A stretch of 64,000 bases of DNA, taken from contig JALHRR010000013.1 of assembly GCA_022841345.1 (NCBI GenBank), positions 1 to 64,000 of the forward strand. Reading direction: 5' to 3'. The DNA is from Saprospiraceae bacterium (GTDB lineage: Bacteria; Bacteroidota; Bacteroidia; Chitinophagales; Saprospiraceae). The number at the start of each line of letters is the position of its first letter. Position 1 is the first letter of the stretch. Below, in pieces: positions 1 through 64,000 of the stretch. The notes beneath the pieces were generated by a model. It was not told the origin of the DNA. It made no database searches and was given only the letters and a program-made list of their open reading frames with translations. A program made the position numbers and the translations under genes.

Positions 1-1
1 T

Positions 2-376
2 ACTTCTGTTTGTAGCAAAAAAAATATGAACCTTGTAGATTCCCTGGGGTCAGACTATTCCATTGACTATACAACAACAGAGATATCCTCTTTGCAAGAA
101 AAATTTGACATAATATTTGATGCGGTTGGAAAAATCAGTAAATCAGATTGCAGGAAAATTATGTCCACCAATGGAAAATTTGTTTCAGTCAAAAGTCAAT
201 CAAAGCCCACAAAAACGGATTTGAATTTCATAAAGGAATTAATTGAATCAAAAAAACTGATTTCAATTATCGATAAAACATACAAATTGAAAGACATAAG
301 AGAGGCCCACCGATATGTAGAACAATTTAGAAAGAGTGGGAATGTCGCAGTATTAGTGAAAGAAGGATTGATCTAA
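2..376 (+). CDS. Zinc-type (MDR) NAD(P)-dependent alcohol dehydrogenase, C-terminal part
   Basis: The reading frame is open from base 2 and enters from outside the window, so the 5' part is missing. The visible part begins TSVCSKKNMNLVDSLGSDY, which matches the region after the Rossmann glycine motif in medium-chain dehydrogenase/quinone-oxidoreductase-like proteins (usual form V-T-x-V-C-S-x-x-N). It continues through FDIIFDAVGK, the usual strand before the cofactor-site loop, and ends with the family's AHRYVEQFRKSGNVAVLV. These enzymes reduce or oxidise carbonyl or quinone substrates with NAD(P)H in the cytoplasm. The substrate cannot be read from this part. An ATG at 26 exists but lies inside the conserved domain and is not the start. 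Confidence 0.85.
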   Translation, partial: TSVCSKKNMNLVDSLGSDYSIDYTTTEISSLQEKFDIIFDAVGKISKSDCRKIMSTNGKFVSVKSQSKPTKTDLNFIKELIESKKLISIIDKTYKLKDIREAHRYVEQFRKSGNVAVLVKEGLI

Positions 377-413
377 AATTCATTACTAAAATTGTATTTA
401 AATATATATTAAT

Positions 414-1094
414 ATGTACTCAGCTGATTTAAATAGAAATGTTAAATTGTATTTGCCTCACAAAACTGCTTTTTGGGCAGGATTCTTTTACATACTAACC
501 TTTGTTTCTATCCCTACATTGTTTCTGTATCAATCTATACATGAGCCAGACTATTTATTGAGCAACTCTAATGATTACAAGGTGGTTACTGGCGGATTAC
601 TAGAAATAATAGTTGCACTGAGCGGTATCATTTCATCTATAATTCTGTTTTCAGTTTTAAAAAAGCAAAATGAAACACTAGCATTAGGGCTTGTTGCTGC
701 CCGAATATTAGAAGCAGCCACAATATTCGTGGGAGTTGCTTTCATTTTAGGAGCAGTGACTCTCCACCAAAATGGAGCAGGAGAAGATGGCCTGGTCATA
801 AGCCATGCATTAGTAGCGCTTTATGACCGCATTTTTGTACTTGGTCAAAACTTTATGCCTGCAATAGATGATTTACTATTAGGTGTATTGCTTTACCAAT
901 CTCGTTTAGTACCTCGTTGGCTTTCAGTTATAGGTATTGTGGGTGCTTTCCCATTATTTGCCGGCTACCTGGCTCTCATGTTTGGATTTATAGAACGTTC
1001 ATCACCAATGACAGGAGCATCTGCTATTATGGTTGCTTTTTTTGAATTCACATTGGGAATTTATCTATTGGTTAAAGGGATAAGAAAATTGTAA
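414..1094 (+). CDS. DUF4386 family membrane protein
   Basis: 226 residues. About six hydrophobic segments are visible, roughly at residues 20-42, 60-82, 92-114, 135-160, 168-190 and 198-222. The opening FWAGFFYILTFVSIPTLFLY and the middle LGLVAARILEAATIFVGV match the DUF4386 family of integral membrane proteins. The function of that family is not established. It follows the dehydrogenase by 37 bases on the same strand and may be co-transcribed with it. No SD-like site is seen before the ATG, which is usual for this phylum. The family call is by recognition; no role is proposed. Confidence 0.8.
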   Translation: MYSADLNRNVKLYLPHKTAFWAGFFYILTFVSIPTLFLYQSIHEPDYLLSNSNDYKVVTGGLLEIIVALSGIISSIILFSVLKKQNETLALGLVAARILEAATIFVGVAFILGAVTLHQNGAGEDGLVISHALVALYDRIFVLGQNFMPAIDDLLLGVLLYQSRLVPRWLSVIGIVGAFPLFAGYLALMFGFIERSSPMTGASAIMVAFFEFTLGIYLLVKGIRKL

Positions 1095-1197
1095 GATAAA
1101 ACTCAATAAGAAATGAAATAAGAAAACCTTACTGCTAACATGGGCTGGAGCAATGAGGCGGACTTTCTTCAATTGAAAATTTCTTCAAGGATTCAAC

Positions 1198-2319
1198 CTA
1201 TTTATCTGCCATCAGTATTTGAGCTTTCAACACATCGCTGGCAATAATTTCCTTCACTCTTTGTGATTCTTCAAAAAGAGGACTGTGTGCAGAATGCTCA
1301 AAAGTGTAAAAGCCTTTTATGGGTGCTTGCAAATCTTTAAGATATGCTTTCGACAAATCCACATTAACGGTTAAATCATATTTGCCGCTAAAAAAATAAA
1401 CAGGTATTTCCAGCTTCGGTATCATTTTTGGAATATCTATTTCAAACAGCTCTTCTGCAAATCTGGCCTTCTTTATATAAATAAATTTTGAGACCCATAT
1501 ATTTATTTTCTCGCGAAGAGTATAAGCCTTGCATGTCCAGACAGGAATAAATACTCCGGTAAAAACTGAATGCATATTACGCATGGTACCTATCCCAAGC
1601 TCATGCATATCATTGTCGCGTACGGAAGATTTGTAAAAAGAGACAAAATTTGTATCTGTATCCAGTAAAGGAAATCTTTTTAATTCCTCCACAGCTTTAG
1701 AATTTCCCATTTCAGTGTAACGCTGGACCATGTATTTATAGGCAATCCTTTCTGACTCAGTTTGCCGGGTAATTTGAGCCATACCAATGTAGGCATTGTA
1801 CAAATGCGGCGATCTCGCTACTGCCTGAATCGCGAAAGGAGTCCCACCTGAATGAGCCATCAGATATATCTTTTCCTTTCCAAATCTTTGCCGCAAAAAA
1901 TTGGTGACTTCAACCGCATCTGATGTAAGCTGATAAAAGGTCAAAGTCTCAACAGGCAAATCAGAGCTGTAAGAAAGACCACCACCCCGCTGTTCCCAGT
2001 AACATACAGTAAAAAAATCCTCCAGTCCGGGCTTGTATTTTTCCATCAGGAAATAGTTGGGAAAACCGGGACCTCCATGAATATATAGCAATACCGGATT
2101 ATTGATATTTTTACTTTTAATAAACATCCCCTGCTTAATACCCCCGATATTTACAAATATCTTTTCTGAAATACTGTTAGCTAATGGTTGCCCATCAGAG
2201 TTTAGAAATTGCTCAGGTTTGCCCGGGCTATAGATCAATATAACAATCAGAAGAAGGAGAAAACCTCCAAATATGAGTGAAAGTGTTATTAGAATCATCC
2301 TGGCTATTCGTTTTATCAT
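1198..2319 (-). CDS. Alpha/beta hydrolase (S33 proline-iminopeptidase-like), membrane anchored
   Basis: 373 residues from the ATG at 2319. The frame stays open further upstream, but the extra 29 residues are Cys-rich and unlike the family, while the 2319 start gives a clean N-terminal hydrophobic segment (residues about 4-27). The oxyanion HGGPGFP motif, the nucleophile elbow AHSGG (Ser157), the acid in SGKYDLT and the His in FEHSAHSPLFE form a complete catalytic set. These features place it with proline iminopeptidase-like hydrolases. The substrate is unknown. The N-terminal segment suggests a membrane anchor facing the periplasm. It runs in the same direction as the barrel protein upstream (2419-3021) and may share its transcript. 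Confidence 0.8.
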   Translation of the reverse strand: MIKRIARMILITLSLIFGGFLLLLIVILIYSPGKPEQFLNSDGQPLANSISEKIFVNIGGIKQGMFIKSKNINNPVLLYIHGGPGFPNYFLMEKYKPGLEDFFTVCYWEQRGGGLSYSSDLPVETLTFYQLTSDAVEVTNFLRQRFGKEKIYLMAHSGGTPFAIQAVARSPHLYNAYIGMAQITRQTESERIAYKYMVQRYTEMGNSKAVEELKRFPLLDTDTNFVSFYKSSVRDNDMHELGIGTMRNMHSVFTGVFIPVWTCKAYTLREKINIWVSKFIYIKKARFAEELFEIDIPKMIPKLEIPVYFFSGKYDLTVNVDLSKAYLKDLQAPIKGFYTFEHSAHSPLFEESQRVKEIIASDVLKAQILMADK

Positions 2320-2418
2320 AGTATTTGATCTTATGTGTAATTCAGTTTTGCAGTCTGTACAAAATAATGTAGGGCTGCCAACATAAAGTTCGCAGCCCTT
2401 CCTCAATATGAATTACAA

Positions 2419-3021
2419 TCAGAATTTGAATACAATACCTAATCCGGCAGAAAGATAGTTTAGGTCTACAGAAGATTTAACTGACTCAAGTGTAAGTTCT
2501 CTTGACAGTGTCCGGTATCGAATACTGGGCATCAAACTAAATTTTTCACCAAAACGGAAGGCAATGCCACCTTCCACCTGCCAACCAAATCCATGACCGG
2601 AATCAGAAATGATCTCATCCCCTTGTTCCACTTCAATATGATTTGCAAGACCACCAGCTCTGAGTAAAAAATCGAATTTTGAATTTCCTATCGGGTGTAT
2701 AAATTGAAGTCCATAAGTGTATCCTGTTTCCTCATAGTCCAGATTAACACCATTAATTTGATGATCAGATCCAAAATGATTCCAGCTCCATCCGGCATAA
2801 ACTCCCAGATGCTGTAAGAACCGATAGGCAATTGTTGCTTCCCCTCCAAATCCTGTTTCCAGATTAGCTTTTCCCAATTCCTTTGTAGGAAAATTGACAT
2901 CTGGTCTTAACTCAATGCTCCAGCGACCTTGTGAATAAGAGTTATTTGAGAAAAACAGTATCATTGTGACCAACAAGATTGACATCGTCAAATTGTTTGA
3001 AGTACGTACATTTCGTTTCAT
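2419..3021 (-). CDS. Secreted outer-membrane beta-barrel protein (OMP_b-brl-like)
   Basis: 200 residues. A signal peptide ends near residue 30 (SNNSYSQ-GRW). The rest alternates aromatic and polar residues as in small 8-strand barrels: GGEATIAYRFLQHLGVYAGW, FDFLLRAGGL, FSLMPSIRYRTL, and a terminal LSAGLGIVFKF ending in Phe, the usual outer-membrane assembly signal. The family (OmpA/OmpW-like barrels) is common in Bacteroidota. A specific ligand or function cannot be inferred. The gene is divergent from the hydrolase at 3561 across an AT-rich 539-base gap. Confidence 0.75.
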   Translation of the reverse strand: MKRNVRTSNNLTMSILLVTMILFFSNNSYSQGRWSIELRPDVNFPTKELGKANLETGFGGEATIAYRFLQHLGVYAGWSWNHFGSDHQINGVNLDYEETGYTYGLQFIHPIGNSKFDFLLRAGGLANHIEVEQGDEIISDSGHGFGWQVEGGIAFRFGEKFSLMPSIRYRTLSRELTLESVKSSVDLNYLSAGLGIVFKF

Positions 3022-3560
3022 CTTAAATATTTTTTGATAGTTGAATAGAATTTCAGTTCAAAATTGCATGTATTTCAATTTTAAAATAATGATGTGGCTC
3101 AATTTTAAATATGATAATTGTCATTCTGATTATTTCTATATCAACGGCCAGGTAGATAGAATTATAAATTACAAATCCAATGAACCCTTAATAATCTATG
3201 TTAGGTAGAAAACACCGGAGCACGTAAAGCCATATATTCCTTTACTTATCTATAAATGTGCTGAATGAGGAATTAAAATATAGGAAGACAATATGGATAA
3301 AATGAACTTTACGTATTTTGTCAAGTCCCGGAATAAGGAATTAAGAGGACAAATTCAACTATAAAAATCTTAAACTTATCTGAACAATGACCAAAAAACA
3401 TACTTTTACTTATACATTCCAAAAGTTTAAATTAATTCAGAGTGTGGCTTCCAGCATAAAACAAAAATGATATTAAAACGCTCTTCACTAATTGTCAGAA
3501 CCTTATTACGGATTAAAGAATCTCTTCACCATTACACCCAAACGGTTTAACAGTAAGCAA
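3022..3560. other. AT-rich divergent intergenic region
   Basis: This 539-base stretch lies between the barrel gene on the minus strand and the hydrolase on the plus strand, so it must hold promoters for both. It is very AT-rich. I found no convincing TAnnTTTG box at a useful distance from either start, no strong inverted repeat and no RNA gene. The last 69 bases (from 3492) are open in the frame of the following gene but are not thought to be coding. Confidence 0.5.
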
Positions 3561-4514
3561 ATGAATCCATCAGCAGCGATTATAACTTGTATTCTTTTTT
3601 GTTTTTCCCTGGCGTATTCTTCCGCTAATAGTATTGATACCATCGATTTTAAAGTTCAAAGTGAAGGGTACAATTTGGATGTTCAATTATTAAAAAAATC
3701 TTCGAAGAGCCGGGTACCTGCTATTATATTCCTGGTCGGTTCGGGAGGAGAATCCTCGCATAAGACAAATTATAAAGACTTTACAGAATTCTTTTTAGAA
3801 GAGACATTCCTGGAAAATGGTTTTGCTATCGTGTATTTTGATAAACGTGGCGTGGGTGAATCTGAAGGTCTCTGGTATGAAACCACTTTTGAACAAAGAG
3901 CTCTGGACGTCACTAATGTAGGTTTAGCTATCCGGGATTTTGATTTTATTAATAAGGATAAAATTTACCTCGTGGGACATAGTCAGGGTGGCTGGATTGC
4001 ACAAATAGCGCTGTCAAATCATCCTGAAATATTTGCTGGTGCAGTCAGCATGGCCGGTGCTACATTTGGTGTCAGGAAACAACTGGTCAATGATTACATG
4101 AGTAAATACATTTGCAAAAAAGGAAACTCCGAAGCTAAAGCTCTTAGAAAAGCTACAAAAAAGGTAAAGAGGGATTTATATTTTGTCAATAAATTTGGGA
4201 AGAAAGGCAATTGGAAACAGCTCAAAGTAATCCAGGATTTTGAACCCCGAAGGTATATTTTCAATATTGAAAAACCCTTCTTTCTCATGTTGGCTGAGAA
4301 TGACGAACTGGTTAATCCGCAATGGTGTTTGGATGAAATTCCGGTTATATTTCCCAGTGGCAAACCATCTCATATTCAGATTTATATTGCGCCCAGTGAA
4401 ACTCATTCATTTAAAAAAGCACACAAATGCTATGACCGGGACTGGAAGAATGTACCCTATTCAGTAGAGAGTCAAAAAGTGCTCTATAATTGGATTGTGG
4501 AGAAGTCAAAATAA
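3561..4514 (+). CDS. Secreted alpha/beta hydrolase
   Basis: 317 residues from the ATG at 3561. This start is chosen because the signal peptide (MNPSAAIITCILFCFSLAYS) begins there; the earlier start at 3492 would put 23 polar residues in front of it. Visible motifs are FLVGSGGESSH (oxyanion region), FDKRGVGES, nucleophile GHSQGG (Ser141), acid in LAENDELVNP and His in SETHSFKKAH. This is a complete dienelactone-hydrolase/acyl-peptidase-like catalytic set. It probably acts on an ester or amide in the periplasm or outside the cell. Substrate unknown. Confidence 0.8.
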   Translation: MNPSAAIITCILFCFSLAYSSANSIDTIDFKVQSEGYNLDVQLLKKSSKSRVPAIIFLVGSGGESSHKTNYKDFTEFFLEETFLENGFAIVYFDKRGVGESEGLWYETTFEQRALDVTNVGLAIRDFDFINKDKIYLVGHSQGGWIAQIALSNHPEIFAGAVSMAGATFGVRKQLVNDYMSKYICKKGNSEAKALRKATKKVKRDLYFVNKFGKKGNWKQLKVIQDFEPRRYIFNIEKPFFLMLAENDELVNPQWCLDEIPVIFPSGKPSHIQIYIAPSETHSFKKAHKCYDRDWKNVPYSVESQKVLYNWIVEKSK

Positions 4515-4678
4515 AATATAGCCGTCACTAAATCTTAATAATTTAAGGATTCGGATGATTTAATGGAGCTTCCTTATTTAAAGAGGATGCAGCGTGATGG
4601 ATTATTTCCCTATATTATAAAACTTGGTTGGATGCATGTTCTTCCAGCAAATATTATTTGAATAAAGGCATTTATTTA

Positions 4679-4708
4679 TTGTTTATCAATAAATATATAA
4701 TATCTTTG
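4679..4708 (+). promoter_or_regulatory. Promoter of the DUF2975 operon
   Basis: A perfect Bacteroidota -7 box TATCTTTG lies at 4701-4708, and a -33 TTG at 4679-4681 is 19 bases upstream. Transcription would start near 4715, about 20 bases before the ATG at 4735. The match is to the published TTTG-N19-21-TAnnTTTG consensus; activity is inferred. Confidence 0.6.
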
Positions 4709-4734
4709 CGGCATCATTTTAACTCTTATAAAAT

Positions 4735-5271
4735 ATGTCAACAAGAAACAACTTCGTATTTATAGGTTTGCATATTGTGGCCTGGCTCCTTTTTGTCGGT
4801 TTATCAATTGAAGCCGGTGGCTTGCTTGTTAATTTCTTTTTCAGTCTGTTCAAACCGGAATTTGTCCCAAATCTTTATCAAAAGCTGGATTTAACTGACA
4901 TGTACAAAGACAGTAAATGGGCCTTTTTCGGGATCTATAGCTTTATTCTATCCATTTCCATATTGAAAGCCCTTCTCTTTTACAGAGTTACCACATTAAT
5001 GCATAAAATGGATTTAACAAAACCGTTCAGCACATATGTGTCGAAGCAAATTATGCTACTGAGTTATTACACACTTTCCATTGGATTCCTGAGTTACCTT
5101 GCCAGGCACTCAGCTAAAAATTTAATGCATTACGGCTATGATACTGATAGCCTGGACCAATTTTGGGCAGACAGTCAGGCTTTTATATTAATGGGAGCAG
5201 TAATTTATATGATTGCGACTATTTTCAAAAAAGGAGTAGACATTCAAAACGAAAATGATTTAACTATTTAA
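4735..5271 (+). CDS. DUF2975 family membrane protein
   Basis: 178 residues with four hydrophobic segments, near residues 5-35, 62-88, 103-122 and 142-163. The layout, with a large first extracytoplasmic loop and the tail FKKGVDIQNENDLTI, fits DUF2975. Members of this family are nearly always encoded just before a small YozG-like helix-turn-helix protein, as here (next ATG four bases after this stop). By analogy the membrane protein probably modulates the regulator. The signal sensed is unknown. It is the first gene of a likely three-gene operon with its own promoter. Confidence 0.85.
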   Translation: MSTRNNFVFIGLHIVAWLLFVGLSIEAGGLLVNFFFSLFKPEFVPNLYQKLDLTDMYKDSKWAFFGIYSFILSISILKALLFYRVTTLMHKMDLTKPFSTYVSKQIMLLSYYTLSIGFLSYLARHSAKNLMHYGYDTDSLDQFWADSQAFILMGAVIYMIATIFKKGVDIQNENDLTI

Positions 5272-5274
5272 CCT

Positions 5275-5490
5275 ATGGCAATCATTGTAAATTTAGATGT
5301 AATGATGGCTAAGCGAAAAATGTCGCTTAATGAGTTATCAGAAAAAGTAGAACTAACGCTTTCCAATCTTTCTATCCTGAAAACGGGTAAAGCAAAAGCC
5401 ATTCGTTTTAGCACCCTCGAAGCCATTTGCAAGGCGCTCAATTGTCAGCCTGCTGATATTCTTGAATATGTTGAAGAAGCTCAAAAGTAA
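5275..5490 (+). CDS. YozG-like helix-turn-helix transcriptional regulator (Cro/C1 type)
   Basis: 71 residues made almost wholly of one XRE-type DNA-binding domain: MAKRKMSLNELSEKV (helices 1-2), LTLSNLSILKTGKAKAIRF (recognition helix region), then LEAICKALNCQPADILEY, the typical end of this family. It has no effector domain. It sits between a DUF2975 protein (3-base gap) and an esterase gene (6-base gap). The DUF2975/YozG pair is a recurring module. It may regulate its own operon. Confidence 0.9.
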   Translation: MAIIVNLDVMMAKRKMSLNELSEKVELTLSNLSILKTGKAKAIRFSTLEAICKALNCQPADILEYVEEAQK

Positions 5491-5496
5491 TTTTTC

Positions 5497-6966
5497 ATGA
5501 AAACAATATTGATTTCCTCTATTCTATTACTATTCTCTGTATATACAATTGCACAAAATGATCTCAATATTTCAATAGGTAAAAAAGAAATCATTTCATC
5601 CAAAGTACTGAATGAGAACAGAACAATTTGGATTTACACACCGGATATCACTTCTCAGTTTGTTAACCCCGATAAGAGATTCCCTGTATTGTATTTACTG
5701 GATGGTGATGCTCATTTCTATTCGACGGTTGGTATCATTCAACAAATGAGTCAAGCCAACGGAAATGGTGTTTTACCTGAAATGATAGTTGTGGCCATTC
5801 AAAACACAAATAGAACAAGGGACCTGGTGCCATCACTGGATGTAAATAATCCAAATCCATTTATAGAATTTCTTGAAACTGAATTAATACCTTTCATAGA
5901 CAAGCATTACAAAACTGCCCCTTACAAAATGCTGGTGGGTCATTCGCTGGGTGGACTGACGGTTATTGATATGCTAAGTAATTTTCCTGAATTATTTGAT
6001 GCCTTCATTGCCATTGACCCAAGTATGTGGTACAATAATGAAAAGCTTTTAAACCATACTATTACCCAAATTCCCAAAGTAAAAATGAATGGCAAAAGAC
6101 TATTTGTTGGAACAGCTAATTCAATGCCAGTTGGAATGTCTTTATCAGATCTTAAGAATGATACTTCTTATGAAACATGGCACATCCGTTCCATTTTTAA
6201 GTTAGATAATTTTTTGAAAACGAATTCAAATGGTTTAAAATATGGACATAAATATTATGAAAAAGAAAGGCATAACTCGGTACCGTTATTAAGTGTCTAC
6301 GATGGCTTGCGGTTTATTTTTGATTTCTTTTATATAGATCTGTCAGAAAAAGACTTCCTTGATTCTACTGCCGCTATTGCTTCAAAATTAAAAACCCACT
6401 ATGCTGTAGTTTCAGAGAATTTAGGCTATAAAAATGCTGCTCCTGAAACTTTAATCAACTATTTAGCCAATGATGCATTAGGAAAAAACCAATTCAACAG
6501 AGCACAGGCTTTATTTGAATTAAATACAGATTGGTATCCCGAAAATGCCAATGTTCATGGGGCATATGCTGACTATTATTTAGCTATAAAAGATACCATC
6601 AATGCCATTAAAAATTATGAAAAAGCGCTACAGATTAACAAGGATCCATCAACTACTGCTAAATTAAATGAAATCACTCACACAAAGACCTTTAGCTATA
6701 CCGTTGATGATTTACAGAAATATGCAGGCATATATACATTGGTAGATTTCAATCTCGATATGAAGTTAGAACTACGGCATGACAAACTTTGGGCTATTGT
6801 ACCAGGCCAGCAGGACTCTGAGTTTTTACCGGTTTCTGAAAATGTTTTTACGGTAAAAGGACAGCAAGGTTATATCATCACTTTTCAAATGTCTGATGAA
6901 AATCCTGCAGGATTTACTTCAGTTCAGCCAAATGGAACTTTCAAAGCAGTATATAAGAACAAATAA
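5497..6966 (+). CDS. Secreted esterase (COG2819-like alpha/beta hydrolase) with C-terminal TPR region
   Basis: 489 residues. A signal peptide ends at FSVYTIAQ. The hydrolase domain (about 25-280) contains RFPVLYLLDGDAHF, the nucleophile elbow GHSLGG (Ser150), FIAIDPSMWY and a late His in ERHNSVPLLS, the pattern of siderophore-esterase/Fes-like enzymes. Residues about 320-395 carry a TPR-like helix pair (AINAIKNYEKALQIN-type spacing), and the tail (400-489) is a beta-rich domain often found on such esterases. It probably cleaves an ester in the periplasm; the substrate is not known. It is the third gene of the operon. Confidence 0.8.
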   Translation: MKTILISSILLLFSVYTIAQNDLNISIGKKEIISSKVLNENRTIWIYTPDITSQFVNPDKRFPVLYLLDGDAHFYSTVGIIQQMSQANGNGVLPEMIVVAIQNTNRTRDLVPSLDVNNPNPFIEFLETELIPFIDKHYKTAPYKMLVGHSLGGLTVIDMLSNFPELFDAFIAIDPSMWYNNEKLLNHTITQIPKVKMNGKRLFVGTANSMPVGMSLSDLKNDTSYETWHIRSIFKLDNFLKTNSNGLKYGHKYYEKERHNSVPLLSVYDGLRFIFDFFYIDLSEKDFLDSTAAIASKLKTHYAVVSENLGYKNAAPETLINYLANDALGKNQFNRAQALFELNTDWYPENANVHGAYADYYLAIKDTINAIKNYEKALQINKDPSTTAKLNEITHTKTFSYTVDDLQKYAGIYTLVDFNLDMKLELRHDKLWAIVPGQQDSEFLPVSENVFTVKGQQGYIITFQMSDENPAGFTSVQPNGTFKAVYKNK

Positions 6967-7187
6967 GTTCCGGGATTCCATAAACTGAGATCAGATAAAA
7001 AGAGATTGCATATATCCTCTAACTGATGTTTCGAAGATTGATTAGAATTTTGAAGTCAGATAAAAGATGGTAATGAAAAGATGTAAGAATTGAATTCTTT
7101 GCATAAATATTGTCACCAATTCTACTATTCTGTCCTTCAAATCCTATTTTTGGATTAAGGAACGCAAACAATTCCTGGATCTGCATT

Positions 7188-7982
7188 ATGGATAATTCCA
7201 ATTGCCTCAATTGTGGACTTGAACTTTCCGGAAAATTCTGCTCAGGTTGCGGTCAGAAAGCAGATACACAGCGGATATCATTTAAGCGTTTCATTTCACA
7301 TGACATTTTACACGGCACCTTCCATTTTGAAAAAGGAATGCTTTTTACTGCAAAGCAGGCTTTAATCCGTCCGGGTCAGGCAGCATTGGATTATATTTCC
7401 GGTAAGAGAGTCCGGTTTTATAATATCTTTTATTTCATTCTGCTCCTAATCGGTTTGATAATATTTCTGATTCATTATTACAATGTTTTGGCATTGCAAT
7501 ACAACCCGGAAATGGCCATTACTCCTAATATGGATGATGCAGGAAGAAAACTCAACCAATTTTTATTAAAGTATAGCAAGCTGCTTATCTTCTCTTTTGC
7601 TCCGATAATGGCACTCAATAGTTATCTGATATTTCGCAGAAAAAAGTTCAATTATAGTGAGCATTTCATCCTGAACGGTATCCTTTTATTAGGTACTTTG
7701 ATACTTACCGTCTTCTTTATACTCATATACTATCTGGAATTCGCAGGTCTTCCACCCATTGTCATTGATCAGGGCTATGTATTTATTTCATTGCTATTTA
7801 TACTGTATATCATATTCGGATATTACAATGCTTTTAGAAGAGATTATTCTTTATTTGGTTTTAGTCTGAGAATGTTGCTCTTCATTATTCTGTGCAACAT
7901 TGAGTTTGTACTTTTTTTAATCCTGGTCTTCGGCATGGCCACCGGATGGAAAGGAAATGCAGATATTGAGTATTCATTTTAA
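7188..7982 (+). CDS. DUF3667 family membrane protein with N-terminal zinc ribbon
   Basis: 264 residues from the ATG at 7188. The longer frame from 7110 adds 26 residues that precede the conserved start. The N-terminus has two CxxC pairs (NCLNCGLEL and KFCSGCGQK), a small zinc ribbon. RISFKRFISHDILHGTFHFEKG and LIRPGQAALDYISGKRVRFY are signature stretches of DUF3667, followed by about five membrane segments. The family is widespread in Bacteroidota and has no known function. Confidence 0.85.
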   Translation: MDNSNCLNCGLELSGKFCSGCGQKADTQRISFKRFISHDILHGTFHFEKGMLFTAKQALIRPGQAALDYISGKRVRFYNIFYFILLLIGLIIFLIHYYNVLALQYNPEMAITPNMDDAGRKLNQFLLKYSKLLIFSFAPIMALNSYLIFRRKKFNYSEHFILNGILLLGTLILTVFFILIYYLEFAGLPPIVIDQGYVFISLLFILYIIFGYYNAFRRDYSLFGFSLRMLLFIILCNIEFVLFLILVFGMATGWKGNADIEYSF

Positions 7983-8006
7983 TACCTAAAACCATTTCGA
8001 CCCAGT

Positions 8007-8462
8007 ATGCAAATTGATAAATTCAAGATAGTTAATTATGCTGGACAATACCGTGATCAGATACTGGATGTCTGGGAAAAATCAGTTACCGCTACTCACC
8101 ATTTTCTAAAACCTGAAGATTTTAAATCCATTAAGGAACAGGTTCTCACAATCGACTTTAATGATCTTCAAGTCTATTGTTTGGTCAGTGAATCTGAAGT
8201 AGCTGGTTTTATCGGAGTAGCCGGAGACAAAGTAGAAATGCTGTTTATATCTCCTGATTTTACAGGACAAGGTCTAGGTCGGCACTTAATGGAATTTGCT
8301 ATTGATACATTAAAAATCAAGAAAGTAGATGTAAATGAGCAAAATATACATGCTGTCGGGTTCTACAAGAAGCTTGGGTTTGAAGTCTATGAAAGAACCT
8401 CTCAGGATGATCAGGGAAAGGAATATCCATTGCTGAGGATGAAGCTGATAATATTTATCTGA
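8007..8462 (+). CDS. GNAT family N-acetyltransferase
   Basis: 151 residues covering one GNAT fold. The acetyl-CoA pyrophosphate-binding loop is FTGQGLGRHLM (about residues 87-97), preceded by the strand VEMLFISPDF and followed by NIHAVGFYKKLGFEVYERT, the usual motif B. The start of the protein (WEKSVTATHHFL) resembles YjaB/PA4866-type acetyltransferases. The acceptor is unknown. It lies 24 bases after the DUF3667 gene on the same strand. Confidence 0.85.
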   Translation: MQIDKFKIVNYAGQYRDQILDVWEKSVTATHHFLKPEDFKSIKEQVLTIDFNDLQVYCLVSESEVAGFIGVAGDKVEMLFISPDFTGQGLGRHLMEFAIDTLKIKKVDVNEQNIHAVGFYKKLGFEVYERTSQDDQGKEYPLLRMKLIIFI

Positions 8463-8496
8463 TATCTTTAAAGGTTGTAAGATCCCTCCTGCTGCA

Positions 8497-8820
8497 ATGA
8501 AACTCGTCCCCACCCTCCTACTCTTCCTCTCTCTTATCCTCTGCACATCCTGCAGTCTTTTTTCTATCGAAGGCAGCCTTCAAGGCTTAAACAGTTATAA
8601 CAATAAAACAAAAGCTGACAATCCCGACCTGCTATCCAGACCAGATAATTCGGTCCCTCTCTGTGATTTAAAAACTAGAGAGAACCCCAAAGTCTATGTA
8701 ACCCAAACTGGTGAAATAGCCTCCTTCTTCCCCAAAGAAGGAAATGCTATTGTTTATATGTGGTTTATTCAGGAAAAATGTACAAAAGAAAACATTGATT
8801 TATTCATTGTGGCAGAATAA
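8497..8820 (+). pseudogene. Small lipoprotein, probable 5' half of an interrupted gene
   Basis: 107 residues. The N-terminus has a lipoprotein signal with lipobox LCTSC (Cys about residue 19). The body is unrecognised and ends FIVAE at a TAA (8818-8820). The same reading frame continues after that stop through YNTKK into the next 69-residue frame (8836-9045) without another stop. The two pieces may therefore be one lipoprotein gene of about 182 codons interrupted by a nonsense mutation. If not, this is a short intact lipoprotein. No family was recognised for either part. Confidence 0.5.
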
Positions 8821-8835
8821 TACAACACAAAAAAG

Positions 8836-9045
8836 ATGGAGGTCAGCTACAAAACTGAAAGACCCATTTTTGGAATAGATACAAAATATTATCGAACAAA
8901 CCTGACATCTAAGTACCTTAGAAAATTTCGTAATGAGCAGACAAACACAAGCGTTCCGAATGGTCATTTTCTGATGTTTAAAAATGGAAGTTTTTATAAG
9001 ACATTCAGCGATATAGAAGATATAGATCAAGAGCCAGGAAGCTAA
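8836..9045 (+). pseudogene. Downstream half of the interrupted lipoprotein gene (or a separate small protein)
   Basis: 69 residues, in the same frame as the preceding lipoprotein with only one TAA between them; 8836 minus 8497 is 339, a multiple of three. It has no signal peptide of its own and no recognised motif. It reads like the polar C-terminal end of a domain (TKYYRTNLTSKYLRKF, FKNGSFYKTF). Independent translation from the ATG at 8836 is possible but there is no visible start signal. Confidence 0.4.
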
Positions 9046-9258
9046 TGGAAGATATCATTCCTGAGCAGAAATGAGACCTCACTATTTAATGGCTCATTTA
9101 CTTTTATTGGGAGTAAGGTACCATCTGTTCAGTGCCGATTCTGTAGTTGATTAACTATAAAAATATTTTTCATTCATAAAATTATTAATAAATTTATAAC
9201 CGATTTTTAACCACTTAATAAAGTCCCCCCATCCAAACTTTTTATAAAAATATAAATC

Positions 9259-12200
9259 ATGAAAACTCTTACACAGTTGTTTCTCCTTTGTGCTTTTATA
9301 CTTATAAGTTATTACTCCAATGCGCAGGAGAAATTGCCGGTAGCCCGGACATTTCTATTGGAAAAATCAAAGGAGCTGGGCTTGAGTTCAGACCAGGTTA
9401 ATTCTCTTAAATTAAGCAGTTCACATGTGAGTAAAGATATTGGGGTCACCCATTTTTATTTTCAACAGTATATTGACGATATTCCTGTACATGCCGCTAT
9501 TTTGAATGTACATGTTTCCAAAGAAAATAAAGTGATCCACCATGCGGCGTCCATTGTACCTCATCTGGAATCAAAAATAAATACGAGAACACCCGCACTG
9601 ACTGCCACTCAGGCAATGGAAGCCATAATGGCAGAATTCAGCTATGAAAAACAACCTTTGATAATAAAGGAGACTAAAGGATCGCGGAATAATGAAACCA
9701 CATTTGAAAAAGGTAAAATTTCCATGACAGATATACCGGTAAATTTGGTTTATCAACCTTTGGAAGATGGAAGCGTGCGCCTTGCCTGGGACATAAGTAT
9801 AGATGAACCAGGTGGTTTGCATAACTGGAGTATCCGTTTGGATGCGGTCACCGGACTGATACTGGAAAAAGTAAATATGGTCATAGAATGTAATTTTGGT
9901 GATGTCCTGCATACCCACCATCCTGCAGAAAGCGGTCCGTTCCATGTAGAATCATTTATGCTAAAATCATCAGCAGCAGTTGTGGCTGATGGAGCTTCAT
10001 ACCGCGTATTTGGTGCACCATTTGAAAGCCCGAATCATGGTTCCCGCACATTAATTAGCAATCCGGCAGATCCAATTGCTTCTCCATTTGGCTGGCATGA
10101 TACTAATGGAGTTATGGGACCTGAATTCACAAGCACCCGCGGAAATAATGTCCATGCCGGTCTGGATTTAATAGCTCCAAACGAAATCGAAGCAGGAACA
10201 GAAGCAGAAGGTGGCGCAAGTCTTGTCTTTGATTTTCCTTTTGATTTTAATGCTGGTCCTGAGAATTACAGGAATGCCTCGGTTACCAATTTATTTTACT
10301 GGAATAATTTGATCCATGATTTTTCGTACAGATACGGTTTTGATGAACCAAGTGGTAATTTTCAGGTGAACAATTATGGCAGAGGAGGTATGGGCGGTGA
10401 TGATGTCAGAGCAGAAGGACAGGATTTTAGCGGTACAAATAATGCCAATTTTTTTACTCCTGCCGATGGAAGCCGACCCCGTATGCAAATGTATATCTGG
10501 AATCATGGAGTAAGCAATGTAACTGTGAATTCACCGCTTCCTTCTGTTACATATACTGCTGGAAATGCAGATTTTGGACCAAGCACTTTTAATGTGACAG
10601 GAAATCTTGAACTGACCGACCCTCTGGACGGATGCGGTGCTTTAATTGGATTTACACCTGGTAACATTGCAGTTATTGACCGGGGTACATGCCTTTTTGT
10701 AGACAAAGTAATTCATGCACAGAATGCAGGCGCTGTTGCTGTCCTTGTTTGTAATAATGTTCCGGGACCTCCCTTCACAATGGGTGGCGCAGGTCCGGTA
10801 GTTATTCCATCTTTAATGCTGAGCCAGAATGACTGCAATATAATAAAGGCACAGATGATCTCGAATACAGTAAATGTAACTATGGTGAGAGAGGTAAAAC
10901 AGTTTGACTCCGGATTGGATAATGGTGTAATCGCACATGAGTATGCGCACGGCATATCAAACCGATTGACTGGGGGGCCAAATAATGTTAATTGCCTGAA
11001 TAATGCTGAGCAAATGGGAGAAGGCTGGAGCGACTGGTATGGTTTGATGATGACCATTCGTCCGGGAGACACCGGAGAAGACGGAAGAGGAATAGGAACT
11101 TATGTATTAGATGAGTCTACTTCAGGAGATGGGATAAGGCCTACCAGATACTCAACGGATATGACTATCAATACGGCAACTTATGAAACAATCAAATTTG
11201 TATCAGTTCCTCATGGCGTTGGCTATGTTTGGTGTGGGATGTTATGGGATCTGACCTGGGGATTAATTGAGGATCACGGTTTTGAAACCGGTTTCGATAT
11301 AGCGATGTGGCTGGTCAATGATGGCATGAAGCTTCAACCATGTAGTCCCGGCTTTGTCAATGGCCGTGACGCCATCCTTGCAGCTGATATTGCCAGGTAC
11401 GGTGGTGCCAATCAGTGCCGTATATGGCAGGTATTTGCCAGACGTGGATTAGGATTTAGTGCATCCCAGGGCGGAACCAATAATGTCTTTGATGGTATTC
11501 AAGCGTTTGACCTTCCTCCTGGTGATATGGATGGTGACGGATTCCTGGGCTGTGCAGATGACTGTGATGATAACGATCCTGCGGTATACCCCGGAGCACC
11601 TGAATTATGCGATGGAATAGATAATAACTGTAATGGTCTCATCGATGAATCCGGTCCGCCGCAAGCCCCATGGTCGTTTACTGATATTAATGATGTAAAT
11701 GGTTCGAGCGAATACGAACCCTGTCCTGCCAATAACCCGGTTTTCACATTGAGTTCTACAGGTTTATCAACATCAAATTCGGATAAACAACATTTTGTGT
11801 ATACCGAACTTTGTGGGACAAATGCTACTTTGACAGTTCGCGTCACAGGAATTACAGGAGGTGGATGGGCAGGTATTTCCATGAGAGAAACAGCAGGAAC
11901 AGGATCAAAGATGGTAGCACTAAAAACACAAATGAATAACTTCGTTTGGCGTGAATTCAGATCAGTGTTGAATGGCAACAAAACCTCCCAACAATTTCAA
12001 TTCCTGACCACGCAGTATTGGCTGAGAATTGTACGGGCCGGAAACTCATTTCAGTTTTTTACTTCATCTGATGGGTCCTACTGGCGACCAGTTGGTTCAA
12101 TTAACCTTATACTGAATGATTGCTTGTTGATAGGCATGTTTACAGAGGGCCAAAATAATAGTACACCTGTAACGGCAACCTTCACAAATGTTACAGTAAA

Positions 12201-12513
12201 CTCAGGTATGATGCTTATGGAAAATATTGAAAGTAATTTCCTGGTAAACGAGTCCCATATTCCGGATTATGATGTATTCCCCAATCCAACAAATGGTGAA
12301 GTATTTCTGGATCTCGGGTCATATTTTAAAAGGTCAGTCAGCATCGAAGTTTACAGTATGGAGGGACAGGTCAGAAAGCTTACAGAAATAGATGAAGTTC
12401 TTTCAGGTATTCATGGATTGGATCTGTCAGGCTTACTTAACGGTGTTTACCTGTTAATGGTCAAGTCTGAAGGATTGCCTGATATTTCAAAACGCTTAAT
12501 AATTATAAAATAA
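9259..12513 (+). CDS. Secreted M36 (fungalysin-type) metalloprotease with PA domain and T9SS sorting domain
   Basis: 1084 residues. A signal peptide (to about 23, YYSNAQ) is followed by an FTP-type propeptide (about 40-200). The catalytic M36 domain has zinc motif HEYAH (560-564) and GEGWSD with the third ligand near Glu588. A protease-associated (PA) domain (about 420-535, DRGTCLFVDKVIHAQNAGA) is inserted before the zinc motif. Residues 755-798 form a Cys/Asp-rich metal-binding segment of the MopE type (DDCDDNDPAVYPGAPELCDG). A beta-sandwich module (about 815-985) and a T9SS type A C-terminal domain (about 1004-1084, FPNPTNGEV) complete it. It should be exported by T9SS and digest proteins outside the cell. 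The last two modules recur in the protein at 59702-63085. Confidence 0.93.
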   Translation: MKTLTQLFLLCAFILISYYSNAQEKLPVARTFLLEKSKELGLSSDQVNSLKLSSSHVSKDIGVTHFYFQQYIDDIPVHAAILNVHVSKENKVIHHAASIVPHLESKINTRTPALTATQAMEAIMAEFSYEKQPLIIKETKGSRNNETTFEKGKISMTDIPVNLVYQPLEDGSVRLAWDISIDEPGGLHNWSIRLDAVTGLILEKVNMVIECNFGDVLHTHHPAESGPFHVESFMLKSSAAVVADGASYRVFGAPFESPNHGSRTLISNPADPIASPFGWHDTNGVMGPEFTSTRGNNVHAGLDLIAPNEIEAGTEAEGGASLVFDFPFDFNAGPENYRNASVTNLFYWNNLIHDFSYRYGFDEPSGNFQVNNYGRGGMGGDDVRAEGQDFSGTNNANFFTPADGSRPRMQMYIWNHGVSNVTVNSPLPSVTYTAGNADFGPSTFNVTGNLELTDPLDGCGALIGFTPGNIAVIDRGTCLFVDKVIHAQNAGAVAVLVCNNVPGPPFTMGGAGPVVIPSLMLSQNDCNIIKAQMISNTVNVTMVREVKQFDSGLDNGVIAHEYAHGISNRLTGGPNNVNCLNNAEQMGEGWSDWYGLMMTIRPGDTGEDGRGIGTYVLDESTSGDGIRPTRYSTDMTINTATYETIKFVSVPHGVGYVWCGMLWDLTWGLIEDHGFETGFDIAMWLVNDGMKLQPCSPGFVNGRDAILAADIARYGGANQCRIWQVFARRGLGFSASQGGTNNVFDGIQAFDLPPGDMDGDGFLGCADDCDDNDPAVYPGAPELCDGIDNNCNGLIDESGPPQAPWSFTDINDVNGSSEYEPCPANNPVFTLSSTGLSTSNSDKQHFVYTELCGTNATLTVRVTGITGGGWAGISMRETAGTGSKMVALKTQMNNFVWREFRSVLNGNKTSQQFQFLTTQYWLRIVRAGNSFQFFTSSDGSYWRPVGSINLILNDCLLIGMFTEGQNNSTPVTATFTNVTVNSGMMLMENIESNFLVNESHIPDYDVFPNPTNGEVFLDLGSYFKRSVSIEVYSMEGQVRKLTEIDEVLSGIHGLDLSGLLNGVYLLMVKSEGLPDISKRLIIIK

Positions 12514-12551
12514 TTAATTCATATCATCCATTTCCTTTATTGGGTTTGAAT

Positions 12552-12583
12552 ATTAAACGCCGGGCTGCAACCCGGCGTTTAAT
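12552..12583 (+). terminator. Strong hairpin after the M36 protease gene
   Basis: A perfect 13-base inverted repeat (ATTAAACGCCGGG, loop CTGCAA, CCCGGCGTTTAAT) begins 39 bases after the stop codon. The stem has a GC-rich core with an AT foot. There is no long T run after it, only the T-rich 3' arm, so it may stop transcription or protect the transcript end. The remaining bases to 12832 show nothing else I can identify. Confidence 0.75.
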
Positions 12584-12832
12584 CGTGAAATAAACTATGA
12601 TGGGCGGGTATTATGCAAGAGCTTATATAATCACATACTCAAAGCAATGACAGAAATTAAATTGTAGTGCCTGCTTCAAAGTAGCATTCCAAATTTCAAA
12701 TTGTATTGACCAGATCAAGTGATATCAATGGTCATTTTCTCTTGATCAGAAATGGAAGTTTTCAGAAGTCATTCCGTGCTGTATAAATCTTAAATATTCA
12801 ACTTAGATGTAATCATTAAATACTGGCATTAA

Positions 12833-13930
12833 ATGTTCAAATTATTACTCCTCAGCCTTTTAATATTTACCACTTCTTGTAAGGGCCAGGAAAAAACCGG
12901 CACACTTCCAGAGCCCTCCTCTTCCCATTCTGTCCCTACAATAATCAGAAGCTTTGAGGCAGTTGCTATCGCTCCCGATTTCGATACGACTTTAGTCAGT
13001 CAATATATCAGGAGTATTTTTCAGGATTCGAAAGGGAATTTGTGGTTCGGCACTCTGGGCGAAGGAGTAGTAAAGTATGATGTAAAAACCTTGACTTATT
13101 TCTCCAATCCTGATGGATTTATAAACAACACGGTATATGCTATCAATGAGGACAAAGCTGGTAACCTTTGGTTTGGGACGGATCAGGGTGTGTATAAATA
13201 CGACGGCAAGAACTTTAGAAATTATAATCAAAAAGATGGTCTTAATCATATAGACATAACCCGCAAAGGTATACTTGTTGACAAATCAGGAAAGATCTGG
13301 GTAGGTACACATGGAGGTGTTTATCGGTATGAGCCAACTGCTGATAGCTTTTCATTATTTCAGGAGCTCCCTATTATGAATGTTGCCGGCATTCTGGAAG
13401 ACAGTAAGGGGAATATTTGGTTTGCAACATCTGACAAAGGAGTCTTTCTCTATGACCCTTCAGCTTTACTCTCAGGTGGCAAATCCATTACACATTTTGC
13501 AGAGAAGGAAGCATTGGGAGAAAACTATGCGGGAGGTATTGCCGAAGATCAAGCCGGAAATATTTGGTTCACTTTTAAAAACGGTATCTGCAAGTATGAC
13601 CCTTCGGCTTCGCTCAGGGCAAGTGGTAATGCTTTTACGGAATACACAGCCAAAGACGGATTAGGCGGATCTGAATTTTGGGGAATATATATAGAAGAAT
13701 CCGGGATAATTTGGATAACCGCCAGAGGAAGCACTACGAGATTTGACCCTTCCCTACCCTTGTCCAAATCGGATGCATTTAAAGTATACACTCCTGCAGA
13801 CGGTTTAAATTGCTGTGTACAAAGTATGTATCAGGACAAATCCGGGAATATGTGGTGGGGTGCAGGGTCAGGTCTTCATCGGTTTGACGGCACAAGATTC
13901 TACCAGGTAAAGAAGGATGGTCCGTGGTAG
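12833..13930 (+). CDS. Lipoprotein with two-component-regulator propeller (Reg_prop) repeats
   Basis: 365 residues. A lipoprotein signal with lipobox TTSC is followed by a Ser/Pro linker and then about seven blade repeats with the Reg_prop signature (D-x-x-G-N-x-W-F-G-T, for example SKGNLWFGTLGEG, KAGNLWFGTDQGV, KSGKIWVGTHGGV, KSGNMWWGAGSGL). In hybrid two-component sensors such a propeller is fused to a histidine kinase. Here the protein ends after the propeller, so it is a stand-alone surface or periplasmic propeller, possibly a ligand-binding partner. A loop at 13600-13619 holds a GC-richer sequence resembling a dispersed repeat. Confidence 0.85.
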   Translation: MFKLLLLSLLIFTTSCKGQEKTGTLPEPSSSHSVPTIIRSFEAVAIAPDFDTTLVSQYIRSIFQDSKGNLWFGTLGEGVVKYDVKTLTYFSNPDGFINNTVYAINEDKAGNLWFGTDQGVYKYDGKNFRNYNQKDGLNHIDITRKGILVDKSGKIWVGTHGGVYRYEPTADSFSLFQELPIMNVAGILEDSKGNIWFATSDKGVFLYDPSALLSGGKSITHFAEKEALGENYAGGIAEDQAGNIWFTFKNGICKYDPSASLRASGNAFTEYTAKDGLGGSEFWGIYIEESGIIWITARGSTTRFDPSLPLSKSDAFKVYTPADGLNCCVQSMYQDKSGNMWWGAGSGLHRFDGTRFYQVKKDGPW

Positions 13931-14046
13931 CATATTCAATCCAATAACCGGTGAATTATACAAGTCTTTTCTTCAATTTTGTAAGGATTACCAGTTTGAA
14001 CAGTTTTAAATTGAGCCTTTATTAAACTGAATTTAAACTAATTAAA

Positions 14047-14445
14047 ATGAAAGGATTTAAAAGCAATATCGAAAGAGACACATTGGAAAATGTTAACTTT
14101 CGTGAAGTATTATATACCGGTAAACATCTTCAGCTTGTTCTGATGAATCTGAAGGTTGGAGAAGATATAGGAGAAGAAATACACAAGGATACCGATCAAT
14201 TTTTCCGTTTTGAAAGCGGCGAAGGAAAATGTATCATTGATGGTACAGAATACCCTGTGAAAGATGGCGATGTTATCATTGTACCGGCAGGCGCTAAGCA
14301 CAATGTCATTAATACCGACACTGTATCTGAATTAAAAATGTACACTATATACAGCCCTCCTCATCACAAATTTGATACCGTCAAGTTGACCAAAGAAGAG
14401 GCGGAAAAATCAGGAGAAGAATTTGATGGAAAAACAACGGAATAG
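14047..14445 (+). CDS. Cupin domain protein
   Basis: 132 residues, one small cupin barrel. Motif 1 is represented by GEEIHKDTDQFFRFESGEG, which has a single clear His plus acidic residues instead of the full HxH. Motif 2 is DVIIVPAGAKHNVIN with its His. Proteins of this shape bind a divalent metal and act as small isomerases, oxygenases or sugar-binding proteins, so the activity cannot be named. A polar charged tail (KEEAEKSGEEFDGK) follows the barrel. It stands alone, with its own 116-base upstream gap. Confidence 0.85.
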   Translation: MKGFKSNIERDTLENVNFREVLYTGKHLQLVLMNLKVGEDIGEEIHKDTDQFFRFESGEGKCIIDGTEYPVKDGDVIIVPAGAKHNVINTDTVSELKMYTIYSPPHHKFDTVKLTKEEAEKSGEEFDGKTTE

Positions 14446-14510
14446 ATTTATTCGGTGATGATAAATTAACCTGAGTTCGATGAAGATAAATCAGATTGAA
14501 AAAAATATCA

Positions 14511-14607
14511 AAACCCCGAAAAGGGGTTTACCAACGGTTAGCCCAGGATGAAAATCCGGGGTTGAGTGAAAGAATTGAATCGTTTTGGTCCCCAAAGCTT
14601 TGGGGAC
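14511..14607. repeat. Three-hairpin intergenic element, copy A
   Basis: Three consecutive hairpins lie in the 447-base gap between the cupin gene and the gene at 14893: AAACCCC/GGGGTTT with loop GAAAA (14511-14529); CCCaGGAT/ATCCGGG with loop GAAA (14542-14560); and the perfect 20-base palindrome GTCCCCAAAGCTTTGGGGAC (14588-14607). The order, the CCCCGAA-type core and spacing resemble the element at 29131-29218. Such CCCCGAAGGGG-type units occur as dispersed intergenic repeats in Bacteroidota, by my recollection. The rest of the gap (to 14892) has only a short unsupported open frame. Confidence 0.55.
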
Positions 14608-14892
14608 TTAAAACAAGCAAAAATGGTGACAAAACGAAAAAGCCTCATAATCTGTCGAACTCACGTTAAATTAACAAGGATACATCTAATCGAACTGTTT
14701 TCAGGCCTGGCGTTGGTAGACGGAGCATTGAATCTGCAAAAATTTACTCCTCCTGCAATGTAACAGTTTAGTCTGAAAAGCAGTGATGTGGGTAAATCCA
14801 TACATTGCTTCACAGCATGCAGCCCCGCTATATTTGTATGCATTATAAACCAAAACATATTCTTAAGAGTTAAATGATGAAACTGAAAATAG

Positions 14893-15471
14893 ATGTATAA
14901 AAAATTTTATCTGATACTTTTGATAGGCTTAACTTATACCAGCGATCTATTTGCTCAGGATAAATTTGAAAAGGAAAGTAGGATCAAAAAAAGAGATGTT
15001 CCGTCAAAGGCACTTATGTTTATTGATTCTTTAAACTATGATGCCAGAGTGAAATGGTATATGGAGGAAGGATTGACAGGAAAAAGCATTGAAGCAAAAT
15101 TCAAATACGACAAAATAAAGTATAGTATCGAATTTGATACACTTGGAAATGTTGAGGATACTGAAATGGAAGAGAAGTGGAAGGATATTCCACCGGATGT
15201 ATCAGCATTGGTTTCCTGGCAGTTTAAATCAGATTGTTCGAAGTTTAAGGTTCAAAAGGTTCAAAAACAATATACGGGAACTGAAAAAGACTTATTATCG
15301 ATTCTTATTAATGGCAAAAAAGGTGATGAGCTGAAAACTAACTTTGAAATTATAGTTAAATGCCATCAGGATAAGAAGGTCAATCTTTTTGAATATCTAT
15401 TCAATGAAAAAGGCAAGCTAATCTCCAAATCAAAAATCGTTTTTAAAAACAGCAGCCACCTTGAATACTGA
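14893..15471 (+). CDS. Secreted hypothetical protein, PepSY-like
   Basis: 192 residues with a signal peptide ending LTYTSDLFAQ. The middle (VPSKALMFIDSLNYDARVKWYMEE, then KYSIEFDTLGNVEDTEM) has the pattern of PepSY-like repeats found in secreted Bacteroidota proteins: a helix followed by strands with a D-x-x-G turn. The function is unknown. Its stop overlaps the start of the next gene (15461) by 11 bases, so the two are probably translated as a coupled pair. Confidence 0.6.
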   Translation: MYKKFYLILLIGLTYTSDLFAQDKFEKESRIKKRDVPSKALMFIDSLNYDARVKWYMEEGLTGKSIEAKFKYDKIKYSIEFDTLGNVEDTEMEEKWKDIPPDVSALVSWQFKSDCSKFKVQKVQKQYTGTEKDLLSILINGKKGDELKTNFEIIVKCHQDKKVNLFEYLFNEKGKLISKSKIVFKNSSHLEY

Positions 15472-16153
15472 AATAAAATATTTCCTTCCTGTATTAGTAA
15501 TTTTGCTGTTTCAGTGTGATGTCTTTGCTCAAAGCACATATCAATTTGGGGCGCTGCCTTCATTGAATCTGAACAGGAAGCTGAAAAATGACTGGTCTTT
15601 AAATGCAAAATTGGAATCCAGACAACTTTTCCGTCGGGGGGTGATTAATGGGAATGCTGAAAAAGAGTATGATTATATACTCACAGATTTTTCACTGATA
15701 GCTGCCAAAAAAGTAGGTTTAAATTCGAGGATTGCCGCTGGTTATTTGATTCGGTTTGAAGATGCTGAAGTATTTCATCGCTTTATACAGCAGTATGTGA
15801 TAATTCAAAAAATGTCAGGATATCGCCTGGCACACCGACTTTTAAGCGACCAAACATTTTCCGGAGTTGAAAAACCGGAAATCAGATTTCGGTACAGAAT
15901 TACAGCAGAGATACCTTTGAATGGAGAATCAGTTGACCCGGGAGAATTTTACTTAAAATTGAACAATGAATACATCAATAGCTTTCAGGCAATGGATTAT
16001 GATCTTGAAATCAGGCTGATTCCTCTACTGGGCTATGATATAACAGAAAATTATAAAATTGAATCAGGCCTGGACTATAGAGTGAATTCTTTTTTAAATA
16101 ATCAAACGAGACATAGTTATTGGATGACCTTCAATCTGTTTATTGACATTTAA
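15461..16153 (+). CDS. DUF2490 family outer-membrane protein
   Basis: 230 residues from a TTG at 15461, chosen because it gives a full signal peptide (MNTEIKYFLPVLVILLFQCDVFAQ) and overlaps the upstream stop as TTGAATACTGA. The body has an amphipathic beta pattern with charged turns (WSLNAKLESRQLF, LAHRLLSDQTF, IRFRYRITAEIPL, HSYWMTFNLFIDI) matching DUF2490, a family thought to form outer-membrane barrels. The role is unknown. It probably works with the secreted protein encoded just before it. Confidence 0.7.
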   Translation: MNTEIKYFLPVLVILLFQCDVFAQSTYQFGALPSLNLNRKLKNDWSLNAKLESRQLFRRGVINGNAEKEYDYILTDFSLIAAKKVGLNSRIAAGYLIRFEDAEVFHRFIQQYVIIQKMSGYRLAHRLLSDQTFSGVEKPEIRFRYRITAEIPLNGESVDPGEFYLKLNNEYINSFQAMDYDLEIRLIPLLGYDITENYKIESGLDYRVNSFLNNQTRHSYWMTFNLFIDI

Positions 16154-16360
16154 ACCATCCTGAACAGCCCCTGGCCCACTTTTGAATCAGAGGACCTGTT
16201 ACTTAACAGACACTTAAGTCCTTCTTGAAACAAGGGGCATTACCATTTCTAAGTGGCACCTTCACAAATTACTTCGCGGGATTGCTTAGAAGATCCGCCA
16301 TTCTTTCATCCCTCACTAATTGGCATTCGTCATGTCAATTAGTCGATTGAGCAATCTCTG

Positions 16361-16393
16361 TTTGGCCTTAGCGGGTGCCTGACCATAACTTTG
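16361..16393 (+). promoter_or_regulatory. Promoter of the T9SS-cargo gene at 16426
   Basis: TTTG at 16361-16364, a 21-base spacer, then TAACTTTG at 16386-16393, a perfect -7 box. Transcription would begin near 16400, 26 bases before the ATG at 16426. This argues against the GTG at 16375 as start codon. The rest of 16154-16425 shows nothing else. Confidence 0.6.
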
Positions 16394-16425
16394 GGATATT
16401 ATTAAAACAGAAACCACCCCTCGTT

Positions 16426-17790
16426 ATGAAAAAGAATGTAAGCACTTTATCCTTTTTACTGGCTTTGATAGCCGTAATATTACCCGGTTTGACCGGAGCG
16501 CAACCATTGATCGCACCCAGCATCAAGCAACAATGGAAAGCTTTTCCTCAAAAAGTTGAATACCTGCTGAATAAAGCAGGATTCGATCCTAAAAGCCATG
16601 GAGAAAATCAGTCACCAAAGCCCCGATTAGGTGCATTGCAATTAGACTCGACTGTTACCTTTTACGGTTTTGCTGAAAGCAACCTGGCAGACAGTACGGC
16701 ATTGTTCAGATCTGTGTACACTTATCCCGAAACAAATATCAAGATTGAAATCAATTCCGAACATAATCTTGATGAATGGACTAGTACAAGTCATATAACA
16801 TCCATTTATGATGAGCAGGATCGTTTGGTTGAAGTTTTTGCCCAGACTTACGACTCATTGACAGGTGAGCTGGTACCGGATTCAAAATTAGAGACTTTCT
16901 ATCATGGTAACTCGTCCACCCTGATTGATTCATTTGCTGTATCTCAGTGGAGCCCGGACAGTATGGATTGGGTAGTACAATTGTCCTCCTGGAATGTGTA
17001 CGATAACCAAAATAAGATCCTCGAGAGTTACTCGTCCATTGGATTTTTGGGAGAACCGATCCTTTTTAGAGATGCCTATTACTACGATGACAAGGGCGAC
17101 AATCATATTATTGAAAGCTTTGCAATCTTTGAGGGTGAAGAAATACCCAGTGGACTTACAGAGAACACTTTTATGAATCATTTGCTTACGGCAGCGGTGG
17201 TTTACTCTACTGATGGCAGCAGCTTTTTTCCAGAAAGTCGTGAAACATTTCTTTACGCTCCGTTTGGAATATTGTCACGACACAGTATCATGGCGTGGAA
17301 TCTGGAAATTGAAAACTGGCAACTTTCCATTACCATTGATCATGAATATGATGAGGAACAACGTCTTAGTTCAAAATTCATTACCTACTATTCAGAAGGA
17401 GTCCCTGCAGACGGAGAGCGTCCCACATACTTATATGTTGAGGGTCTAAACCTGGCTGTGGAAGTTAACTTTCTTTTTAATGAAGCCACAGAAACCTGGT
17501 CCCTGGACAGCAAAAAGTATTATTACTACAGTGGACTCACCTCCATTCCGAATGAACCAGTCCAGTTGCTTTCGCTGACTATGTCACCCAATCCAACCAA
17601 TGGAATGGTCAAAATTGGACTGGAAGAAACTTTGAAGGTGCATGTGTTCGATGCAACCGGTAGAATGATTGCCAGCCAACAACTGGACCCGGGTCAAATG
17701 ATGGACCTTAGTTCCTTGCCCTCAGGAATATATCAGCTGATTGCTCAAAGTGAAAAAAGCATGTACGGAGGCCGGATTATCAAAATGTAA
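16426..17790 (+). CDS. Secreted protein with T9SS type A sorting domain
   Basis: 454 residues from the ATG at 16426. The signal peptide is MKKNVSTLSFLLALIAVILP with cleavage near GLTGAQP. The body has repeated beta strands with YD-x-x-x-R/N turns (IYDEQDRLVEV, VYDNQNKILESY, YDDKGDNHIIE, EYDEEQRLSSKF), a pattern like RHS/YD-type or similar solenoid repeats. The C-terminus (about 380-454, LTMSPNPTNGMVKIG to SGIYQLIAQS) is a T9SS sorting domain, so the protein is expected on the cell surface or released. The function is unknown. Confidence 0.8.
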   Translation: MKKNVSTLSFLLALIAVILPGLTGAQPLIAPSIKQQWKAFPQKVEYLLNKAGFDPKSHGENQSPKPRLGALQLDSTVTFYGFAESNLADSTALFRSVYTYPETNIKIEINSEHNLDEWTSTSHITSIYDEQDRLVEVFAQTYDSLTGELVPDSKLETFYHGNSSTLIDSFAVSQWSPDSMDWVVQLSSWNVYDNQNKILESYSSIGFLGEPILFRDAYYYDDKGDNHIIESFAIFEGEEIPSGLTENTFMNHLLTAAVVYSTDGSSFFPESRETFLYAPFGILSRHSIMAWNLEIENWQLSITIDHEYDEEQRLSSKFITYYSEGVPADGERPTYLYVEGLNLAVEVNFLFNEATETWSLDSKKYYYYSGLTSIPNEPVQLLSLTMSPNPTNGMVKIGLEETLKVHVFDATGRMIASQQLDPGQMMDLSSLPSGIYQLIAQSEKSMYGGRIIKM

Positions 17791-17900
17791 TTTGCCTGCT
17801 ATATTTCCTAATTACGATGAAAATTGCCCCTCTCTTATCCTTACTTTAATCTGAAGTTTAATTTTTCAAAAATTTAAACATTTGCTTATCTGCATCAGGT

Positions 17901-17930
17901 ACCACAAAAGCCCGGCCGGGCTTTTGTGGT
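17901..17930. terminator. Perfect 30-base palindrome, probable terminator
   Basis: ACCACAAAAGCCCGG is followed at once by its exact reverse complement CCGGGCTTTTGTGGT. The two 15-base arms have no spacer; the real loop would be the central few bases. The CTTTTG arm supplies T residues. It lies 111 bases after the stop of the T9SS-cargo gene and upstream of the small membrane protein, so it most likely separates the two transcripts. Confidence 0.7.
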
Positions 17931-18024
17931 ATTTGCAGTTTTCATTTTATGGGTATCTGCCAAACGTGTTTACCAATTCAAAATACCTGCAATTAAAAAC
18001 ATACTTTATTTTTCAGTCAAAAAT

Positions 18025-18056
18025 TTTGGTCGTTTTAATATTAATGATTTACTTTG
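18025..18056 (+). promoter_or_regulatory. Candidate promoter of the small membrane protein gene
   Basis: TTTG at 18025-18028 is 20 bases from TTACTTTG (18049-18056), which differs from the TAnnTTTG box at one position. The start point would be near 18063, ahead of the ATG at 18086. This supports 18086 over the longer frame that begins at 17882. Confidence 0.45.
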
Positions 18057-18085
18057 TACTTCAAAGTTCTTTTAAATATACAATC

Positions 18086-18370
18086 ATGAAAAATACAAGA
18101 TTATTCATTCTGCTGGCCTCCGTACTAGTACTGTTGCTTATCCCACTCATTGCCATGCAATTCACCAATGAAGTTGATTGGGATATTTTTGATTTTACTG
18201 TTATGGGATTTCTATTGTTTACCACAGCGTTAGCCTGTGAACTTGTCCTTAGAAATGTAAAAACCATAAAAAACAGAATTATCATCTGCGGAGCTATATT
18301 ATTGGTATTATTCCTGATTTGGGCAGAGCTTGCGGTCGGAATTTTTGGGTCACCCTTCGCAGGATCGTAA
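18086..18370 (+). CDS. Small three-segment membrane protein
   Basis: 94 residues from the ATG at 18086. The open frame extends upstream to 17882, but that part crosses a terminator palindrome and the candidate promoter and is not coding. Three hydrophobic segments are visible: residues about 5-25 (LFILLASVLVLLLIPLIAM), 33-52 (DFTVMGFLLFTTALACELVL) and 62-88 (IIICGAILLVLFLIWAELAV). The arrangement is common in small Bacteroidota membrane proteins of unknown function. Confidence 0.65.
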   Translation: MKNTRLFILLASVLVLLLIPLIAMQFTNEVDWDIFDFTVMGFLLFTTALACELVLRNVKTIKNRIIICGAILLVLFLIWAELAVGIFGSPFAGS

Positions 18371-18514
18371 TATTTCTTTGGAAAAATATCTGTGTCAGAA
18401 TATCGTAAGACTTGCATCCGATAAATTATTGAGGGTCAAATTCTTTATTCGTTCCAGCTCAACAATACCTGGAATCATCTTATCCCCGTTTCAAATGAAA
18501 TAATTAAAGAAACA

Positions 18515-18564
18515 TTTGCGCAAGTAAATACTTGCGCATATATTTGCAAGCATATACTTGCGCA
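18515..18564 (+). promoter_or_regulatory. ArsR promoter with overlapping palindromic operator
   Basis: TTTG at 18515-18518, a 20-base spacer and TATATTTG at 18539-18546 make a full-consensus promoter. The spacer is almost wholly filled by the perfect inverted repeat TGCGCAAGTA-AA-TACTTGCGCA (18517-18538). A third half-site, TACTTGCGCA, follows at 18555-18564, just before the ATG at 18567. A repressor bound here would block RNA polymerase, so autorepression by the ArsR protein encoded next is likely. The sequence is seen; binding is inference. Confidence 0.75.
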
Positions 18565-18566
18565 TT

Positions 18567-18893
18567 ATGACACAAACACGAGACATTTTTCAGGCTATAG
18601 CAGATCCGACACGCAGGCAAATTATAGGAATACTGGCACATAAAACACTCAATGTAAATGCTATTGCCAGTGAGTTTGATATAACCAGGCAGGCAGTTTC
18701 ACTGCACGTTCAATACCTTCATGATTGCGGTCTTATTGAAATTAAACAACAAGGCAGGGAAAGATACTGTGAGGCAAAACTCGCAAAATTAAAGGAGGTT
18801 ACAGATTGGGTGGATCAATACCGCAATTATTGGGATAATAAATTTGACACATTAGAAACATACCTGGATAAAATTCAAAAAAAGAAAAAGTAG
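18567..18893 (+). CDS. ArsR-family winged-helix repressor
   Basis: 108 residues from the ATG at 18567; a TTG three codons earlier is unlikely since it lies within the operator half-site. The protein is one winged helix: FQAIADPTRRQIIGIL (start of the family's domain), NAIASEFDITRQAVSLHVQYL (recognition helix) and GLIEIKQQGRERYCEA (wing). The metal-binding box of ArsR/SmtB (ELCVCDL) is absent, so it is the non-metal subtype usually paired with an SRPBCC/AHSA1 protein, as here (gene starts four bases downstream). It probably represses this pair through the operator at 18517-18564. Confidence 0.9.
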   Translation: MTQTRDIFQAIADPTRRQIIGILAHKTLNVNAIASEFDITRQAVSLHVQYLHDCGLIEIKQQGRERYCEAKLAKLKEVTDWVDQYRNYWDNKFDTLETYLDKIQKKKK

Positions 18894-18897
18894 AAAC

Positions 18898-19377
18898 ATG
18901 GAACAGTACAACACATTCAAACATGAGGACAACATCATTATTCATACGAGATTTCTGGATGCTCCCAGAGAACTTGTTTGGGAAGTATGGACCAATCCCG
19001 AACACATCAAAGAATGGTGGGGACCTGACGGATTCACACTCACGACTAAATCAATGATAGTAGAACCTGGTCAAGTCTGGGAATTTGTCATGCATGGTAT
19101 GGGTCAGGATTGGGATAACAAAATAGAGTATGTTGAAGTAATCAAACCTTCTCTCCTATCCTACAAACATTCCGGAGCCAGAAGCGAAGAATATAATTTT
19201 ACAGTTACAATCACTTTCGAGGTGCTTGAGGGAGGAAAAACATTATTGACGATGAAGTCAATATTCAAGTCAAAGGCAATTATTGACGAATTAAACAGAA
19301 AAGTAAATGCTATTGAAGGTGGCAAGCAGACTTTGAACAGGCTTGTGGGATATGTGGGTACATTAGTTAAAGAATAA
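18898..19377 (+). CDS. SRPBCC (AHSA1/START-like) family protein
   Basis: 159 residues. It begins HTRFLDAPRELVWEVWTNPE, continues HIKEWWGPDGFTLTT and shows TVTITFEVLEGGKTLLTMK, the pattern of the AHSA1/activator-of-Hsp90 homologue-1 group. These fold into a helix-grip with a hydrophobic pocket that binds a lipid-like or aromatic ligand; their partners are mostly unknown. It follows the ArsR gene by four bases and is certainly co-transcribed with it. The pocket protein may supply the signal for the repressor or be the controlled product. Confidence 0.9.
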   Translation: MEQYNTFKHEDNIIIHTRFLDAPRELVWEVWTNPEHIKEWWGPDGFTLTTKSMIVEPGQVWEFVMHGMGQDWDNKIEYVEVIKPSLLSYKHSGARSEEYNFTVTITFEVLEGGKTLLTMKSIFKSKAIIDELNRKVNAIEGGKQTLNRLVGYVGTLVKE

Positions 19378-19695
19378 GATCATAAGATAAATTAATTCAC
19401 TTATGCTTGAATCGCTTGACAGTTTTAATTCAGGACCCAAGCACAACACAATGCTGCTCCATCACAATGACAAACATCAATCCGGGCGGTGACCTAAATC
19501 ATTCCTGAAATATTACTTTACCACTAATTTTGACGATATCATCGTGTAGGGCTACAAACTCAGGCATTAAAAGCCAAACAATAGATTTGATTATATTAAT
19601 ACGCATCTAATTGGCTTTTGATTATCTACTTTCAATTGATACAAATAAAGAACCCTCACACTATAGATTAACGGTTCCAGAATCATAGGTAAGTG
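19378..19695. other. Intergenic region, no feature found
   Basis: 318 bases, AT-rich in the second half. I see no consensus promoter box, strong hairpin or RNA gene. It separates the ArsR/SRPBCC pair from the next two-gene unit. Confidence 0.5.
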
Positions 19696-20463
19696 ATGAA
19701 AATATTTCTTGTTATTCTATTAGAGCTTATACTGAACAGTGCTTTTGGTCAGGTTCAAAATTCTGAATGGAACAAACAACATTCGAATACAATACAATTA
19801 GGTTTTAAACAAATTAAAGAAAACGCCAATTATGGGTTAGTGTTTAATGGCCCACAGATTGCTTATGTTCATTATTGGGAATCTTCAAAAAACAACAGGG
19901 TTTTAAGCATTGAAAATGAGTTAGGTATTTGTATTCCTTTTTCGAAAGATATTCCGGCTCTCGATATTTACTTTAAGCCAGTCGAAGCATCCTATCTGTG
20001 GCGAACAGCTGAAAAAAGTAACTTTGGAGTCGGGCCGCTGCTTAAATTTGAATACAATTACACGCTTTATCCTCAATTACAGTCTGCGTTCGACTATTGG
20101 TTTACCAACTTCAGCTTCGGAATAAACACCTTTTACAATTTTAATCTGGGTAATCAGTCCTTGAGTGCCCGCCTGAAATTCTCACTTTGCGGGTTTATTT
20201 CACGACAATCCGATGACCGAAGCCCCTATTTTTATGATCTGGGTTTTAATCATGCGATAAATCACCTCCATTCAAATTTGAAGTTTTCAGCTATAGACGA
20301 CTATAATACTTCTGATTTTGAATTGTACTGGAATCGTAACTCTAATTCCAGAATATCATGGGCTTATGGTTTTAAATATGTCGGGTACTTCGAAGCACCT
20401 CAAATTACCTATATCACACATTATATAAAAATTGTTTTTCATCCAAAAATAGATAATGAATGA
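19696..20463 (+). CDS. Secreted hypothetical protein, probable outer-membrane barrel
   Basis: 255 residues from the ATG at 19696 (a GTG three bases earlier is in frame). The signal peptide is MKIFLVILLELILNSAFGQ. The body is rich in aromatic residues in an alternating pattern (NYGLVFNGPQIAYVHYW, FNFSFGIN-like stretches, LSARLKFSLCGF, ISWAYGFKYVGYF), typical of beta barrels. No family was recognised. Its stop overlaps the start of the following lipoprotein hydrolase by four bases (ATGA), so translation is coupled. Confidence 0.6.
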   Translation: MKIFLVILLELILNSAFGQVQNSEWNKQHSNTIQLGFKQIKENANYGLVFNGPQIAYVHYWESSKNNRVLSIENELGICIPFSKDIPALDIYFKPVEASYLWRTAEKSNFGVGPLLKFEYNYTLYPQLQSAFDYWFTNFSFGINTFYNFNLGNQSLSARLKFSLCGFISRQSDDRSPYFYDLGFNHAINHLHSNLKFSAIDDYNTSDFELYWNRNSNSRISWAYGFKYVGYFEAPQITYITHYIKIVFHPKIDNE

Positions 20464-21542
20464 AAACAGCATATCTACTTTTGCCCTTAATTCTGATTTT
20501 GAGCTCCTGTCTTAAGGAAGATGAACCCAAAAAACCGTTCGTTTCTTTTGCACCCGCGGCCTTAAATGACGGGTGGAATATATCCACGCCTGTATATGAA
20601 GGAATAGACTCTCAGGAACTTCTTAAAATTTATCAGGATTTTCATACCGATAAACAGACATGGCAGGTCAGGAGTCTCCTGGTTTTTAAAAATGGAAAGC
20701 TTATCGCAGAAAGTTATACTAAAGACGATTCCGATCAAACCACACCAAGAGCCATGTGGAGTTGCACAAAGCAGGTAATAGGAATACTTACAGGAATAGC
20801 GCTGGAAAAGAGATTAATTCATTCAGTTAATGATAGTATTGGCCTGTATTTGCCTGAAACTCAGAATTTTCCGGACAAAAAAAATATAACCATTGAGGAT
20901 CTTTTAACAATGAGGTCAGGCATTGACTACGAAAACGGAGGATTGTCAGGTCAGTCGACTGATATTTTGCGACAACTGCCTGATGATATTACCCGTTTTA
21001 TTCTGGAGCGTCCGCTTAAAACCAAACCCGGTGAAACTGCATTTTACAAAGATTGTGACCCACAACTTGTTTCTTGTATCATTCAAAAAGCAAGTGGTGT
21101 AAAAACCAGTGATTGGGCAAGAGAGGTACTTTTCGACCCTTTGGGCATTAAAAATATCGAGTGGCTGGAATATAAAGATGGGACAACTTTAGGAGGTTTT
21201 GGTATTTTGTCCACACCCCGTGAAATGGCAAAATTTGGACAGCTTGTATTAGACAGTGGATCATGGAAAGGAAATGAAATAGTAAATAAGGAATGGATAC
21301 AGGAAATGACAACTACCCGGGTTGTCGATTTTTATTCATCACAATTTTGCTATTTATGGTGGAAAGACGAACGTCGAAATATAATTTACATGCATGGGCA
21401 AGGTGGTCAATTTGTTAGCATAATGCCGGAAAAAAATCTAATCGTAATGATGACGGCTGAAGTTAACACCCAGGACGATTTTCAATTCACAAAAGAAAAT
21501 GCTTTTAAATGGGTGGATAGAATAATCGCTATTTCAAATTAA
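20460..21542 (+). CDS. Lipoprotein serine hydrolase, class C beta-lactamase-like
   Basis: 360 residues. A lipoprotein signal with lipobox LSSC gives an outer-membrane or periplasmic anchor. The catalytic S-x-x-K is SCTK (Ser101, Lys104) in RAMWSCTKQVIGI. The second motif appears as YKDCDPQL (Tyr with an Asp two residues on instead of the usual Asn), and the third as HGQGG. LTMRSGIDYE and LGGFGILSTPREMAKFGQL are also typical. The family includes esterases, D-aminopeptidases and penicillin-binding-like proteins more often than true lactamases. Substrate unknown. Confidence 0.9.
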   Translation: MKTAYLLLPLILILSSCLKEDEPKKPFVSFAPAALNDGWNISTPVYEGIDSQELLKIYQDFHTDKQTWQVRSLLVFKNGKLIAESYTKDDSDQTTPRAMWSCTKQVIGILTGIALEKRLIHSVNDSIGLYLPETQNFPDKKNITIEDLLTMRSGIDYENGGLSGQSTDILRQLPDDITRFILERPLKTKPGETAFYKDCDPQLVSCIIQKASGVKTSDWAREVLFDPLGIKNIEWLEYKDGTTLGGFGILSTPREMAKFGQLVLDSGSWKGNEIVNKEWIQEMTTTRVVDFYSSQFCYLWWKDERRNIIYMHGQGGQFVSIMPEKNLIVMMTAEVNTQDDFQFTKENAFKWVDRIIAISN

Positions 21543-21748
21543 CAAATCAGCCTAAACTGGAGCTAATAAAAGTAATTAGACATTGTCCGCAAGTCAACTT
21601 GCAACTGTACCCTGCATACACTACATTTTTAACAACAGGCATACTCTGCATTAAAGAATGACAACTGTCAGCCGAAGAGCTGATGGAGCTCATACATCGG
21701 CAGGATTTTTTATTGGAATCTTACATTGAAATAATAAGATACAAATCC

Positions 21749-22999
21749 ATGAAAAATCTGGTAATTCTCGGAGCCGGTACGGCAGGTACCATGATGGCCA
21801 ACCACCTCATTCGTCATTTGAAACATCCGGAATGGAATATTGCCATAATAGATGAAAAGGAAGAGCATCATTATCAGCCGGGTTACCTTTTTCTGCCGTT
21901 TGACATATATTCCCCAAAAGATATTATCAAAACTATAGAGGAGTTTATTCCAAAAGGTGTTCAACTCATAAAACAAAAAATCGATCTGATATTGCCAAAA
22001 GAAAACCAGATCAGATTGGCCGACGGCACTGACATTCAATACGATATATTGATCATTGCCACAGGAGCTAAAATTGCTCCGGAAGAAACAGAAGGTATGC
22101 AGGGTGAAGAATGGCAAAAGTCCGTTTTTGACTTCTATTCTTTCGAAGGTGCTCTTGCACTCCGTGACAAGTTACGGGAATGGAAAGGGGGAAAAATGGT
22201 CGTTCATATTACCGAAATGCCTATCAAGTGTCCGGTAGCTCCTCTTGAATTTGCTTTCCTGGCAGATTCTTTTTTTAAACACAAACATATGCGCGATCAG
22301 GTGGAGATTACTTATGTTACTCCTTTGAGTGGTGCATTCACAAAACCCAAAGCCACTGATGCTTTGGAACATTTGCTACACGATAAAAACATCCGGATAG
22401 AAAGCGACTTTGCCATTGAGCGGGTTGATAACGAGAACAAAAAAATAATTGATTACGGGGGCAGAGAAATTGCATTCGATCTGCTGGTCACGGTGCCTAC
22501 CAATAAAGGCGATGAACTGATCGGTCGATCAGGCATGGGAGATGATCTCAATTACGTGCCGACACACAAAGCAACACTGCAAGCCAAGGAATACAGTAAC
22601 ATTTTTGTACTGGGTGATGCCAGTGATATTCCGGCTTCCAAAGCAGGTTCTGTAGCGCATTTTGAATCGGAGATACTTACCGGAAATATCCTGCATTTTA
22701 TTAATAAGGAGCCTTTGACAGAAGAATTTGACGGCCACGCTAACTGTTTCATAGAAACCGGAAATGGCAAAGCGCTGCTGGTTGACTTTAATTATACCCA
22801 CGAACCTGTGGAAGGCAGCTTTCCATTTGCCGGAATTGGTCCTCTCAGTTTGCTCAAAGAAAGCAGAATGAATCACATGGGAAAACTGGCATTCAGGTGG
22901 ATTTACTGGAATGTACTCCTAAAGGGCACACATATTCCTTTTGTATCGGCCACCATGTCTGAGAAAGGAAGAAATTATGAAGAAATAACAGAACATTAA
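21749..22999 (+). CDS. sqr: Sulfide:quinone oxidoreductase-like flavoprotein
   Basis: 416 residues from the ATG at 21749; the 22 earlier residues are not part of the fold. NLVILGAGTAGTMMANHL is the FAD-binding glycine motif. ILIIATGAKIAPEETEG and SNIFVLGDASDIPASKAGS are the further FAD/quinone-family motifs. Only two cysteines occur: Cys161 (IKCPVAP) and Cys333 (HANCFIETG), in the positions of the redox pair of sulfide:quinone oxidoreductases. It should oxidise sulfide at the membrane and reduce quinone, giving sulfane sulfur. The next genes, tusE-like and dsrE2-like, follow after 11 and 16 bases and are the expected acceptors or carriers. Confidence 0.85.
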   Translation: MKNLVILGAGTAGTMMANHLIRHLKHPEWNIAIIDEKEEHHYQPGYLFLPFDIYSPKDIIKTIEEFIPKGVQLIKQKIDLILPKENQIRLADGTDIQYDILIIATGAKIAPEETEGMQGEEWQKSVFDFYSFEGALALRDKLREWKGGKMVVHITEMPIKCPVAPLEFAFLADSFFKHKHMRDQVEITYVTPLSGAFTKPKATDALEHLLHDKNIRIESDFAIERVDNENKKIIDYGGREIAFDLLVTVPTNKGDELIGRSGMGDDLNYVPTHKATLQAKEYSNIFVLGDASDIPASKAGSVAHFESEILTGNILHFINKEPLTEEFDGHANCFIETGNGKALLVDFNYTHEPVEGSFPFAGIGPLSLLKESRMNHMGKLAFRWIYWNVLLKGTHIPFVSATMSEKGRNYEEITEH

Positions 23000-23010
23000 A
23001 TTAAATAGCA

Positions 23011-23319
23011 ATGGACAAAATTATTGAAGGCAAAAAAATTACAGTAAACGAAGAAGGTTTTCTCAAGGATTTTAGCGAATGGGATAAATCAGTTGCTGAA
23101 GCAATTGCAGCTGAAGAAGAAATAGTCTTAACTCCGAGACACTGGGAGGTGCTGGAATATCTGCAAGAGCAGCACAAAAGTGAGGTCGCACTCAGTATCC
23201 GGCGGATAGGTAAAAGCGGAGTATTAGACATCAAAGAATTCTACCAGCTTTTCCCTAAGGCCCCATTAAAAACCGCGACAAAAATTGCAGGCATACCCAA
23301 ACCTGCCAGTTGTATATAA
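23011..23319 (+). CDS. tusE: TusE/DsrC-like sulfur carrier protein
   Basis: 102 residues, the full length of the family. LTPRHWEVLEYLQEQH and the C-terminal arm KTATKIAGIPKPASCI are diagnostic. The penultimate Cys101 is the only cysteine. The second cysteine of dissimilatory DsrC, ten residues earlier in the arm, is absent (Thr there), so this is the single-cysteine TusE-like form. It can carry a persulfide but cannot form the DsrC intramolecular disulfide or trisulfide. Placed between sqr and dsrE2, it probably takes or passes sulfur from sulfide oxidation. Cytoplasmic. Confidence 0.9.
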   Translation: MDKIIEGKKITVNEEGFLKDFSEWDKSVAEAIAAEEEIVLTPRHWEVLEYLQEQHKSEVALSIRRIGKSGVLDIKEFYQLFPKAPLKTATKIAGIPKPASCI

Positions 23320-23335
23320 ATATAAAATTCAGAAA

Positions 23336-23818
23336 ATGAAAGACTCAAACGGTGCTATTAAAAGGATGATGATCATCCTCTCCAAAGGAACACTTGAAAA
23401 TGTGTATGCTGCTTTCGTCCTGGCCAATGGAGCCAGAATGGAAGGAATTGATGCGGAAATATTCTTTACCTTTTTTGGATTGGAAGCAGTTCATAAAAAG
23501 AAACTGGATCACCTGCATGTAGCCACTGTAGGCAACCCTGCCATGCACATTCCTACCATGCTGGGTGGTTTACCCGGAATGGAAGCCCTGGCCAGTACAA
23601 TGATGAAAAAGGAAATGGAAAAAATTGATATGCCGGACGTGCCCGAATTCCTGGAGATACTCACAGCATCAGGAGTAAAATTGTGGGCTTGCAAACTGGC
23701 AATGGACATGTTTCATTACACAAAGGATGACTTGTACGAAGGCGTTGAAGACGTAATTACAGTCGGTGATTATTATAACAAGAGTGCAGGTGAAGGAGTG
23801 CATATGCTTTTTATATAA
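23336..23818 (+). CDS. DsrE2-like (DsrE/F/H family) sulfurtransferase
   Basis: 160 residues from the ATG at 23336; the earlier overlapping start at 23285 lies inside tusE and is less likely. MMIILSKGTLENVYAAFVLANGARM, with ample hydrophobic content, and the segment LWACKLAMDMF carrying the sole Cys119 match the DsrE2 type. The conserved Cys accepts a persulfide. In sulfur oxidisers, DsrE2 works with TusA and DsrC in cytoplasmic sulfur transfer. No tusA or rhodanese gene is adjacent here. Confidence 0.88.
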   Translation: MKDSNGAIKRMMIILSKGTLENVYAAFVLANGARMEGIDAEIFFTFFGLEAVHKKKLDHLHVATVGNPAMHIPTMLGGLPGMEALASTMMKKEMEKIDMPDVPEFLEILTASGVKLWACKLAMDMFHYTKDDLYEGVEDVITVGDYYNKSAGEGVHMLFI

Positions 23819-23964
23819 TCTGCATAACAAAGGACAAGTAATCCCAAATGGTAGCAATTGCTTTCTGCAATCAAGCCATGTAAAGTATCAGCATTGCGCT
23901 TGATGGCACTCATGTATAAAAGAGCTATATAATATAATCGATAAATAACAACATAAGTAATAAT

Positions 23965-24690
23965 ATGGAAAATCCGGAAATAGAAACAAAACAAATATTT
24001 TCAATGCCGAGAATTGGTGACAAAGCCCCTGCATTTAAAGCAGTAACAACACAAGGTGAAATTCAATTCCCTACTGACTATGAAGGAAGCTGGGTAATCC
24101 TTTTTAGCCACCCGGCTGATTTTACTCCAGTTTGCACTTCTGAGTTTATGACCTTTGCATCTCTTGAAAAACAATTTAATGAAGCTAATTGTAAGTTGCT
24201 TGGATTGTCTATTGATGGTTTGTACAGTCACATTGCCTGGTTGCGAACAATCAAGGAAAAAATCGAATTCAAAGGAATGAAGGACATTGAAGTTAAGTTT
24301 CCTTTGATAGAGGACATTACTATGGAAGTGGCAACAAAATATGGAATGATCATGCCGGGAGAAAGCAGCACAAAAGCTGTTCGTGCTGTATTTGTAATTG
24401 ATCCGAATGGAGTTATCAGAACGATTATTTATTATCCGCTGAGCCTGGGCCGTAATTTTGACGAATTATACAGAGTGGTGATAGCACTTCAGACAGCTGA
24501 TAAATTTAATATTGCTACCCCTGCTGACTGGAGGCCGGGCGATGATGTCATTGTGCCACCTGCCGGTTCATGTGGGGTTGCAAAAGAAAGAATGGACAGC
24601 CAGGATGAAAATACCCACTGTTACGACTGGTTTTTTTGCACAAAGAAAATGGATAAAGAAACTGTGCTAAATGCCATCATCAGGAAATAG
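23965..24690 (+). CDS. Peroxiredoxin (Prx6/1-Cys-type)
   Basis: 241 residues from the ATG at 23965. An internal ATG at 24004 (MPRIGDKAPAF) is also a common start for this family. The peroxidatic Cys57 is in HPADFTPVCTSEF. The long C-terminal domain includes YPLSLGRNFDELYRVVIALQ and ADWRPGDDVIVPP, then PAGSCGVAKERM and two further cysteines (THCYDWFFC), as in the archaeal-type Prx6. It reduces hydrogen peroxide and organic peroxides. It lies 146 bases behind the sulfur genes and may be a separate unit; oxidative protection during sulfide oxidation would be a reasonable link. Confidence 0.92.
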   Translation: MENPEIETKQIFSMPRIGDKAPAFKAVTTQGEIQFPTDYEGSWVILFSHPADFTPVCTSEFMTFASLEKQFNEANCKLLGLSIDGLYSHIAWLRTIKEKIEFKGMKDIEVKFPLIEDITMEVATKYGMIMPGESSTKAVRAVFVIDPNGVIRTIIYYPLSLGRNFDELYRVVIALQTADKFNIATPADWRPGDDVIVPPAGSCGVAKERMDSQDENTHCYDWFFCTKKMDKETVLNAIIRK

Positions 24691-25352
24691 TTTCATATCT
24701 GTTTTGGCGCAGTTATGATTAATGTATCATTGAACCAATTGCAAACAAAATATAAAAAATCCTTCTGTATTAGGAATAAGTTCCCACCTTGTAGAATAAG
24801 CCGTAAAAAATGGTTTTGAGTGTAGCGGCCATGACTGGTACTGTGTGAGCATTAAGAGAAACTAAGCAGATATAGAGATGACCCGTGAAGAATAATCAGG
24901 AACAGCAAAAGCCAAGGCGAGTTTAGCAGGCATAGCGAAACGAAAACGCATTTTTAGGCTTAGGCTACACAGTGGGCGGCTTTTTTTTGTTTCTTTTTTT
25001 TGGCTGTTGAAAAAAAAGAAAAGCCCCGCCGGCTTGAGGCGGATTAGAAGTACATAATTCCAAAGAATTTCAATTAGCAAAGTAAAATACACTAATTTGA
25101 CCTAAGATAATAGACTTATAACATAGCCTCTGTATTTGAAGATTTCACCTCTTTATAAAGTGGATCATTGCTTTTCGAAATTGATTTTAAGATCCAATTT
25201 TGGAGAAATAAACCTGTCGCAGGATAAGGATTGACTACGTTAAGAATCTTTCCTTCAAAATATTGATCTTGCATTACTGAAACGAATGCAAACGATATAG
25301 ATAAATTGTACGTTTTTAAATTAACGCTATCAGACTATCTAAAAATATCATT
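24691..25352. other. Long noncoding gap with a 12-base-arm hairpin and possible dispersed repeat
   Basis: 662 bases without a supported gene. At 24990-25021 there is a perfect inverted repeat with 12-base arms of T/A tracts (TTTCTTTTTTTT, loop GGCTGTTG, and its complement). The stretch from about 24860 to 25050 is more GC-rich than its surroundings and is open on the minus strand as an Arg/Lys/Ser-rich 76-residue frame. The shape resembles noncoding intergenic repeats that I recall from other Bacteroidota; no second copy is present in this window. Nothing is seen in 25050-25352 beyond AT-rich sequence. Confidence 0.4.
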
Positions 25353-25745
25353 ATGAAAAAGGCAGGACTCTTATTAGCAAGTATTGTTTTTTTAAGCATG
25401 CTTTTGACTGCCTGCAATAAGGATAATATCAGATGTACACACGAATCTGAATTCTGTGGATTTATAAGTGCAGAAGAATTCGACAAAACCGGACCACTAA
25501 CAGACACTTTCCTTAAAAGATTGAATAATAGTCTAACAGACCAGGAGAAGTTGGAGCGACTCAGTGATTGGTTAAAATGCAAAAGATGTGTCGAAAATGC
25601 TGCGATACTTTGTAACGCTTGTATAGAAACATTTCCTGCACAGAGCGAGATAAAAGTCCGGTTCCTGATAAATGGACAACCAAAAGAGAAAACGCTGGAT
25701 ATACTCATGGATGATCCTTTGCGATTTAGAGGATATCATGACTAA
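25353..25745 (+). CDS. Cysteine-containing lipoprotein, unknown
   Basis: 130 residues. A clear lipoprotein signal (MKKAGLLLASIVFLSMLLTAC). Besides the lipid-linked Cys, six more cysteines occur, at IRCTHESEFC, LKCKRC and ILCNAC, with two C-x-x-C motifs and a pair of Cys near the start. They could form disulfides or bind a metal in the periplasm. No family was recognised. It stands alone between the long gap and the carotenoid genes. Confidence 0.6.
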   Translation: MKKAGLLLASIVFLSMLLTACNKDNIRCTHESEFCGFISAEEFDKTGPLTDTFLKRLNNSLTDQEKLERLSDWLKCKRCVENAAILCNACIETFPAQSEIKVRFLINGQPKEKTLDILMDDPLRFRGYHD

Positions 25746-25871
25746 AGAAAGAATATTTATCTATATCCGCATTAATTTGAACAGAATCATCTTCTAACAC
25801 ACCACTTTCATCCCCTCTAAAAACCAAAGCTCCCCAATCCTGTTTATCTTCCGTCTGTCAAAATCAATACT

Positions 25872-27341
25872 TTGAGCGTAATTGTAGTAGGAAGTGGGAT
25901 TGCAGGAATATCAGCTGCTATCAGGATGGCTGTCAGAGGTCATCAGGTCAGCGTGTTTGAATCCAATTCTTTTCCCGGTGGAAAGCTTTCATCCTTTTCT
26001 CAGGATGGATACCGCTTTGATCTGGGTCCTTCCCTGTTTACCATGCCAATGTATGTGGATCGATTATTTGAATTAGCTGGTCAAAATCCTCGTGATCACT
26101 TTGAATACAGCAGACTGGACGTGATATGCAGGTATTTCTGGGAAGACAAAACAGAACTTACAGCATATGATGATATTGAAAAATTCAAATCGGATGTGGC
26201 TTCTAATCTGCAGATAGACTCTTCTGTCATCAGCGATATGCTGGCAGACAGCAAGAGAAAATATGAGCTGACCGGCAGGACATTTCTGGAACAATCACTG
26301 CATAAGGCTGCCACCTGGTGGGACAAGGATGTGCTTAAAGCTCTGCTCACCTTGTATAAGCTGGATATTTTCAAAACGATGAATGCCGTCAATACCCGGA
26401 TTCTTAAGCATCCAAAACTGGTCCAATTTTACAATCGGTTTGCTACCTACAATGGATCTGATCCTTACAGAACAAGCGGTTTGCTGACCATTATCCCTTA
26501 TCTCGAACAAGGATTCGGCGCTTATATTCCAAAAGGCGGAATGAATAGTATCACTGACAGTTTGGTCAATCTGGCTAAGGAAATGGGTGTAGAATTTCAT
26601 TTCAATCAAAGAGTGGATGAAATCACCATTGCTGACAAAAAAGCTGTCGGAGTCCGAATTGCAGAAAACCACTATCCCGCTGAACTCGTTATTTGTAATA
26701 TGGATGTGTTCTTCGCCTATGACAGACTGCTTCCCGGACAGAAACAACCCAAACGAATCCTGAAACAGGAAAAATCAAGCTCTGCACTCATATTTTACTG
26801 GGGAATTAGGAAAGAATTTCCTCAACTGGATCTCCACAATATCTTTTTCAGCGATGATTATAAAGCTGAGTTTAAGCATATATCTGAAGGAAAAGTATTT
26901 CACGATCCCACAGTTTATGTGAACATTACCTCTAAATATGTTCCCGATGATGCTCCTGAAGGCTGCGAAAACTGGTTTACCATGATCAATGTGCCATATA
27001 ATCAGGGACAGGACTGGGATGCCATCATCTCTAAAGCCAGAGAAGATATTCTTAAAAAACTGAGCAGAATTTTGCAAGTGGATATAGCTTCGCTGATTGA
27101 AACGGAAGAAATTCTGGAGCCCAGAACTATCGAATCCAAAACCCATTCTCATTTGGGAGCACTCTACGGCACAGCCTCCAATCACAGAATGGCTGCATTT
27201 TTAAGACATCCGAATTTCTCCTCAGATATACAAGGACTTTACTTCTGCGGAGGAAGTGTGCATCCGGGTGGTGGGATTCCGCTTTGCCTTTTGTCTGCTG
27301 AAATCACAGACCACCTGATACAAAAAGATTATCCAATGTAA
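25872..27341 (+). CDS. Carotenoid desaturase of the CrtI/CrtD family
   Basis: 489 residues from a TTG at 25872 (SVIVVGSGIAGISAAIRMAV follows, so the start is fixed by the FAD motif G-x-G-x-x-G at about residues 7-12). FPGGKLSSFSQDGYRFDLGPSLF and YFCGGSVHPGGGIPLCLLSA are diagnostic for phytoene desaturases. Both the four-step CrtI and the 3',4'-desaturase CrtD share this pattern. Because the next genes are CruF and CrtZ and no phytoene synthase is present, CrtD is slightly favoured. It acts on membrane-bound carotenes with FAD. It is the first of three adjacent genes (4-base gap to CruF). Confidence 0.92.
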   Translation: MSVIVVGSGIAGISAAIRMAVRGHQVSVFESNSFPGGKLSSFSQDGYRFDLGPSLFTMPMYVDRLFELAGQNPRDHFEYSRLDVICRYFWEDKTELTAYDDIEKFKSDVASNLQIDSSVISDMLADSKRKYELTGRTFLEQSLHKAATWWDKDVLKALLTLYKLDIFKTMNAVNTRILKHPKLVQFYNRFATYNGSDPYRTSGLLTIIPYLEQGFGAYIPKGGMNSITDSLVNLAKEMGVEFHFNQRVDEITIADKKAVGVRIAENHYPAELVICNMDVFFAYDRLLPGQKQPKRILKQEKSSSALIFYWGIRKEFPQLDLHNIFFSDDYKAEFKHISEGKVFHDPTVYVNITSKYVPDDAPEGCENWFTMINVPYNQGQDWDAIISKAREDILKKLSRILQVDIASLIETEEILEPRTIESKTHSHLGALYGTASNHRMAAFLRHPNFSSDIQGLYFCGGSVHPGGGIPLCLLSAEITDHLIQKDYPM

Positions 27342-27345
27342 TTGC

Positions 27346-27984
27346 ATGAAAAACAAACAATACATATTTGCAGGAATCCTGATTGTGCTATATAGTGTAG
27401 GAATTTACGCATTTGCTATTGAATGGCAGACAGTCATCCATCTGACTCCGCTACAATTGATTATCAGTACTGCATTTATTATTCTTGCTCATCATCAGAT
27501 CAATGCCTCCTTTATTAAATTTTGCATTGTTGCTTATTTGATTTCATTTTTTGCAGAATGTATTGGCGTCAACTCGGGGTTTCCATTTGGAGAATATACC
27601 TATCACGAGGTGTTAGGCTTTAAAATTCTGGAGACTCCCCTGCTGATTGGCATCAATTGGCTGATGTTACTACTTGCGAGTCGTTCGGTAGTTGAGCGGT
27701 TCATGGGTAACAAGAATATTTTACTACAAATCTTCCTGGCTGCGCTCATTATGGTGGGGCTTGATTTTCTGATAGAACCTATTGCCATTCAATACAGATT
27801 CTGGACCTGGGCGGATCCGCAAATCCCCTGGAACAATTATGTTTCGTGGTTTTTACTGGCATTTGGACTTCATTATTTGCAACGAAAAATGTTGCCGGTC
27901 TACAGCAACCTAAGTGCAGATGTATTGTTGCTATTGCAAGTTTTGTTTTTCGGTACTTTAAATTTAATTTTACTTAACTATTAG
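27346..27984 (+). CDS. cruF: CruF-like carotenoid 1',2'-hydratase
   Basis: 212 residues, six to seven membrane segments. AECIGVNSGFPFGEYTYHEVLG, then LLIGINWLMLL and DFLIEPIAIQYRFWTWAD, are signatures of the CruF family (former DUF422), which adds water to the psi end of acyclic or monocyclic carotenoids in the pathway to myxol and saproxanthin. It lies in a cluster with a desaturase and CrtZ, which is the expected set for monocyclic hydroxycarotenoids in Bacteroidota. Integral membrane protein. Confidence 0.9.
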   Translation: MKNKQYIFAGILIVLYSVGIYAFAIEWQTVIHLTPLQLIISTAFIILAHHQINASFIKFCIVAYLISFFAECIGVNSGFPFGEYTYHEVLGFKILETPLLIGINWLMLLLASRSVVERFMGNKNILLQIFLAALIMVGLDFLIEPIAIQYRFWTWADPQIPWNNYVSWFLLAFGLHYLQRKMLPVYSNLSADVLLLLQVLFFGTLNLILLNY

Positions 27985-27990
27985 ATTACA

Positions 27991-28482
27991 ATGATTTCGA
28001 TCCTAATCAATATCGGTATTGTATTACTCGCATTTGCTGGCATGGAATTCATGGCATGGTTTACACATAAATATGTCATGCATGGTTTTCTGTGGTCATG
28101 GCATGAAGATCACCACAAACCACATTTTCATAAAGAGGGCTTTTTTGAGAAGAATGACTTGTTTTTTCTCGTCTTTGCCATCCCCAGTGCCATTTGCTAT
28201 ATTCTTGGAACCAGTACCAGTCTGGGCTTTCTTTTATATGTTGGCATAGGAATTTCGATTTACGGACTTGTATATTTTCTCATCCATGATGTGTACATTC
28301 ATCAAAGATTCAAATGGTTCAGACAACTGGACTCAACCTATTCGAGGGCTATTCTCAGGGCGCATGGGGCACATCATGCCCATATAAGTAAAGAAGCCGG
28401 TGAATCCTTCGGGCTGCTGGTAGTAGCCAAAAAATATTACGGGCAATATCGCAGGAATAAACAAGCCATGCAAACAGAATGA
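27991..28482 (+). CDS. crtZ: CrtZ-like beta-carotene hydroxylase
   Basis: 163 residues, the normal CrtZ length. Its four histidine clusters are complete: HKYVMH (HX4H), HEDHH (HX2HH), HDVYIH (HX4H) and HGAHH (HX2HH), which bind the di-iron centre of the fatty-acid-hydroxylase superfamily. Four membrane segments surround them. It hydroxylates the 3 position of a beta-ionone ring. It starts six bases after the CruF gene. Confidence 0.95.
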   Translation: MISILINIGIVLLAFAGMEFMAWFTHKYVMHGFLWSWHEDHHKPHFHKEGFFEKNDLFFLVFAIPSAICYILGTSTSLGFLLYVGIGISIYGLVYFLIHDVYIHQRFKWFRQLDSTYSRAILRAHGAHHAHISKEAGESFGLLVVAKKYYGQYRRNKQAMQTE

Positions 28483-28486
28483 AGGA

Positions 28487-29050
28487 ATGAGCAGCGAATA
28501 TGAATTTGAATTTGACCTTCATGATATTCCTGCTCAGGATCATCGTATCAAACGATTTTTAGAAAATTCCGAAGAGGCCGAGCCTATAGAATCAACAGCA
28601 TTTACTGATAAAAAATGGCATGAAGTCAATCAGGTAAGACCAGGAATAGACTCACTGATACACATCTTCATGAAAAATGGGGAATATGTTGTATTTCACG
28701 ATGAAGATATGATCAAAGGTCACTGGAATCAATTGGACGATCCAAACCAAATTCTGATCATTACTGACCCTACACATTCTGTAAAAAAGGATTTAAAAAC
28801 CGGAGGTATTTATTCCATTGCCTGGCAAGATCCTGATACACTGATACTGGAAAAAGAAAATATTTCCAAAGCATCAGAAAACAGTCATTATCTGTTGATG
28901 AGCTGTGAAGCAGGAATGAAAGCGAGTTTCTCAGAATTTATGGACAAAATGGAAAGTATGCATCTATCCACAAAGGCGCCATCCATTGTATATGTGGTGA
29001 TAATTGTCTTCATTCTGGTGATGCTGGTGTTGTATTTCACCTTGCAGTGA
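28487..29050 (+). CDS. Tail-anchored hypothetical protein after the carotenoid genes
   Basis: 187 residues, no N-terminal signal. Residues about 163-186 (PSIVYVVIIVFILVMLVLYF) form one C-terminal membrane helix, with only a few residues after it, so the soluble part (acidic, beta-rich) should face the cytoplasm. No family was recognised. It starts four bases after the crtZ stop, so it is almost certainly co-transcribed with the carotenoid genes. Confidence 0.6.
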   Translation: MSSEYEFEFDLHDIPAQDHRIKRFLENSEEAEPIESTAFTDKKWHEVNQVRPGIDSLIHIFMKNGEYVVFHDEDMIKGHWNQLDDPNQILIITDPTHSVKKDLKTGGIYSIAWQDPDTLILEKENISKASENSHYLLMSCEAGMKASFSEFMDKMESMHLSTKAPSIVYVVIIVFILVMLVLYFTLQ

Positions 29051-29130
29051 TTTTGCTGTTTTATTTACAAGCAACGTGATTCAATTTAAAACCCTGTCAA
29101 AACATAGATATTCGATAATTTATCTAAAAT

Positions 29131-29218
29131 ACCCCGAAGGGGTTAGGCGTAAATAACCCCGTGCAAGTGAAACGCAGCTCGGGGTAAAACACTAAAGCTT
29201 CTGAACTCCGAAGGTGTT
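29131..29218. repeat. Three-hairpin intergenic element, copy B
   Basis: Three hairpins in order: ACCCC/GGGGT with loop GAA (29131-29143); ACCCCG ... CGGGGT (29156-29185); and AACTCC/GGTGTT with loop GAA and one mismatch (29204-29218). This has the same layout as the element at 14511-14607. It lies in the 487-base gap between the tail-anchored protein gene and the L31 gene. The rest of the gap shows nothing else before the L31 promoter. Confidence 0.55.
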
Positions 29219-29483
29219 CAACATCAAATGAAGTCCAGTTCTCAATTGAAAAATCAAATTCCAAAAGATTCAATCCCTGGAGCAGTAATGGCGCATTGTC
29301 TATTTTCAAACAACACCTCTGTGTTAAAATCCGTGACTACTATCCCTCCACCAACTTAAAAAATAGGACATGGTTAATCATTGAATCAACTCTGTACGGT
29401 CATTCTGTGCAACCTTACAATCAACTTCCAAACCCCTAACGCATACGATATTAAAATATATATGCACTTTTTTGCAATAATAT

Positions 29484-29516
29484 TTTGGTGATTTACAAGA
29501 TTTATATTTACCTTTG
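29484..29516 (+). promoter_or_regulatory. Promoter of the L31 gene
   Basis: TTTG at 29484-29487, a 21-base spacer, and the perfect -7 box TACCTTTG at 29509-29516, followed by a likely start near 29523 and the ATG at 29538. The short leader (about 15 bases) leaves little room for the autoregulatory RNA structures known from other ribosomal protein genes. Confidence 0.65.
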
Positions 29517-29537
29517 CGTCCCTAAACGATAATTAAA

Positions 29538-29798
29538 ATGAAAAAGGACATACATCCATCAAATTATAGAACAGTAGTTTTCAGAGATATTTCTGTAAAT
29601 GAGGACTTTATTGGTAAGTCTTGTGCAAATAGCAAAGAGTCTGTAACCTGGGAAGATGGAAATGAATACCCACTTATTAAATTAGAAATCTCATCTTATT
29701 CACATCCATTTTTCACCGGAAAAATGAAATTTGTGGATACAGCGGGGCGTATTGATAAATTCAACAAGAAATTTGCAAACAGTAAGTTTGGAAAATAA
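29538..29798 (+). CDS. rpmE2: 50S ribosomal protein L31, type B
   Basis: 86 residues. KKDIHPSNYRTVVFRDISV, then SSYSHPFFTGKMKFVDTAGR and DKFNKKF, are diagnostic of the B-type L31, which lacks the zinc-binding CxxC of the A type (only one Cys, in KSCANS). It binds the large subunit near the central protuberance. In this phylum the B type is often the only L31. Single gene, flanked by its own promoter and terminator. Confidence 0.97.
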   Translation: MKKDIHPSNYRTVVFRDISVNEDFIGKSCANSKESVTWEDGNEYPLIKLEISSYSHPFFTGKMKFVDTAGRIDKFNKKFANSKFGK

Positions 29799-29823
29799 TA
29801 CTTGAAAAACATAAATCATTTAG

Positions 29824-29853
29824 AAGCCCCGTGAATTTTGCGGGGCTTTTTTT
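29824..29853 (+). terminator. Rho-independent terminator of rpmE2
   Basis: AAGCCCCG (29824-29831), a nine-base loop, and CGGGGCTT (29841-29848), ending in a T run (29847-29853). This is a textbook intrinsic terminator, 25 bases after the L31 stop. The next gene starts at 29868, so its own promoter must overlap or there is readthrough. Confidence 0.88.
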
Positions 29854-29867
29854 ATTATTTTTGCCAT

Positions 29868-31085
29868 ATGAACAATCTGATACTATTTGACAGTGATAAG
29901 CGGGATCAACTCCTCCCCCTCACATATACAAGACCTGTTTGTGAGATCCGTGTAGGCATTCTTACCATTCGTGAAAAATGGTCTCTATGGATGGATGGCG
30001 TTGTTTCATATATAACTCAAGATTACCTTTCTGAGAAATACCCCATTAACGTAGAAGATAGAAATTGGGTGATCAATGGCTCCATACTTCCCAATGAGCT
30101 CTTATGTTTGAAAATAAAACAACTCAAACTGAATGAAGCTTATATGAAATCGGGTGAATTGATTGCTGCCAGACTACCTGAGGAACAATTTCACAGATTA
30201 ATGAATGGGGAAGACCTGGATGATCTCATCGGTTACGAATTGGAGGATGTTCCCTATATCCAGATCAATCAGCTTTGGGATATTTATAAATACAACAGCA
30301 CAGCTATTCAGGCTGATTTTGATTTTCTTACAAGAGCACGCACCTCCATACCTATCAGCCCTACAAATCGCGTCATTGATCCAATGAATATTTTTATTGA
30401 AGAAGGTGCCAGAGTAGAATGCAGTAATCTAAATGCTTCAAGAGGACCGATCTACATAGGAAAGTATAGCGAAGTGATGGAAGGCAGTAATATTCGGGGA
30501 CCATTCGCCCTTTGTGATCATAGTCAGGTGAAAATGGGAGCAAAAATATATGGTGCTACTACTATCGGACCGTACTGTAAAGTTGGTGGAGAAATTACCA
30601 ATAGCGTCATGTTTGGATTTTCAAATAAAGCCCACGATGGCTATTTGGGGAATTCGGTAATAGGAGAATGGTGTAATCTGGGTGCTGATACCAACAATTC
30701 TAATCTTAAAAACAACTACTCGGAAGTAAAACTCTGGAATTATAAAACAGAGACTTTTAAACTGACCGGAGAAACATTCGTCGGATTATTTATGGGCGAT
30801 CATTCCAAAGCCGCTATAAATACAATGTTCAATACCGGAACACTGGTAGGCGTATCGGCAAATATTTTCACTGAAGGATTCCCCCGCAATTTCATCCCGT
30901 CCTTCTCCTGGGGGGGAAAACAGGGTTTTAAGACTTACAAATTGCAGGAAGCATTCGAGACTATGGATCGGGTCATGGCCAGAAGGGACAAGTATCTCAA
31001 TGAAACTGAGAGACAGATCTATACTCACATATTTAAAGAATCCGCCAAATATCGCAGCTGGGAAAAAAATGATCCTGATAAATGA
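29868..31085 (+). CDS. GlmU-family sugar-nucleotide transferase-like protein
   Basis: 405 residues from the ATG at 29868; the TTG at 29838 lies inside the L31 terminator and is rejected. The start NNLILFDSDKRDQLLPLTYTRPVCEIR matches the Bacteroidota alternative GlmU group (TIGR03991-type), with a degenerate nucleotidyltransferase N-terminal half and a left-handed beta-helix C-terminal half (ARVECSNLNASRGPIYIG, repeated I/V-x-x-G hexapeptides at about 180-300). Proposed activity: glucosamine-1-phosphate acetyltransferase and/or UDP-GlcNAc synthesis for cell-wall precursors. It is the first gene of a compact run to 35324. Confidence 0.85.
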   Translation: MNNLILFDSDKRDQLLPLTYTRPVCEIRVGILTIREKWSLWMDGVVSYITQDYLSEKYPINVEDRNWVINGSILPNELLCLKIKQLKLNEAYMKSGELIAARLPEEQFHRLMNGEDLDDLIGYELEDVPYIQINQLWDIYKYNSTAIQADFDFLTRARTSIPISPTNRVIDPMNIFIEEGARVECSNLNASRGPIYIGKYSEVMEGSNIRGPFALCDHSQVKMGAKIYGATTIGPYCKVGGEITNSVMFGFSNKAHDGYLGNSVIGEWCNLGADTNNSNLKNNYSEVKLWNYKTETFKLTGETFVGLFMGDHSKAAINTMFNTGTLVGVSANIFTEGFPRNFIPSFSWGGKQGFKTYKLQEAFETMDRVMARRDKYLNETERQIYTHIFKESAKYRSWEKNDPDK

Positions 31086-31774
31086 ATGGCCTCTTAGAGT
31101 GGTTTAAAAAATTCTGGAGCTATATCTCTCCCATACACCTGGAATCCATACAGGGTTTGGATAATCAGACACTTTCAGTTTATCTAAGCAATGGTCGGTA
31201 TCAACTGAGCACGGAACATGCCATCTATTCATACGATGACCTGTACGATAATTTTTCTCTGGCATTTGAGAAGGTCGACTGGAAACAGCTTCCTGAAAAA
31301 TCACATGTGTTGGTGCTGGGATTAGGACTTGGTTCTATTCCATATATGCTGGAGAAAAAATTCAATAAAAAATTCAGTTATACAGTTGTAGAATACGACG
31401 AATCAGTCATATTCCTGGCATCCAAATACAGCATTCCCAGACTGAAAAGCTCCATGCAAATCATATGCAGAGATGCAGCAGCGCATATAAGAGAAGATGA
31501 AGATGAATATGATCTCATCTGTATTGATGTATTTCTGGATGATGTGATTCCCGATTCAATATCGGAAAGAGAATTTCTGTTAAATGTAAAATGCCTGCTA
31601 AGCCCCGGAGGTATTTTGATCTTCAATAGATTAAACAGAGAAAGGGATGAAAAAAACCTGATTCATGAATATATAGACCAGATATTCTCAATTGTGTTTC
31701 CAGATTATGGTAGTATCCAGGTAGAAGGAAATTGCATGTTGTTTTCAAGCAATGATAAATTGCTCAATACTTAA
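31082..31774 (+). CDS. Spermidine-synthase-like / methyltransferase fold protein
   Basis: 230 residues. HVLVLGLGLGSIPYML is a nucleotide/SAM-type glycine loop (about residues 77-92), and YDLICIDVFLDDVIP the acidic strand after it. The fold is that of spermidine synthase and other SAM-dependent enzymes, but the spermidine-synthase motifs are incomplete, so the reaction is unknown. Its ATG overlaps the stop of the GlmU-like gene by four bases (ATGA), so the two are translationally coupled. Confidence 0.75.
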   Translation: MNGLLEWFKKFWSYISPIHLESIQGLDNQTLSVYLSNGRYQLSTEHAIYSYDDLYDNFSLAFEKVDWKQLPEKSHVLVLGLGLGSIPYMLEKKFNKKFSYTVVEYDESVIFLASKYSIPRLKSSMQIICRDAAAHIREDEDEYDLICIDVFLDDVIPDSISEREFLLNVKCLLSPGGILIFNRLNRERDEKNLIHEYIDQIFSIVFPDYGSIQVEGNCMLFSSNDKLLNT

Positions 31775-31860
31775 AAACAGATTAAAATAAATTTGTATAT
31801 ATCTGAATATGAGTGAATACCGTTTGTATTGTTTATTTTTGCATAAATGAATCACAAAAC

Positions 31861-32553
31861 GTGCATATACTACTCATAGAAGATGAACCCAAAACCGGAA
31901 AGACCCTTAAACAAGGTTTGGAAGAAGAGAATATCTCTGTAGATCTGGCGGATGATGGGTTGAGAGGATTGCAACTTGCGCTCGGCCTCCCCTATCAGGT
32001 CATCGTGTCTGATATTATACTTCCAAAAATCAACGGACTGGATCTTTGCCGGCAGTTGAGATCCAATGGGAATAAAACACCCTTATTATTACTTTCAGCA
32101 TTACATGATACTTCAGATAAGGTAGCAGGATTCGAAGCCGGTGCAGATGATTATCTGGCTAAGCCCTTTGAGTTCAGAGAGCTATTGCTCAGAATAAAAG
32201 CATTAGCGAGACGATATCAGCCATATAACACCCAGGAAAATGAAATACTTCAATTTGAAGACCTCACAATGAATCTGGATGCAAAAACTATCATTCGAGG
32301 CGGCAAAAAAATAGAACTCACGCCAAAAGAGTTTGATCTCATGGCATATTTTATCAGAAATCAGGGTCGGGTGATTTCAAAAACTGAGTTGGCTGAAAAA
32401 GTTTGGAAGATTGATTTTGATACCGGAACCAATATCATTGAAGTTTATGTCAATTATCTTCGCAATAAAATTGATAAACCGTTCACTATGAAGTACATTC
32501 ATACAGTTTTCGGGAGTGGATACACTTTAAAAAAAGAAGTAGATGCAGATTAG
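31861..32553 (+). CDS. OmpR-family response regulator
   Basis: 231 residues from a GTG at 31861, chosen because HILLIEDEPKTGKTL is the true receiver start; the ORF continues upstream only into noncoding sequence. Receiver: acidic pair Glu7/Asp8, phosphoacceptor Asp51 (IVSDIILPKI) and the conserved Lys in YLAKPFEF. Winged-helix DNA-binding domain: LTPKEFDLMAYFIRNQGRV and VNYLRNKIDKPF...HTVFGSGY. A TATTTTTG box lies at 31834-31841. It resembles the CusR/heavy-metal group. The gene overlaps the kinase gene by 11 bases. Confidence 0.93.
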   Translation: MHILLIEDEPKTGKTLKQGLEEENISVDLADDGLRGLQLALGLPYQVIVSDIILPKINGLDLCRQLRSNGNKTPLLLLSALHDTSDKVAGFEAGADDYLAKPFEFRELLLRIKALARRYQPYNTQENEILQFEDLTMNLDAKTIIRGGKKIELTPKEFDLMAYFIRNQGRVISKTELAEKVWKIDFDTGTNIIEVYVNYLRNKIDKPFTMKYIHTVFGSGYTLKKEVDAD

Positions 32554-33964
32554 AACTAAACTTACGCTCAGCTTCATATTAGTCGTTGCAGGCCTTTCAA
32601 TGGTCTCCCTGATTTTTATATACTTTCAGTTTAAGAATCATTCTTTGACCGAATTTTATGGTTCTTTAAGATCCAAAGGTATAATGACGGCAGAAATGCT
32701 GGTAAAAAATGAAGTGGAGGCTTCAAAGCTTTCTCCTGTTGTCCTGAACACTCAGCAAACCAATGTTACTCCATTTTCAGAAAACATTCTGATTATTGAC
32801 CAGGATCTCAATATCATTTACACCTATAATGATGCTACTCCTCCCATCCCGGAAAGAGTCCTGGAAAATATTCGAAAAAACAATGAATTCTCATTTGACA
32901 ATAATGAAATGATGGCCCTTGGGATGTATTACACCAATCGGGATAATGTTCCTTACTATATCATTGCAGAATCCACATTTGACAATTCAGGTTTACTTAG
33001 CCTTAGAAATATTCTGATTTTTACATTTGCCTTCATGATTTTGCTCGTCGCATTTATAGGATATATTTTTGCCGGACAAGCACTTGCTCCAGTATCGAAA
33101 ATAATGAATGAAATAGACAATATTTTACCATCAAATCTCAAAAAGAGAATTTCATACAGCAATCAAAAAGACGAAATCTCCCGTTTGGCTGCAACCTTTA
33201 ACAATCTCCTCGATCGTATAGAGCATGCATTCTTTATTCAGAAATCTTTTCTTTCCAATATCTCACATGAACTCAGAAATCCACTTACTACGATCATTGC
33301 ACAATTAGAAGTCACACTCCATAAAGAGAGAACTGAAGAAGCCTACAAAAAAACACTTTATTCCATATTGGAAGATACCCGAAAATTAAATGAAGTGTCA
33401 GAAAAATTGATGCAACTCGCAAGAATCAATGCCAATGGCAATCAAATCGAGCATAGTGCTTTGAGATTGGATGAAGTGATATGGGAGATCAGAGAAAAGA
33501 TGCTGCGAAATCATCCGGAATACACCATTGACTTTCATATAGTGAATCTTCCGGCAGATGAGTCAGCCCTGATTATTAATGGAAATCAATCACTGCTGAC
33601 TACTGCAATAACTAATCTTGTAGATAATGCCTGCAAATATGGTAAAAGCAACAAATCATGGCTGTATCTGGAATGTAAAAAAGATAAATCCATAGAACTT
33701 CGAATTGAAGATGATGGACCCGGAATAGCCAATGAGGAGAAGGAACTTATTTTTGAACCTTTCTACAGAAGTAATCAGACCAGCCATATTCAGGGGAGCG
33801 GAGTAGGTTTAAGTCTTGTCTCCAGTATTCTTAAATTACATAAAATTCCATTCAATTTAAAATCTGTTGTCAATGAAGGAACTCGTTTTTCTTTAAACTT
33901 TCAGTCTATATCCTCAGATATGGCTAAACAGACTCTGAATGAACCGAATCATGTCGCAGTTTAA
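32543..33964 (+). CDS. Sensor histidine kinase
   Basis: 473 residues. Two membrane segments (about 8-28 and 152-175) frame a 120-residue periplasmic sensor domain without a recognised fold. HAMP follows (about 176-230). The phosphoacceptor His242 is in SNISHELRNPLTTI. N box NLVDNACKYG, G1 EDDGPGIANEE, F box FEPFYRS and G2 GSGVGLSLV form a complete HATPase domain. It pairs with the response regulator just upstream (11-base overlap). The signal is unknown. The next gene overlaps it by 26 bases. Confidence 0.95.
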   Translation: MQIRTKLTLSFILVVAGLSMVSLIFIYFQFKNHSLTEFYGSLRSKGIMTAEMLVKNEVEASKLSPVVLNTQQTNVTPFSENILIIDQDLNIIYTYNDATPPIPERVLENIRKNNEFSFDNNEMMALGMYYTNRDNVPYYIIAESTFDNSGLLSLRNILIFTFAFMILLVAFIGYIFAGQALAPVSKIMNEIDNILPSNLKKRISYSNQKDEISRLAATFNNLLDRIEHAFFIQKSFLSNISHELRNPLTTIIAQLEVTLHKERTEEAYKKTLYSILEDTRKLNEVSEKLMQLARINANGNQIEHSALRLDEVIWEIREKMLRNHPEYTIDFHIVNLPADESALIINGNQSLLTTAITNLVDNACKYGKSNKSWLYLECKKDKSIELRIEDDGPGIANEEKELIFEPFYRSNQTSHIQGSGVGLSLVSSILKLHKIPFNLKSVVNEGTRFSLNFQSISSDMAKQTLNEPNHVAV

Positions 33965-35324
33965 TAAAATTTACCAATTCATATTCCGCCAGCCTTTCAA
34001 GGCAATGGATTTGTATTTGTTTACTGCAGTATGCGTAATGAGCTTATTTGTTGTGATTTTTTCATTTCAAAAAAACAAAAATCAGGACAATCAGGTAGTC
34101 ACAGAATGGTATGAATATTTTCTTGTCATGGAGAAATTTACCGAAGGATTCAGGCCTCCAGTAGCTGCGAGAACGTATGGAATCTTAGGGATTATTGGTT
34201 ACGAAACTGCCCTTACGGTATATCCGGATCAAATATCTTTTGCAAGTAAATACCTTCATCTGCCGCCAGATGAATATCCGGCTAATACCCCATTCAATGT
34301 AGATATTGCTTTAAATGCCGCTTATGCTGAGGCTGGTAAGCTACTATATTTGAATGCCAGAAAGGATTACCTGATGCAACTGCAGGATAAAGAAGAAATG
34401 ATATTTGAACAGTACAAAACATCAAATTATCAATCCGATTCCATGTCAGCAGAATACGGAAAATTGATTGCCAGAAAAATAGTTGAATGGTCATCATTAG
34501 ATTCCATTGCTCATCTGGCACAATTCAGAGTCTACAACGGAGAATTTAAAAAGTCAGAATTACCGGGTTTATGGAAAGATGATCACCATCCTCCACTATT
34601 ACCGGAATGGGGAAAATGTAAAACATTGATTCAAACGAATAATCAATATGAATCACCTTATCCACTGACTTATTCTGAGGATAGATCCAGCTTATATTCC
34701 AGGCAATTTTTGGAAGTATACTCAGTGCGCGGTCAACTGAATCAGGAAAACAGATGGATTGGGGAATTTTGGAGTGATGACTTGCATGGACTGACTTTCT
34801 CTGCAGCAAGTCGCTGGATTTCTATTGCTAATCAAGCACTTATAAAAGAAAATCTATCCCTTGATATTTCTCTGGAAACAATGCTTAAATCGGGAATTGC
34901 ATTATATGATGCGGCCATCATTTGCTGGAGAATGAAATATAAACATCTGGTACTCCGGCCTTCAACTTACATTAATTCGCTAATTGACCCAAACTGGCAT
35001 CCAGTTATAGACAATCCGCATTTTCCTGCCTATCCTTCAGGACATAGTGCATTTGGTGCTGCAGCAGCTACTGTTCTGGAAAGTATGTTGGGCCATCAAT
35101 TTGAAATGTATGATAAATCCCATATAGGAAGAAATGAATTCAATGGTAAGCCGAGATATTTTAAATCTTTCAGGGAGATGGCAAATGAAAATGCATTTTC
35201 AAGAATATTGATGGGGGTTCATACCCGTATGGATTGCGACGAAGGTCTTAGACTCGGAAACTCGATAGGCAATCAGGTCATTCAGATTGAATTAAAAAAA
35301 CAACCGTTTTTAGGCACCTTGTAA
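33939..35324 (+). CDS. PAP2 / vanadium-haloperoxidase-like protein
   Basis: 461 residues from ATG at 33939 (a second ATG at 33951 is possible). A hydrophobic segment at about residues 23-42 suggests a membrane anchor. The active site has PSGHS (FPAYPSGHSAFGAAA) and a later His in MGVHTRMDCDEGLRLG, as in the PAP2-type phosphatase and vanadium haloperoxidase superfamily. Long N-terminal helices without the typical PAP2 membrane bundle favour the soluble haloperoxidase-like branch. Its start lies within the kinase gene, so it is a likely functional partner or target of the two-component system. Confidence 0.82.
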   Translation: MNRIMSQFNKIYQFIFRQPFKAMDLYLFTAVCVMSLFVVIFSFQKNKNQDNQVVTEWYEYFLVMEKFTEGFRPPVAARTYGILGIIGYETALTVYPDQISFASKYLHLPPDEYPANTPFNVDIALNAAYAEAGKLLYLNARKDYLMQLQDKEEMIFEQYKTSNYQSDSMSAEYGKLIARKIVEWSSLDSIAHLAQFRVYNGEFKKSELPGLWKDDHHPPLLPEWGKCKTLIQTNNQYESPYPLTYSEDRSSLYSRQFLEVYSVRGQLNQENRWIGEFWSDDLHGLTFSAASRWISIANQALIKENLSLDISLETMLKSGIALYDAAIICWRMKYKHLVLRPSTYINSLIDPNWHPVIDNPHFPAYPSGHSAFGAAAATVLESMLGHQFEMYDKSHIGRNEFNGKPRYFKSFREMANENAFSRILMGVHTRMDCDEGLRLGNSIGNQVIQIELKKQPFLGTL

Positions 35325-35352
35325 GTCAGAAGTCTGAAGTTAGAAGTTAGAA
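35325..35352. repeat. Seven-base tandem repeat
   Basis: Four near-identical heptamers, GTCAGAA, GTCTGAA, GTTAGAA, GTTAGAA, directly after the stop of the preceding gene. Such GTCTGAAGTTAGAAG tracts are frequent between Bacteroidota genes by my recollection; the function is unknown. Confidence 0.7.
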
Positions 35353-35395
35353 CTTAGTAATCAAGAAGACAGCCAAATTAGCTGAATAGAGCCTC

Positions 35396-35467
35396 TCAAT
35401 CCTATCAATCCTATCAATCTTATCAATCTTATCAATCTCATCAATCTTATCAATCTCATCAATCTCC
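35396..35467. repeat. Nine-base tandem repeat, eight units
   Basis: Eight consecutive units of TCAATCYYM (TCAATCCTA, TCAATCTTA, TCAATCTCA and variants) without spacers, followed by related degenerate copies (CAATCCTGTAAATCCTATC) to about 35490. A simple tandem array, not a CRISPR. It sits downstream of both flanking genes (convergent ends at 35324 and 35495). Confidence 0.85.
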
Positions 35468-35494
35468 TCACAATCCTGTAAATCCTATCTGTCC

Positions 35495-36163
35495 TTAATT
35501 TAAATTTGCATTCTTAAACCTGGGAATGGAGAGTGTTTTTGAGGTGAATATTAATACCTGTATTATCAATCCCAGTCCAATCAGTAATGCCAGTTCAAAC
35601 TGTGTAAGAATCTCATTTCCGGCAACAATTTTTTGCGATTGCTCATTTAAGATACCTCCTTCTGAAATCTGAATATCTGATAATTGTTTTAGATTTCCTG
35701 CAACACTAAGAAATTCATTGTTAAGTGATAATAAAATTCCTGAACTGAGTGACTTAGACTCCAATTGTGCAAAATATTGACTCTCCAAATCAGAAAGGGA
35801 GCTTATATTATTCTCAAATTCCTGATATACCTCATCTTCCTTTTCAGTTAATCTTGTCAATTTATAATTGTCCATTAATACTGAAATATCCTCATTAAAA
35901 CCAGTTATTTGGGTTTTCATGGTAGATATATCTTCAGAGACTGAACAATTGTCCAGCATTTGCTTTTTTAGATACAGCAATTCTGAGAGCTTATATATAT
36001 AACTTTCAACAACCAATCTATCTTCATACACTGTGGCAAATGATCTTGCCAGGCTATGAACATCATGATAATCCATTCTATTTTTGATCAATACGACAAG
36101 AAACACAATACCCAAAATAATAGCCGCTCTTCGCTTGCGCGAAATACTGAATACCCAATTCAT
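35495..36163 (-). CDS. Membrane protein with periplasmic four-helix-bundle-like domain
   Basis: 222 residues. Two membrane segments (about 12-28, RAAIILGIVFLVVLI, and 190-210, FELALLIGLGLIIQVLIFT) enclose about 160 residues of heptad-like helices (VESYIYKLSELLYLKKQML, MKTQITGFNEDISVLMDNY, EVYQEFENNISSLSDLESQY). This matches the 4HB_MCP sensor layout, but no HAMP, kinase or signalling domain follows. It may be an orphan ligand-binding or scaffold protein. The function is unknown. Confidence 0.6.
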   Translation of the reverse strand: MNWVFSISRKRRAAIILGIVFLVVLIKNRMDYHDVHSLARSFATVYEDRLVVESYIYKLSELLYLKKQMLDNCSVSEDISTMKTQITGFNEDISVLMDNYKLTRLTEKEDEVYQEFENNISSLSDLESQYFAQLESKSLSSGILLSLNNEFLSVAGNLKQLSDIQISEGGILNEQSQKIVAGNEILTQFELALLIGLGLIIQVLIFTSKTLSIPRFKNANLN

Positions 36164-36472
36164 AGGATTTAAATTTAGCTAAATTATTAAAAAATAGAGA
36201 TGTACTTGTTCTATTCAATCAGATATGAAGTTAATGTTAATTGTTGACATTAGCAACATAACAAACAATACCCTTGCTTTGGTTCTGATTAAGTACTGAA
36301 AATCAATAAATTATTCACCTGTGAATGTGTTGTGCCTTTAAAGAGACTTGACGTAATGCATTAAGTCCCTTGCTTTAGCGACTCTCAGACTGATTTTGTG
36401 CACTTTAGTGCCATTCGACCGCCTGGTTGTTTTCATTACACATTTCTCCCACCAAATTTCAATTTTACACCT
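36164..36472. other. Intergenic region, no feature found
   Basis: 309 bases between two minus-strand genes. No consensus promoter box in the right orientation and no strong hairpin are visible. It should hold the promoter of the 35495-36163 gene and the end of the P-type ATPase transcript. Confidence 0.5.
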
Positions 36473-38989
36473 TCAATTATTCTGCTTCCTCCTTCCCCAC
36501 TTGTAAACTTCAAACCACATTACAGAGCAGAATGCAATCAATGTAACAATACCCCAATCCTGCAATGAAATACTGATCAGTCCAAAGAAATCAGAAATCC
36601 CCGGGAGATAAACCATTGCTATTAATAGAAGAAGCGTCAGACTCAGCATTCCGTTCAATAATGAATTATGATACTTAAGGCTCTTCAGTATTGAGTAGTA
36701 AAATGAACGGTTCACAAGCGTTAAAAAAATATTTGAAATCACAAGAGTTGAAAAAACAATAGTTCTGGTATACGCTTCATCAGGTTTACCAAACAAACTC
36801 CACTGATAAGCAAAAAGCAATCCGGCTGTTATCACCAGACCTTGTAAAATACTAATAGACAAATCCTTCCACCTTAAAAAAGATGCGCTGGATGTTCGCG
36901 GAGCTTTAGACATGGCATTTGGCTCCAGAGGTTCATTTTCATATACAATGGAACAAGTAGGGCCCATGATCAATTCAAGGAAAATTACGTGCACCGGTGA
37001 GAAAATGAATGGAAATATCCATTGCAAAACCAGTGGCAATGCTACAATCAAAATGATAGGTATGTGAATCGAAATGATATACTGAATAGCCTTTTTTAGG
37101 TTGGTATAAATTCTTCTGCCCATAGCAGTTGCATCGATCATTTTTGCAAGATCATCATCGGTAAGGATCATTGAAGCAGCCCGCTTAGCAGTTTCTGATC
37201 CCCGCTTGCCCATTGCTATGCCAATATGGGCCGCTTTCAGGGCAGGGCCATCATTGACTCCATCTCCAGTCATTGCGACAATTTCTCCAAGTTCTTTCAG
37301 TCTGTTGATTACCCGTAATTTAGCCTCAGGAAACATTCTGGTAAACAAAGTATTTCTTTGAATGGCAGAATCAAATGTGACATCATTCATTTTCATTAAA
37401 TCATTTCCTTCAATCACTTTATCTGCATCATGAATTCCAGCCGATTCTGCAATCGCCAGAGTAGTGAGGGAGTTATCACCGGTGATTATTTTCACCTTTA
37501 ATCCTGCCTTATAGAAATGTTCAAAAACTTGATTGATTTCCTTTTTCGGCGGATCTATAAATCCTACCAGCCCTATGAATTCAAACTTTAAATCTTCCTG
37601 GTTTTCAGGAAATGTTCCGCTGTAAATACTTCTGGAAACTCCCAGCACCCGCAAACCTTCTGATGAAAATTGTTCTACCAGTTTCATCACATTAAGTGAT
37701 TCCATATTTGTTAACTGGCAGTGTTTCAAAATAGCTTCAGGCGCTCCTTTGCAAGCAATCACCGGTGGCTCCTCCCCTTTTTGAAAGATATGCGTCATCA
37801 TAGGGGGTTGACCTGACAAAGGATATTCATGAATCATTCTGTAATAAGGCCGTTCATCCGCCTCTATGCACTTTGCATAAGCAGCATGGAGAGCAATTTC
37901 CATAGGATCAAAAGGAACCGGCTCACTTGCCCACATGGCATATCGCAGTAATTGATCAGCCTTAGAGGAATCTTCCAAAGGATATTCCAGAACCTGCGAA
38001 CCTTCCTGAAGGTACAGCGATTTCAGTTCCATTCTGTTTTCGGTAATGGTTCCGGTTTTATCAAGACATAATACTGTAGCTGCACCCAATGCTTCTACTG
38101 TTTGGGTCTGCTTAACTATAATCCCCATTTTCATCAACCTCCAAGCTCCAAGTGCCATAAATGTTGTAAAAGCGACAGGGATTTCTTCAGGAAGTACTGA
38201 CATTGCGATTGTAAGTCCTCTCAAAAGACTGGCTACTATATCCCGGCTTTCGATATAGCTTATCACCAGAATCACCAGGAATATCATGGCACCAATGATA
38301 GCCATGTTCTTGACAAATTTATTGATTTGCTGATGTAATGGTGAAGTTTGTTTGGCAACTTCATCAATTGATTTTCCAATTTTATTCAACTTGGTATCCT
38401 TTCCAATGGCGGTAACTTTCATCACACACAAGCCGGATGAAACCAAAGTTCCATGAAACACTTCTTCAGGGTTTTGTTCTGAAACCTGCTTAAAAACTGA
38501 AAAGCTCTCCCCCGTCAAAATTGATTCATTGACAGAAAAATCATTAGAATATATAATAATTCCATCAGCTGGAATCAATTGTCCCTCTGAACATTCGACC
38601 AAATCATCCACCACAATATCCTGAGTTGGCAAAATCTGAAGGGAATTATTTCTAATGACAGAAGCATTGGGCTCGTTATAAGCTTTCAGGGCGTCCAGGG
38701 CCTTTTGGCTTCGGGAATCCTGATAAAGAGAAATGCCGGATACCACCAAAATTGCACCCAGTAAGAAAAATCCTTCCCCGAATTCTCCTGCCAGAAAATA
38801 AATGATCGTACAAGCCAAAAGCAGCAGAAACATGGGTTCCATCACCACTGTCTTCAAAGTTTCCAGCCAGGTATTCTTTGAACTTAATACGGCTTCATTT
38901 CTTCCGTGTAAGTCTAAGCTGGCTGTTACATCTTCATCGCTTAGACCAGAAAAAGGATATGGATTTTCCAATGGAGTAATTTCTAACAT
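36473..38989 (-). CDS. Cation-transporting P-type ATPase (P2, Ca2+/Mg2+-type)
   Basis: 838 residues. Actuator motif ILTGES, phosphorylation site Asp310 in DKTGTITEN, nucleotide site KGAPEAILK and hinge MTGDGVNDGPALKAA are all intact. An N-terminal cation-ATPase domain (SLDLHGRNEAVLSSK) and a C-terminal transmembrane group (DLSISILQGLVITAGLLFAY) show the P2 layout, as in bacterial Ca2+-transporting ATPases. The M4 motif is LPEEIPVAF, consistent with a P2A-type calcium pump. It exports or imports a divalent cation at the inner membrane. It lies 26 bases after the DUF2339 gene, in the same transcript direction. Confidence 0.93.
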   Translation of the reverse strand: MLEITPLENPYPFSGLSDEDVTASLDLHGRNEAVLSSKNTWLETLKTVVMEPMFLLLLACTIIYFLAGEFGEGFFLLGAILVVSGISLYQDSRSQKALDALKAYNEPNASVIRNNSLQILPTQDIVVDDLVECSEGQLIPADGIIIYSNDFSVNESILTGESFSVFKQVSEQNPEEVFHGTLVSSGLCVMKVTAIGKDTKLNKIGKSIDEVAKQTSPLHQQINKFVKNMAIIGAMIFLVILVISYIESRDIVASLLRGLTIAMSVLPEEIPVAFTTFMALGAWRLMKMGIIVKQTQTVEALGAATVLCLDKTGTITENRMELKSLYLQEGSQVLEYPLEDSSKADQLLRYAMWASEPVPFDPMEIALHAAYAKCIEADERPYYRMIHEYPLSGQPPMMTHIFQKGEEPPVIACKGAPEAILKHCQLTNMESLNVMKLVEQFSSEGLRVLGVSRSIYSGTFPENQEDLKFEFIGLVGFIDPPKKEINQVFEHFYKAGLKVKIITGDNSLTTLAIAESAGIHDADKVIEGNDLMKMNDVTFDSAIQRNTLFTRMFPEAKLRVINRLKELGEIVAMTGDGVNDGPALKAAHIGIAMGKRGSETAKRAASMILTDDDLAKMIDATAMGRRIYTNLKKAIQYIISIHIPIILIVALPLVLQWIFPFIFSPVHVIFLELIMGPTCSIVYENEPLEPNAMSKAPRTSSASFLRWKDLSISILQGLVITAGLLFAYQWSLFGKPDEAYTRTIVFSTLVISNIFLTLVNRSFYYSILKSLKYHNSLLNGMLSLTLLLLIAMVYLPGISDFFGLISISLQDWGIVTLIAFCSVMWFEVYKWGRRKQNN

Positions 38990-39015
38990 AGAGTTTATAA
39001 TACTGACACATAAAT

Positions 39016-41382
39016 CTACTTCTTCTCATCTTCATCCTGCATCAGATGTTTGTACTTGTTATATAAGAATGAAATAATCAACAGAAGTATACCCAGAGAA
39101 ACAAATACAACGGTTTTTGAAATCGTATTCAAATGGCTGATATCATAGAAAAACAGCTTCAATAATGTAATCGAAAACAAAACAATGGCAGTAACTCTCA
39201 AGTGTTGCTTTCGCCAATAAATTCCAATCCCTACCATTCCGACCGCAAAAATTCCCCAGAAAATGCTCAAGCCCAGCTTGTGAAAATCTTCAAATCCATA
39301 CACATCCATCCAATGATACAACTCGCTGCTTAGGATTGCGAAAAAGTACAATGCCACACTTATATCAAATATTTTATTAATCTTAAATGAATTAAAAGCT
39401 GCTTTGAGCGTGAGCCAGGCAGATAAAAGCATCAATCCTGCAGCTGATATAGCAATATATCGTATCAGGAGATAAAATATTCCGGCGTTGTTTGTTTCCG
39501 GAGTACGACCCAAATAAATATCTCTCAATTCACTTATTTCATACAAACCTCCTATCAGGAATATAAAAAGAACAATGGCAGAGAGAATGAGATGAATTTT
39601 GCCAAGCAATGGAATCTTCCAAATTCTCACATTCAAAATCCCCACTGTACTTACGAAAATCATCGTATAAATTATCAGCCACAGTGATTTGAAATTTTTA
39701 TAATCCCATTGATAAGTAATGTTTTCAAATCCCTGAACTGAATCGTACTCGCTGACCCTGGATAATTGGAATTTTGTCTCCCAATAATAAATGATTTCAT
39801 TAAAACCAGACATATACAATATAAGTACAGCCAGAACCATAAGTACCGATATAATAGTCTTACGGGCTATCGGACGTTCATGATTCCCGGGCTCCATTGA
39901 TTGCAAATTTTGCTGAAAGCCCATATAACCGAGAGCAATGGCACACAATACTGAGGATAGAAAATGGATATTAAAGAAGGATCTGAATGAATTTTCAATC
40001 GCAGCATAGCTGTCATAGGCTGACTCCCAATCCTGAAACAAACTCAATACTGACAATATTGTCAATGCAAAAGATAAGTTAACGAAGGAATTGATCGAAT
40101 TCTTAGTGCCGATCCAAAATAAGATAAGTGCTTCTCCCATCCATATCAATGTCACCCAATTTCCATCCCAATATACGGGAATTGCCAGTGTGATAAAGAG
40201 CAGTGATAAACCCGTAGTCAAATACAATATTTTCCGATCTGAATTCTCCTGCCTGTAAATCAGAAAACTCACGAAGCCATGAATTAATGCATTAAATGCA
40301 GTAAAAAAAGCCAATGTGATTCTGGAAAAATCTCTTTCCTGCAAAATATCCATCCCAATTCCATAAAAAATAAAAACATTCAAAAACAGAAATATGACAT
40401 CTTCTATTCTAAATTGCTCTTTCCTGATGATTTTATAAAAAAGGAATGTGGCATAAAAAATTGTAAAAAATATTGACAAAAATATGGGGCCTGTACTGGA
40501 TAGTAATTCATCACCCGATGCATAAAAATACCAGCCAAGGAAAATAAACCAACTGAGTATAAAGGATGAATAATACAGTGGTCTCCAATATCTGTTGATG
40601 GCAACAAACAAGATTCCGGCATTAATAATGGTCATGTAGGTAAATAAGGACACGGCTAATCCTTTGCCATCATCCAATAGAAATGGTATAGCATATGCTC
40701 CCACCAAACCCATCTGTGCAATTATCTGCCTATCGTATCTTAAAGCTGAAAATACTGTGCCTATGGTGATGGCAACCATTAATCCAAAAGCCGGAATTTT
40801 ACCAAATAATGCATAAAAATCATATGCAACAAAAGTCACAAAATAAAATCCAGCCATTGCTCCACTCAACAAGACCGCACTAAAATGCTGGTATTTCTTT
40901 CTTAAATATAGTGCTACGGCCAATAGTGCAGCACAAGCTCCATAACCCAGCATGATTCTGCTGAATGGAGAAATCATATCCTTGTCAATGGCATACTTCA
41001 CTCCTATTGCAATACCTATAACAAGAACGGAAATCCCGATCACGCTAATCAGGTTTTCCCCTATGAATCGCTCCATTTCAGATTTGCTTTGGGCTGATCG
41101 CGGAATTTTAGATACAGGTCTTACTTTGCCTTGTGTAACTTTAGAAGCAAGCGGTGGAGTGTTTTTTAATTCTAAAGATTCCGCAGAAACAACAGAAGTA
41201 TCTGCTTCAGAGGTTTGTACAATACGGGAGGGGTCTTCTGCCGGAATTTTAGATTGAAGCAATTCAATTTGTTGTTCGATTTTCAGGATTTCCCTTCCCA
41301 GAAAGTTTTGTCTTTTTTTGATTAGATCCAGTTCCTGAAGAAGCAGCTGGATTTTCCTGGCAAATTCGCTCATAGCATTCAC
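39016..41382 (-). CDS. DUF2339 multi-pass membrane protein
   Basis: 788 residues. A coiled-coil N-terminus (about 5-47) and a charged linker are followed by more than 20 hydrophobic segments. FIGENLISVIGISVLVIGIA and the later ALILFWIGTKNS are typical of DUF2339 proteins. The family is thought to be a large membrane-embedded structure of unknown function. It is encoded just upstream of the P-type ATPase, so the two may be co-regulated. Confidence 0.85.
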   Translation of the reverse strand: MNAMSEFARKIQLLLQELDLIKKRQNFLGREILKIEQQIELLQSKIPAEDPSRIVQTSEADTSVVSAESLELKNTPPLASKVTQGKVRPVSKIPRSAQSKSEMERFIGENLISVIGISVLVIGIAIGVKYAIDKDMISPFSRIMLGYGACAALLAVALYLRKKYQHFSAVLLSGAMAGFYFVTFVAYDFYALFGKIPAFGLMVAITIGTVFSALRYDRQIIAQMGLVGAYAIPFLLDDGKGLAVSLFTYMTIINAGILFVAINRYWRPLYYSSFILSWFIFLGWYFYASGDELLSSTGPIFLSIFFTIFYATFLFYKIIRKEQFRIEDVIFLFLNVFIFYGIGMDILQERDFSRITLAFFTAFNALIHGFVSFLIYRQENSDRKILYLTTGLSLLFITLAIPVYWDGNWVTLIWMGEALILFWIGTKNSINSFVNLSFALTILSVLSLFQDWESAYDSYAAIENSFRSFFNIHFLSSVLCAIALGYMGFQQNLQSMEPGNHERPIARKTIISVLMVLAVLILYMSGFNEIIYYWETKFQLSRVSEYDSVQGFENITYQWDYKNFKSLWLIIYTMIFVSTVGILNVRIWKIPLLGKIHLILSAIVLFIFLIGGLYEISELRDIYLGRTPETNNAGIFYLLIRYIAISAAGLMLLSAWLTLKAAFNSFKINKIFDISVALYFFAILSSELYHWMDVYGFEDFHKLGLSIFWGIFAVGMVGIGIYWRKQHLRVTAIVLFSITLLKLFFYDISHLNTISKTVVFVSLGILLLIISFLYNKYKHLMQDEDEKK

Positions 41383-41540
41383 TTAGACATTTGATAAAAG
41401 CTTATTCAATGGGCTGTTTACAGGGAATTGCCATTACACCTGAATTCTCACACTCGTTCCTGAAGCCTGATTGTAAATGTAATATTTAAACTGAAATATT
41501 AATGATGTAATTGAATTGCAAAAAACGATGGTTATGCTTA

Positions 41541-42995
41541 TCAAAATATTTGTCCCATACCTGAATTCAAAGACTTTTCCTTTAATTTCTCATGCATCCG
41601 ATAGTACAATTTTGGGACATGTGACTTCAGCTGCTCAACAAGATGCAAAATTCGATTTATTCGACCTGCTTCCAAAATTGTCGAATCCAGCCAGGCATCC
41701 ATTTGTGCAAGCATTGATTTTTCCTTGAGATATCCCTCCTTGAAAGATGCGACCAGATAACACCAATGGATAGTCGGGATATAGTTGGGTTGATCCTGAT
41801 TCTTTCTTTCAAGTTCCAGAATATGGTTTTGGTGAATGAGTTGAATAACTTTCGTGTATTTGTTCTGGATTAGCAGGGTTTCCAGATAACTGATGAAAAA
41901 TAAGTGCCAGCGATTTTCAATGATCTCCTTTTTGTATGCTTTAAAAAATGTACCTGCGTAATTTTCTGCAGATTTATACTGTTGATTGGCATTAAGGCAT
42001 AAAAGGTAGAAAGAGACAAAACCTATTTTATTGTACATATTCTGTGTCTCCTTCATAGCAGGATATGCAGCTTTCATAAGCTGCAGCGCCTCTGAATTCT
42101 TTTGTCTGCGCAAGAGAACCGCTGCAAGATTATTGACATAGTAAATGTAATCATGGTTTTTCCATCGCAGGGAGAGATAACCGTAATAGATGGCTTTGTC
42201 AAATTCCTTGAATTTCGAATGGATAAGCAGTCTGTTGGCATAGTAATTACTCAAAATTCGCTTGCTATAGAAATCTCCTTCCTGAAAAATATGATCCATA
42301 TGGTCAAATTTCTCCAGTAAGCGATCAAATTTTCTATAGTTTAATCCTATAAAAGTGAGCCGCAATAAGGCAGTATACCTGTTAAGACCATCAATTTGTT
42401 CATTATAAAATACATCCTCCAGCCATTGTTCCCATTGAAGCGATTCTACATCATGCTGAGCATATTGTGACACAATGTCCTTTGTGGCAGTATGCATTTT
42501 TTCATCAACTTCCTGTGACAATTTGTAAGATGAAGCATAATTTGAAATGAATTGGTCAGCAACCTGATGATCCTTGTATCTCAGCCTGATCAATAAAAAC
42601 TGGCGATAAGTACGAACCAGTTCATAAAATTTACAAAAGAAAAACCCGGGTTTGCGGTACCGCCGAATACTGGATAGTAGTTTCTTTTCATCATCAGGAG
42701 CGATACTATCCGTCATGATTTTGCGCTCCATATCATTCATCCAAACTAATTTCTCATCGACGTCTATGGCCCTCAGTCGCTCTTCAATCCAGTTTTTGAG
42801 ATGAGAATATTTTCGCTTATCTATCGATTCATCCCAGGGCACACTAGATTCAATATGCTTCCCATGTTCATGCAGCGTATTCAATATTTGCAATCTATCC
42901 TGATCAGCGAATTGCTGGGAATGTAAGAGATAGTAAGTCTCATGAGGGAGAAGGCTTTTGCTGAATTGGTCGAATGCATGTAGTTTTGGTCGCAT
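41541..42995 (-). CDS. Helical-repeat hypothetical protein
   Basis: 484 residues, no signal peptide or membrane segment. Long amphipathic helices with TPR-like spacing run over about 210-400 (FDKAIYYGYLSLRWKNHDY, EALQLMKAAYPAMKETQNMYNKI, SAENYAGTFFKAYKKEIIEN). The N-terminal third is rich in charged helices. I do not recognise a family. It probably is a cytoplasmic protein-interaction scaffold. Confidence 0.55.
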   Translation of the reverse strand: MRPKLHAFDQFSKSLLPHETYYLLHSQQFADQDRLQILNTLHEHGKHIESSVPWDESIDKRKYSHLKNWIEERLRAIDVDEKLVWMNDMERKIMTDSIAPDDEKKLLSSIRRYRKPGFFFCKFYELVRTYRQFLLIRLRYKDHQVADQFISNYASSYKLSQEVDEKMHTATKDIVSQYAQHDVESLQWEQWLEDVFYNEQIDGLNRYTALLRLTFIGLNYRKFDRLLEKFDHMDHIFQEGDFYSKRILSNYYANRLLIHSKFKEFDKAIYYGYLSLRWKNHDYIYYVNNLAAVLLRRQKNSEALQLMKAAYPAMKETQNMYNKIGFVSFYLLCLNANQQYKSAENYAGTFFKAYKKEIIENRWHLFFISYLETLLIQNKYTKVIQLIHQNHILELERKNQDQPNYIPTIHWCYLVASFKEGYLKEKSMLAQMDAWLDSTILEAGRINRILHLVEQLKSHVPKLYYRMHEKLKEKSLNSGMGQIF

Positions 42996-43318
42996 AATCT
43001 TTGGCTATTAGCTTTTGGCTGTTAGCGAACAGCCGGTTTGAGTGCTTAGTTGTGAGTTTGATGGCTTCTTGCTTCTGGCATCTAGCTTCTGGCAAACAGC
43101 CAGTTTGAGTGATGGGTTATGAGTGAGATCCTTTTTACTTTTCGCGAGGTGCCGCTTCGCTCTACTACGCGATCCTTCGGATTCCTTTTTCCTTTTCGCG
43201 AGGTGCCGCTTCGCTCTACTGCGCGATCCTTCGGATTCCTTTTTCCTCTTTCCTTTTCGCGAGGTGCCGCTTCGCCTACTACGCGATCCTTCGGATTCCT
43301 TTTTCCTTTTTCAAACAG
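42996..43318. repeat. Intergenic region with three-copy GC-richer tandem repeat
   Basis: A roughly 50-base unit, TTCGCGAGGTGCCGCTTCGC...CGCGATCCTTCGGATTCC..., occurs three times starting at 43141, 43195 and 43256 (periods 54 and 61 bases); copies differ by one or two bases and a short insertion. Each unit contains TCGCG ... CGCGA, able to form a long-loop hairpin, and CCTTCGG. Before it (43005-43120) are two related copies of GGC...AACAGCC(A/G)GTTTGAGTG. The block is much richer in GC than the neighbours. A minus-strand gene ends at its right side. Confidence 0.85.
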
Positions 43319-44059
43319 CTATAGCGTTACTCCGCCGTCAATACTAAACACAGCACCTGAAATATAAGCCGCTTCATCTGAAGCTAAAAAAGCGTACAAA
43401 GCTGCCACTTCTTCCGCTTTTCCTAATCTTCCCAGAGGAGTTTTATCCTTTAATTTTTGAAGGATTTCTTCAGGAATTGTGTCCATCATCTCAGTGTGAA
43501 TAAATCCGGGGGCAACAGCATTGGTGGTGATATTGAACCGGCCAAATTCTTTCGCCCAAACCTTTGTCATGGCAATTACACCGGCTTTGGTAGCAGCATA
43601 ATTTGTTTGTCCCATGTTGCCGTACAATCCAACCACAGAGGAAGCTGTCACAATGCGTCCGTACTTTCGCTCTGCCATGTGAGGGTAAACAGCTTTTGTG
43701 CAATGGAAGACGCCTGTTAAATTCACATCAATGACTTGTTGCCAGGATTCTGAACTCATCTTTTTGAACATAGCATCCCTTGTGATTCCGGCATTGTTGA
43801 TTAAAATATCAATTTGCCAGAATTGTGAGATAATTTCCGCAACAGCCTTTTCCACTTCTGTCAGATTCACTGTATTGACTTTTTGAAAGAATGCATCAAA
43901 TCCATTGTCTGAATGCTGTTTTGCCAGGCCTGCTCCACGTTCTTCATTAATATCCCATATGAAGACCCTGGCTCCTTCTTCCAAAAATCGCTCTACAGTT
44001 GCTTCACCTATGCCATTTGCTCCACCGGTCACAATAGCTACTTTATCTTTTAGTCTCAT
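43319..44059 (-). CDS. fabG: 3-oxoacyl-ACP / acetoacetyl-CoA reductase-like SDR
   Basis: 246 residues, the standard FabG length. GGANGIGEA (cofactor), NNAGI, catalytic Ser in VTASSVVG, Tyr/Lys in YAATKAG, and VAPGFIHTEM are all present. FabG-like enzymes reduce 3-ketoacyl-ACP with NADPH in fatty acid synthesis; PhaB-like acetoacetyl-CoA reductases are hard to tell apart. The adjacent genes are not fatty acid synthesis genes, so a secondary or specialised role is possible. Confidence 0.88.
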   Translation of the reverse strand: MRLKDKVAIVTGGANGIGEATVERFLEEGARVFIWDINEERGAGLAKQHSDNGFDAFFQKVNTVNLTEVEKAVAEIISQFWQIDILINNAGITRDAMFKKMSSESWQQVIDVNLTGVFHCTKAVYPHMAERKYGRIVTASSVVGLYGNMGQTNYAATKAGVIAMTKVWAKEFGRFNITTNAVAPGFIHTEMMDTIPEEILQKLKDKTPLGRLGKAEEVAALYAFLASDEAAYISGAVFSIDGGVTL

Positions 44060-44494
44060 TATTAAAATTTGAATTTTATGGTGTTTAATATCGCTTTGTT
44101 CTGATAAAAAAATATTGAATTTTTCAATCGTTTAAATGTACAGAATGCTACCGGTAAACCATAAAAAATAAATTTCTAATTAGTATTGACTAATTGTACT
44201 TTCATGAATTGAATTATCCTATATTCTTGTTATTTAATGCTTTATGTTTATTTAATCCAATATGGACTTATTAAACGAATTATGTAAATTTAAAACAAAA
44301 GTCAAAAAAGAGACCGGCTAATTAAACTGTTCATATTCAGCATTTTACGCCAATCTTTAGATAAATTCATAAATAAGTCAACCCCCTTGATTGAAACTGA
44401 CGTCCATTTAATTCTTTTGGGTTCCTTACATTTATCAAGTGACTGGACAGTGCAAGTTTTTTTCAGCATCCGTAATTAATCAAAGCAGGACAAC
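44060..44494. other. Divergent promoter region between fabG and the symporter
   Basis: 435 bases, very AT-rich, between two divergent genes. No consensus TAnnTTTG box at a plausible distance was found in either direction. No terminator or RNA gene is seen. Confidence 0.5.
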
Positions 44495-46003
44495 ATGGCA
44501 ACACAAGACTGGGTAATGGCAACGGCGATTTTGATCAGCTTGTACGCTTGTTTGATATTGTTCTTTGTGATAAGAGGCGCGCTGAAGACGAAAAGTCTTC
44601 AGGATTATGCGGTCGGTAGTCAGACTTTTCCGCCGGTCGTAGTGGGATTATCTCTGGCTGCATCCATTACAAGTGCAGCTACATTTATTATTAATCCCGG
44701 ATTTATTGCTTTGTATGGCATCAGCGGAGTCATTTCATTTGCAATTATGTTGCCTTTAGGCGTTTTTATTTCACTTAGTGTTTTGACCAGGAAATTCCGA
44801 AAACAGGGTACGAAGCTGAGTGCCATTACTCTGGCTCAATGGATCGGCAAAAGATATGGGAATGCCGGATTCTCTTTCTTCTTTGCTATACTATCGCTAC
44901 TCCTGATCACCTTCATGGTATTAATTTGTGTGGGAATGACAAAAGTTCTTGCACAGGCATTAAATGCGGATGAAGCCTACGTACTAACAGGATTAATAGT
45001 TTTTGTCTTTGGATATATGATGTTTGGAGGAGCAAATTCATTGGCTTATACCAATGCGATCCAGGCTGTATTGATGCTGATTGTTGCTGTCATTCTTCTG
45101 GGTTCCGGATATGATCATTTCAGTGAAGGTATTCATGGATTTCTGGACAAATTAACAGCAATTGATCCTGCGCTCACAGGAATTACCAATCCCGGGAGTT
45201 ACCTGTTCCGGGATTATTTCGAAATATTTGTGTGCGCATTCATTGTCGGAATAGCCATTGTATGCCAACCACATATCATGACGCGCTCCCTCCTGCTCAA
45301 AGATGACAAGGATGTCACAACTTATCTGACGAGTGCTATCATCGTAGAGGCTATATTTTTTGCGGTGGTCATTATTGGATTATATGCAAGAATTCAATTT
45401 CCTGATCTGATGATCGACGGCAAACCCATTCCCATGGATGGCATAGTATCAGCTTATGTGGTAGCTGAATTTCCAGTATGGATGGGCCTGATCGTGATTC
45501 TCGGGTTGTTATCAGCAGGCTTATCCACATTGGAAGGTTTGATACAGTCTCTTTCCACAACAGTATCTTCAGACCTGTTACAACCGATTATAGCAGTCAT
45601 TACAAAACGTAATATTACTGATGCAGAGATGCCATTCTGGACAAATAAAGTAGTGATCATTGGATTGGCTATAGTGACAGGAATATTATCCTGGCAACAA
45701 ATAGTTAGCCCTAGCCTGAGCGTTGGAATTTTTGCTCAAAATGGAGTCTATGCATACTTTTCAACAGCATTTATGCCCATTCTTATGGGTGTTTTTCTTC
45801 CGGACACTAAGCTGAGGGCACCGACAATAGCAGCTATCGTAGCCGTGATCGTTTACTTTTCAGTTAGTTATGGTGGTATCACCTGGTATATGCAAGCCGC
45901 GGTCAGGAACCCTGCCATACCGGCTACTTTTGCCATTATTGCCTCCGTTATCACAGGATTTACATTTTATAAACTTCAGAAAAAATCAGAACCAAATGCA
46001 TAA
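44495..46003 (+). CDS. Sodium:solute symporter (SSS family)
   Basis: 502 residues with about 13 membrane segments. The N-terminal region DYAVGSQTFPPVVVGLSLAA and SAATFIINPGFIALYGISG is the typical SSS (proline/pantothenate/urea-type) sequence around the sodium site. LSAGLSTLEGLIQSLSTTVSSDL is the second conserved stretch. The substrate could be an amino acid, monocarboxylate or vitamin. The following secreted hydrolase gene overlaps its end by eight bases, so the pair is probably one unit. Confidence 0.88.
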   Translation: MATQDWVMATAILISLYACLILFFVIRGALKTKSLQDYAVGSQTFPPVVVGLSLAASITSAATFIINPGFIALYGISGVISFAIMLPLGVFISLSVLTRKFRKQGTKLSAITLAQWIGKRYGNAGFSFFFAILSLLLITFMVLICVGMTKVLAQALNADEAYVLTGLIVFVFGYMMFGGANSLAYTNAIQAVLMLIVAVILLGSGYDHFSEGIHGFLDKLTAIDPALTGITNPGSYLFRDYFEIFVCAFIVGIAIVCQPHIMTRSLLLKDDKDVTTYLTSAIIVEAIFFAVVIIGLYARIQFPDLMIDGKPIPMDGIVSAYVVAEFPVWMGLIVILGLLSAGLSTLEGLIQSLSTTVSSDLLQPIIAVITKRNITDAEMPFWTNKVVIIGLAIVTGILSWQQIVSPSLSVGIFAQNGVYAYFSTAFMPILMGVFLPDTKLRAPTIAAIVAVIVYFSVSYGGITWYMQAAVRNPAIPATFAIIASVITGFTFYKLQKKSEPNA

Positions 46004-46955
46004 TAATTCAAGAATTGCTGACGCTGCTTTGAAAAGCCTTTTTCTCATTTGTGTACTCATCTTTAGCAATTATTATACAAGTATGGCCCAGAAATCGACC
46101 TATCCTTTCCCTGTCCAAAAAATCACACTTGCATCCGGAGATGAACTGGCATTTATGAAAGCAGGAACTTCCGATACTACTATTCTAATGCTTCATGGGA
46201 TGGGAAGTTATTCTCCGGCCTGGGGAAAAATGATGAAAATATTGAGTAAAAAATACACTTGTGTTGCGTTGGATTTACCTGGTTTTGGACATTCTACCAA
46301 TAAAGAAAATGCAGGTAATATGAGCTTCTTTTCAGAAGTGGTGGACGAAGTGATTGTACAGCTGAATCTTAAAAATGTCATCATTGCAGGTCTTTCTATG
46401 GGATCACAAATCGCAATGTACCGCGCTATCCACATGCCTGGAAATGAATTGGCTTTAATACTGTTGGCTCCGGCAGGTTTCGAGACATTTAGTGAAGCGG
46501 ATCGGAAATGGTTTACTACCTATGTAACTCCCCCTTTATTGAAACTTCAAACGGATGAACAAATCAGGAATAATTTCCATGCCAACTTCACGGTCTTTCC
46601 GGAGGATGCGGAATTCATGATCAGCGACAGAATGATATTGAAGAATAGCCCGGCATTTGATGCTTACTGTCTATTGATCACAAATTGTGTTCAGGGAATG
46701 TTACATGCTCCGGTATTTGATCAATTGCATCAAATCAAAGTACCAACGTTAGTGATGTACGGTGCTGAGGATAAATTGATCCCAAACAGAATCCTGCACC
46801 CTGCATTGACTACAGAAGGAGTCGCTCAGGCGGGACATTCCAAAATCCCAAACAGTCAACTATTTATGATCCCGGGTTGCGGGCATATGTTGTCATGGGA
46901 AGGGGATGAAGAAGCGAGTGATCTTATTGTTAGTTTTATTGGAAATCTGAAATGA
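45996..46955 (+). CDS. Secreted alpha/beta hydrolase
   Basis: 319 residues from the ATG at 45996, which overlaps the symporter stop (the frame's upstream extension is inside the symporter and is not used). Signal peptide to about residue 31 (SNYYTSMAQ). LHGMGSYSPAW (oxyanion), DLPGFGHS, nucleophile GLSMGS (Ser134), acid in GAEDKLIP and His in GCGHMLSWE. It probably hydrolyses an ester or similar bond in the periplasm, and the product could be taken up by the symporter encoded just before it. Confidence 0.82.
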   Translation: MHNNSRIADAALKSLFLICVLIFSNYYTSMAQKSTYPFPVQKITLASGDELAFMKAGTSDTTILMLHGMGSYSPAWGKMMKILSKKYTCVALDLPGFGHSTNKENAGNMSFFSEVVDEVIVQLNLKNVIIAGLSMGSQIAMYRAIHMPGNELALILLAPAGFETFSEADRKWFTTYVTPPLLKLQTDEQIRNNFHANFTVFPEDAEFMISDRMILKNSPAFDAYCLLITNCVQGMLHAPVFDQLHQIKVPTLVMYGAEDKLIPNRILHPALTTEGVAQAGHSKIPNSQLFMIPGCGHMLSWEGDEEASDLIVSFIGNLK

Positions 46956-46974
46956 GGCTTTGATATTATTTAGA

Positions 46975-48006
46975 TTATTTTGGGGCTGATTGCTGTTCCC
47001 ACCAATCAATTGCGCCCTGAATCACCTCATAAATATGACTTTTTGCTGAAACTATTTTGCCTGATTCATCCCTGATCATTTCATTAAAAAAGTGGTCATA
47101 TGGCAGTACCTGATAATGAATATTAGATTTCCTCTTTCTTAAGCTTTCAATTTTAATGTAATCCGTACCCAGAGCTGTTGTATTATTGTCTTCTGAACAG
47201 GCGATCATATAAATTGGAATATTGGAATTAATGATAGATTCCATTGGAATATTATTGCAAAAAGTACTCCATCTCAGGTAGGTGTGGCCATACCATTTTT
47301 TTGAAGTTGAAAGAGGATTAGCGTATATATCATCGAAAACCCGATACAGGGAATCAATATTCGTTTGTGCTTGTTCTGCTGAGATTTTCCCTATATCCGC
47401 TTCTCGCCTGTTTTGAATGACAAAATCATACATTTGATTCAGTCCGTTACCGACCAGCAACATTGCGTGTGTTATGGTATTGTTGACCTCGAGCAATTTG
47501 GCGCCTACCTGAAATCCTTCTGAAATCCCGATTATTCCAATCTGCTCAGAGTCAATAAGCAGATTTTTCAAACATTCCTTCAACACCAGATCTGCAGCAT
47601 TTACCCGCCAGTCAAGAGACAGTCTTTTGTCGTATTCCGTCGGTGCTTCATACAATGGCGCACCGGACACCGGATCACGGCCTACAGAATCAATAAATGG
47701 AATACCGGGCTTGCTGATGATGACAAAATGGTATGTATCAGAGCGTTCCCGATAAGGCAAAGCAACTGAACTCCCAATTCCTCTGTCAGTGTATTGAAAC
47801 AAAGGCATTGCTCCAGATCCATCTAAATACAGCAATAGTGGTTTCTTATCATCGATTTTCTGAGCAGTGACAAAATAATTGACTTTCCCTAAAGCTTCAA
47901 TTTCAACTGAAAATGACTTCCAGCCGAGTTGTTCGGGCGTGTAAGTCTGGGCTTGCAATTTTATGAAGGAAATGCTGAGTAAAATGATTAAATATCCGGA
48001 TTTCAT
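46975..48006 (-). CDS. Secreted alpha/beta hydrolase-like protein
   Basis: 343 residues with signal peptide MKSGYLIILLSISFIKLQAQ. LLLYLDGSGAMPLFQ (oxyanion region) and nucleophile GISEG (Ser162) with the later DHFFNEMI (His) fit a hydrolase fold of the dienelactone/S9-like type. The acid residue could be in SEDNNTTAL. Substrate unknown. It is convergent with the preceding hydrolase gene; only 19 bases separate the stops. Confidence 0.65.
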   Translation of the reverse strand: MKSGYLIILLSISFIKLQAQTYTPEQLGWKSFSVEIEALGKVNYFVTAQKIDDKKPLLLYLDGSGAMPLFQYTDRGIGSSVALPYRERSDTYHFVIISKPGIPFIDSVGRDPVSGAPLYEAPTEYDKRLSLDWRVNAADLVLKECLKNLLIDSEQIGIIGISEGFQVGAKLLEVNNTITHAMLLVGNGLNQMYDFVIQNRREADIGKISAEQAQTNIDSLYRVFDDIYANPLSTSKKWYGHTYLRWSTFCNNIPMESIINSNIPIYMIACSEDNNTTALGTDYIKIESLRKRKSNIHYQVLPYDHFFNEMIRDESGKIVSAKSHIYEVIQGAIDWWEQQSAPK

Positions 48007-48153
48007 GAATTTGAAATTGATCTGTCAATAGAAAAATATACAGATCAAAAATGGGGAAACGTCCTGATTCATTCAATTAAATTCTCTGTAATGAATCAAA
48101 ATTCCGATCAATGAACTAAGAATATTATATGAAATAATATGGCCTCTTAATTT

Positions 48154-48651
48154 TTACTGCCTCATCGCATAAATCAACTCATCCAGAAATTGCCCGTTCT
48201 TAAAAAAAGTGCCCATTAAATGAGCTTCCAGATGAAAGCCATTCTTCTCCAATACCTTTTGTGAAGCGATATTCCCACCGAATGGCCGTGCATAAATTCT
48301 GTTGATATCAAAATTGTCAAAGGCATAAGGTACAATAAGCTTAATCGCCTCTGTAATGATTCCTTTTCCCCAGTATTCTTCAGCCAGCCAATATCCCAAT
48401 TCTGCATTTTTTCGATATACATCTATTTGCGGATGAACACCTATTCCTCCCACAACTTCCCCATCCAATGTGATAGCAAGAACAGATGCCGGACGACCTG
48501 ACATGGCCATATTAATAAAATTCTCTCCTGCTTCTTTCGTATAAGGATGGGGAAAACGATCCATCAGATTGGCGGCAATTTTTGGATTGTCAGCTAATTT
48601 CACCAGTCTGTCCAGATCGCTGATTTTCCAGGGTCTAAGTATTATATTCAT
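48154..48651 (-). CDS. GNAT acetyltransferase, RimJ/RimL-like
   Basis: 165 residues from the ATG at 48651. The 38-residue upstream extension is hydrophobic and not homologous, and a consensus -7 box lies inside it (48676-48683), so the short start is preferred. IILRPWKISDLDRLVKLADNP, LAEEYWGKGIITEAIKLIVPYAF (acetyl-CoA loop G-K-G) and NIASQKVLEKNGFHLE mark the ribosomal-protein-alanine-acetyltransferase subgroup. The acceptor is unknown. Confidence 0.88.
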   Translation of the reverse strand: MNIILRPWKISDLDRLVKLADNPKIAANLMDRFPHPYTKEAGENFINMAMSGRPASVLAITLDGEVVGGIGVHPQIDVYRKNAELGYWLAEEYWGKGIITEAIKLIVPYAFDNFDINRIYARPFGGNIASQKVLEKNGFHLEAHLMGTFFKNGQFLDELIYAMRQ

Positions 48652-48675
48652 GTCTTTAGATTTATGTACATCAGA

Positions 48676-48683
48676 CAAATATA
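48676..48683 (-). promoter_or_regulatory. -7 box of the GNAT gene
   Basis: CAAATATA on the plus strand reads TATATTTG on the minus strand, a perfect TAnnTTTG box. The start point would be near 48669, 18 bases before the ATG at 48651. No clear -33 TTTG was found at the expected spacing, so confidence is moderate. Confidence 0.45.
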
Positions 48684-48838
48684 ATGTAAAGAAGTACGCA
48701 GCAGAATATATTGAAATCAAGTAGAGTACAATATTAATTGAAGACTCATTTCCTGATAGATTCAATTTTTAATAAAGTATTACTTTTCTTAAACCCCATC
48801 AATCGTATCTTCGTACTACTCAAAAAAAATTCAGTCGT

Positions 48839-51772
48839 ATGCGTTTTAACTTTGCTTTACTGTTAATTGTGTCTTTTATTTCTCTCAATACAAATCAGGC
48901 CCAATCATATCTTGAAATGATTGATAAAGGTACTTTCAGTGTCTTTGAAATTCAGGATAGTGCTGCGGCTTATTTTAAAGATGCTGATAAAGGAAGAGGC
49001 ACAGGGTATAAGCAATTTAAACGCTGGGAATACAATGCCCTCCGAATGATGGATGAAAATGGTTTTCTTCAAACTTCTGCACAACAAATTCAGGAATTGG
49101 AAAGATATCAGGCGGAATTGCTCAGCAATGCTTCAAATAGAACAAGGACTAATGATAACTGGATAGAATTGGGCCCAAACTCCTGGAACGCCACTTCAGG
49201 CTGGAACCCGGGAATCGGAAGGGTCACCGGATTTGCTGTTGATAATAACAATGAGGACATTATGATAGTCGGTGCAGAGACCGGAGGTGTATGGAAATCC
49301 GAAGATGCAGGTGATACCTGGTATCCCTTATGCGATTATTTTTCAAATATGAGAGTGCATTCAGTAGCCATCCATCCTGATAATTCTGATATGTATTATT
49401 TTGGATCTACAGAGGGCAGAATTTATTCCTCTCCTGACGCTGGAGCCACCTGGAATTTTCTGGGTCTTGCAGGAACGTCTACCATTAATAAAATACTGAT
49501 CAACCCTGAAAATCCTGAAATCATGTTTGCCAGTTCACAATTTTCAGGATTCTATCGCTCTGAAAATTCCGGATTAGAATGGACAAGAGTTACTTCTGAT
49601 CCTAATGCATTTGATATTGAATTTTTACCGGGAGATTATAACACTGTCTTAGCGAGTGGTAGTTCCTTTCACAGATCTTTTGATTCAGGCGTTTCATTTA
49701 CTTCTATTCAGGTACTTCAAAACCTGCAAATCCTTTCACCACAACATCTCTCGGGCTCATTTGTAGCAACTGAAAATTCATTTTCTCCAGGGAAAGTGGA
49801 AATTCCAAACTTTCCGGAACATATCACCTCATCTTTGGCACTATTTATTGATTCAGTGGGGGACACAAACCTGGCTTGTGGTGCGGCTTCAAATTCTGAG
49901 GAGCTGGCAGGCAAAATTGTGCTTGTTCGTCGTGGCAATTGCAACTTTGCCACTAAAGTGCTCAATGCTCAGGCAGCAGGTGCCATCGCTGTGCTTATTG
50001 CAAATAATGCCGGTGGCCAATTTGCTATTGGAGGCGGAGATGAAAATATTACCATACCTGCACTGGCTATTGATGGCTCATTCGGTGATGGTCTGAAAGA
50101 ACTTATTGAAACCGGAATTACTTTAGAAATTCGCTTGCAAAAGCCTGATGCTACCAATATCGGAAATGGACCAAAAATGTTGGCGATCAGTCCTTCATCT
50201 CCTGATATCATGTATTTGCTGGAAGCAACGGGCAGAGTTTTCGGAGGACTATATAAGAGTACAAATGGGGGTGAAACATTTCAAAAACTTGATCACGAAG
50301 GCAAAAACTATTTCGGTTATAGCACGGATGCCGATGATGACAGAGGTCAGGCTCCCAGAAACATGGATATTGCTGTGCATCCACAAAGACCCGATGAAGT
50401 CCATATCGCCGGTATTCTTACCTGGGTATCCTTTGACGGAGGAGAATCTTTTGAACCAACTTCTGACTGGATTCCAAACAGGGCCGCCAATCAGGACATA
50501 GGTTATTGTCACGCGGATGTGGAGTTCCTTGACTTTGTTGGAAATACACTGTATGTTGGTTCTGATGGAGGGCTTTTTAAAGCAGAAAATACTGCAACAG
50601 TAAATGAAACGTATTACAAAGATTTGACAACCGGATTAGGCATACGACAATTCTATAAAATCGGTATCTCACAAACTGCTCCCGCAGTGATTTCCGGAGG
50701 ATCACAGGACAACGGTACTTCACTATTTACACCTGACAGAGGCTGGATAGACTGGCTTGGGGCTGATGGAATGGAGACTTTTGTGGATAAAGATAATCCG
50801 GATATTATTTATGGCACTTCTCAATATGGATCACTTTACAGATCAAGAAATGGAGGAAATTCATACAGCAATTTAAATACTGATGATGATGGAAATTGGG
50901 TCACCCCTTTTGAACAAGATCCAGTTGTAGAAAATACTATTTATGTTGGATATAATCAGGTTCTACGGTCAGAAGATCAGGGTTCATCATGGGAACCCAT
51001 TTCTCCGGACTTTGGAGTCAATTTGGACCATTTGAAAATTGCGCCTGCAAATAACCGGATTATGTATGCCGCCCATGGAAATGTTCTTGAAAAAACTACA
51101 GATGGAGGCGAGAGTTGGCAAACAGTTTCAGGTATTCAGGGCATAATCAATTCCATTGCTATCCACCCTTCTTATCCTGAGAAAATTGCAATAGCAACAA
51201 CAAGCTCAAACAAAGTTTTCATTTCACACAATGGAGGTGTGTCATGGCAGAATTATAAAAAGAATCTGCCGGATTTCAGTGCTCTGGCACTGGTTTGGCA
51301 TGATGGCCCTGAGGATGGATTGTATCTCGGAATGAATTACGGTATATATTATATTGACAATAATACCGGAGAATGGTTGATTTATAATAATAATTTGCCA
51401 AATGTCATTGTTAATGAACTGGAGATTAACTATCAGGAAGGTTTATTATATGCGGCTACTTATGGACGGGGATTGTGGGCCTCACCAATATTCAGTGGCT
51501 CCGCGAGCACTAATGAACCTGAACAGTTGGCTGGTACCAGGTTATATCCGAATCCTGCTAACACGCTTCTCACCATTGAAATCAATTCCAACATTCAACT
51601 GGAATCAGATATTCGTGTTTTTGATAGCAATGGGAAATTACACAGGTATTATAGAGATGTGAATGCTTTCCCGTATCAGGTAGATGTATCTGGTTTACAG
51701 ACTGGAATGTATTATATTAAAGTCAACAACTCTGCAGGTTCAGTTGTCAGGAAATTAATACTGCAAAGGTAG
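48839..51772 (+). CDS. T9SS-secreted sortilin/BNR-repeat protein with inserted PA domain
   Basis: 977 residues. Signal peptide to about 21 (SLNTNQAQ). Repeated BNR/sortilin blades (SEDAGDTWYPL, SPDAGATWNFL, SENSGLEWTRV, STNGGETFQKL, TTDGGESWQTV) make one or two beta propellers as in VPS10-type proteins. A PA domain (about 340-425, VLVRRGNCNFATKVLNAQAAG) is inserted between blades. The C-terminus (about 900-977, LYPNPANTLLTIEINSNIQL) is a T9SS sorting domain. The protein should be surface-exposed or released and may bind or process polymers. A hydrolase activity is not shown. Confidence 0.9.
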   Translation: MRFNFALLLIVSFISLNTNQAQSYLEMIDKGTFSVFEIQDSAAAYFKDADKGRGTGYKQFKRWEYNALRMMDENGFLQTSAQQIQELERYQAELLSNASNRTRTNDNWIELGPNSWNATSGWNPGIGRVTGFAVDNNNEDIMIVGAETGGVWKSEDAGDTWYPLCDYFSNMRVHSVAIHPDNSDMYYFGSTEGRIYSSPDAGATWNFLGLAGTSTINKILINPENPEIMFASSQFSGFYRSENSGLEWTRVTSDPNAFDIEFLPGDYNTVLASGSSFHRSFDSGVSFTSIQVLQNLQILSPQHLSGSFVATENSFSPGKVEIPNFPEHITSSLALFIDSVGDTNLACGAASNSEELAGKIVLVRRGNCNFATKVLNAQAAGAIAVLIANNAGGQFAIGGGDENITIPALAIDGSFGDGLKELIETGITLEIRLQKPDATNIGNGPKMLAISPSSPDIMYLLEATGRVFGGLYKSTNGGETFQKLDHEGKNYFGYSTDADDDRGQAPRNMDIAVHPQRPDEVHIAGILTWVSFDGGESFEPTSDWIPNRAANQDIGYCHADVEFLDFVGNTLYVGSDGGLFKAENTATVNETYYKDLTTGLGIRQFYKIGISQTAPAVISGGSQDNGTSLFTPDRGWIDWLGADGMETFVDKDNPDIIYGTSQYGSLYRSRNGGNSYSNLNTDDDGNWVTPFEQDPVVENTIYVGYNQVLRSEDQGSSWEPISPDFGVNLDHLKIAPANNRIMYAAHGNVLEKTTDGGESWQTVSGIQGIINSIAIHPSYPEKIAIATTSSNKVFISHNGGVSWQNYKKNLPDFSALALVWHDGPEDGLYLGMNYGIYYIDNNTGEWLIYNNNLPNVIVNELEINYQEGLLYAATYGRGLWASPIFSGSASTNEPEQLAGTRLYPNPANTLLTIEINSNIQLESDIRVFDSNGKLHRYYRDVNAFPYQVDVSGLQTGMYYIKVNNSAGSVVRKLILQR

Positions 51773-52183
51773 AACTGGTATTGGCAGCTTATTAATATTG
51801 TCAATAAGCTTCATGTGCTGGGTTTTGAATATTTTACTCATTAAACCCCTGACAGGCAGAACCGATTTGAATACAATATTCTCATGGACAATACAATATC
51901 CTTCATGTTCAATGATTTGGAATTGCATTCCAATTTTTGTCAACTTCATAACTGTAGCGTTCATTGTAATTCTATTCTCTGACTGATGACTTTCTACTGT
52001 AGCAGTATAAGTGAAAGCATATGGAATAGGTCCAAACCTCAGCTTTTCAAAAACCTTGTATTGATTATTACCTTCCTCTTCAATTTTATAAATAACAGGG
52101 TGAACTGATGCAAATAGCTGCATATCTTTTAGATAATTGAATATAAAGTATGAAGGTTTGTGAACTTTGAAGGAGAGCTGCAT
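51755..52183 (-). CDS. SRPBCC-type ligand-binding protein
   Basis: 142 residues from the ATG at 52183; the 31 residues before it are not part of the domain. LSFKVHKPSYFIFNYLKDMQ is the usual start of SRPBCC/coenzyme-Q-binding-like proteins, followed by alternating strands (YKVFEKLRFGPIPYAFTY, YCIVHENIVFKSVLPVRG). It binds a hydrophobic ligand; the partner is unknown. Its last 18 bases overlap the end of the convergent T9SS protein gene. Confidence 0.7.
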   Translation of the reverse strand: MQLSFKVHKPSYFIFNYLKDMQLFASVHPVIYKIEEEGNNQYKVFEKLRFGPIPYAFTYTATVESHQSENRITMNATVMKLTKIGMQFQIIEHEGYCIVHENIVFKSVLPVRGLMSKIFKTQHMKLIDNINKLPIPVLPLQY

Positions 52184-52295
52184 GAGTTGGTTTTCTTTTG
52201 AATTGCACGAAAGTACAATAAATTGTCTCTTGGAAAATTGGAAAATTTGGCTCCTCTTTTCAATAGATGGAATCACTGTTATAATGCTCTCTTAC

Positions 52296-55200
52296 TTACC
52301 TCAACAGCGTCACATCTCCATAATCCTTCACAACAATTCTAAAGTCACAGTCATACACCACTGCATCCAGCTTCCAGACATACACAGCAGTTTTTTCATC
52401 AGCATTCCTGCCATATCCATCCCAGCCAGCTGAAGGGTCGTTACTCCTGAATTGTAACTCTCCCCATCTGTCATACACTTCGAATAAATAGGAATCAATT
52501 CTGGTATCAGCAGCCCAATAGGTTTTAAACAAATCATTAGTCTGATCATCATTGGGTGAAAAAGCTGAAGGTACAAAGTATTTCCCTGCAGCCTCATCCG
52601 TTGCTCTGAGTGCTCTTCCCTGAATGGTTATTTGTTGACATTGATTACTGATAGTAGCAGCATAAAGTCCCGGATCATTCACCTCGAAAGTAGGTCCATT
52701 AGGACCATTAAGCCATACCATTCCAATTCCGCTGGTATCAGTACCCATGAGAATGATCTCCATCATGGCGGATCCATTGCATGGGATAGAGACATCCGGA
52801 ATCTGAGCAATCAGCGGTTCAATTTGGAGAATTTCAATAGAATAGTCCTTAAAACACCCGGCATCATCCATTAGCCTGATGGTTTGTGTCCCGGAATTTA
52901 AATGACCGGGATTGTAATCATTGCCGATTAAATTTCCATTCAACCAAACAGCCAAGCCTGGTGGAGCATTTATTTGCAATTCACCGGAATGCTTATTGGG
53001 ACAGCTCGGCAAAGCAAAAATCTCTGCATTGAACTCAGGTTGCATTGCCACTTCAATTTCAAAAATTGAATCACAAACTGTACCTGCGCCATTCACGGTT
53101 AAAACAAATGAAGTATCGTTTACAAATGTTAAATTCCTGTAAGAAATGCTCTGCCCGGGACATAGGTTTAATTTCACTTCTTCACGGGAAACCGGAACAA
53201 ATCGGATATCATACCGGACAATGGAATCACAGCCAGAAATGTTTTGATATTCAATTGTGAAAATTGTATCTCTGACTATTGTCTCGGATCCGACCAAATA
53301 TGCAACCCCTTCACAAAGTTGCTCATTAACCAGAATTTCTTCTTCCTCATCCAGAATTCTTACTTCAACAGCCAGATATGCCGGGCAAATAGAATCTAAA
53401 ACCTCCATCACAAAGCTGGAATCTTTTTCAAAAGACCACATTGTTCCTCCGATTTCAATCAGTTCCGATTTACAAATATTGAAATTTAAACTCGTTGTAT
53501 CCCGGAAACATTTTTGCAGAACAACAAATAAATCTTCTACCCTATGGTTGCAATACTGAATACTGGCCTGGTCCGTACTCTGGACTACTACCAGTCCCTG
53601 AGCAATCAAGGCTGAAGAATCCACAGTAATATCATAATTGCCTGCCGGTAAATTCATAAATATAAATGCACCTGCGGTATTTGTCTTAATACTATCAGAG
53701 ATTCCCTGACCATTGATCCAAATATACTGATTGCTCAATAAAGAATCACCTGAAGTAAATATTCCATCTCCATTGAAATCTACAAATATGGTTCCAGCCA
53801 GACTACCCAATGCTGAGTCAATCTGATAATTCAAAGGCTTGGTTTCGTATTCACATCCTTCTGATGTCCTCACAATGGCATAATATGATCCACTTTCAGT
53901 GAAATCCGGATTCAGCATATCAGCTGGAGGTGGAGATAAAGCAACACCGTCCTGCATCCAGGATGTAATCTGCGCCCCCGGAATAATTGGAACACAAATT
54001 TTGGCGGTATCACATGCCTGAAAGCATCCATCCGGGATTAAAGACAATTGCGGGGGTCCGGAAATGTTGATGGCCGGACTTGTGGCTGTACACCCAAAAT
54101 CATTGCTCGCGATTACCTTATATTGACCCGCCAATTCAGTAGTAACCTCGGGTCCCAATGTACCATCAGACCATAGATAATTGATTCCTGATTCAATGTT
54201 TTGAACGCTGAGCTTGATTTCAGTGCCGCTGCATAATGGTGAGGGGCGATCAGCCACAATTAAGGGGTTTGAAGGGGTGGGTATCACTGTTACAAAAAGA
54301 GAATCGCTGACTCTTTCGCAATTACTGACTGGGTCTGTTACTTTTAAATAAAAAGTATGCGTTCCGGTCGCAAGTTTATTATTCTGAATATCATCGAACA
54401 AAACTTGCCTTTGATCAGACCCGTTTACCCAGGAATAAATATAACCCAAATCTGCACTGATAGCCTGAAGTGTAACAATTTCACCGGCACAAACCTGTAA
54501 AGTATCAGGGGGGTAAGCCGCCTTTCCTGCTCCTGTTGCTACTATACTGGATTCAGGTGCTCGTATATATGAAACATTAAATGGCTCAGATTTAGAAGAA
54601 CATCCATATTGATTAGTAAGGATCACCAGATAATCTCCTTCAATTTCTGCAAGGGTAGTTTTCCCGGTCGATCCATTGCTCCAGGAATAAGATACATTAT
54701 CAACACTGCTGCTCAAAGTTACCGGATAGGCAGAGCAGGCAGGTAATGGCACAGATGAAGTAATTAAACCCGGATCAGGACTCCCAAATACCTGCACTGA
54801 TTTATTATTAAAAGCTTCGCAACCATAAATATCAGTAATTTTCAAACCAATATTATATACTCCGGGTTCTGCATAACCATGCAAAGCAGGATTGATGACA
54901 TCCATAATAACACCTGAAGCATTATCCATATCGAAATACCATTCATAATAAAGTGCATTTGTTTTATTAGGTGTGACCTCCAGCTCAGTATCAATGCAAA
55001 TTGAATCCTGAAACGTAAAGCCTGCATCCGGTAAAGGACGAATATTTAGACCTGCAGATGAATTCACATAACAGCCTGCAGAAACATCTACTCTCAAGAC
55101 TACAGTGAAAATTCCCGGGGCTGAATAAAGATGTTGTGGATTTTCTAAATTTGAATAGTTATTGGAACCTGAAGCCGGATCACCAAAATCCCAATTATAG

Positions 55201-58200
55201 CCAATGGCAGAAAAACTGGCATCAATTTCAGTTCTGTTTTCAAATGTAGCAGCATCAGTCAAACAACCCACTTCATGATCAAAATTTCCTACGGCCGGCA
55301 CAACAAATATATAAGAAGCCGGACAGGGAGTAATAGTATCACCAAATGAATCAATATAAGAGCCGATCACTATCATCTGAACTCTGCCTGCTCTCGGGAA
55401 ACGATAATTTAAAGGGTTTCCACTCAAAATCCATCTGTTACCGGAGATATCATTAATTAACCATTTGACAGTTGAATTAATTATAGTTGGGTTTGTCACA
55501 CTTAAATCGAACACATCACACTCAGGAGTTGGCTCAACAAGAAAAATTAAAGGTGGTATGCTTAAGTCACATACCCCACCACCATCTCCGCAGGGACAGA
55601 AATAGCACACAGTCAGAGGATCACAATGCTCGCAGAATTCAATTTTATTTGAAATTTTACTGCAACCAGAATGAATATTGGTTACCATTCTATAATACAC
55701 ACCCGTCCTTGAGACTTTGAGAGTATCACCTGTCGCACTTAGTGGAAGGTCATTGTGAAACCAGGTGAATTCGTAAGGTCCTCCAAGTTCTGAAACTGTT
55801 ATTAACAAAGCTGTATCAACATCAGGACATATCCCAAGAGGGTCATTCGTATAAATATTGATTTCCGGAAGAGGTGAAGAATTAATTTTGAAAGTAGATC
55901 TGCTTCTGCATCCATTTTCATCGGTACCTAAAAACAAGTAAGTTCCCGGACCTGCAATTATGGATGAAGACTGCGATTGAAACACACCACTTTCCAGCCA
56001 AAAGTATTCTTTAAAGGTCCCGGGAGCATTAATTAATACAGTTTCATACTCGCATATCGTATCCGGATGAGGAATTAAAGGATTATATATTCCGGTAATA
56101 TTCACCAATGTATTCTGAGTAAAACCACAAAATGATCCGGTAACTGTAACATTCCCGGTTTGTAGCCATTTAACTTTCAGGGAATTTTCAGAAGGAAATT
56201 CAAGCACATTTACTAGTGAAGAATCACTGAATGACCAGGTTACTTCTTCACCCGCTGGCAAAGGAACCTGAAAAGTGGCACGTCCGAATTCACAGGATAC
56301 ATCATTACCGGTTATTACCTGAATTTCAATTAAGTTGATAATCATGCTGACTGTATCACTGTGACAAAGAGTCAATGGATCATAACTGTATAGTCTTAGT
56401 TCCATGGGTGATGTCCCTGACCATGCCCAGCGAATATCCTTTCCATGAATCACACTATCGATGGACCCATCCATTATATTCCATACATATACCAGCTTCT
56501 GATCCGGATCTGAGACTTTATAGGAGTAATCCTTTCCTGCACACACCGTATTCCTGCCTACAATTGGCTTCAGTGCCGGAGGTAAGGCATGAATAACCAG
56601 AGTCCTGGTGAATGACAAATTACAATAAATGCTATCCTGTAAATAATTGGTAATCTTATAAGTGCCGGGAGCGGGTTGGATGGGTAATAAAAAAAAGGAT
56701 GAAGCAGCAGAGCTTTCGTACAATAACTGCCCTGTGGCATTAGTCAATTTCCAGATTCCAGGAACTGCTTGTGAAGGGTTAGAACTGTTAAAAGAAGTCC
56801 AGCCAGCTGACCCTCCATCACAAATAGCATCTGGTCCTGAAATTTCAAAATTCTCAAGTATCTCCAGCCAAAATGTATCCCTGCCAGTACAATTCAAATG
56901 ACAGTTTTCATACTCCACAGTCACATACGCGGGCAATTGTTTCCATGTAAATTTGATACTTACAGCAGAAGAACCCTGTCCTGATTCTATCAGACCACCT
57001 GCCGAAGTTTTCCAATTAAAAACAGTACCTCCAAGTGGATCAATTCTGTAAGAAACGGAGCTATTGAGACAAATTTTAGAAGGGCCGCTGATTTTATTAT
57101 CTTCCCCTATTAAAGGTATTAATTCAAAACCAGGGTCCGAACAAACATCAGAACAGGCATGACTCAATTCTACAGTTCCGGATCCACCATTTTGCCAGAT
57201 TACCTCTACAAATGCATCACTGCTTGTCCCTCCTGCAGTAATGGTTCCATTGGGGCTGATATTCCAGATATAATCTTCACAATCCGGGTCAGTTTGATAT
57301 TGCAGCGTATCACCCAGACAAGCTGTTGCGGCACAATAAATTTGTGGGGCAGGATGATCGAGAACATTGATATACATTATTTTCTCATCCTCACAATCAC
57401 ATGCATTGCTTACAAATTGTCGCACTTTATATAATCCGGGAATATCAAATTTCTGTGAAATATCTCTCGCACTACTGCTGTATCCATTGGAAATTGTCCA
57501 GGAAATATTTGCAGCTGTACTTGTATTGGTAAAATAAATATTCTGACCTGAGCAGATGGTGATTGTATCTCCAGTATCTGCAACATTTACATCAAACCCT
57601 GCTTCAGGTATCTCCAGAACTTCAAAACATATAGACCTTTCAAAAAAACAAAATCTGTTACTTTCCAATTCACCAAACATCGATATGTAATATGTTCCTG
57701 GTGTTAAACCTACTTTGATCCGGATCGAACTCAAAGTCTCCTCAATGATTTCAATGCCTGGTCCAAAAACTCCCCATTGAATCTCACTGGCAATCAAACC
57801 AACCATAGAAAAAGTAACTTCCTGCCCAACGCATACCTTAAAGCAGGAGGATGATTCAGGTATAATGCCACAATTTTCAGTATGCATTTGCATAGGAACA
57901 TGACTATACTCAGAAGCAAATACTGGAAATTCATATACTTTATTCTCGTGAATTACTCTGATCGTATAAGATCCGAATCCCGGAAAACAAACCTGGATAA
58001 ATATACCGGAAGGATGTACATTGAAGGAAACAGGATTACCTAATCCATCTACAACCTCCCATTCCAGCTGAATTCCATTTGGAGTGCCTCCGGGAAGCTG
58101 GAAAAAATAGTCGTGGCAATTGTTAGCACAAACAGATGCTTCTCCCAGAATTTCCTGAGCACGTGATATATTGGAAACTCCCAGAAAGAAACATAAGAAT

Positions 58201-58214
58201 ATTAGTATTCGCAT
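52296..58214 (-). CDS. Giant secreted protein with PKD/Ig-like repeats and C-terminal CHU_C domain
   Basis: 1972 residues from the ATG at 58214 (signal MRILIFLCFFLGVSNISRAQ); 15 residues upstream in frame are rejected. The body is a chain of Ig/PKD-like domains (NWDFGDPASGSNN, YEWYFDMDNASGVIMD, SYSWSNGSTGKTTLAE, YLWSDGTLGPEVTTEL), many with paired cysteines. At about 1468-1540 there is an SdrD B-like module (FVDFNGDGIFTSGDSLL). The end (about 1882-1972, SAFSPNDDQTNDLFKTYWA...WDGYGRNADEKTAVYVWKLD) is a CHU_C domain, the T9SS type B sorting signal. The expected role is a surface adhesin or gliding-related filament. Confidence 0.9.
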   Translation of the reverse strand: MRILIFLCFFLGVSNISRAQEILGEASVCANNCHDYFFQLPGGTPNGIQLEWEVVDGLGNPVSFNVHPSGIFIQVCFPGFGSYTIRVIHENKVYEFPVFASEYSHVPMQMHTENCGIIPESSSCFKVCVGQEVTFSMVGLIASEIQWGVFGPGIEIIEETLSSIRIKVGLTPGTYYISMFGELESNRFCFFERSICFEVLEIPEAGFDVNVADTGDTITICSGQNIYFTNTSTAANISWTISNGYSSSARDISQKFDIPGLYKVRQFVSNACDCEDEKIMYINVLDHPAPQIYCAATACLGDTLQYQTDPDCEDYIWNISPNGTITAGGTSSDAFVEVIWQNGGSGTVELSHACSDVCSDPGFELIPLIGEDNKISGPSKICLNSSVSYRIDPLGGTVFNWKTSAGGLIESGQGSSAVSIKFTWKQLPAYVTVEYENCHLNCTGRDTFWLEILENFEISGPDAICDGGSAGWTSFNSSNPSQAVPGIWKLTNATGQLLYESSAASSFFLLPIQPAPGTYKITNYLQDSIYCNLSFTRTLVIHALPPALKPIVGRNTVCAGKDYSYKVSDPDQKLVYVWNIMDGSIDSVIHGKDIRWAWSGTSPMELRLYSYDPLTLCHSDTVSMIINLIEIQVITGNDVSCEFGRATFQVPLPAGEEVTWSFSDSSLVNVLEFPSENSLKVKWLQTGNVTVTGSFCGFTQNTLVNITGIYNPLIPHPDTICEYETVLINAPGTFKEYFWLESGVFQSQSSSIIAGPGTYLFLGTDENGCRSRSTFKINSSPLPEINIYTNDPLGICPDVDTALLITVSELGGPYEFTWFHNDLPLSATGDTLKVSRTGVYYRMVTNIHSGCSKISNKIEFCEHCDPLTVCYFCPCGDGGGVCDLSIPPLIFLVEPTPECDVFDLSVTNPTIINSTVKWLINDISGNRWILSGNPLNYRFPRAGRVQMIVIGSYIDSFGDTITPCPASYIFVVPAVGNFDHEVGCLTDAATFENRTEIDASFSAIGYNWDFGDPASGSNNYSNLENPQHLYSAPGIFTVVLRVDVSAGCYVNSSAGLNIRPLPDAGFTFQDSICIDTELEVTPNKTNALYYEWYFDMDNASGVIMDVINPALHGYAEPGVYNIGLKITDIYGCEAFNNKSVQVFGSPDPGLITSSVPLPACSAYPVTLSSSVDNVSYSWSNGSTGKTTLAEIEGDYLVILTNQYGCSSKSEPFNVSYIRAPESSIVATGAGKAAYPPDTLQVCAGEIVTLQAISADLGYIYSWVNGSDQRQVLFDDIQNNKLATGTHTFYLKVTDPVSNCERVSDSLFVTVIPTPSNPLIVADRPSPLCSGTEIKLSVQNIESGINYLWSDGTLGPEVTTELAGQYKVIASNDFGCTATSPAINISGPPQLSLIPDGCFQACDTAKICVPIIPGAQITSWMQDGVALSPPPADMLNPDFTESGSYYAIVRTSEGCEYETKPLNYQIDSALGSLAGTIFVDFNGDGIFTSGDSLLSNQYIWINGQGISDSIKTNTAGAFIFMNLPAGNYDITVDSSALIAQGLVVVQSTDQASIQYCNHRVEDLFVVLQKCFRDTTSLNFNICKSELIEIGGTMWSFEKDSSFVMEVLDSICPAYLAVEVRILDEEEEILVNEQLCEGVAYLVGSETIVRDTIFTIEYQNISGCDSIVRYDIRFVPVSREEVKLNLCPGQSISYRNLTFVNDTSFVLTVNGAGTVCDSIFEIEVAMQPEFNAEIFALPSCPNKHSGELQINAPPGLAVWLNGNLIGNDYNPGHLNSGTQTIRLMDDAGCFKDYSIEILQIEPLIAQIPDVSIPCNGSAMMEIILMGTDTSGIGMVWLNGPNGPTFEVNDPGLYAATISNQCQQITIQGRALRATDEAAGKYFVPSAFSPNDDQTNDLFKTYWAADTRIDSYLFEVYDRWGELQFRSNDPSAGWDGYGRNADEKTAVYVWKLDAVVYDCDFRIVVKDYGDVTLLR

Positions 58215-58337
58215 AGGAAGGGCGTTGAACAGGTATTCAGGATTTTCAAAAAGGATCAAGCGATCTCAGTTTAATGAAAGATAACCATAATCTGTCATAC
58301 GTTGCCTGATTGTTAAAAGAAATGAATTATGCCTTAT

Positions 58338-58419
58338 TTGGTCTTGTTAATTCATTTGCATGCTATTTACTCCGGCTGTTGTTGGTCTTGCTAATTTATT
58401 AGCAAGCTTTTTACTCCAA
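58338..58419. repeat. Two imperfect 38-base direct repeats
   Basis: TTGGTCTTGTTAATTCATTT... at 58338-58375 and TTGGTCTTGCTAATTTATTA... at 58382-58419 share about 31 of 38 positions, with a 44-base period. The second copy also contains the inverted repeat TTGCTAA-TTTA-TTAGCAA. They lie upstream of the giant CHU_C gene, in the 344-base gap before the TonB-like gene. Confidence 0.7.
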
Positions 58420-58501
58420 TGTTCCATATTAGTTGAATTCAACTCTCTACCTGCTTCAGGACTCTGCCAATAAATCAGCAGAACCAAAAAGACTTATAAA
58501 A

Positions 58502-58532
58502 TGGCAGAACCGTCCATCATTGGGTTCTGCCA
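58502..58532 (-). terminator. Terminator-like hairpin after the TonB-family gene
   Basis: TGGCAGAACC (58502-58511) pairs with GGTTCTGCCA (58523-58532), ten bases per arm with an 11-base loop. Read on the minus strand it follows the stop of the TonB-family gene (58559) by 26 bases and is followed by a T-rich stretch (ATTTTATAAGTCTTTTT), so it fits an intrinsic terminator. Confidence 0.65.
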
Positions 58533-58558
58533 ATTATCGTCTACTATCCTGAATCAAC

Positions 58559-59404
58559 TTAAGATTGCAATTTAAACATTACCGGCAATGTAAATTTGAC
58601 TGATACTGCTCTGCCCTGTTGCTTACCGGGAGTCCAGCCGGGCATTCCCTTAACAACCCTCAAGGCTTCCTGATCGCAACCACCACCAATACCTTTGACC
58701 AACTGAACCTGAGTCACCCTGCCATTGCGATCAATCACAAATTGAATGACAACTGTACCGCCAATTCCATTTTCTCTTGCAATGGAAGGATACTTAATTT
58801 CTTTAGACAGATAAGCAAACAAATCGCTCATTCCAGAACCAAACACAGGCATCTGTTCTACATTAATAAACACTTCTTCAACTTTCTCCTTCTCAACAAT
58901 TCCAGTTGCATCAGATCCTTTACTTCCTATTACCCCGTTTGCTGTTCCATTTAACTCGCCTGTTTCAGAACCGAAAACATCAGATGGACTTTCAACAACA
59001 TCCTCTCCCACATTGGAACTGAAATAGGAGCTGTCCACTACTGGAAGTTCAGGTTTTGAATTTGAAATAAAATAATTATCCAGGTTAGGCTGAGAATTAG
59101 TAAGCGGAGTGCTACTACCCCGCTGAATACCAGAAATGAAATCAATCTTATCCTGCTTTACATAATCAACAATGACTTCAACCGAATCATTGGATCTGGG
59201 GACAGCTATCTCGTACACTTTAAATTCTCTGGTAAATAAATAAGGTCCACACACGACTAAAACAAAAGCACTAATGCTGAAAAACATGGCTCTTGCCAAT
59301 CTCAGATCATAAGTAGCTCTCAAATTGTATGCTCCGTACTTTTGATTTCTTCCCCTGAAAATGATATCATCTACGTGATGATACATGAAAATAAATGCAT
59401 TCAT
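58559..59404 (-). CDS. TonB-family energy transducer
   Basis: 281 residues from the ATG at 59404. Residues about 10-27 (DDIIFRGRNQKYGAYNLR) are the conserved FRGRNQ-x-YGAY motif of Bacteroidota TonB-like proteins; a membrane anchor follows at about 38-56 (AMFFSISAFVLVVCGPYLF). A long polar linker leads to the C-terminal TonB domain (about 190-281, SIARENGIGGTVVIQFVIDR, GWTPGKQQGRAVSVKFTLPV), complete. It transfers proton-motive energy from an ExbB/D complex to outer-membrane transporters. No exbB/exbD gene is adjacent. The 28-base palindrome at 59474-59501 lies 70 bases upstream of its start. Confidence 0.9.
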   Translation of the reverse strand: MNAFIFMYHHVDDIIFRGRNQKYGAYNLRATYDLRLARAMFFSISAFVLVVCGPYLFTREFKVYEIAVPRSNDSVEVIVDYVKQDKIDFISGIQRGSSTPLTNSQPNLDNYFISNSKPELPVVDSSYFSSNVGEDVVESPSDVFGSETGELNGTANGVIGSKGSDATGIVEKEKVEEVFINVEQMPVFGSGMSDLFAYLSKEIKYPSIARENGIGGTVVIQFVIDRNGRVTQVQLVKGIGGGCDQEALRVVKGMPGWTPGKQQGRAVSVKFTLPVMFKLQS

Positions 59405-59473
59405 GGTAGTAAATTTTGATAGTGAAATAATAAAATCAAACAACTCTACCTACATGATCAACGTACAATTAAT

Positions 59474-59501
59474 ATTTATAACGTATCTTTACGTTATAAA
59501 T
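59474..59501. promoter_or_regulatory. Perfect 12-base-arm inverted repeat upstream of the TonB gene
   Basis: ATTTATAACGTA, loop TCTT, TACGTTATAAAT: a perfect inverted repeat with 12-base arms. It sits 70 bases upstream of the TonB-family start codon, on a minus-strand promoter position. It could be a repressor site or a hairpin in the leader. It is AT-rich, so an RNA stem would be weak, which favours a DNA-binding site. Confidence 0.5.
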
Positions 59502-59631
59502 TCCATTTAAATGAATTATATTCTATAATATATTTCACAAAGGAAAATTGAAGCCGGGAATAATTTCTGCCTAATTGGGTCTAACGAGAAAGGTAAAACT
59601 TCAGGTGTTAAATATTGATATTGTAAATGCA

Positions 59632-59665
59632 AAGAGCTGTACCATTTAATAATGATACAGCTCTT
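59632..59665 (-). terminator. Terminator-like hairpin after the 59702-63085 gene
   Basis: AAGAGCTGTA (59632-59641) pairs with TACAGCTCTT (59656-59665), ten bases per arm, with further CAT/ATG pairing in the loop. Read on the minus strand it begins 37 bases after the gene's stop (59702) and is followed by TTGCATTTAC, a modest T-rich run. Confidence 0.65.
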
Positions 59666-59701
59666 CAATCCGATCTGTTTAGGAATAGATTCTCTACTAC
59701 A

Positions 59702-62700
59702 TTATTCTTGTTTTATCACACGTTTCGTTACATCTGGTAAACCTTCTGATTTAACCTTTATCATAAACATGCCATTTTGATATTGGCTAAGGACGATGGG
59801 ATGTGTCGAGACGACTTCATCCAATGTTTCAGTGAATAATAGTTTTCCTTCAAAACTATACACCTCTATTGATGCCTTTCTTCCGGCATACTGCATTAAT
59901 TCTAAATTCAGTTCACCATTTGTAGGATTGGGAAATGTCTTAAAATCCAACAAAGGAAAATCTGCATTCAGTAAATTATGTGATCCAATCATATAAGGTG
60001 AGATGAATTCTGATTCAGTTTTACTAACATTGTCAAATGTGGCCACAACAGTGCTGCTATTGTTATAGTTAGTCACTGTCAAGCCCAACTCAATACAACT
60101 ATTCATACTTACATTAACAACTATGACCTGTTGCCATTGAGCACCATCAGCAGAAGTATAGGAAATAAATTGATTTCCCTGCCTTACTAATCTCAACCAA
60201 AATTTATTTAAAGAAGGAATATTTTGAGGCACAGCTGTTCCATTGGTTACACTTCTTACTTCTCTTCTGATTTGGTTCCCCATCCAGTTTGTACTGATCT
60301 GGACTTTTTTAGATCCAGGCGCATTAGATTCACGCATCACGATTCCAGCCCAACCTAAACCTCCACTGATTCCGGTTACCCTCGCTGTGATACTACCATT
60401 ACCACAAAGTGTGCTTTGTGCAAATGCTGAAGCATCAGCATTGAAAGGGGGGCCATATAAGCAATTTGTACTTGTGGCAGTCCATACTTCAGTTGGAAAA
60501 TCATAGGCGATTTCATTACCTTCAGCGCAGTTAATTCCATCTATATTTTGACTCCATCCCGGAGGCAATCCGCTTACGGAAATTTGACTGATACATGAAG
60601 AAGAATTCCCATTTATATCTGTAACATTTACAGAAACTTGTACATTTTCTCCAACCTGGGACGAATTAATATTATTAGGATTAAGGCTAATGTTTGCTAT
60701 ACCACAATTATCTGAGACATCAACTAAATCCCCGGCATCAAGAGGAATATTATCCTCACCATTGAAAGAAACAATATAAGGTAAACAATTAATAATGGGT
60801 GCTATATTATCTTCTATATTTACTGTGAAGCTGCACTCCGAAGTATTGTTACCGCTGTCAGTAGCTGTCAGAAGAACCATCATGCTACCAGCATTGGTGA
60901 CAGTTGTTCCGGGAAGCGGAGATTGAATAACAATAGGTGTCCCGCAGTTATCGTCAGAAATTGCAATCCCGGAGTAATCAGGAAGTAGCACAGAACAATC
61001 AACTCCCAGCATAAGAGTTTGAGTCTCCGGACAGCTCAGACCTGGACTAACTGTATCCTGCTTCATGACTGTGAATTCGCATTGAGAAGAATTATTACTT
61101 GCATCTGTTGCAGTAAGTGTTACAGTTATGTTGCCTGCATTAGTTTCAGGAGTTGTTGGTAAGGGAGATTGAGATATAAGCGGTACACCGCAATAGTCAC
61201 TGGCTGAGGCCATACCAGTAAAATCAGGTATTGTCACAGTACAGTCTTCATCCAAATAAATTATTTGAGAGGATGGACATGAAATCATAGGAGGCGTGAC
61301 ATCCGGAGTAAAAATCACCTCAACAGACGAACTTGCAGAACATCCATTGTTCAATGTAGAAGTAATAACATAATTACCTCCCTGAGTGACAGCTATTTCC
61401 TGGTCGTTTGAAAAGAAATCTCCGTTAAATGTCCATTCGTAATTATCAGATGCAGGAACACTTAGTGTAGTTTCCAGAGTCAGGCAATCCAGAAACAAAC
61501 CTTCAGAACTTGAAATGGAAGCGTCAGGTATAGCTAGAATAGATATCGTATCAGAAGATATATACACACATCCATCTGCATTTGTAAATCTGTAAAAAAC
61601 TAAATAATCACCGGCTGGAGTTCCTTCTATATTCCATAAAGCTGTGCCATCGGAATTATCAGTGAACTGTAAAATATCAGGATAAATAATGAATTCACCA
61701 GTTTCTCCGGGTCCGGGAGCCGGGCTTCCAGTTAATGAGATATCGCTATCGTTCAAGCAATTTTCTTCAGGTAGCCCGGAGATCTCAGGGATTATTGGAT
61801 GCGTAATTAAAGAAATATCATCGATTGCACCCGGAGGGTTATCTCCAAGTGAGCCATCATTCTTCCAGGTAAAGATCAATCGTTTAGTTACACATTGTCC
61901 ACAATTCCCCAGATCATCTCCTTTAATGGTATAGGTGTATGTTGCAGGACTTGTCCGATTCCATAATTGCGGAGCAGGGATACCACCCAACATATTAGCA
62001 GGAGCAGGAAGTAAACCAGTGCCCAAATTAGCATTGCTGGCAACTGGATTGTAGGAGGTAGGAGCTAAACTTACAATAAGTGCGTCAAATGATGAAGTTT
62101 CTCCATCTGCCTTCCAGTTGAATGAAAGCGTAAATTCAGGTACATCAGGAGGGAAAGTAATATCCCTGTAAAAATGAACAACTGACGTAGATGTATTATT
62201 ATAGGTGTGACTTGTGCCTCCATCTTGTGAGATATATGCAGACCTGTTATTAAATCCGGTAGGGACATTCCCCAGGTACCATTGATTGGTCACAGAACCA
62301 TTTACCACTGTCCAGCCGTTAGCAGTAAATGTAGCCCCTGATTCAAAACCACCTTCAGCGGCTGGATTAATCAGCATAGCGAAAGGATCAAAAACACATG
62401 CACTTAAAGGATCATACGTTAAAGAAATATTATCAATAGCAGCAGGTGGATTATCTCCCAGAGAACCGTCATTTTTCCATGTGAATATAAGTCGCATAGT
62501 AACATCTTCACAACAATTACCTATTGCTGCGCTACTTATATTGTAGGAAGCTGAAGCAACACCTGGCCGGTTCCATAATTGAGGTGCCTGATTTACGCCT
62601 AATCTATTTGCAGGTACCGGGAGGACTCCAGTTCCTAAACTTACGTCGGAAGCAGCAGGAGTATAAGTAGTTGGTGCCAAACTTACCATCAAGGCATCAA

Positions 62701-63085
62701 ATGAAGAAACTTCACCATCAGCTTTCCAGTTAAAAGAAAGTGTAAAATCAGATACATTAGCAGGAAAGGTTACATCTCTGTAGAAATGCACAACTGAAAT
62801 AGCAGAACCAGAAGTATTAGTATAAGCATGACTCGTGCCTCCATCATTTGAGATGTAAGCCGATCTTCCGGAAAATCCTGTTGCTACATTACCCAGAAAC
62901 CATTGGTTGGTGACCGACCCATTGACAACAGTCCAGCCATTACTTTCAAAGCTGGTACCATTTTCAAATCCACCATCTCCTGTAGGACTTATCAGTACCT
63001 GAGCAAAGATGGAATTTGAATTGTAAAGTAAACAAAACAATAAAAGTAAAAGAAATTGAAAGGGAGGATACTTATTTGTACGCAT
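59702..63085 (-). CDS. T9SS-secreted multidomain surface protein with duplicated N-terminal module
   Basis: 1127 residues from the ATG at 63085; the first 15 codons of the longer frame are rejected since a minus promoter lies just upstream. Signal peptide to about residue 29. Two copies of a 200-residue beta-sandwich module follow (residues about 30-225 and 236-430), sharing long near-identical stretches (NGWTVVNGSVTNQW, LIFTWKNDGSLGDNPP). Then Ig-like and three HYR-like domains (PDVTPPMISCPSSQ; SDNCG, TATDSGNN), a beta-sandwich module related to one in the M36 protease, and a T9SS type A domain (FPNPTNGELNLEL). Surface adhesin-like, function unknown. Confidence 0.88.
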   Translation of the reverse strand: MRTNKYPPFQFLLLLLFCLLYNSNSIFAQVLISPTGDGGFENGTSFESNGWTVVNGSVTNQWFLGNVATGFSGRSAYISNDGGTSHAYTNTSGSAISVVHFYRDVTFPANVSDFTLSFNWKADGEVSSFDALMVSLAPTTYTPAASDVSLGTGVLPVPANRLGVNQAPQLWNRPGVASASYNISSAAIGNCCEDVTMRLIFTWKNDGSLGDNPPAAIDNISLTYDPLSACVFDPFAMLINPAAEGGFESGATFTANGWTVVNGSVTNQWYLGNVPTGFNNRSAYISQDGGTSHTYNNTSTSVVHFYRDITFPPDVPEFTLSFNWKADGETSSFDALIVSLAPTSYNPVASNANLGTGLLPAPANMLGGIPAPQLWNRTSPATYTYTIKGDDLGNCGQCVTKRLIFTWKNDGSLGDNPPGAIDDISLITHPIIPEISGLPEENCLNDSDISLTGSPAPGPGETGEFIIYPDILQFTDNSDGTALWNIEGTPAGDYLVFYRFTNADGCVYISSDTISILAIPDASISSSEGLFLDCLTLETTLSVPASDNYEWTFNGDFFSNDQEIAVTQGGNYVITSTLNNGCSASSSVEVIFTPDVTPPMISCPSSQIIYLDEDCTVTIPDFTGMASASDYCGVPLISQSPLPTTPETNAGNITVTLTATDASNNSSQCEFTVMKQDTVSPGLSCPETQTLMLGVDCSVLLPDYSGIAISDDNCGTPIVIQSPLPGTTVTNAGSMMVLLTATDSGNNTSECSFTVNIEDNIAPIINCLPYIVSFNGEDNIPLDAGDLVDVSDNCGIANISLNPNNINSSQVGENVQVSVNVTDINGNSSSCISQISVSGLPPGWSQNIDGINCAEGNEIAYDFPTEVWTATSTNCLYGPPFNADASAFAQSTLCGNGSITARVTGISGGLGWAGIVMRESNAPGSKKVQISTNWMGNQIRREVRSVTNGTAVPQNIPSLNKFWLRLVRQGNQFISYTSADGAQWQQVIVVNVSMNSCIELGLTVTNYNNSSTVVATFDNVSKTESEFISPYMIGSHNLLNADFPLLDFKTFPNPTNGELNLELMQYAGRKASIEVYSFEGKLLFTETLDEVVSTHPIVLSQYQNGMFMIKVKSEGLPDVTKRVIKQE

Positions 63086-63149
63086 GAGAATAGGTAAATT
63101 AAAAAGAGTTGCAGAGTAATTCAACGCCACTAATTCTCACCCACATCAA

Positions 63150-63181
63150 CAAAATTAGAAAATCGAATATTTTTTTGCAAG
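63150..63181 (-). promoter_or_regulatory. Promoter of the 59702-63085 gene
   Basis: On the minus strand the perfect -7 box TAATTTTG occupies 63157-63150, with a -33 CTTG at 63181-63178, spacer 20. The start would be near 63143, giving a leader of about 58 bases before the ATG at 63085. The pair is divergent from the metY promoter (63263-63293). Confidence 0.55.
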
Positions 63182-63262
63182 TTTTAAATATATTTTATTG
63201 TCGAAATAATTCATTATTTATGTAATAGTGTTACTAAATACAATTAAATAAATGTTAAGTAA

Positions 63263-63293
63263 TTTGCTTATATAAAATACACCTGTATATTTG
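63263..63293 (+). promoter_or_regulatory. Promoter of the metY leader
   Basis: TTTG at 63263-63266, a 19-base spacer and TATATTTG at 63286-63293 match the Bacteroidota consensus exactly. Transcription is expected from near 63300, so metY has a leader of about 440 bases. A hairpin TACCATT/AATGGTA lies at 63320-63341 between the start point and the riboswitch. Confidence 0.7.
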
Positions 63294-63345
63294 TGTCGTC
63301 GAATGTTTCTATTCCCAGTTACCATTCTTGGACCAATGGTAGTTG

Positions 63346-63450
63346 ATTTATAGAGAAGAGGTGAGAGACAGGCTCTGTGATCCTCTAGCAACCCTTCCCA
63401 AGGGAAGAAGGTGCTAAATCCTGTCCTAATATATTTTAGGGTATATAAAT
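63346..63450 (+). ncRNA. SAM-I (S-box) riboswitch
   Basis: The S-box elements are present in order. P1: ATTTATA (63346-63352) pairs with TATAAAT (63444-63450). Core: AGAGGTGAGAGACAGGCTCT, then TGATCCTCTAGCAACC. P3: CTTCCC/GGGAAG hairpin. The conserved AAGGTGCTAAATCCTGTCC follows (family form GGTGCCAATTCC), then P4: CCTAA/TTAGG. SAM binding would stabilise P1, whose 3' arm ends nine bases before the ATG of the short frame at 63459. No hairpin with a T run lies in between, so the first output is probably translation initiation. The identification is from consensus knowledge; not computed. Confidence 0.85.
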
Positions 63451-63458
63451 TTAACAAG

Positions 63459-63599
63459 ATGACCGCTTTTCAAATTCAAAGTCTTTCTGACGAGTCTTCG
63501 TCAACATTGCAAATTCACATTGCAAACACTTCTCCTGTATTAAATTCTGCACAGCCAATGCACATGTCAATGTGTTGTTGTCGCTGCTGTTGTTGTTGA
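63459..63599 (+). CDS. Met/Cys-rich leader peptide of metY
   Basis: 46 residues, MTAFQIQSLS at the start and MHMSMCCCRCCCC at the end, between the SAM-I riboswitch and metY. Of the last 13 codons three are Met, seven are Cys (six TGT, one TGC) and one is Arg (CGC). The ORF is too short and unusual for a normal protein, has no signal peptide, and its rare-residue cluster sits at the 3' end, as in attenuator leader peptides. A 140-base T-rich stretch follows before metY. The proposed role is sensing of charged Cys and Met tRNAs; the SAM riboswitch P1 arm lies over its translation start. Confidence 0.7.
   Translation: MTAFQIQSLSDESSSTLQIHIANTSPVLNSAQPMHMSMCCCRCCCC

Positions 63600-64000
<401 letters not shown>

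Follow-up and report, generated by a model that had tools for sequence, protein, structure and literature searches.

Putative tandem palindromic operators in the promoter of an ArsR-SRPBCC gene pair from Saprospiraceae and a proposed residue-base code for their recognition

The window analysed here, a stretch of 64,000 nt from a Saprospiraceae bacterium, carries on its forward strand a gene for an ArsR-type repressor of 108 amino acids (18567-18893, with the ATG at 18567) and, 4 nt behind it, a gene for an SRPBCC/AHSA1 protein of 159 amino acids (18898-19377). Two promoter boxes precede arsR on the same strand, TTTG at -33 (18515-18518) and TATATTTG at -7 (18539-18546), and they are 20 bp apart. 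The -7 box follows the flavobacterial consensus TAnnTTTG, which is described at -12 to -5 in Flavobacterium psychrophilum (PMC9723704); transcription is therefore predicted to start at 18551 on the forward strand. Within this promoter lies the first putative operator, O1 (18517-18538), a perfect 22-bp palindrome, TGCGCAAGTA-AA-TACTTGCGCA, with the half-site core GCAAGT and the dyad after position 18527. The original prediction had called this inverted repeat exact, as it is, and had placed it between the two boxes: O1 does fill the spacer in front of the -7 box, but its left half shares two bases with the -33 TTTG. Another TACTTGCGCA had been noticed before the start codon (18555-18564). It is present, although not as a lone half-site, being the right half of a second putative operator, O2 (18543-18564), an imperfect palindrome TTTGCAAGCA-TA-TACTTGCGCA with the dyad after 18553, beside the predicted transcription start. 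O2 repeats the entire operator 26 bp downstream of O1 with three mismatches, and the two form a 20-nt direct repeat of 90% identity. The TTTG of the -7 box also belongs to the left half of O2, a site that covers the predicted transcription start.

By itself the half-site is unremarkable, with three occurrences in the window at one mismatch against 2.3 expected. At the same tolerance the half-site pattern GCAAGTNNNNACTTGC was found at ten places in the genome versus five for the reversed control, and the O1/O2 pair accounts for two of the ten. The 22-bp operator pattern with up to three mismatches was matched only at the places of O1 and O2 in the 5.87-Mb assembly, where the reversed pattern gave zero matches at the same threshold. 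Elsewhere in the window, the frame at 21683-22999 matches NCBIfam NF049943, the selenoprotein subtype of type III sulfide quinone reductase, with 638.7 bits (profile positions 1-405 of 406); the reading frame runs uninterrupted to its stop, and this copy is thus probably without selenocysteine.

The repressor passes the cut-offs of the ArsR domain families PF01022 (30.4 bits, cut-off 22) and PF12840 (31.8 bits, cut-off 27) as well as that of NCBIfam NF033788 (69.7 bits, cut-off 55). Its match to the SdpR autorepressors (NF033789) stays at 57 bits, under the cut-off of 100, and its partner belongs to PF08327 rather than to SdpI. The structural model (pLDDT 89) has 3f6o, 3f6v and 2oqg as its best folds and assigns residues 30-34 to alpha3 and residues 41-53 to the predicted recognition helix, alpha4. 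The metal box of ArsR/SmtB sensors is a cysteine motif in alpha3, of the ELCVCDL type. The only cysteines of the window protein are C54 and C68, and residues 30-34 contain none, which bears out the prediction of an ArsR lacking the classical metal box. Metal-binding motifs are also described as missing from the ArsR proteins of ArsR-COG3832 pairs in the relevant passages of Makarova et al. (2009; PMC2701414). C54 (18726-18728) directly follows the recognition helix; it is conserved in 190 of 191 homologues and is a candidate sensing or structural residue. The idea of a general two-cysteine site was rejected, as the GREIYY subgroups have Tyr in the stretch where C68 is located.

The neighbouring protein is an SRPBCC protein, as had been predicted, with 86.7 bits to PF08327 (cut-off 22.1). 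Its model (pLDDT 92.5) resembles 1xuv best (TM-score 0.87 by query length), and the predicted fold has the ligand-binding PYR/PYL receptors among its neighbours; the fold match yields no ligand. The window pair, a non-metal ArsR directly followed by an AHSA1/SRPBCC gene, is of the ArsR-SRPBCC (COG3832) type, an already known kind of gene pair of which 280 occurrences are counted in the passages of Makarova et al. (2009; PMC2701414) concerned with it.

Conservation of the tandem site was followed through the genome itself and 60 relatives, 398 genomes of the family and 395 of the class, together with 21 loci from genome contigs. The homologue sample (loci up to L237) is a part of the score-sorted matches listed and leans towards close relatives of the window protein; once tblastn matches below 75 bits and identical proteins had been dropped, it comprised 220 distinct Bacteroidota proteins among the matches listed. 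In 191 of these 220 the upstream region holds a tandem site scoring above the best of 660 shuffled upstream regions, the matrix behind this count having been trained on the same 220-protein set. A matrix-free, base-blind score exceeded the 99% shuffle level in 164 of 219 homologues among the matches listed, and a base-blind tandem-palindrome score above 13 was reached in 162 of 216 homologue upstream regions versus none of 216 segments inside the downstream gene. The operators are spaced by 26 bp in 158 of the 191 tandem sites. Both promoter boxes were found in 172 of the 191, with a gap of 20 bp in 154 of the 172; operator spacings of 25 and 24 come with box gaps of 19 and 18, respectively, so operators and boxes mostly shift together. 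Part of the conservation, that of the TTG and TTTG letters, is promoter conservation, since half-sites overlap the boxes (the TTG letters of the -33 box are 92-96% kept in the 191 homologous promoters). The original prediction had named the presence of the palindrome in close homologues as a check, and both operators occur in all ten of the closest among the matches listed (L033-L041 and L169, 83-86% identical).

The 29 misses include 12 loci with more than 600 nt upstream of the repressor gene, and nine of the 12 hold a cognate tandem pair (L016, L060, L068, L069, L070, L080, L175, L180 and L190) by a search that had no control and left one pattern base open for four of the nine. L063 has one site, and L057 and L062 have none. 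In eight of the nine (all but L080) the pair lies 420-690 nt upstream of arsR, which is therefore probably a later gene of the operon in those loci, and the distant operators suggest operons with another first gene.

The letters of the half-sites vary among the 191 tandem sites (GCAAGT, GTAACC, GCAACC, GAAACC, GTAAGT, GCAGTC, GTAGTC and others), and this variation follows the start of the recognition helix. Between identity-matched pairs, the protein column that ranked first of 108 was residue 42 for base -7 (68 differences vs. 6.6 expected, z 25), residue 43 for base -5 (27 vs. 1.6, z 19) and residue 46 for base -4 (44 vs. 4.6, z 19). Lesser columns were residue 31 for -5 (second, z 14), 30 for -7 (z 8) and 46 and 53 for -3 (z 10 and 8). 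In the left half of O2, Q42 goes with C (111, and T once) and P42 with T (63, against C in 4 of 67) at -7; A43 goes with A in 159 of 159 and T43 with G in 25 of 26 at -5; and at -4 both L46 (31/31) and Q46 (6/6) go with G, while K46 goes with C (123), T (20) or G (1). The right half-sites, which lie off the promoter boxes, have the same residue-base pairing, except that A is tolerated at -7; in the right half of O1, for example, P42 is accompanied by T in 45 cases and by A in 22.

The homologues are related by descent, and identity-matched contrasts and the tree reduce this kinship effect but do not remove it. On a midpoint-rooted FastTree phylogeny built without the helix columns, with changes reconstructed by parsimony and a null that places them by branch length, 9 of the 12 substitutions at residue 42 fall on a branch where base -7 changes too (null mean 0.7); the same goes for 10 of 13 residue substitutions in the pair 46/-4 (null 0.6) and for both in the pair 43/-5 (null 0.02). 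The rules were written down in a three-residue form, namely C for Q42 and T for P42 at -7, A for A43 and G for T43 at -5, and C or T for K/R46 and G for L/Q46 at -4. This code makes predictions solely for the residues listed, other residues falling outside it. In the window the codons of ArsR residues 41-46 (R Q A V S L) occupy 18687-18704 of the forward strand; residues 41, 42 and 43 (18687-18695) and 46 (18702-18704) are those paired with bases -8, -7, -5 and -4. Some half-sites of proteins with Asn46 have A at -4 (GCAAAC/GTTTGC at L224), and elsewhere it is mixed with G, C and T; possibly this is a further code word.

The code was frozen before the phylum-wide loci (395 genomes) were read, and 40 further stretches were taken from the matches listed. 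After two of the 66 held-out loci had been dropped, there were 64 new distinct proteins among the matches listed, mostly from other classes of the phylum, although at least three loci (L238, L247 and L252) come from the same order or class. Base-blind tandem sites above the 99% shuffle level were present for 42 of the 64. At these sites the frozen code was correct in 39 of 40 cases at -7, 41 of 42 at -5 and 41 of 42 at -4, with C or T accepted for K/R46, and all three errors belong to one locus, L296, where the site had been chosen wrongly. A constant guess of the most frequent letter would score 30, 40 and 34 of 42, respectively, and the -5 rule is therefore tested by few minority cases (two with G). 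When the cognate pattern was compared with eight patterns on the 62 held-out proteins whose residues are in the code, it was strictly best in 58, tied in two and beaten in two.

Residue 41 is Arg in all 233 operator-bearing Bacteroidota proteins among the matches listed. It varies in loci from plasmid records, 20 of which were read initially and ten more after the rule for residue 41 had been frozen: R occurs with G, Q with A and L with T at -8. This 41/-8 rule comes from few loci; it was first spotted by eye and then tested on four later loci, none of which has Leu41. Blind picking of single palindromes gave 22/24, 17/20, 18/20 and 24/26 correct letters at -8, -7, -5 and -4 in the first 20 plasmid loci, and noisy figures in the later ten (4/6, 4/6, 2/6 and 6/8). 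It picked many wrong sites and was dropped for a ranking of the cognate pattern among 24. In 16 of the 30 plasmid loci at least one of the four residues lies outside the code; these were left out, and 14 were ranked, one of them (Spirosoma) from Bacteroidota and 13 from outside. The cognate pattern was strictly best in 11 of the 14, and none of 20,000 label permutations reached the cognate sum of 132 (null mean 107, maximum 126). Four of the 11 are from the later ten loci and have 10 of 10 letters each; random patterns reach at most 38 there against the cognate 40. Taken alone, these four give a weak result, as 1,628 of 20,000 label permutations attain the cognate sum, with only three labels involved. 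There are three exceptions: at L309 and L317 a second pattern scores as high as the cognate one, and L320 is a failure. In L309, P42 is accompanied by A at -7. The fits include four alphaproteobacterial loci that resemble one another (L308, L316, L327 and L329).

Several plasmid loci deserve separate mention. On the alphaproteobacterial plasmids of L316, L327 and L329 the genes for ArsR and its partner are followed by a gene annotated as the Clp protease proteolytic subunit, and the partner at L329 is annotated as hypothetical. At L330, an SdpR locus of Lachnospira with the helix SKPALTK, the sequence TTAACC-GTAA-GGTTAA was seen upstream by eye and would fit the code if Lys41 stood for T at -8. 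L310, on a plasmid of Halocatena marina, has a haloarchaeal ArsR-SRPBCC pair with a palindromic TTAACC-type site, which alone is not above shuffles (59/300).

The explanation that we favour, and consider very probable, is an autoregulated two-gene ArsR-SRPBCC operon in which ArsR dimers occupy two tandem palindromes and the start of alpha4 sets the operator letters. One dimer would sit on each palindrome. A dimer on O1 would cover the spacer plus the edge of the -33 box, and one on O2 would cover the transcription start together with the 3' end of the -7 box; bound ArsR would then exclude RNA polymerase and keep both arsR and the SRPBCC gene off, until a signal releases the repressor and allows expression. 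A spacing of 26 bp separates the two dyads by some two and a half helical turns and puts them on opposite faces of the DNA, an arrangement that argues for independent binding. At the start of alpha4, residue 41 would read base -8 (R for G, Q for A, L for T), 42 would read -7 (Q for C, P for T), 43 would read -5 (A for A, T for G) and 46 would read -4 (L or Q for G, K or R for C or T). Plausible contacts would be those of Arg with G, of Gln with A, of Pro or Leu with the thymine methyl group and of Lys with the G opposite C. That the palindromes are operators of the adjacent ArsR embedded in its promoter, as originally predicted, is strongly supported by their conservation and by covariation with the recognition helix, both read from sequence.

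The role of the SRPBCC protein can be approached through its genomic company. The next gene is SRPBCC-like in 202 of the 233 operator-bearing loci among the matches listed; 15 loci have no ORF there and 16 have another one. By eye, about 12 of these 16 look like real non-SRPBCC genes (VOC/PhnB-like, DoxX-like or SnoaL-like), and those at L010, L075, L157 and L265 like wrong-frame ORFs or a missed SRPBCC gene. Relatives of the window SRPBCC protein with 63-80% identity stand at eleven other loci behind Q42/A43/L46 repressors with GCAAGT sites, and at L052, L089 and L091 an SRPBCC orthologue stands behind a 52-58% identical ArsR (T43, K or R46) with GCAGTC sites. The operators follow the repressor, not the SRPBCC protein. 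The occurrence of SRPBCC orthologues behind two types of ArsR, along with the other kinds of next gene, makes the SRPBCC protein look like the regulated output rather than the signal. The original prediction had looked to a ligand-bound SRPBCC protein for the signal. Worked out as a mechanism, with the operator as described, the SRPBCC protein would be the sensor, and its liganded form would bind ArsR and release it. The frequent pairing and the PYR/PYL receptors among the fold neighbours are in keeping with such a sensor, but the pairing of orthologous SRPBCC proteins with repressors of a different code class and the dozen or so of 233 loci with another kind of next gene speak against it, and we regard it as unlikely; the proposed ligand-bound signal thus found no support here.

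Still less probable is that the ArsR-SRPBCC pair forms a toxin-antitoxin module and that the operator serves its autoregulation. ArsR-COG3832 is listed as a toxin-antitoxin-like pair, with expansions noted, in Makarova et al. (2009; PMC2701414), and the pair MSMEG_6762-6760 has been predicted to be one (PMC9416677); yet the passages of the former on this pair lean towards antibiotic resistance, and in those of the latter the predicted toxin, MSMEG_6760, is without effect on growth while overexpression of the ArsR had one. We give least credence to the palindromes being sites of another regulator, or promoter or RNA features, that are associated with ArsR by operon co-inheritance, for although the overlap with the boxes makes their conservation partly the promoter's, the variable bases follow three helix residues more closely than any other column, with changes on shared tree branches, and do so also in the box-free right half-sites and in the plasmid loci of other phyla.

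The four paralogues of this genome differ in their code words: QAL/GCAAGT (window), PAK/GTAACC, QAK/GCAACC and QTK/GCAGTC. Within genomes, paralogue pairs have the same code in 0 of 13, 3 of 51, 1 of 29 and 3 of 4 cases at 30-45, 45-55, 55-65 and 65-80% identity; the corresponding fractions between genomes, whose pairs include orthologues, are 0.03, 0.09, 0.30 and 0.64 (binomial 4e-4 for the third bin), and some of the paralogues were sampled. Insulation of paralogues by distinct code words is only suggestive from these sequence comparisons. It is likely, in our estimate, that one four-residue code (41, 42, 43 and 46) is common to the non-metal, SRPBCC-paired ArsR proteins of Bacteroidota, Alphaproteobacteria, Actinomycetota and probably further phyla, with the operator writable from the protein, paralogues in different code words and repressor-operator cassettes swapped as a unit before the same SRPBCC gene.

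Among known systems, Rv2034-Rv2035 resembles the window in having an ArsR gene before a gene of the SRPBCC superfamily (polyketide_cyc2), and the Rv2034 palindrome GTAAGT-CTAA-ACTTAC shares its register with the window sites, a 6-bp half-site and a 4-bp centre, as read from the sequence of the latter. The helix of Rv2034, SRPAVSQH, and its footprint fit all four rules of the code. The footprint is reported as CCGTAAGT-CTAA-ACTTACGG, and Rv2034 is described there as an autorepressor that is not released by the metals tested (PMC3338718). Unlike the window, Rv2034 has one palindrome in its promoter, as reported, and not a tandem pair on -33 and -7 boxes; its half-site letters differ, and it also acts on the dosR and phoP promoters. 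The NolR-DNA complex (4omy/4on0) shares its fold with the modelled window ArsR (E 2.7e-5 for 4omy). NolR Gln56, at the start of alpha4, is described as making base contacts in the crystal (PMC8960804) and appears to line up with window residue 41, as judged from ranges of equal length, whereas the NolR motif, (A/T)TTAG-N9-A(T/A), and its function as a global nodulation regulator differ. For IclR, a correlation between residues and bases is described throughout a bacterial family, with its maximum in the recognition helix (PMC8222616), and recognition by LacI has been studied as well (PMC4052901); both regulator families differ from ArsR. For Brucella ArsR6 a footprint is published, without the sequence in the text part concerned (PMC8509827), and the passages of Makarova et al. 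(2009; PMC2701414) on ArsR-COG3832 pairs are, unlike the present analysis, without operators, promoter architecture or specificity rules. Neither the four-residue code nor the tandem promoter-embedded operator of Bacteroidota was found in the literature searched, which left subscription papers mostly outside.

ArsR proteins are widespread as repressors in bacteria and much used in building biosensors, and many of them are without a known target. As the code predicted operators in genomes outside its derivation, it would allow the targets of so far uncharacterised repressors in this branch to be read from the protein. The code also suggests mutually insulated sets of repressors and operators for synthetic biology, and the ArsR-operator pairs may offer a clean natural system for following the joint change of a repressor and its operator.
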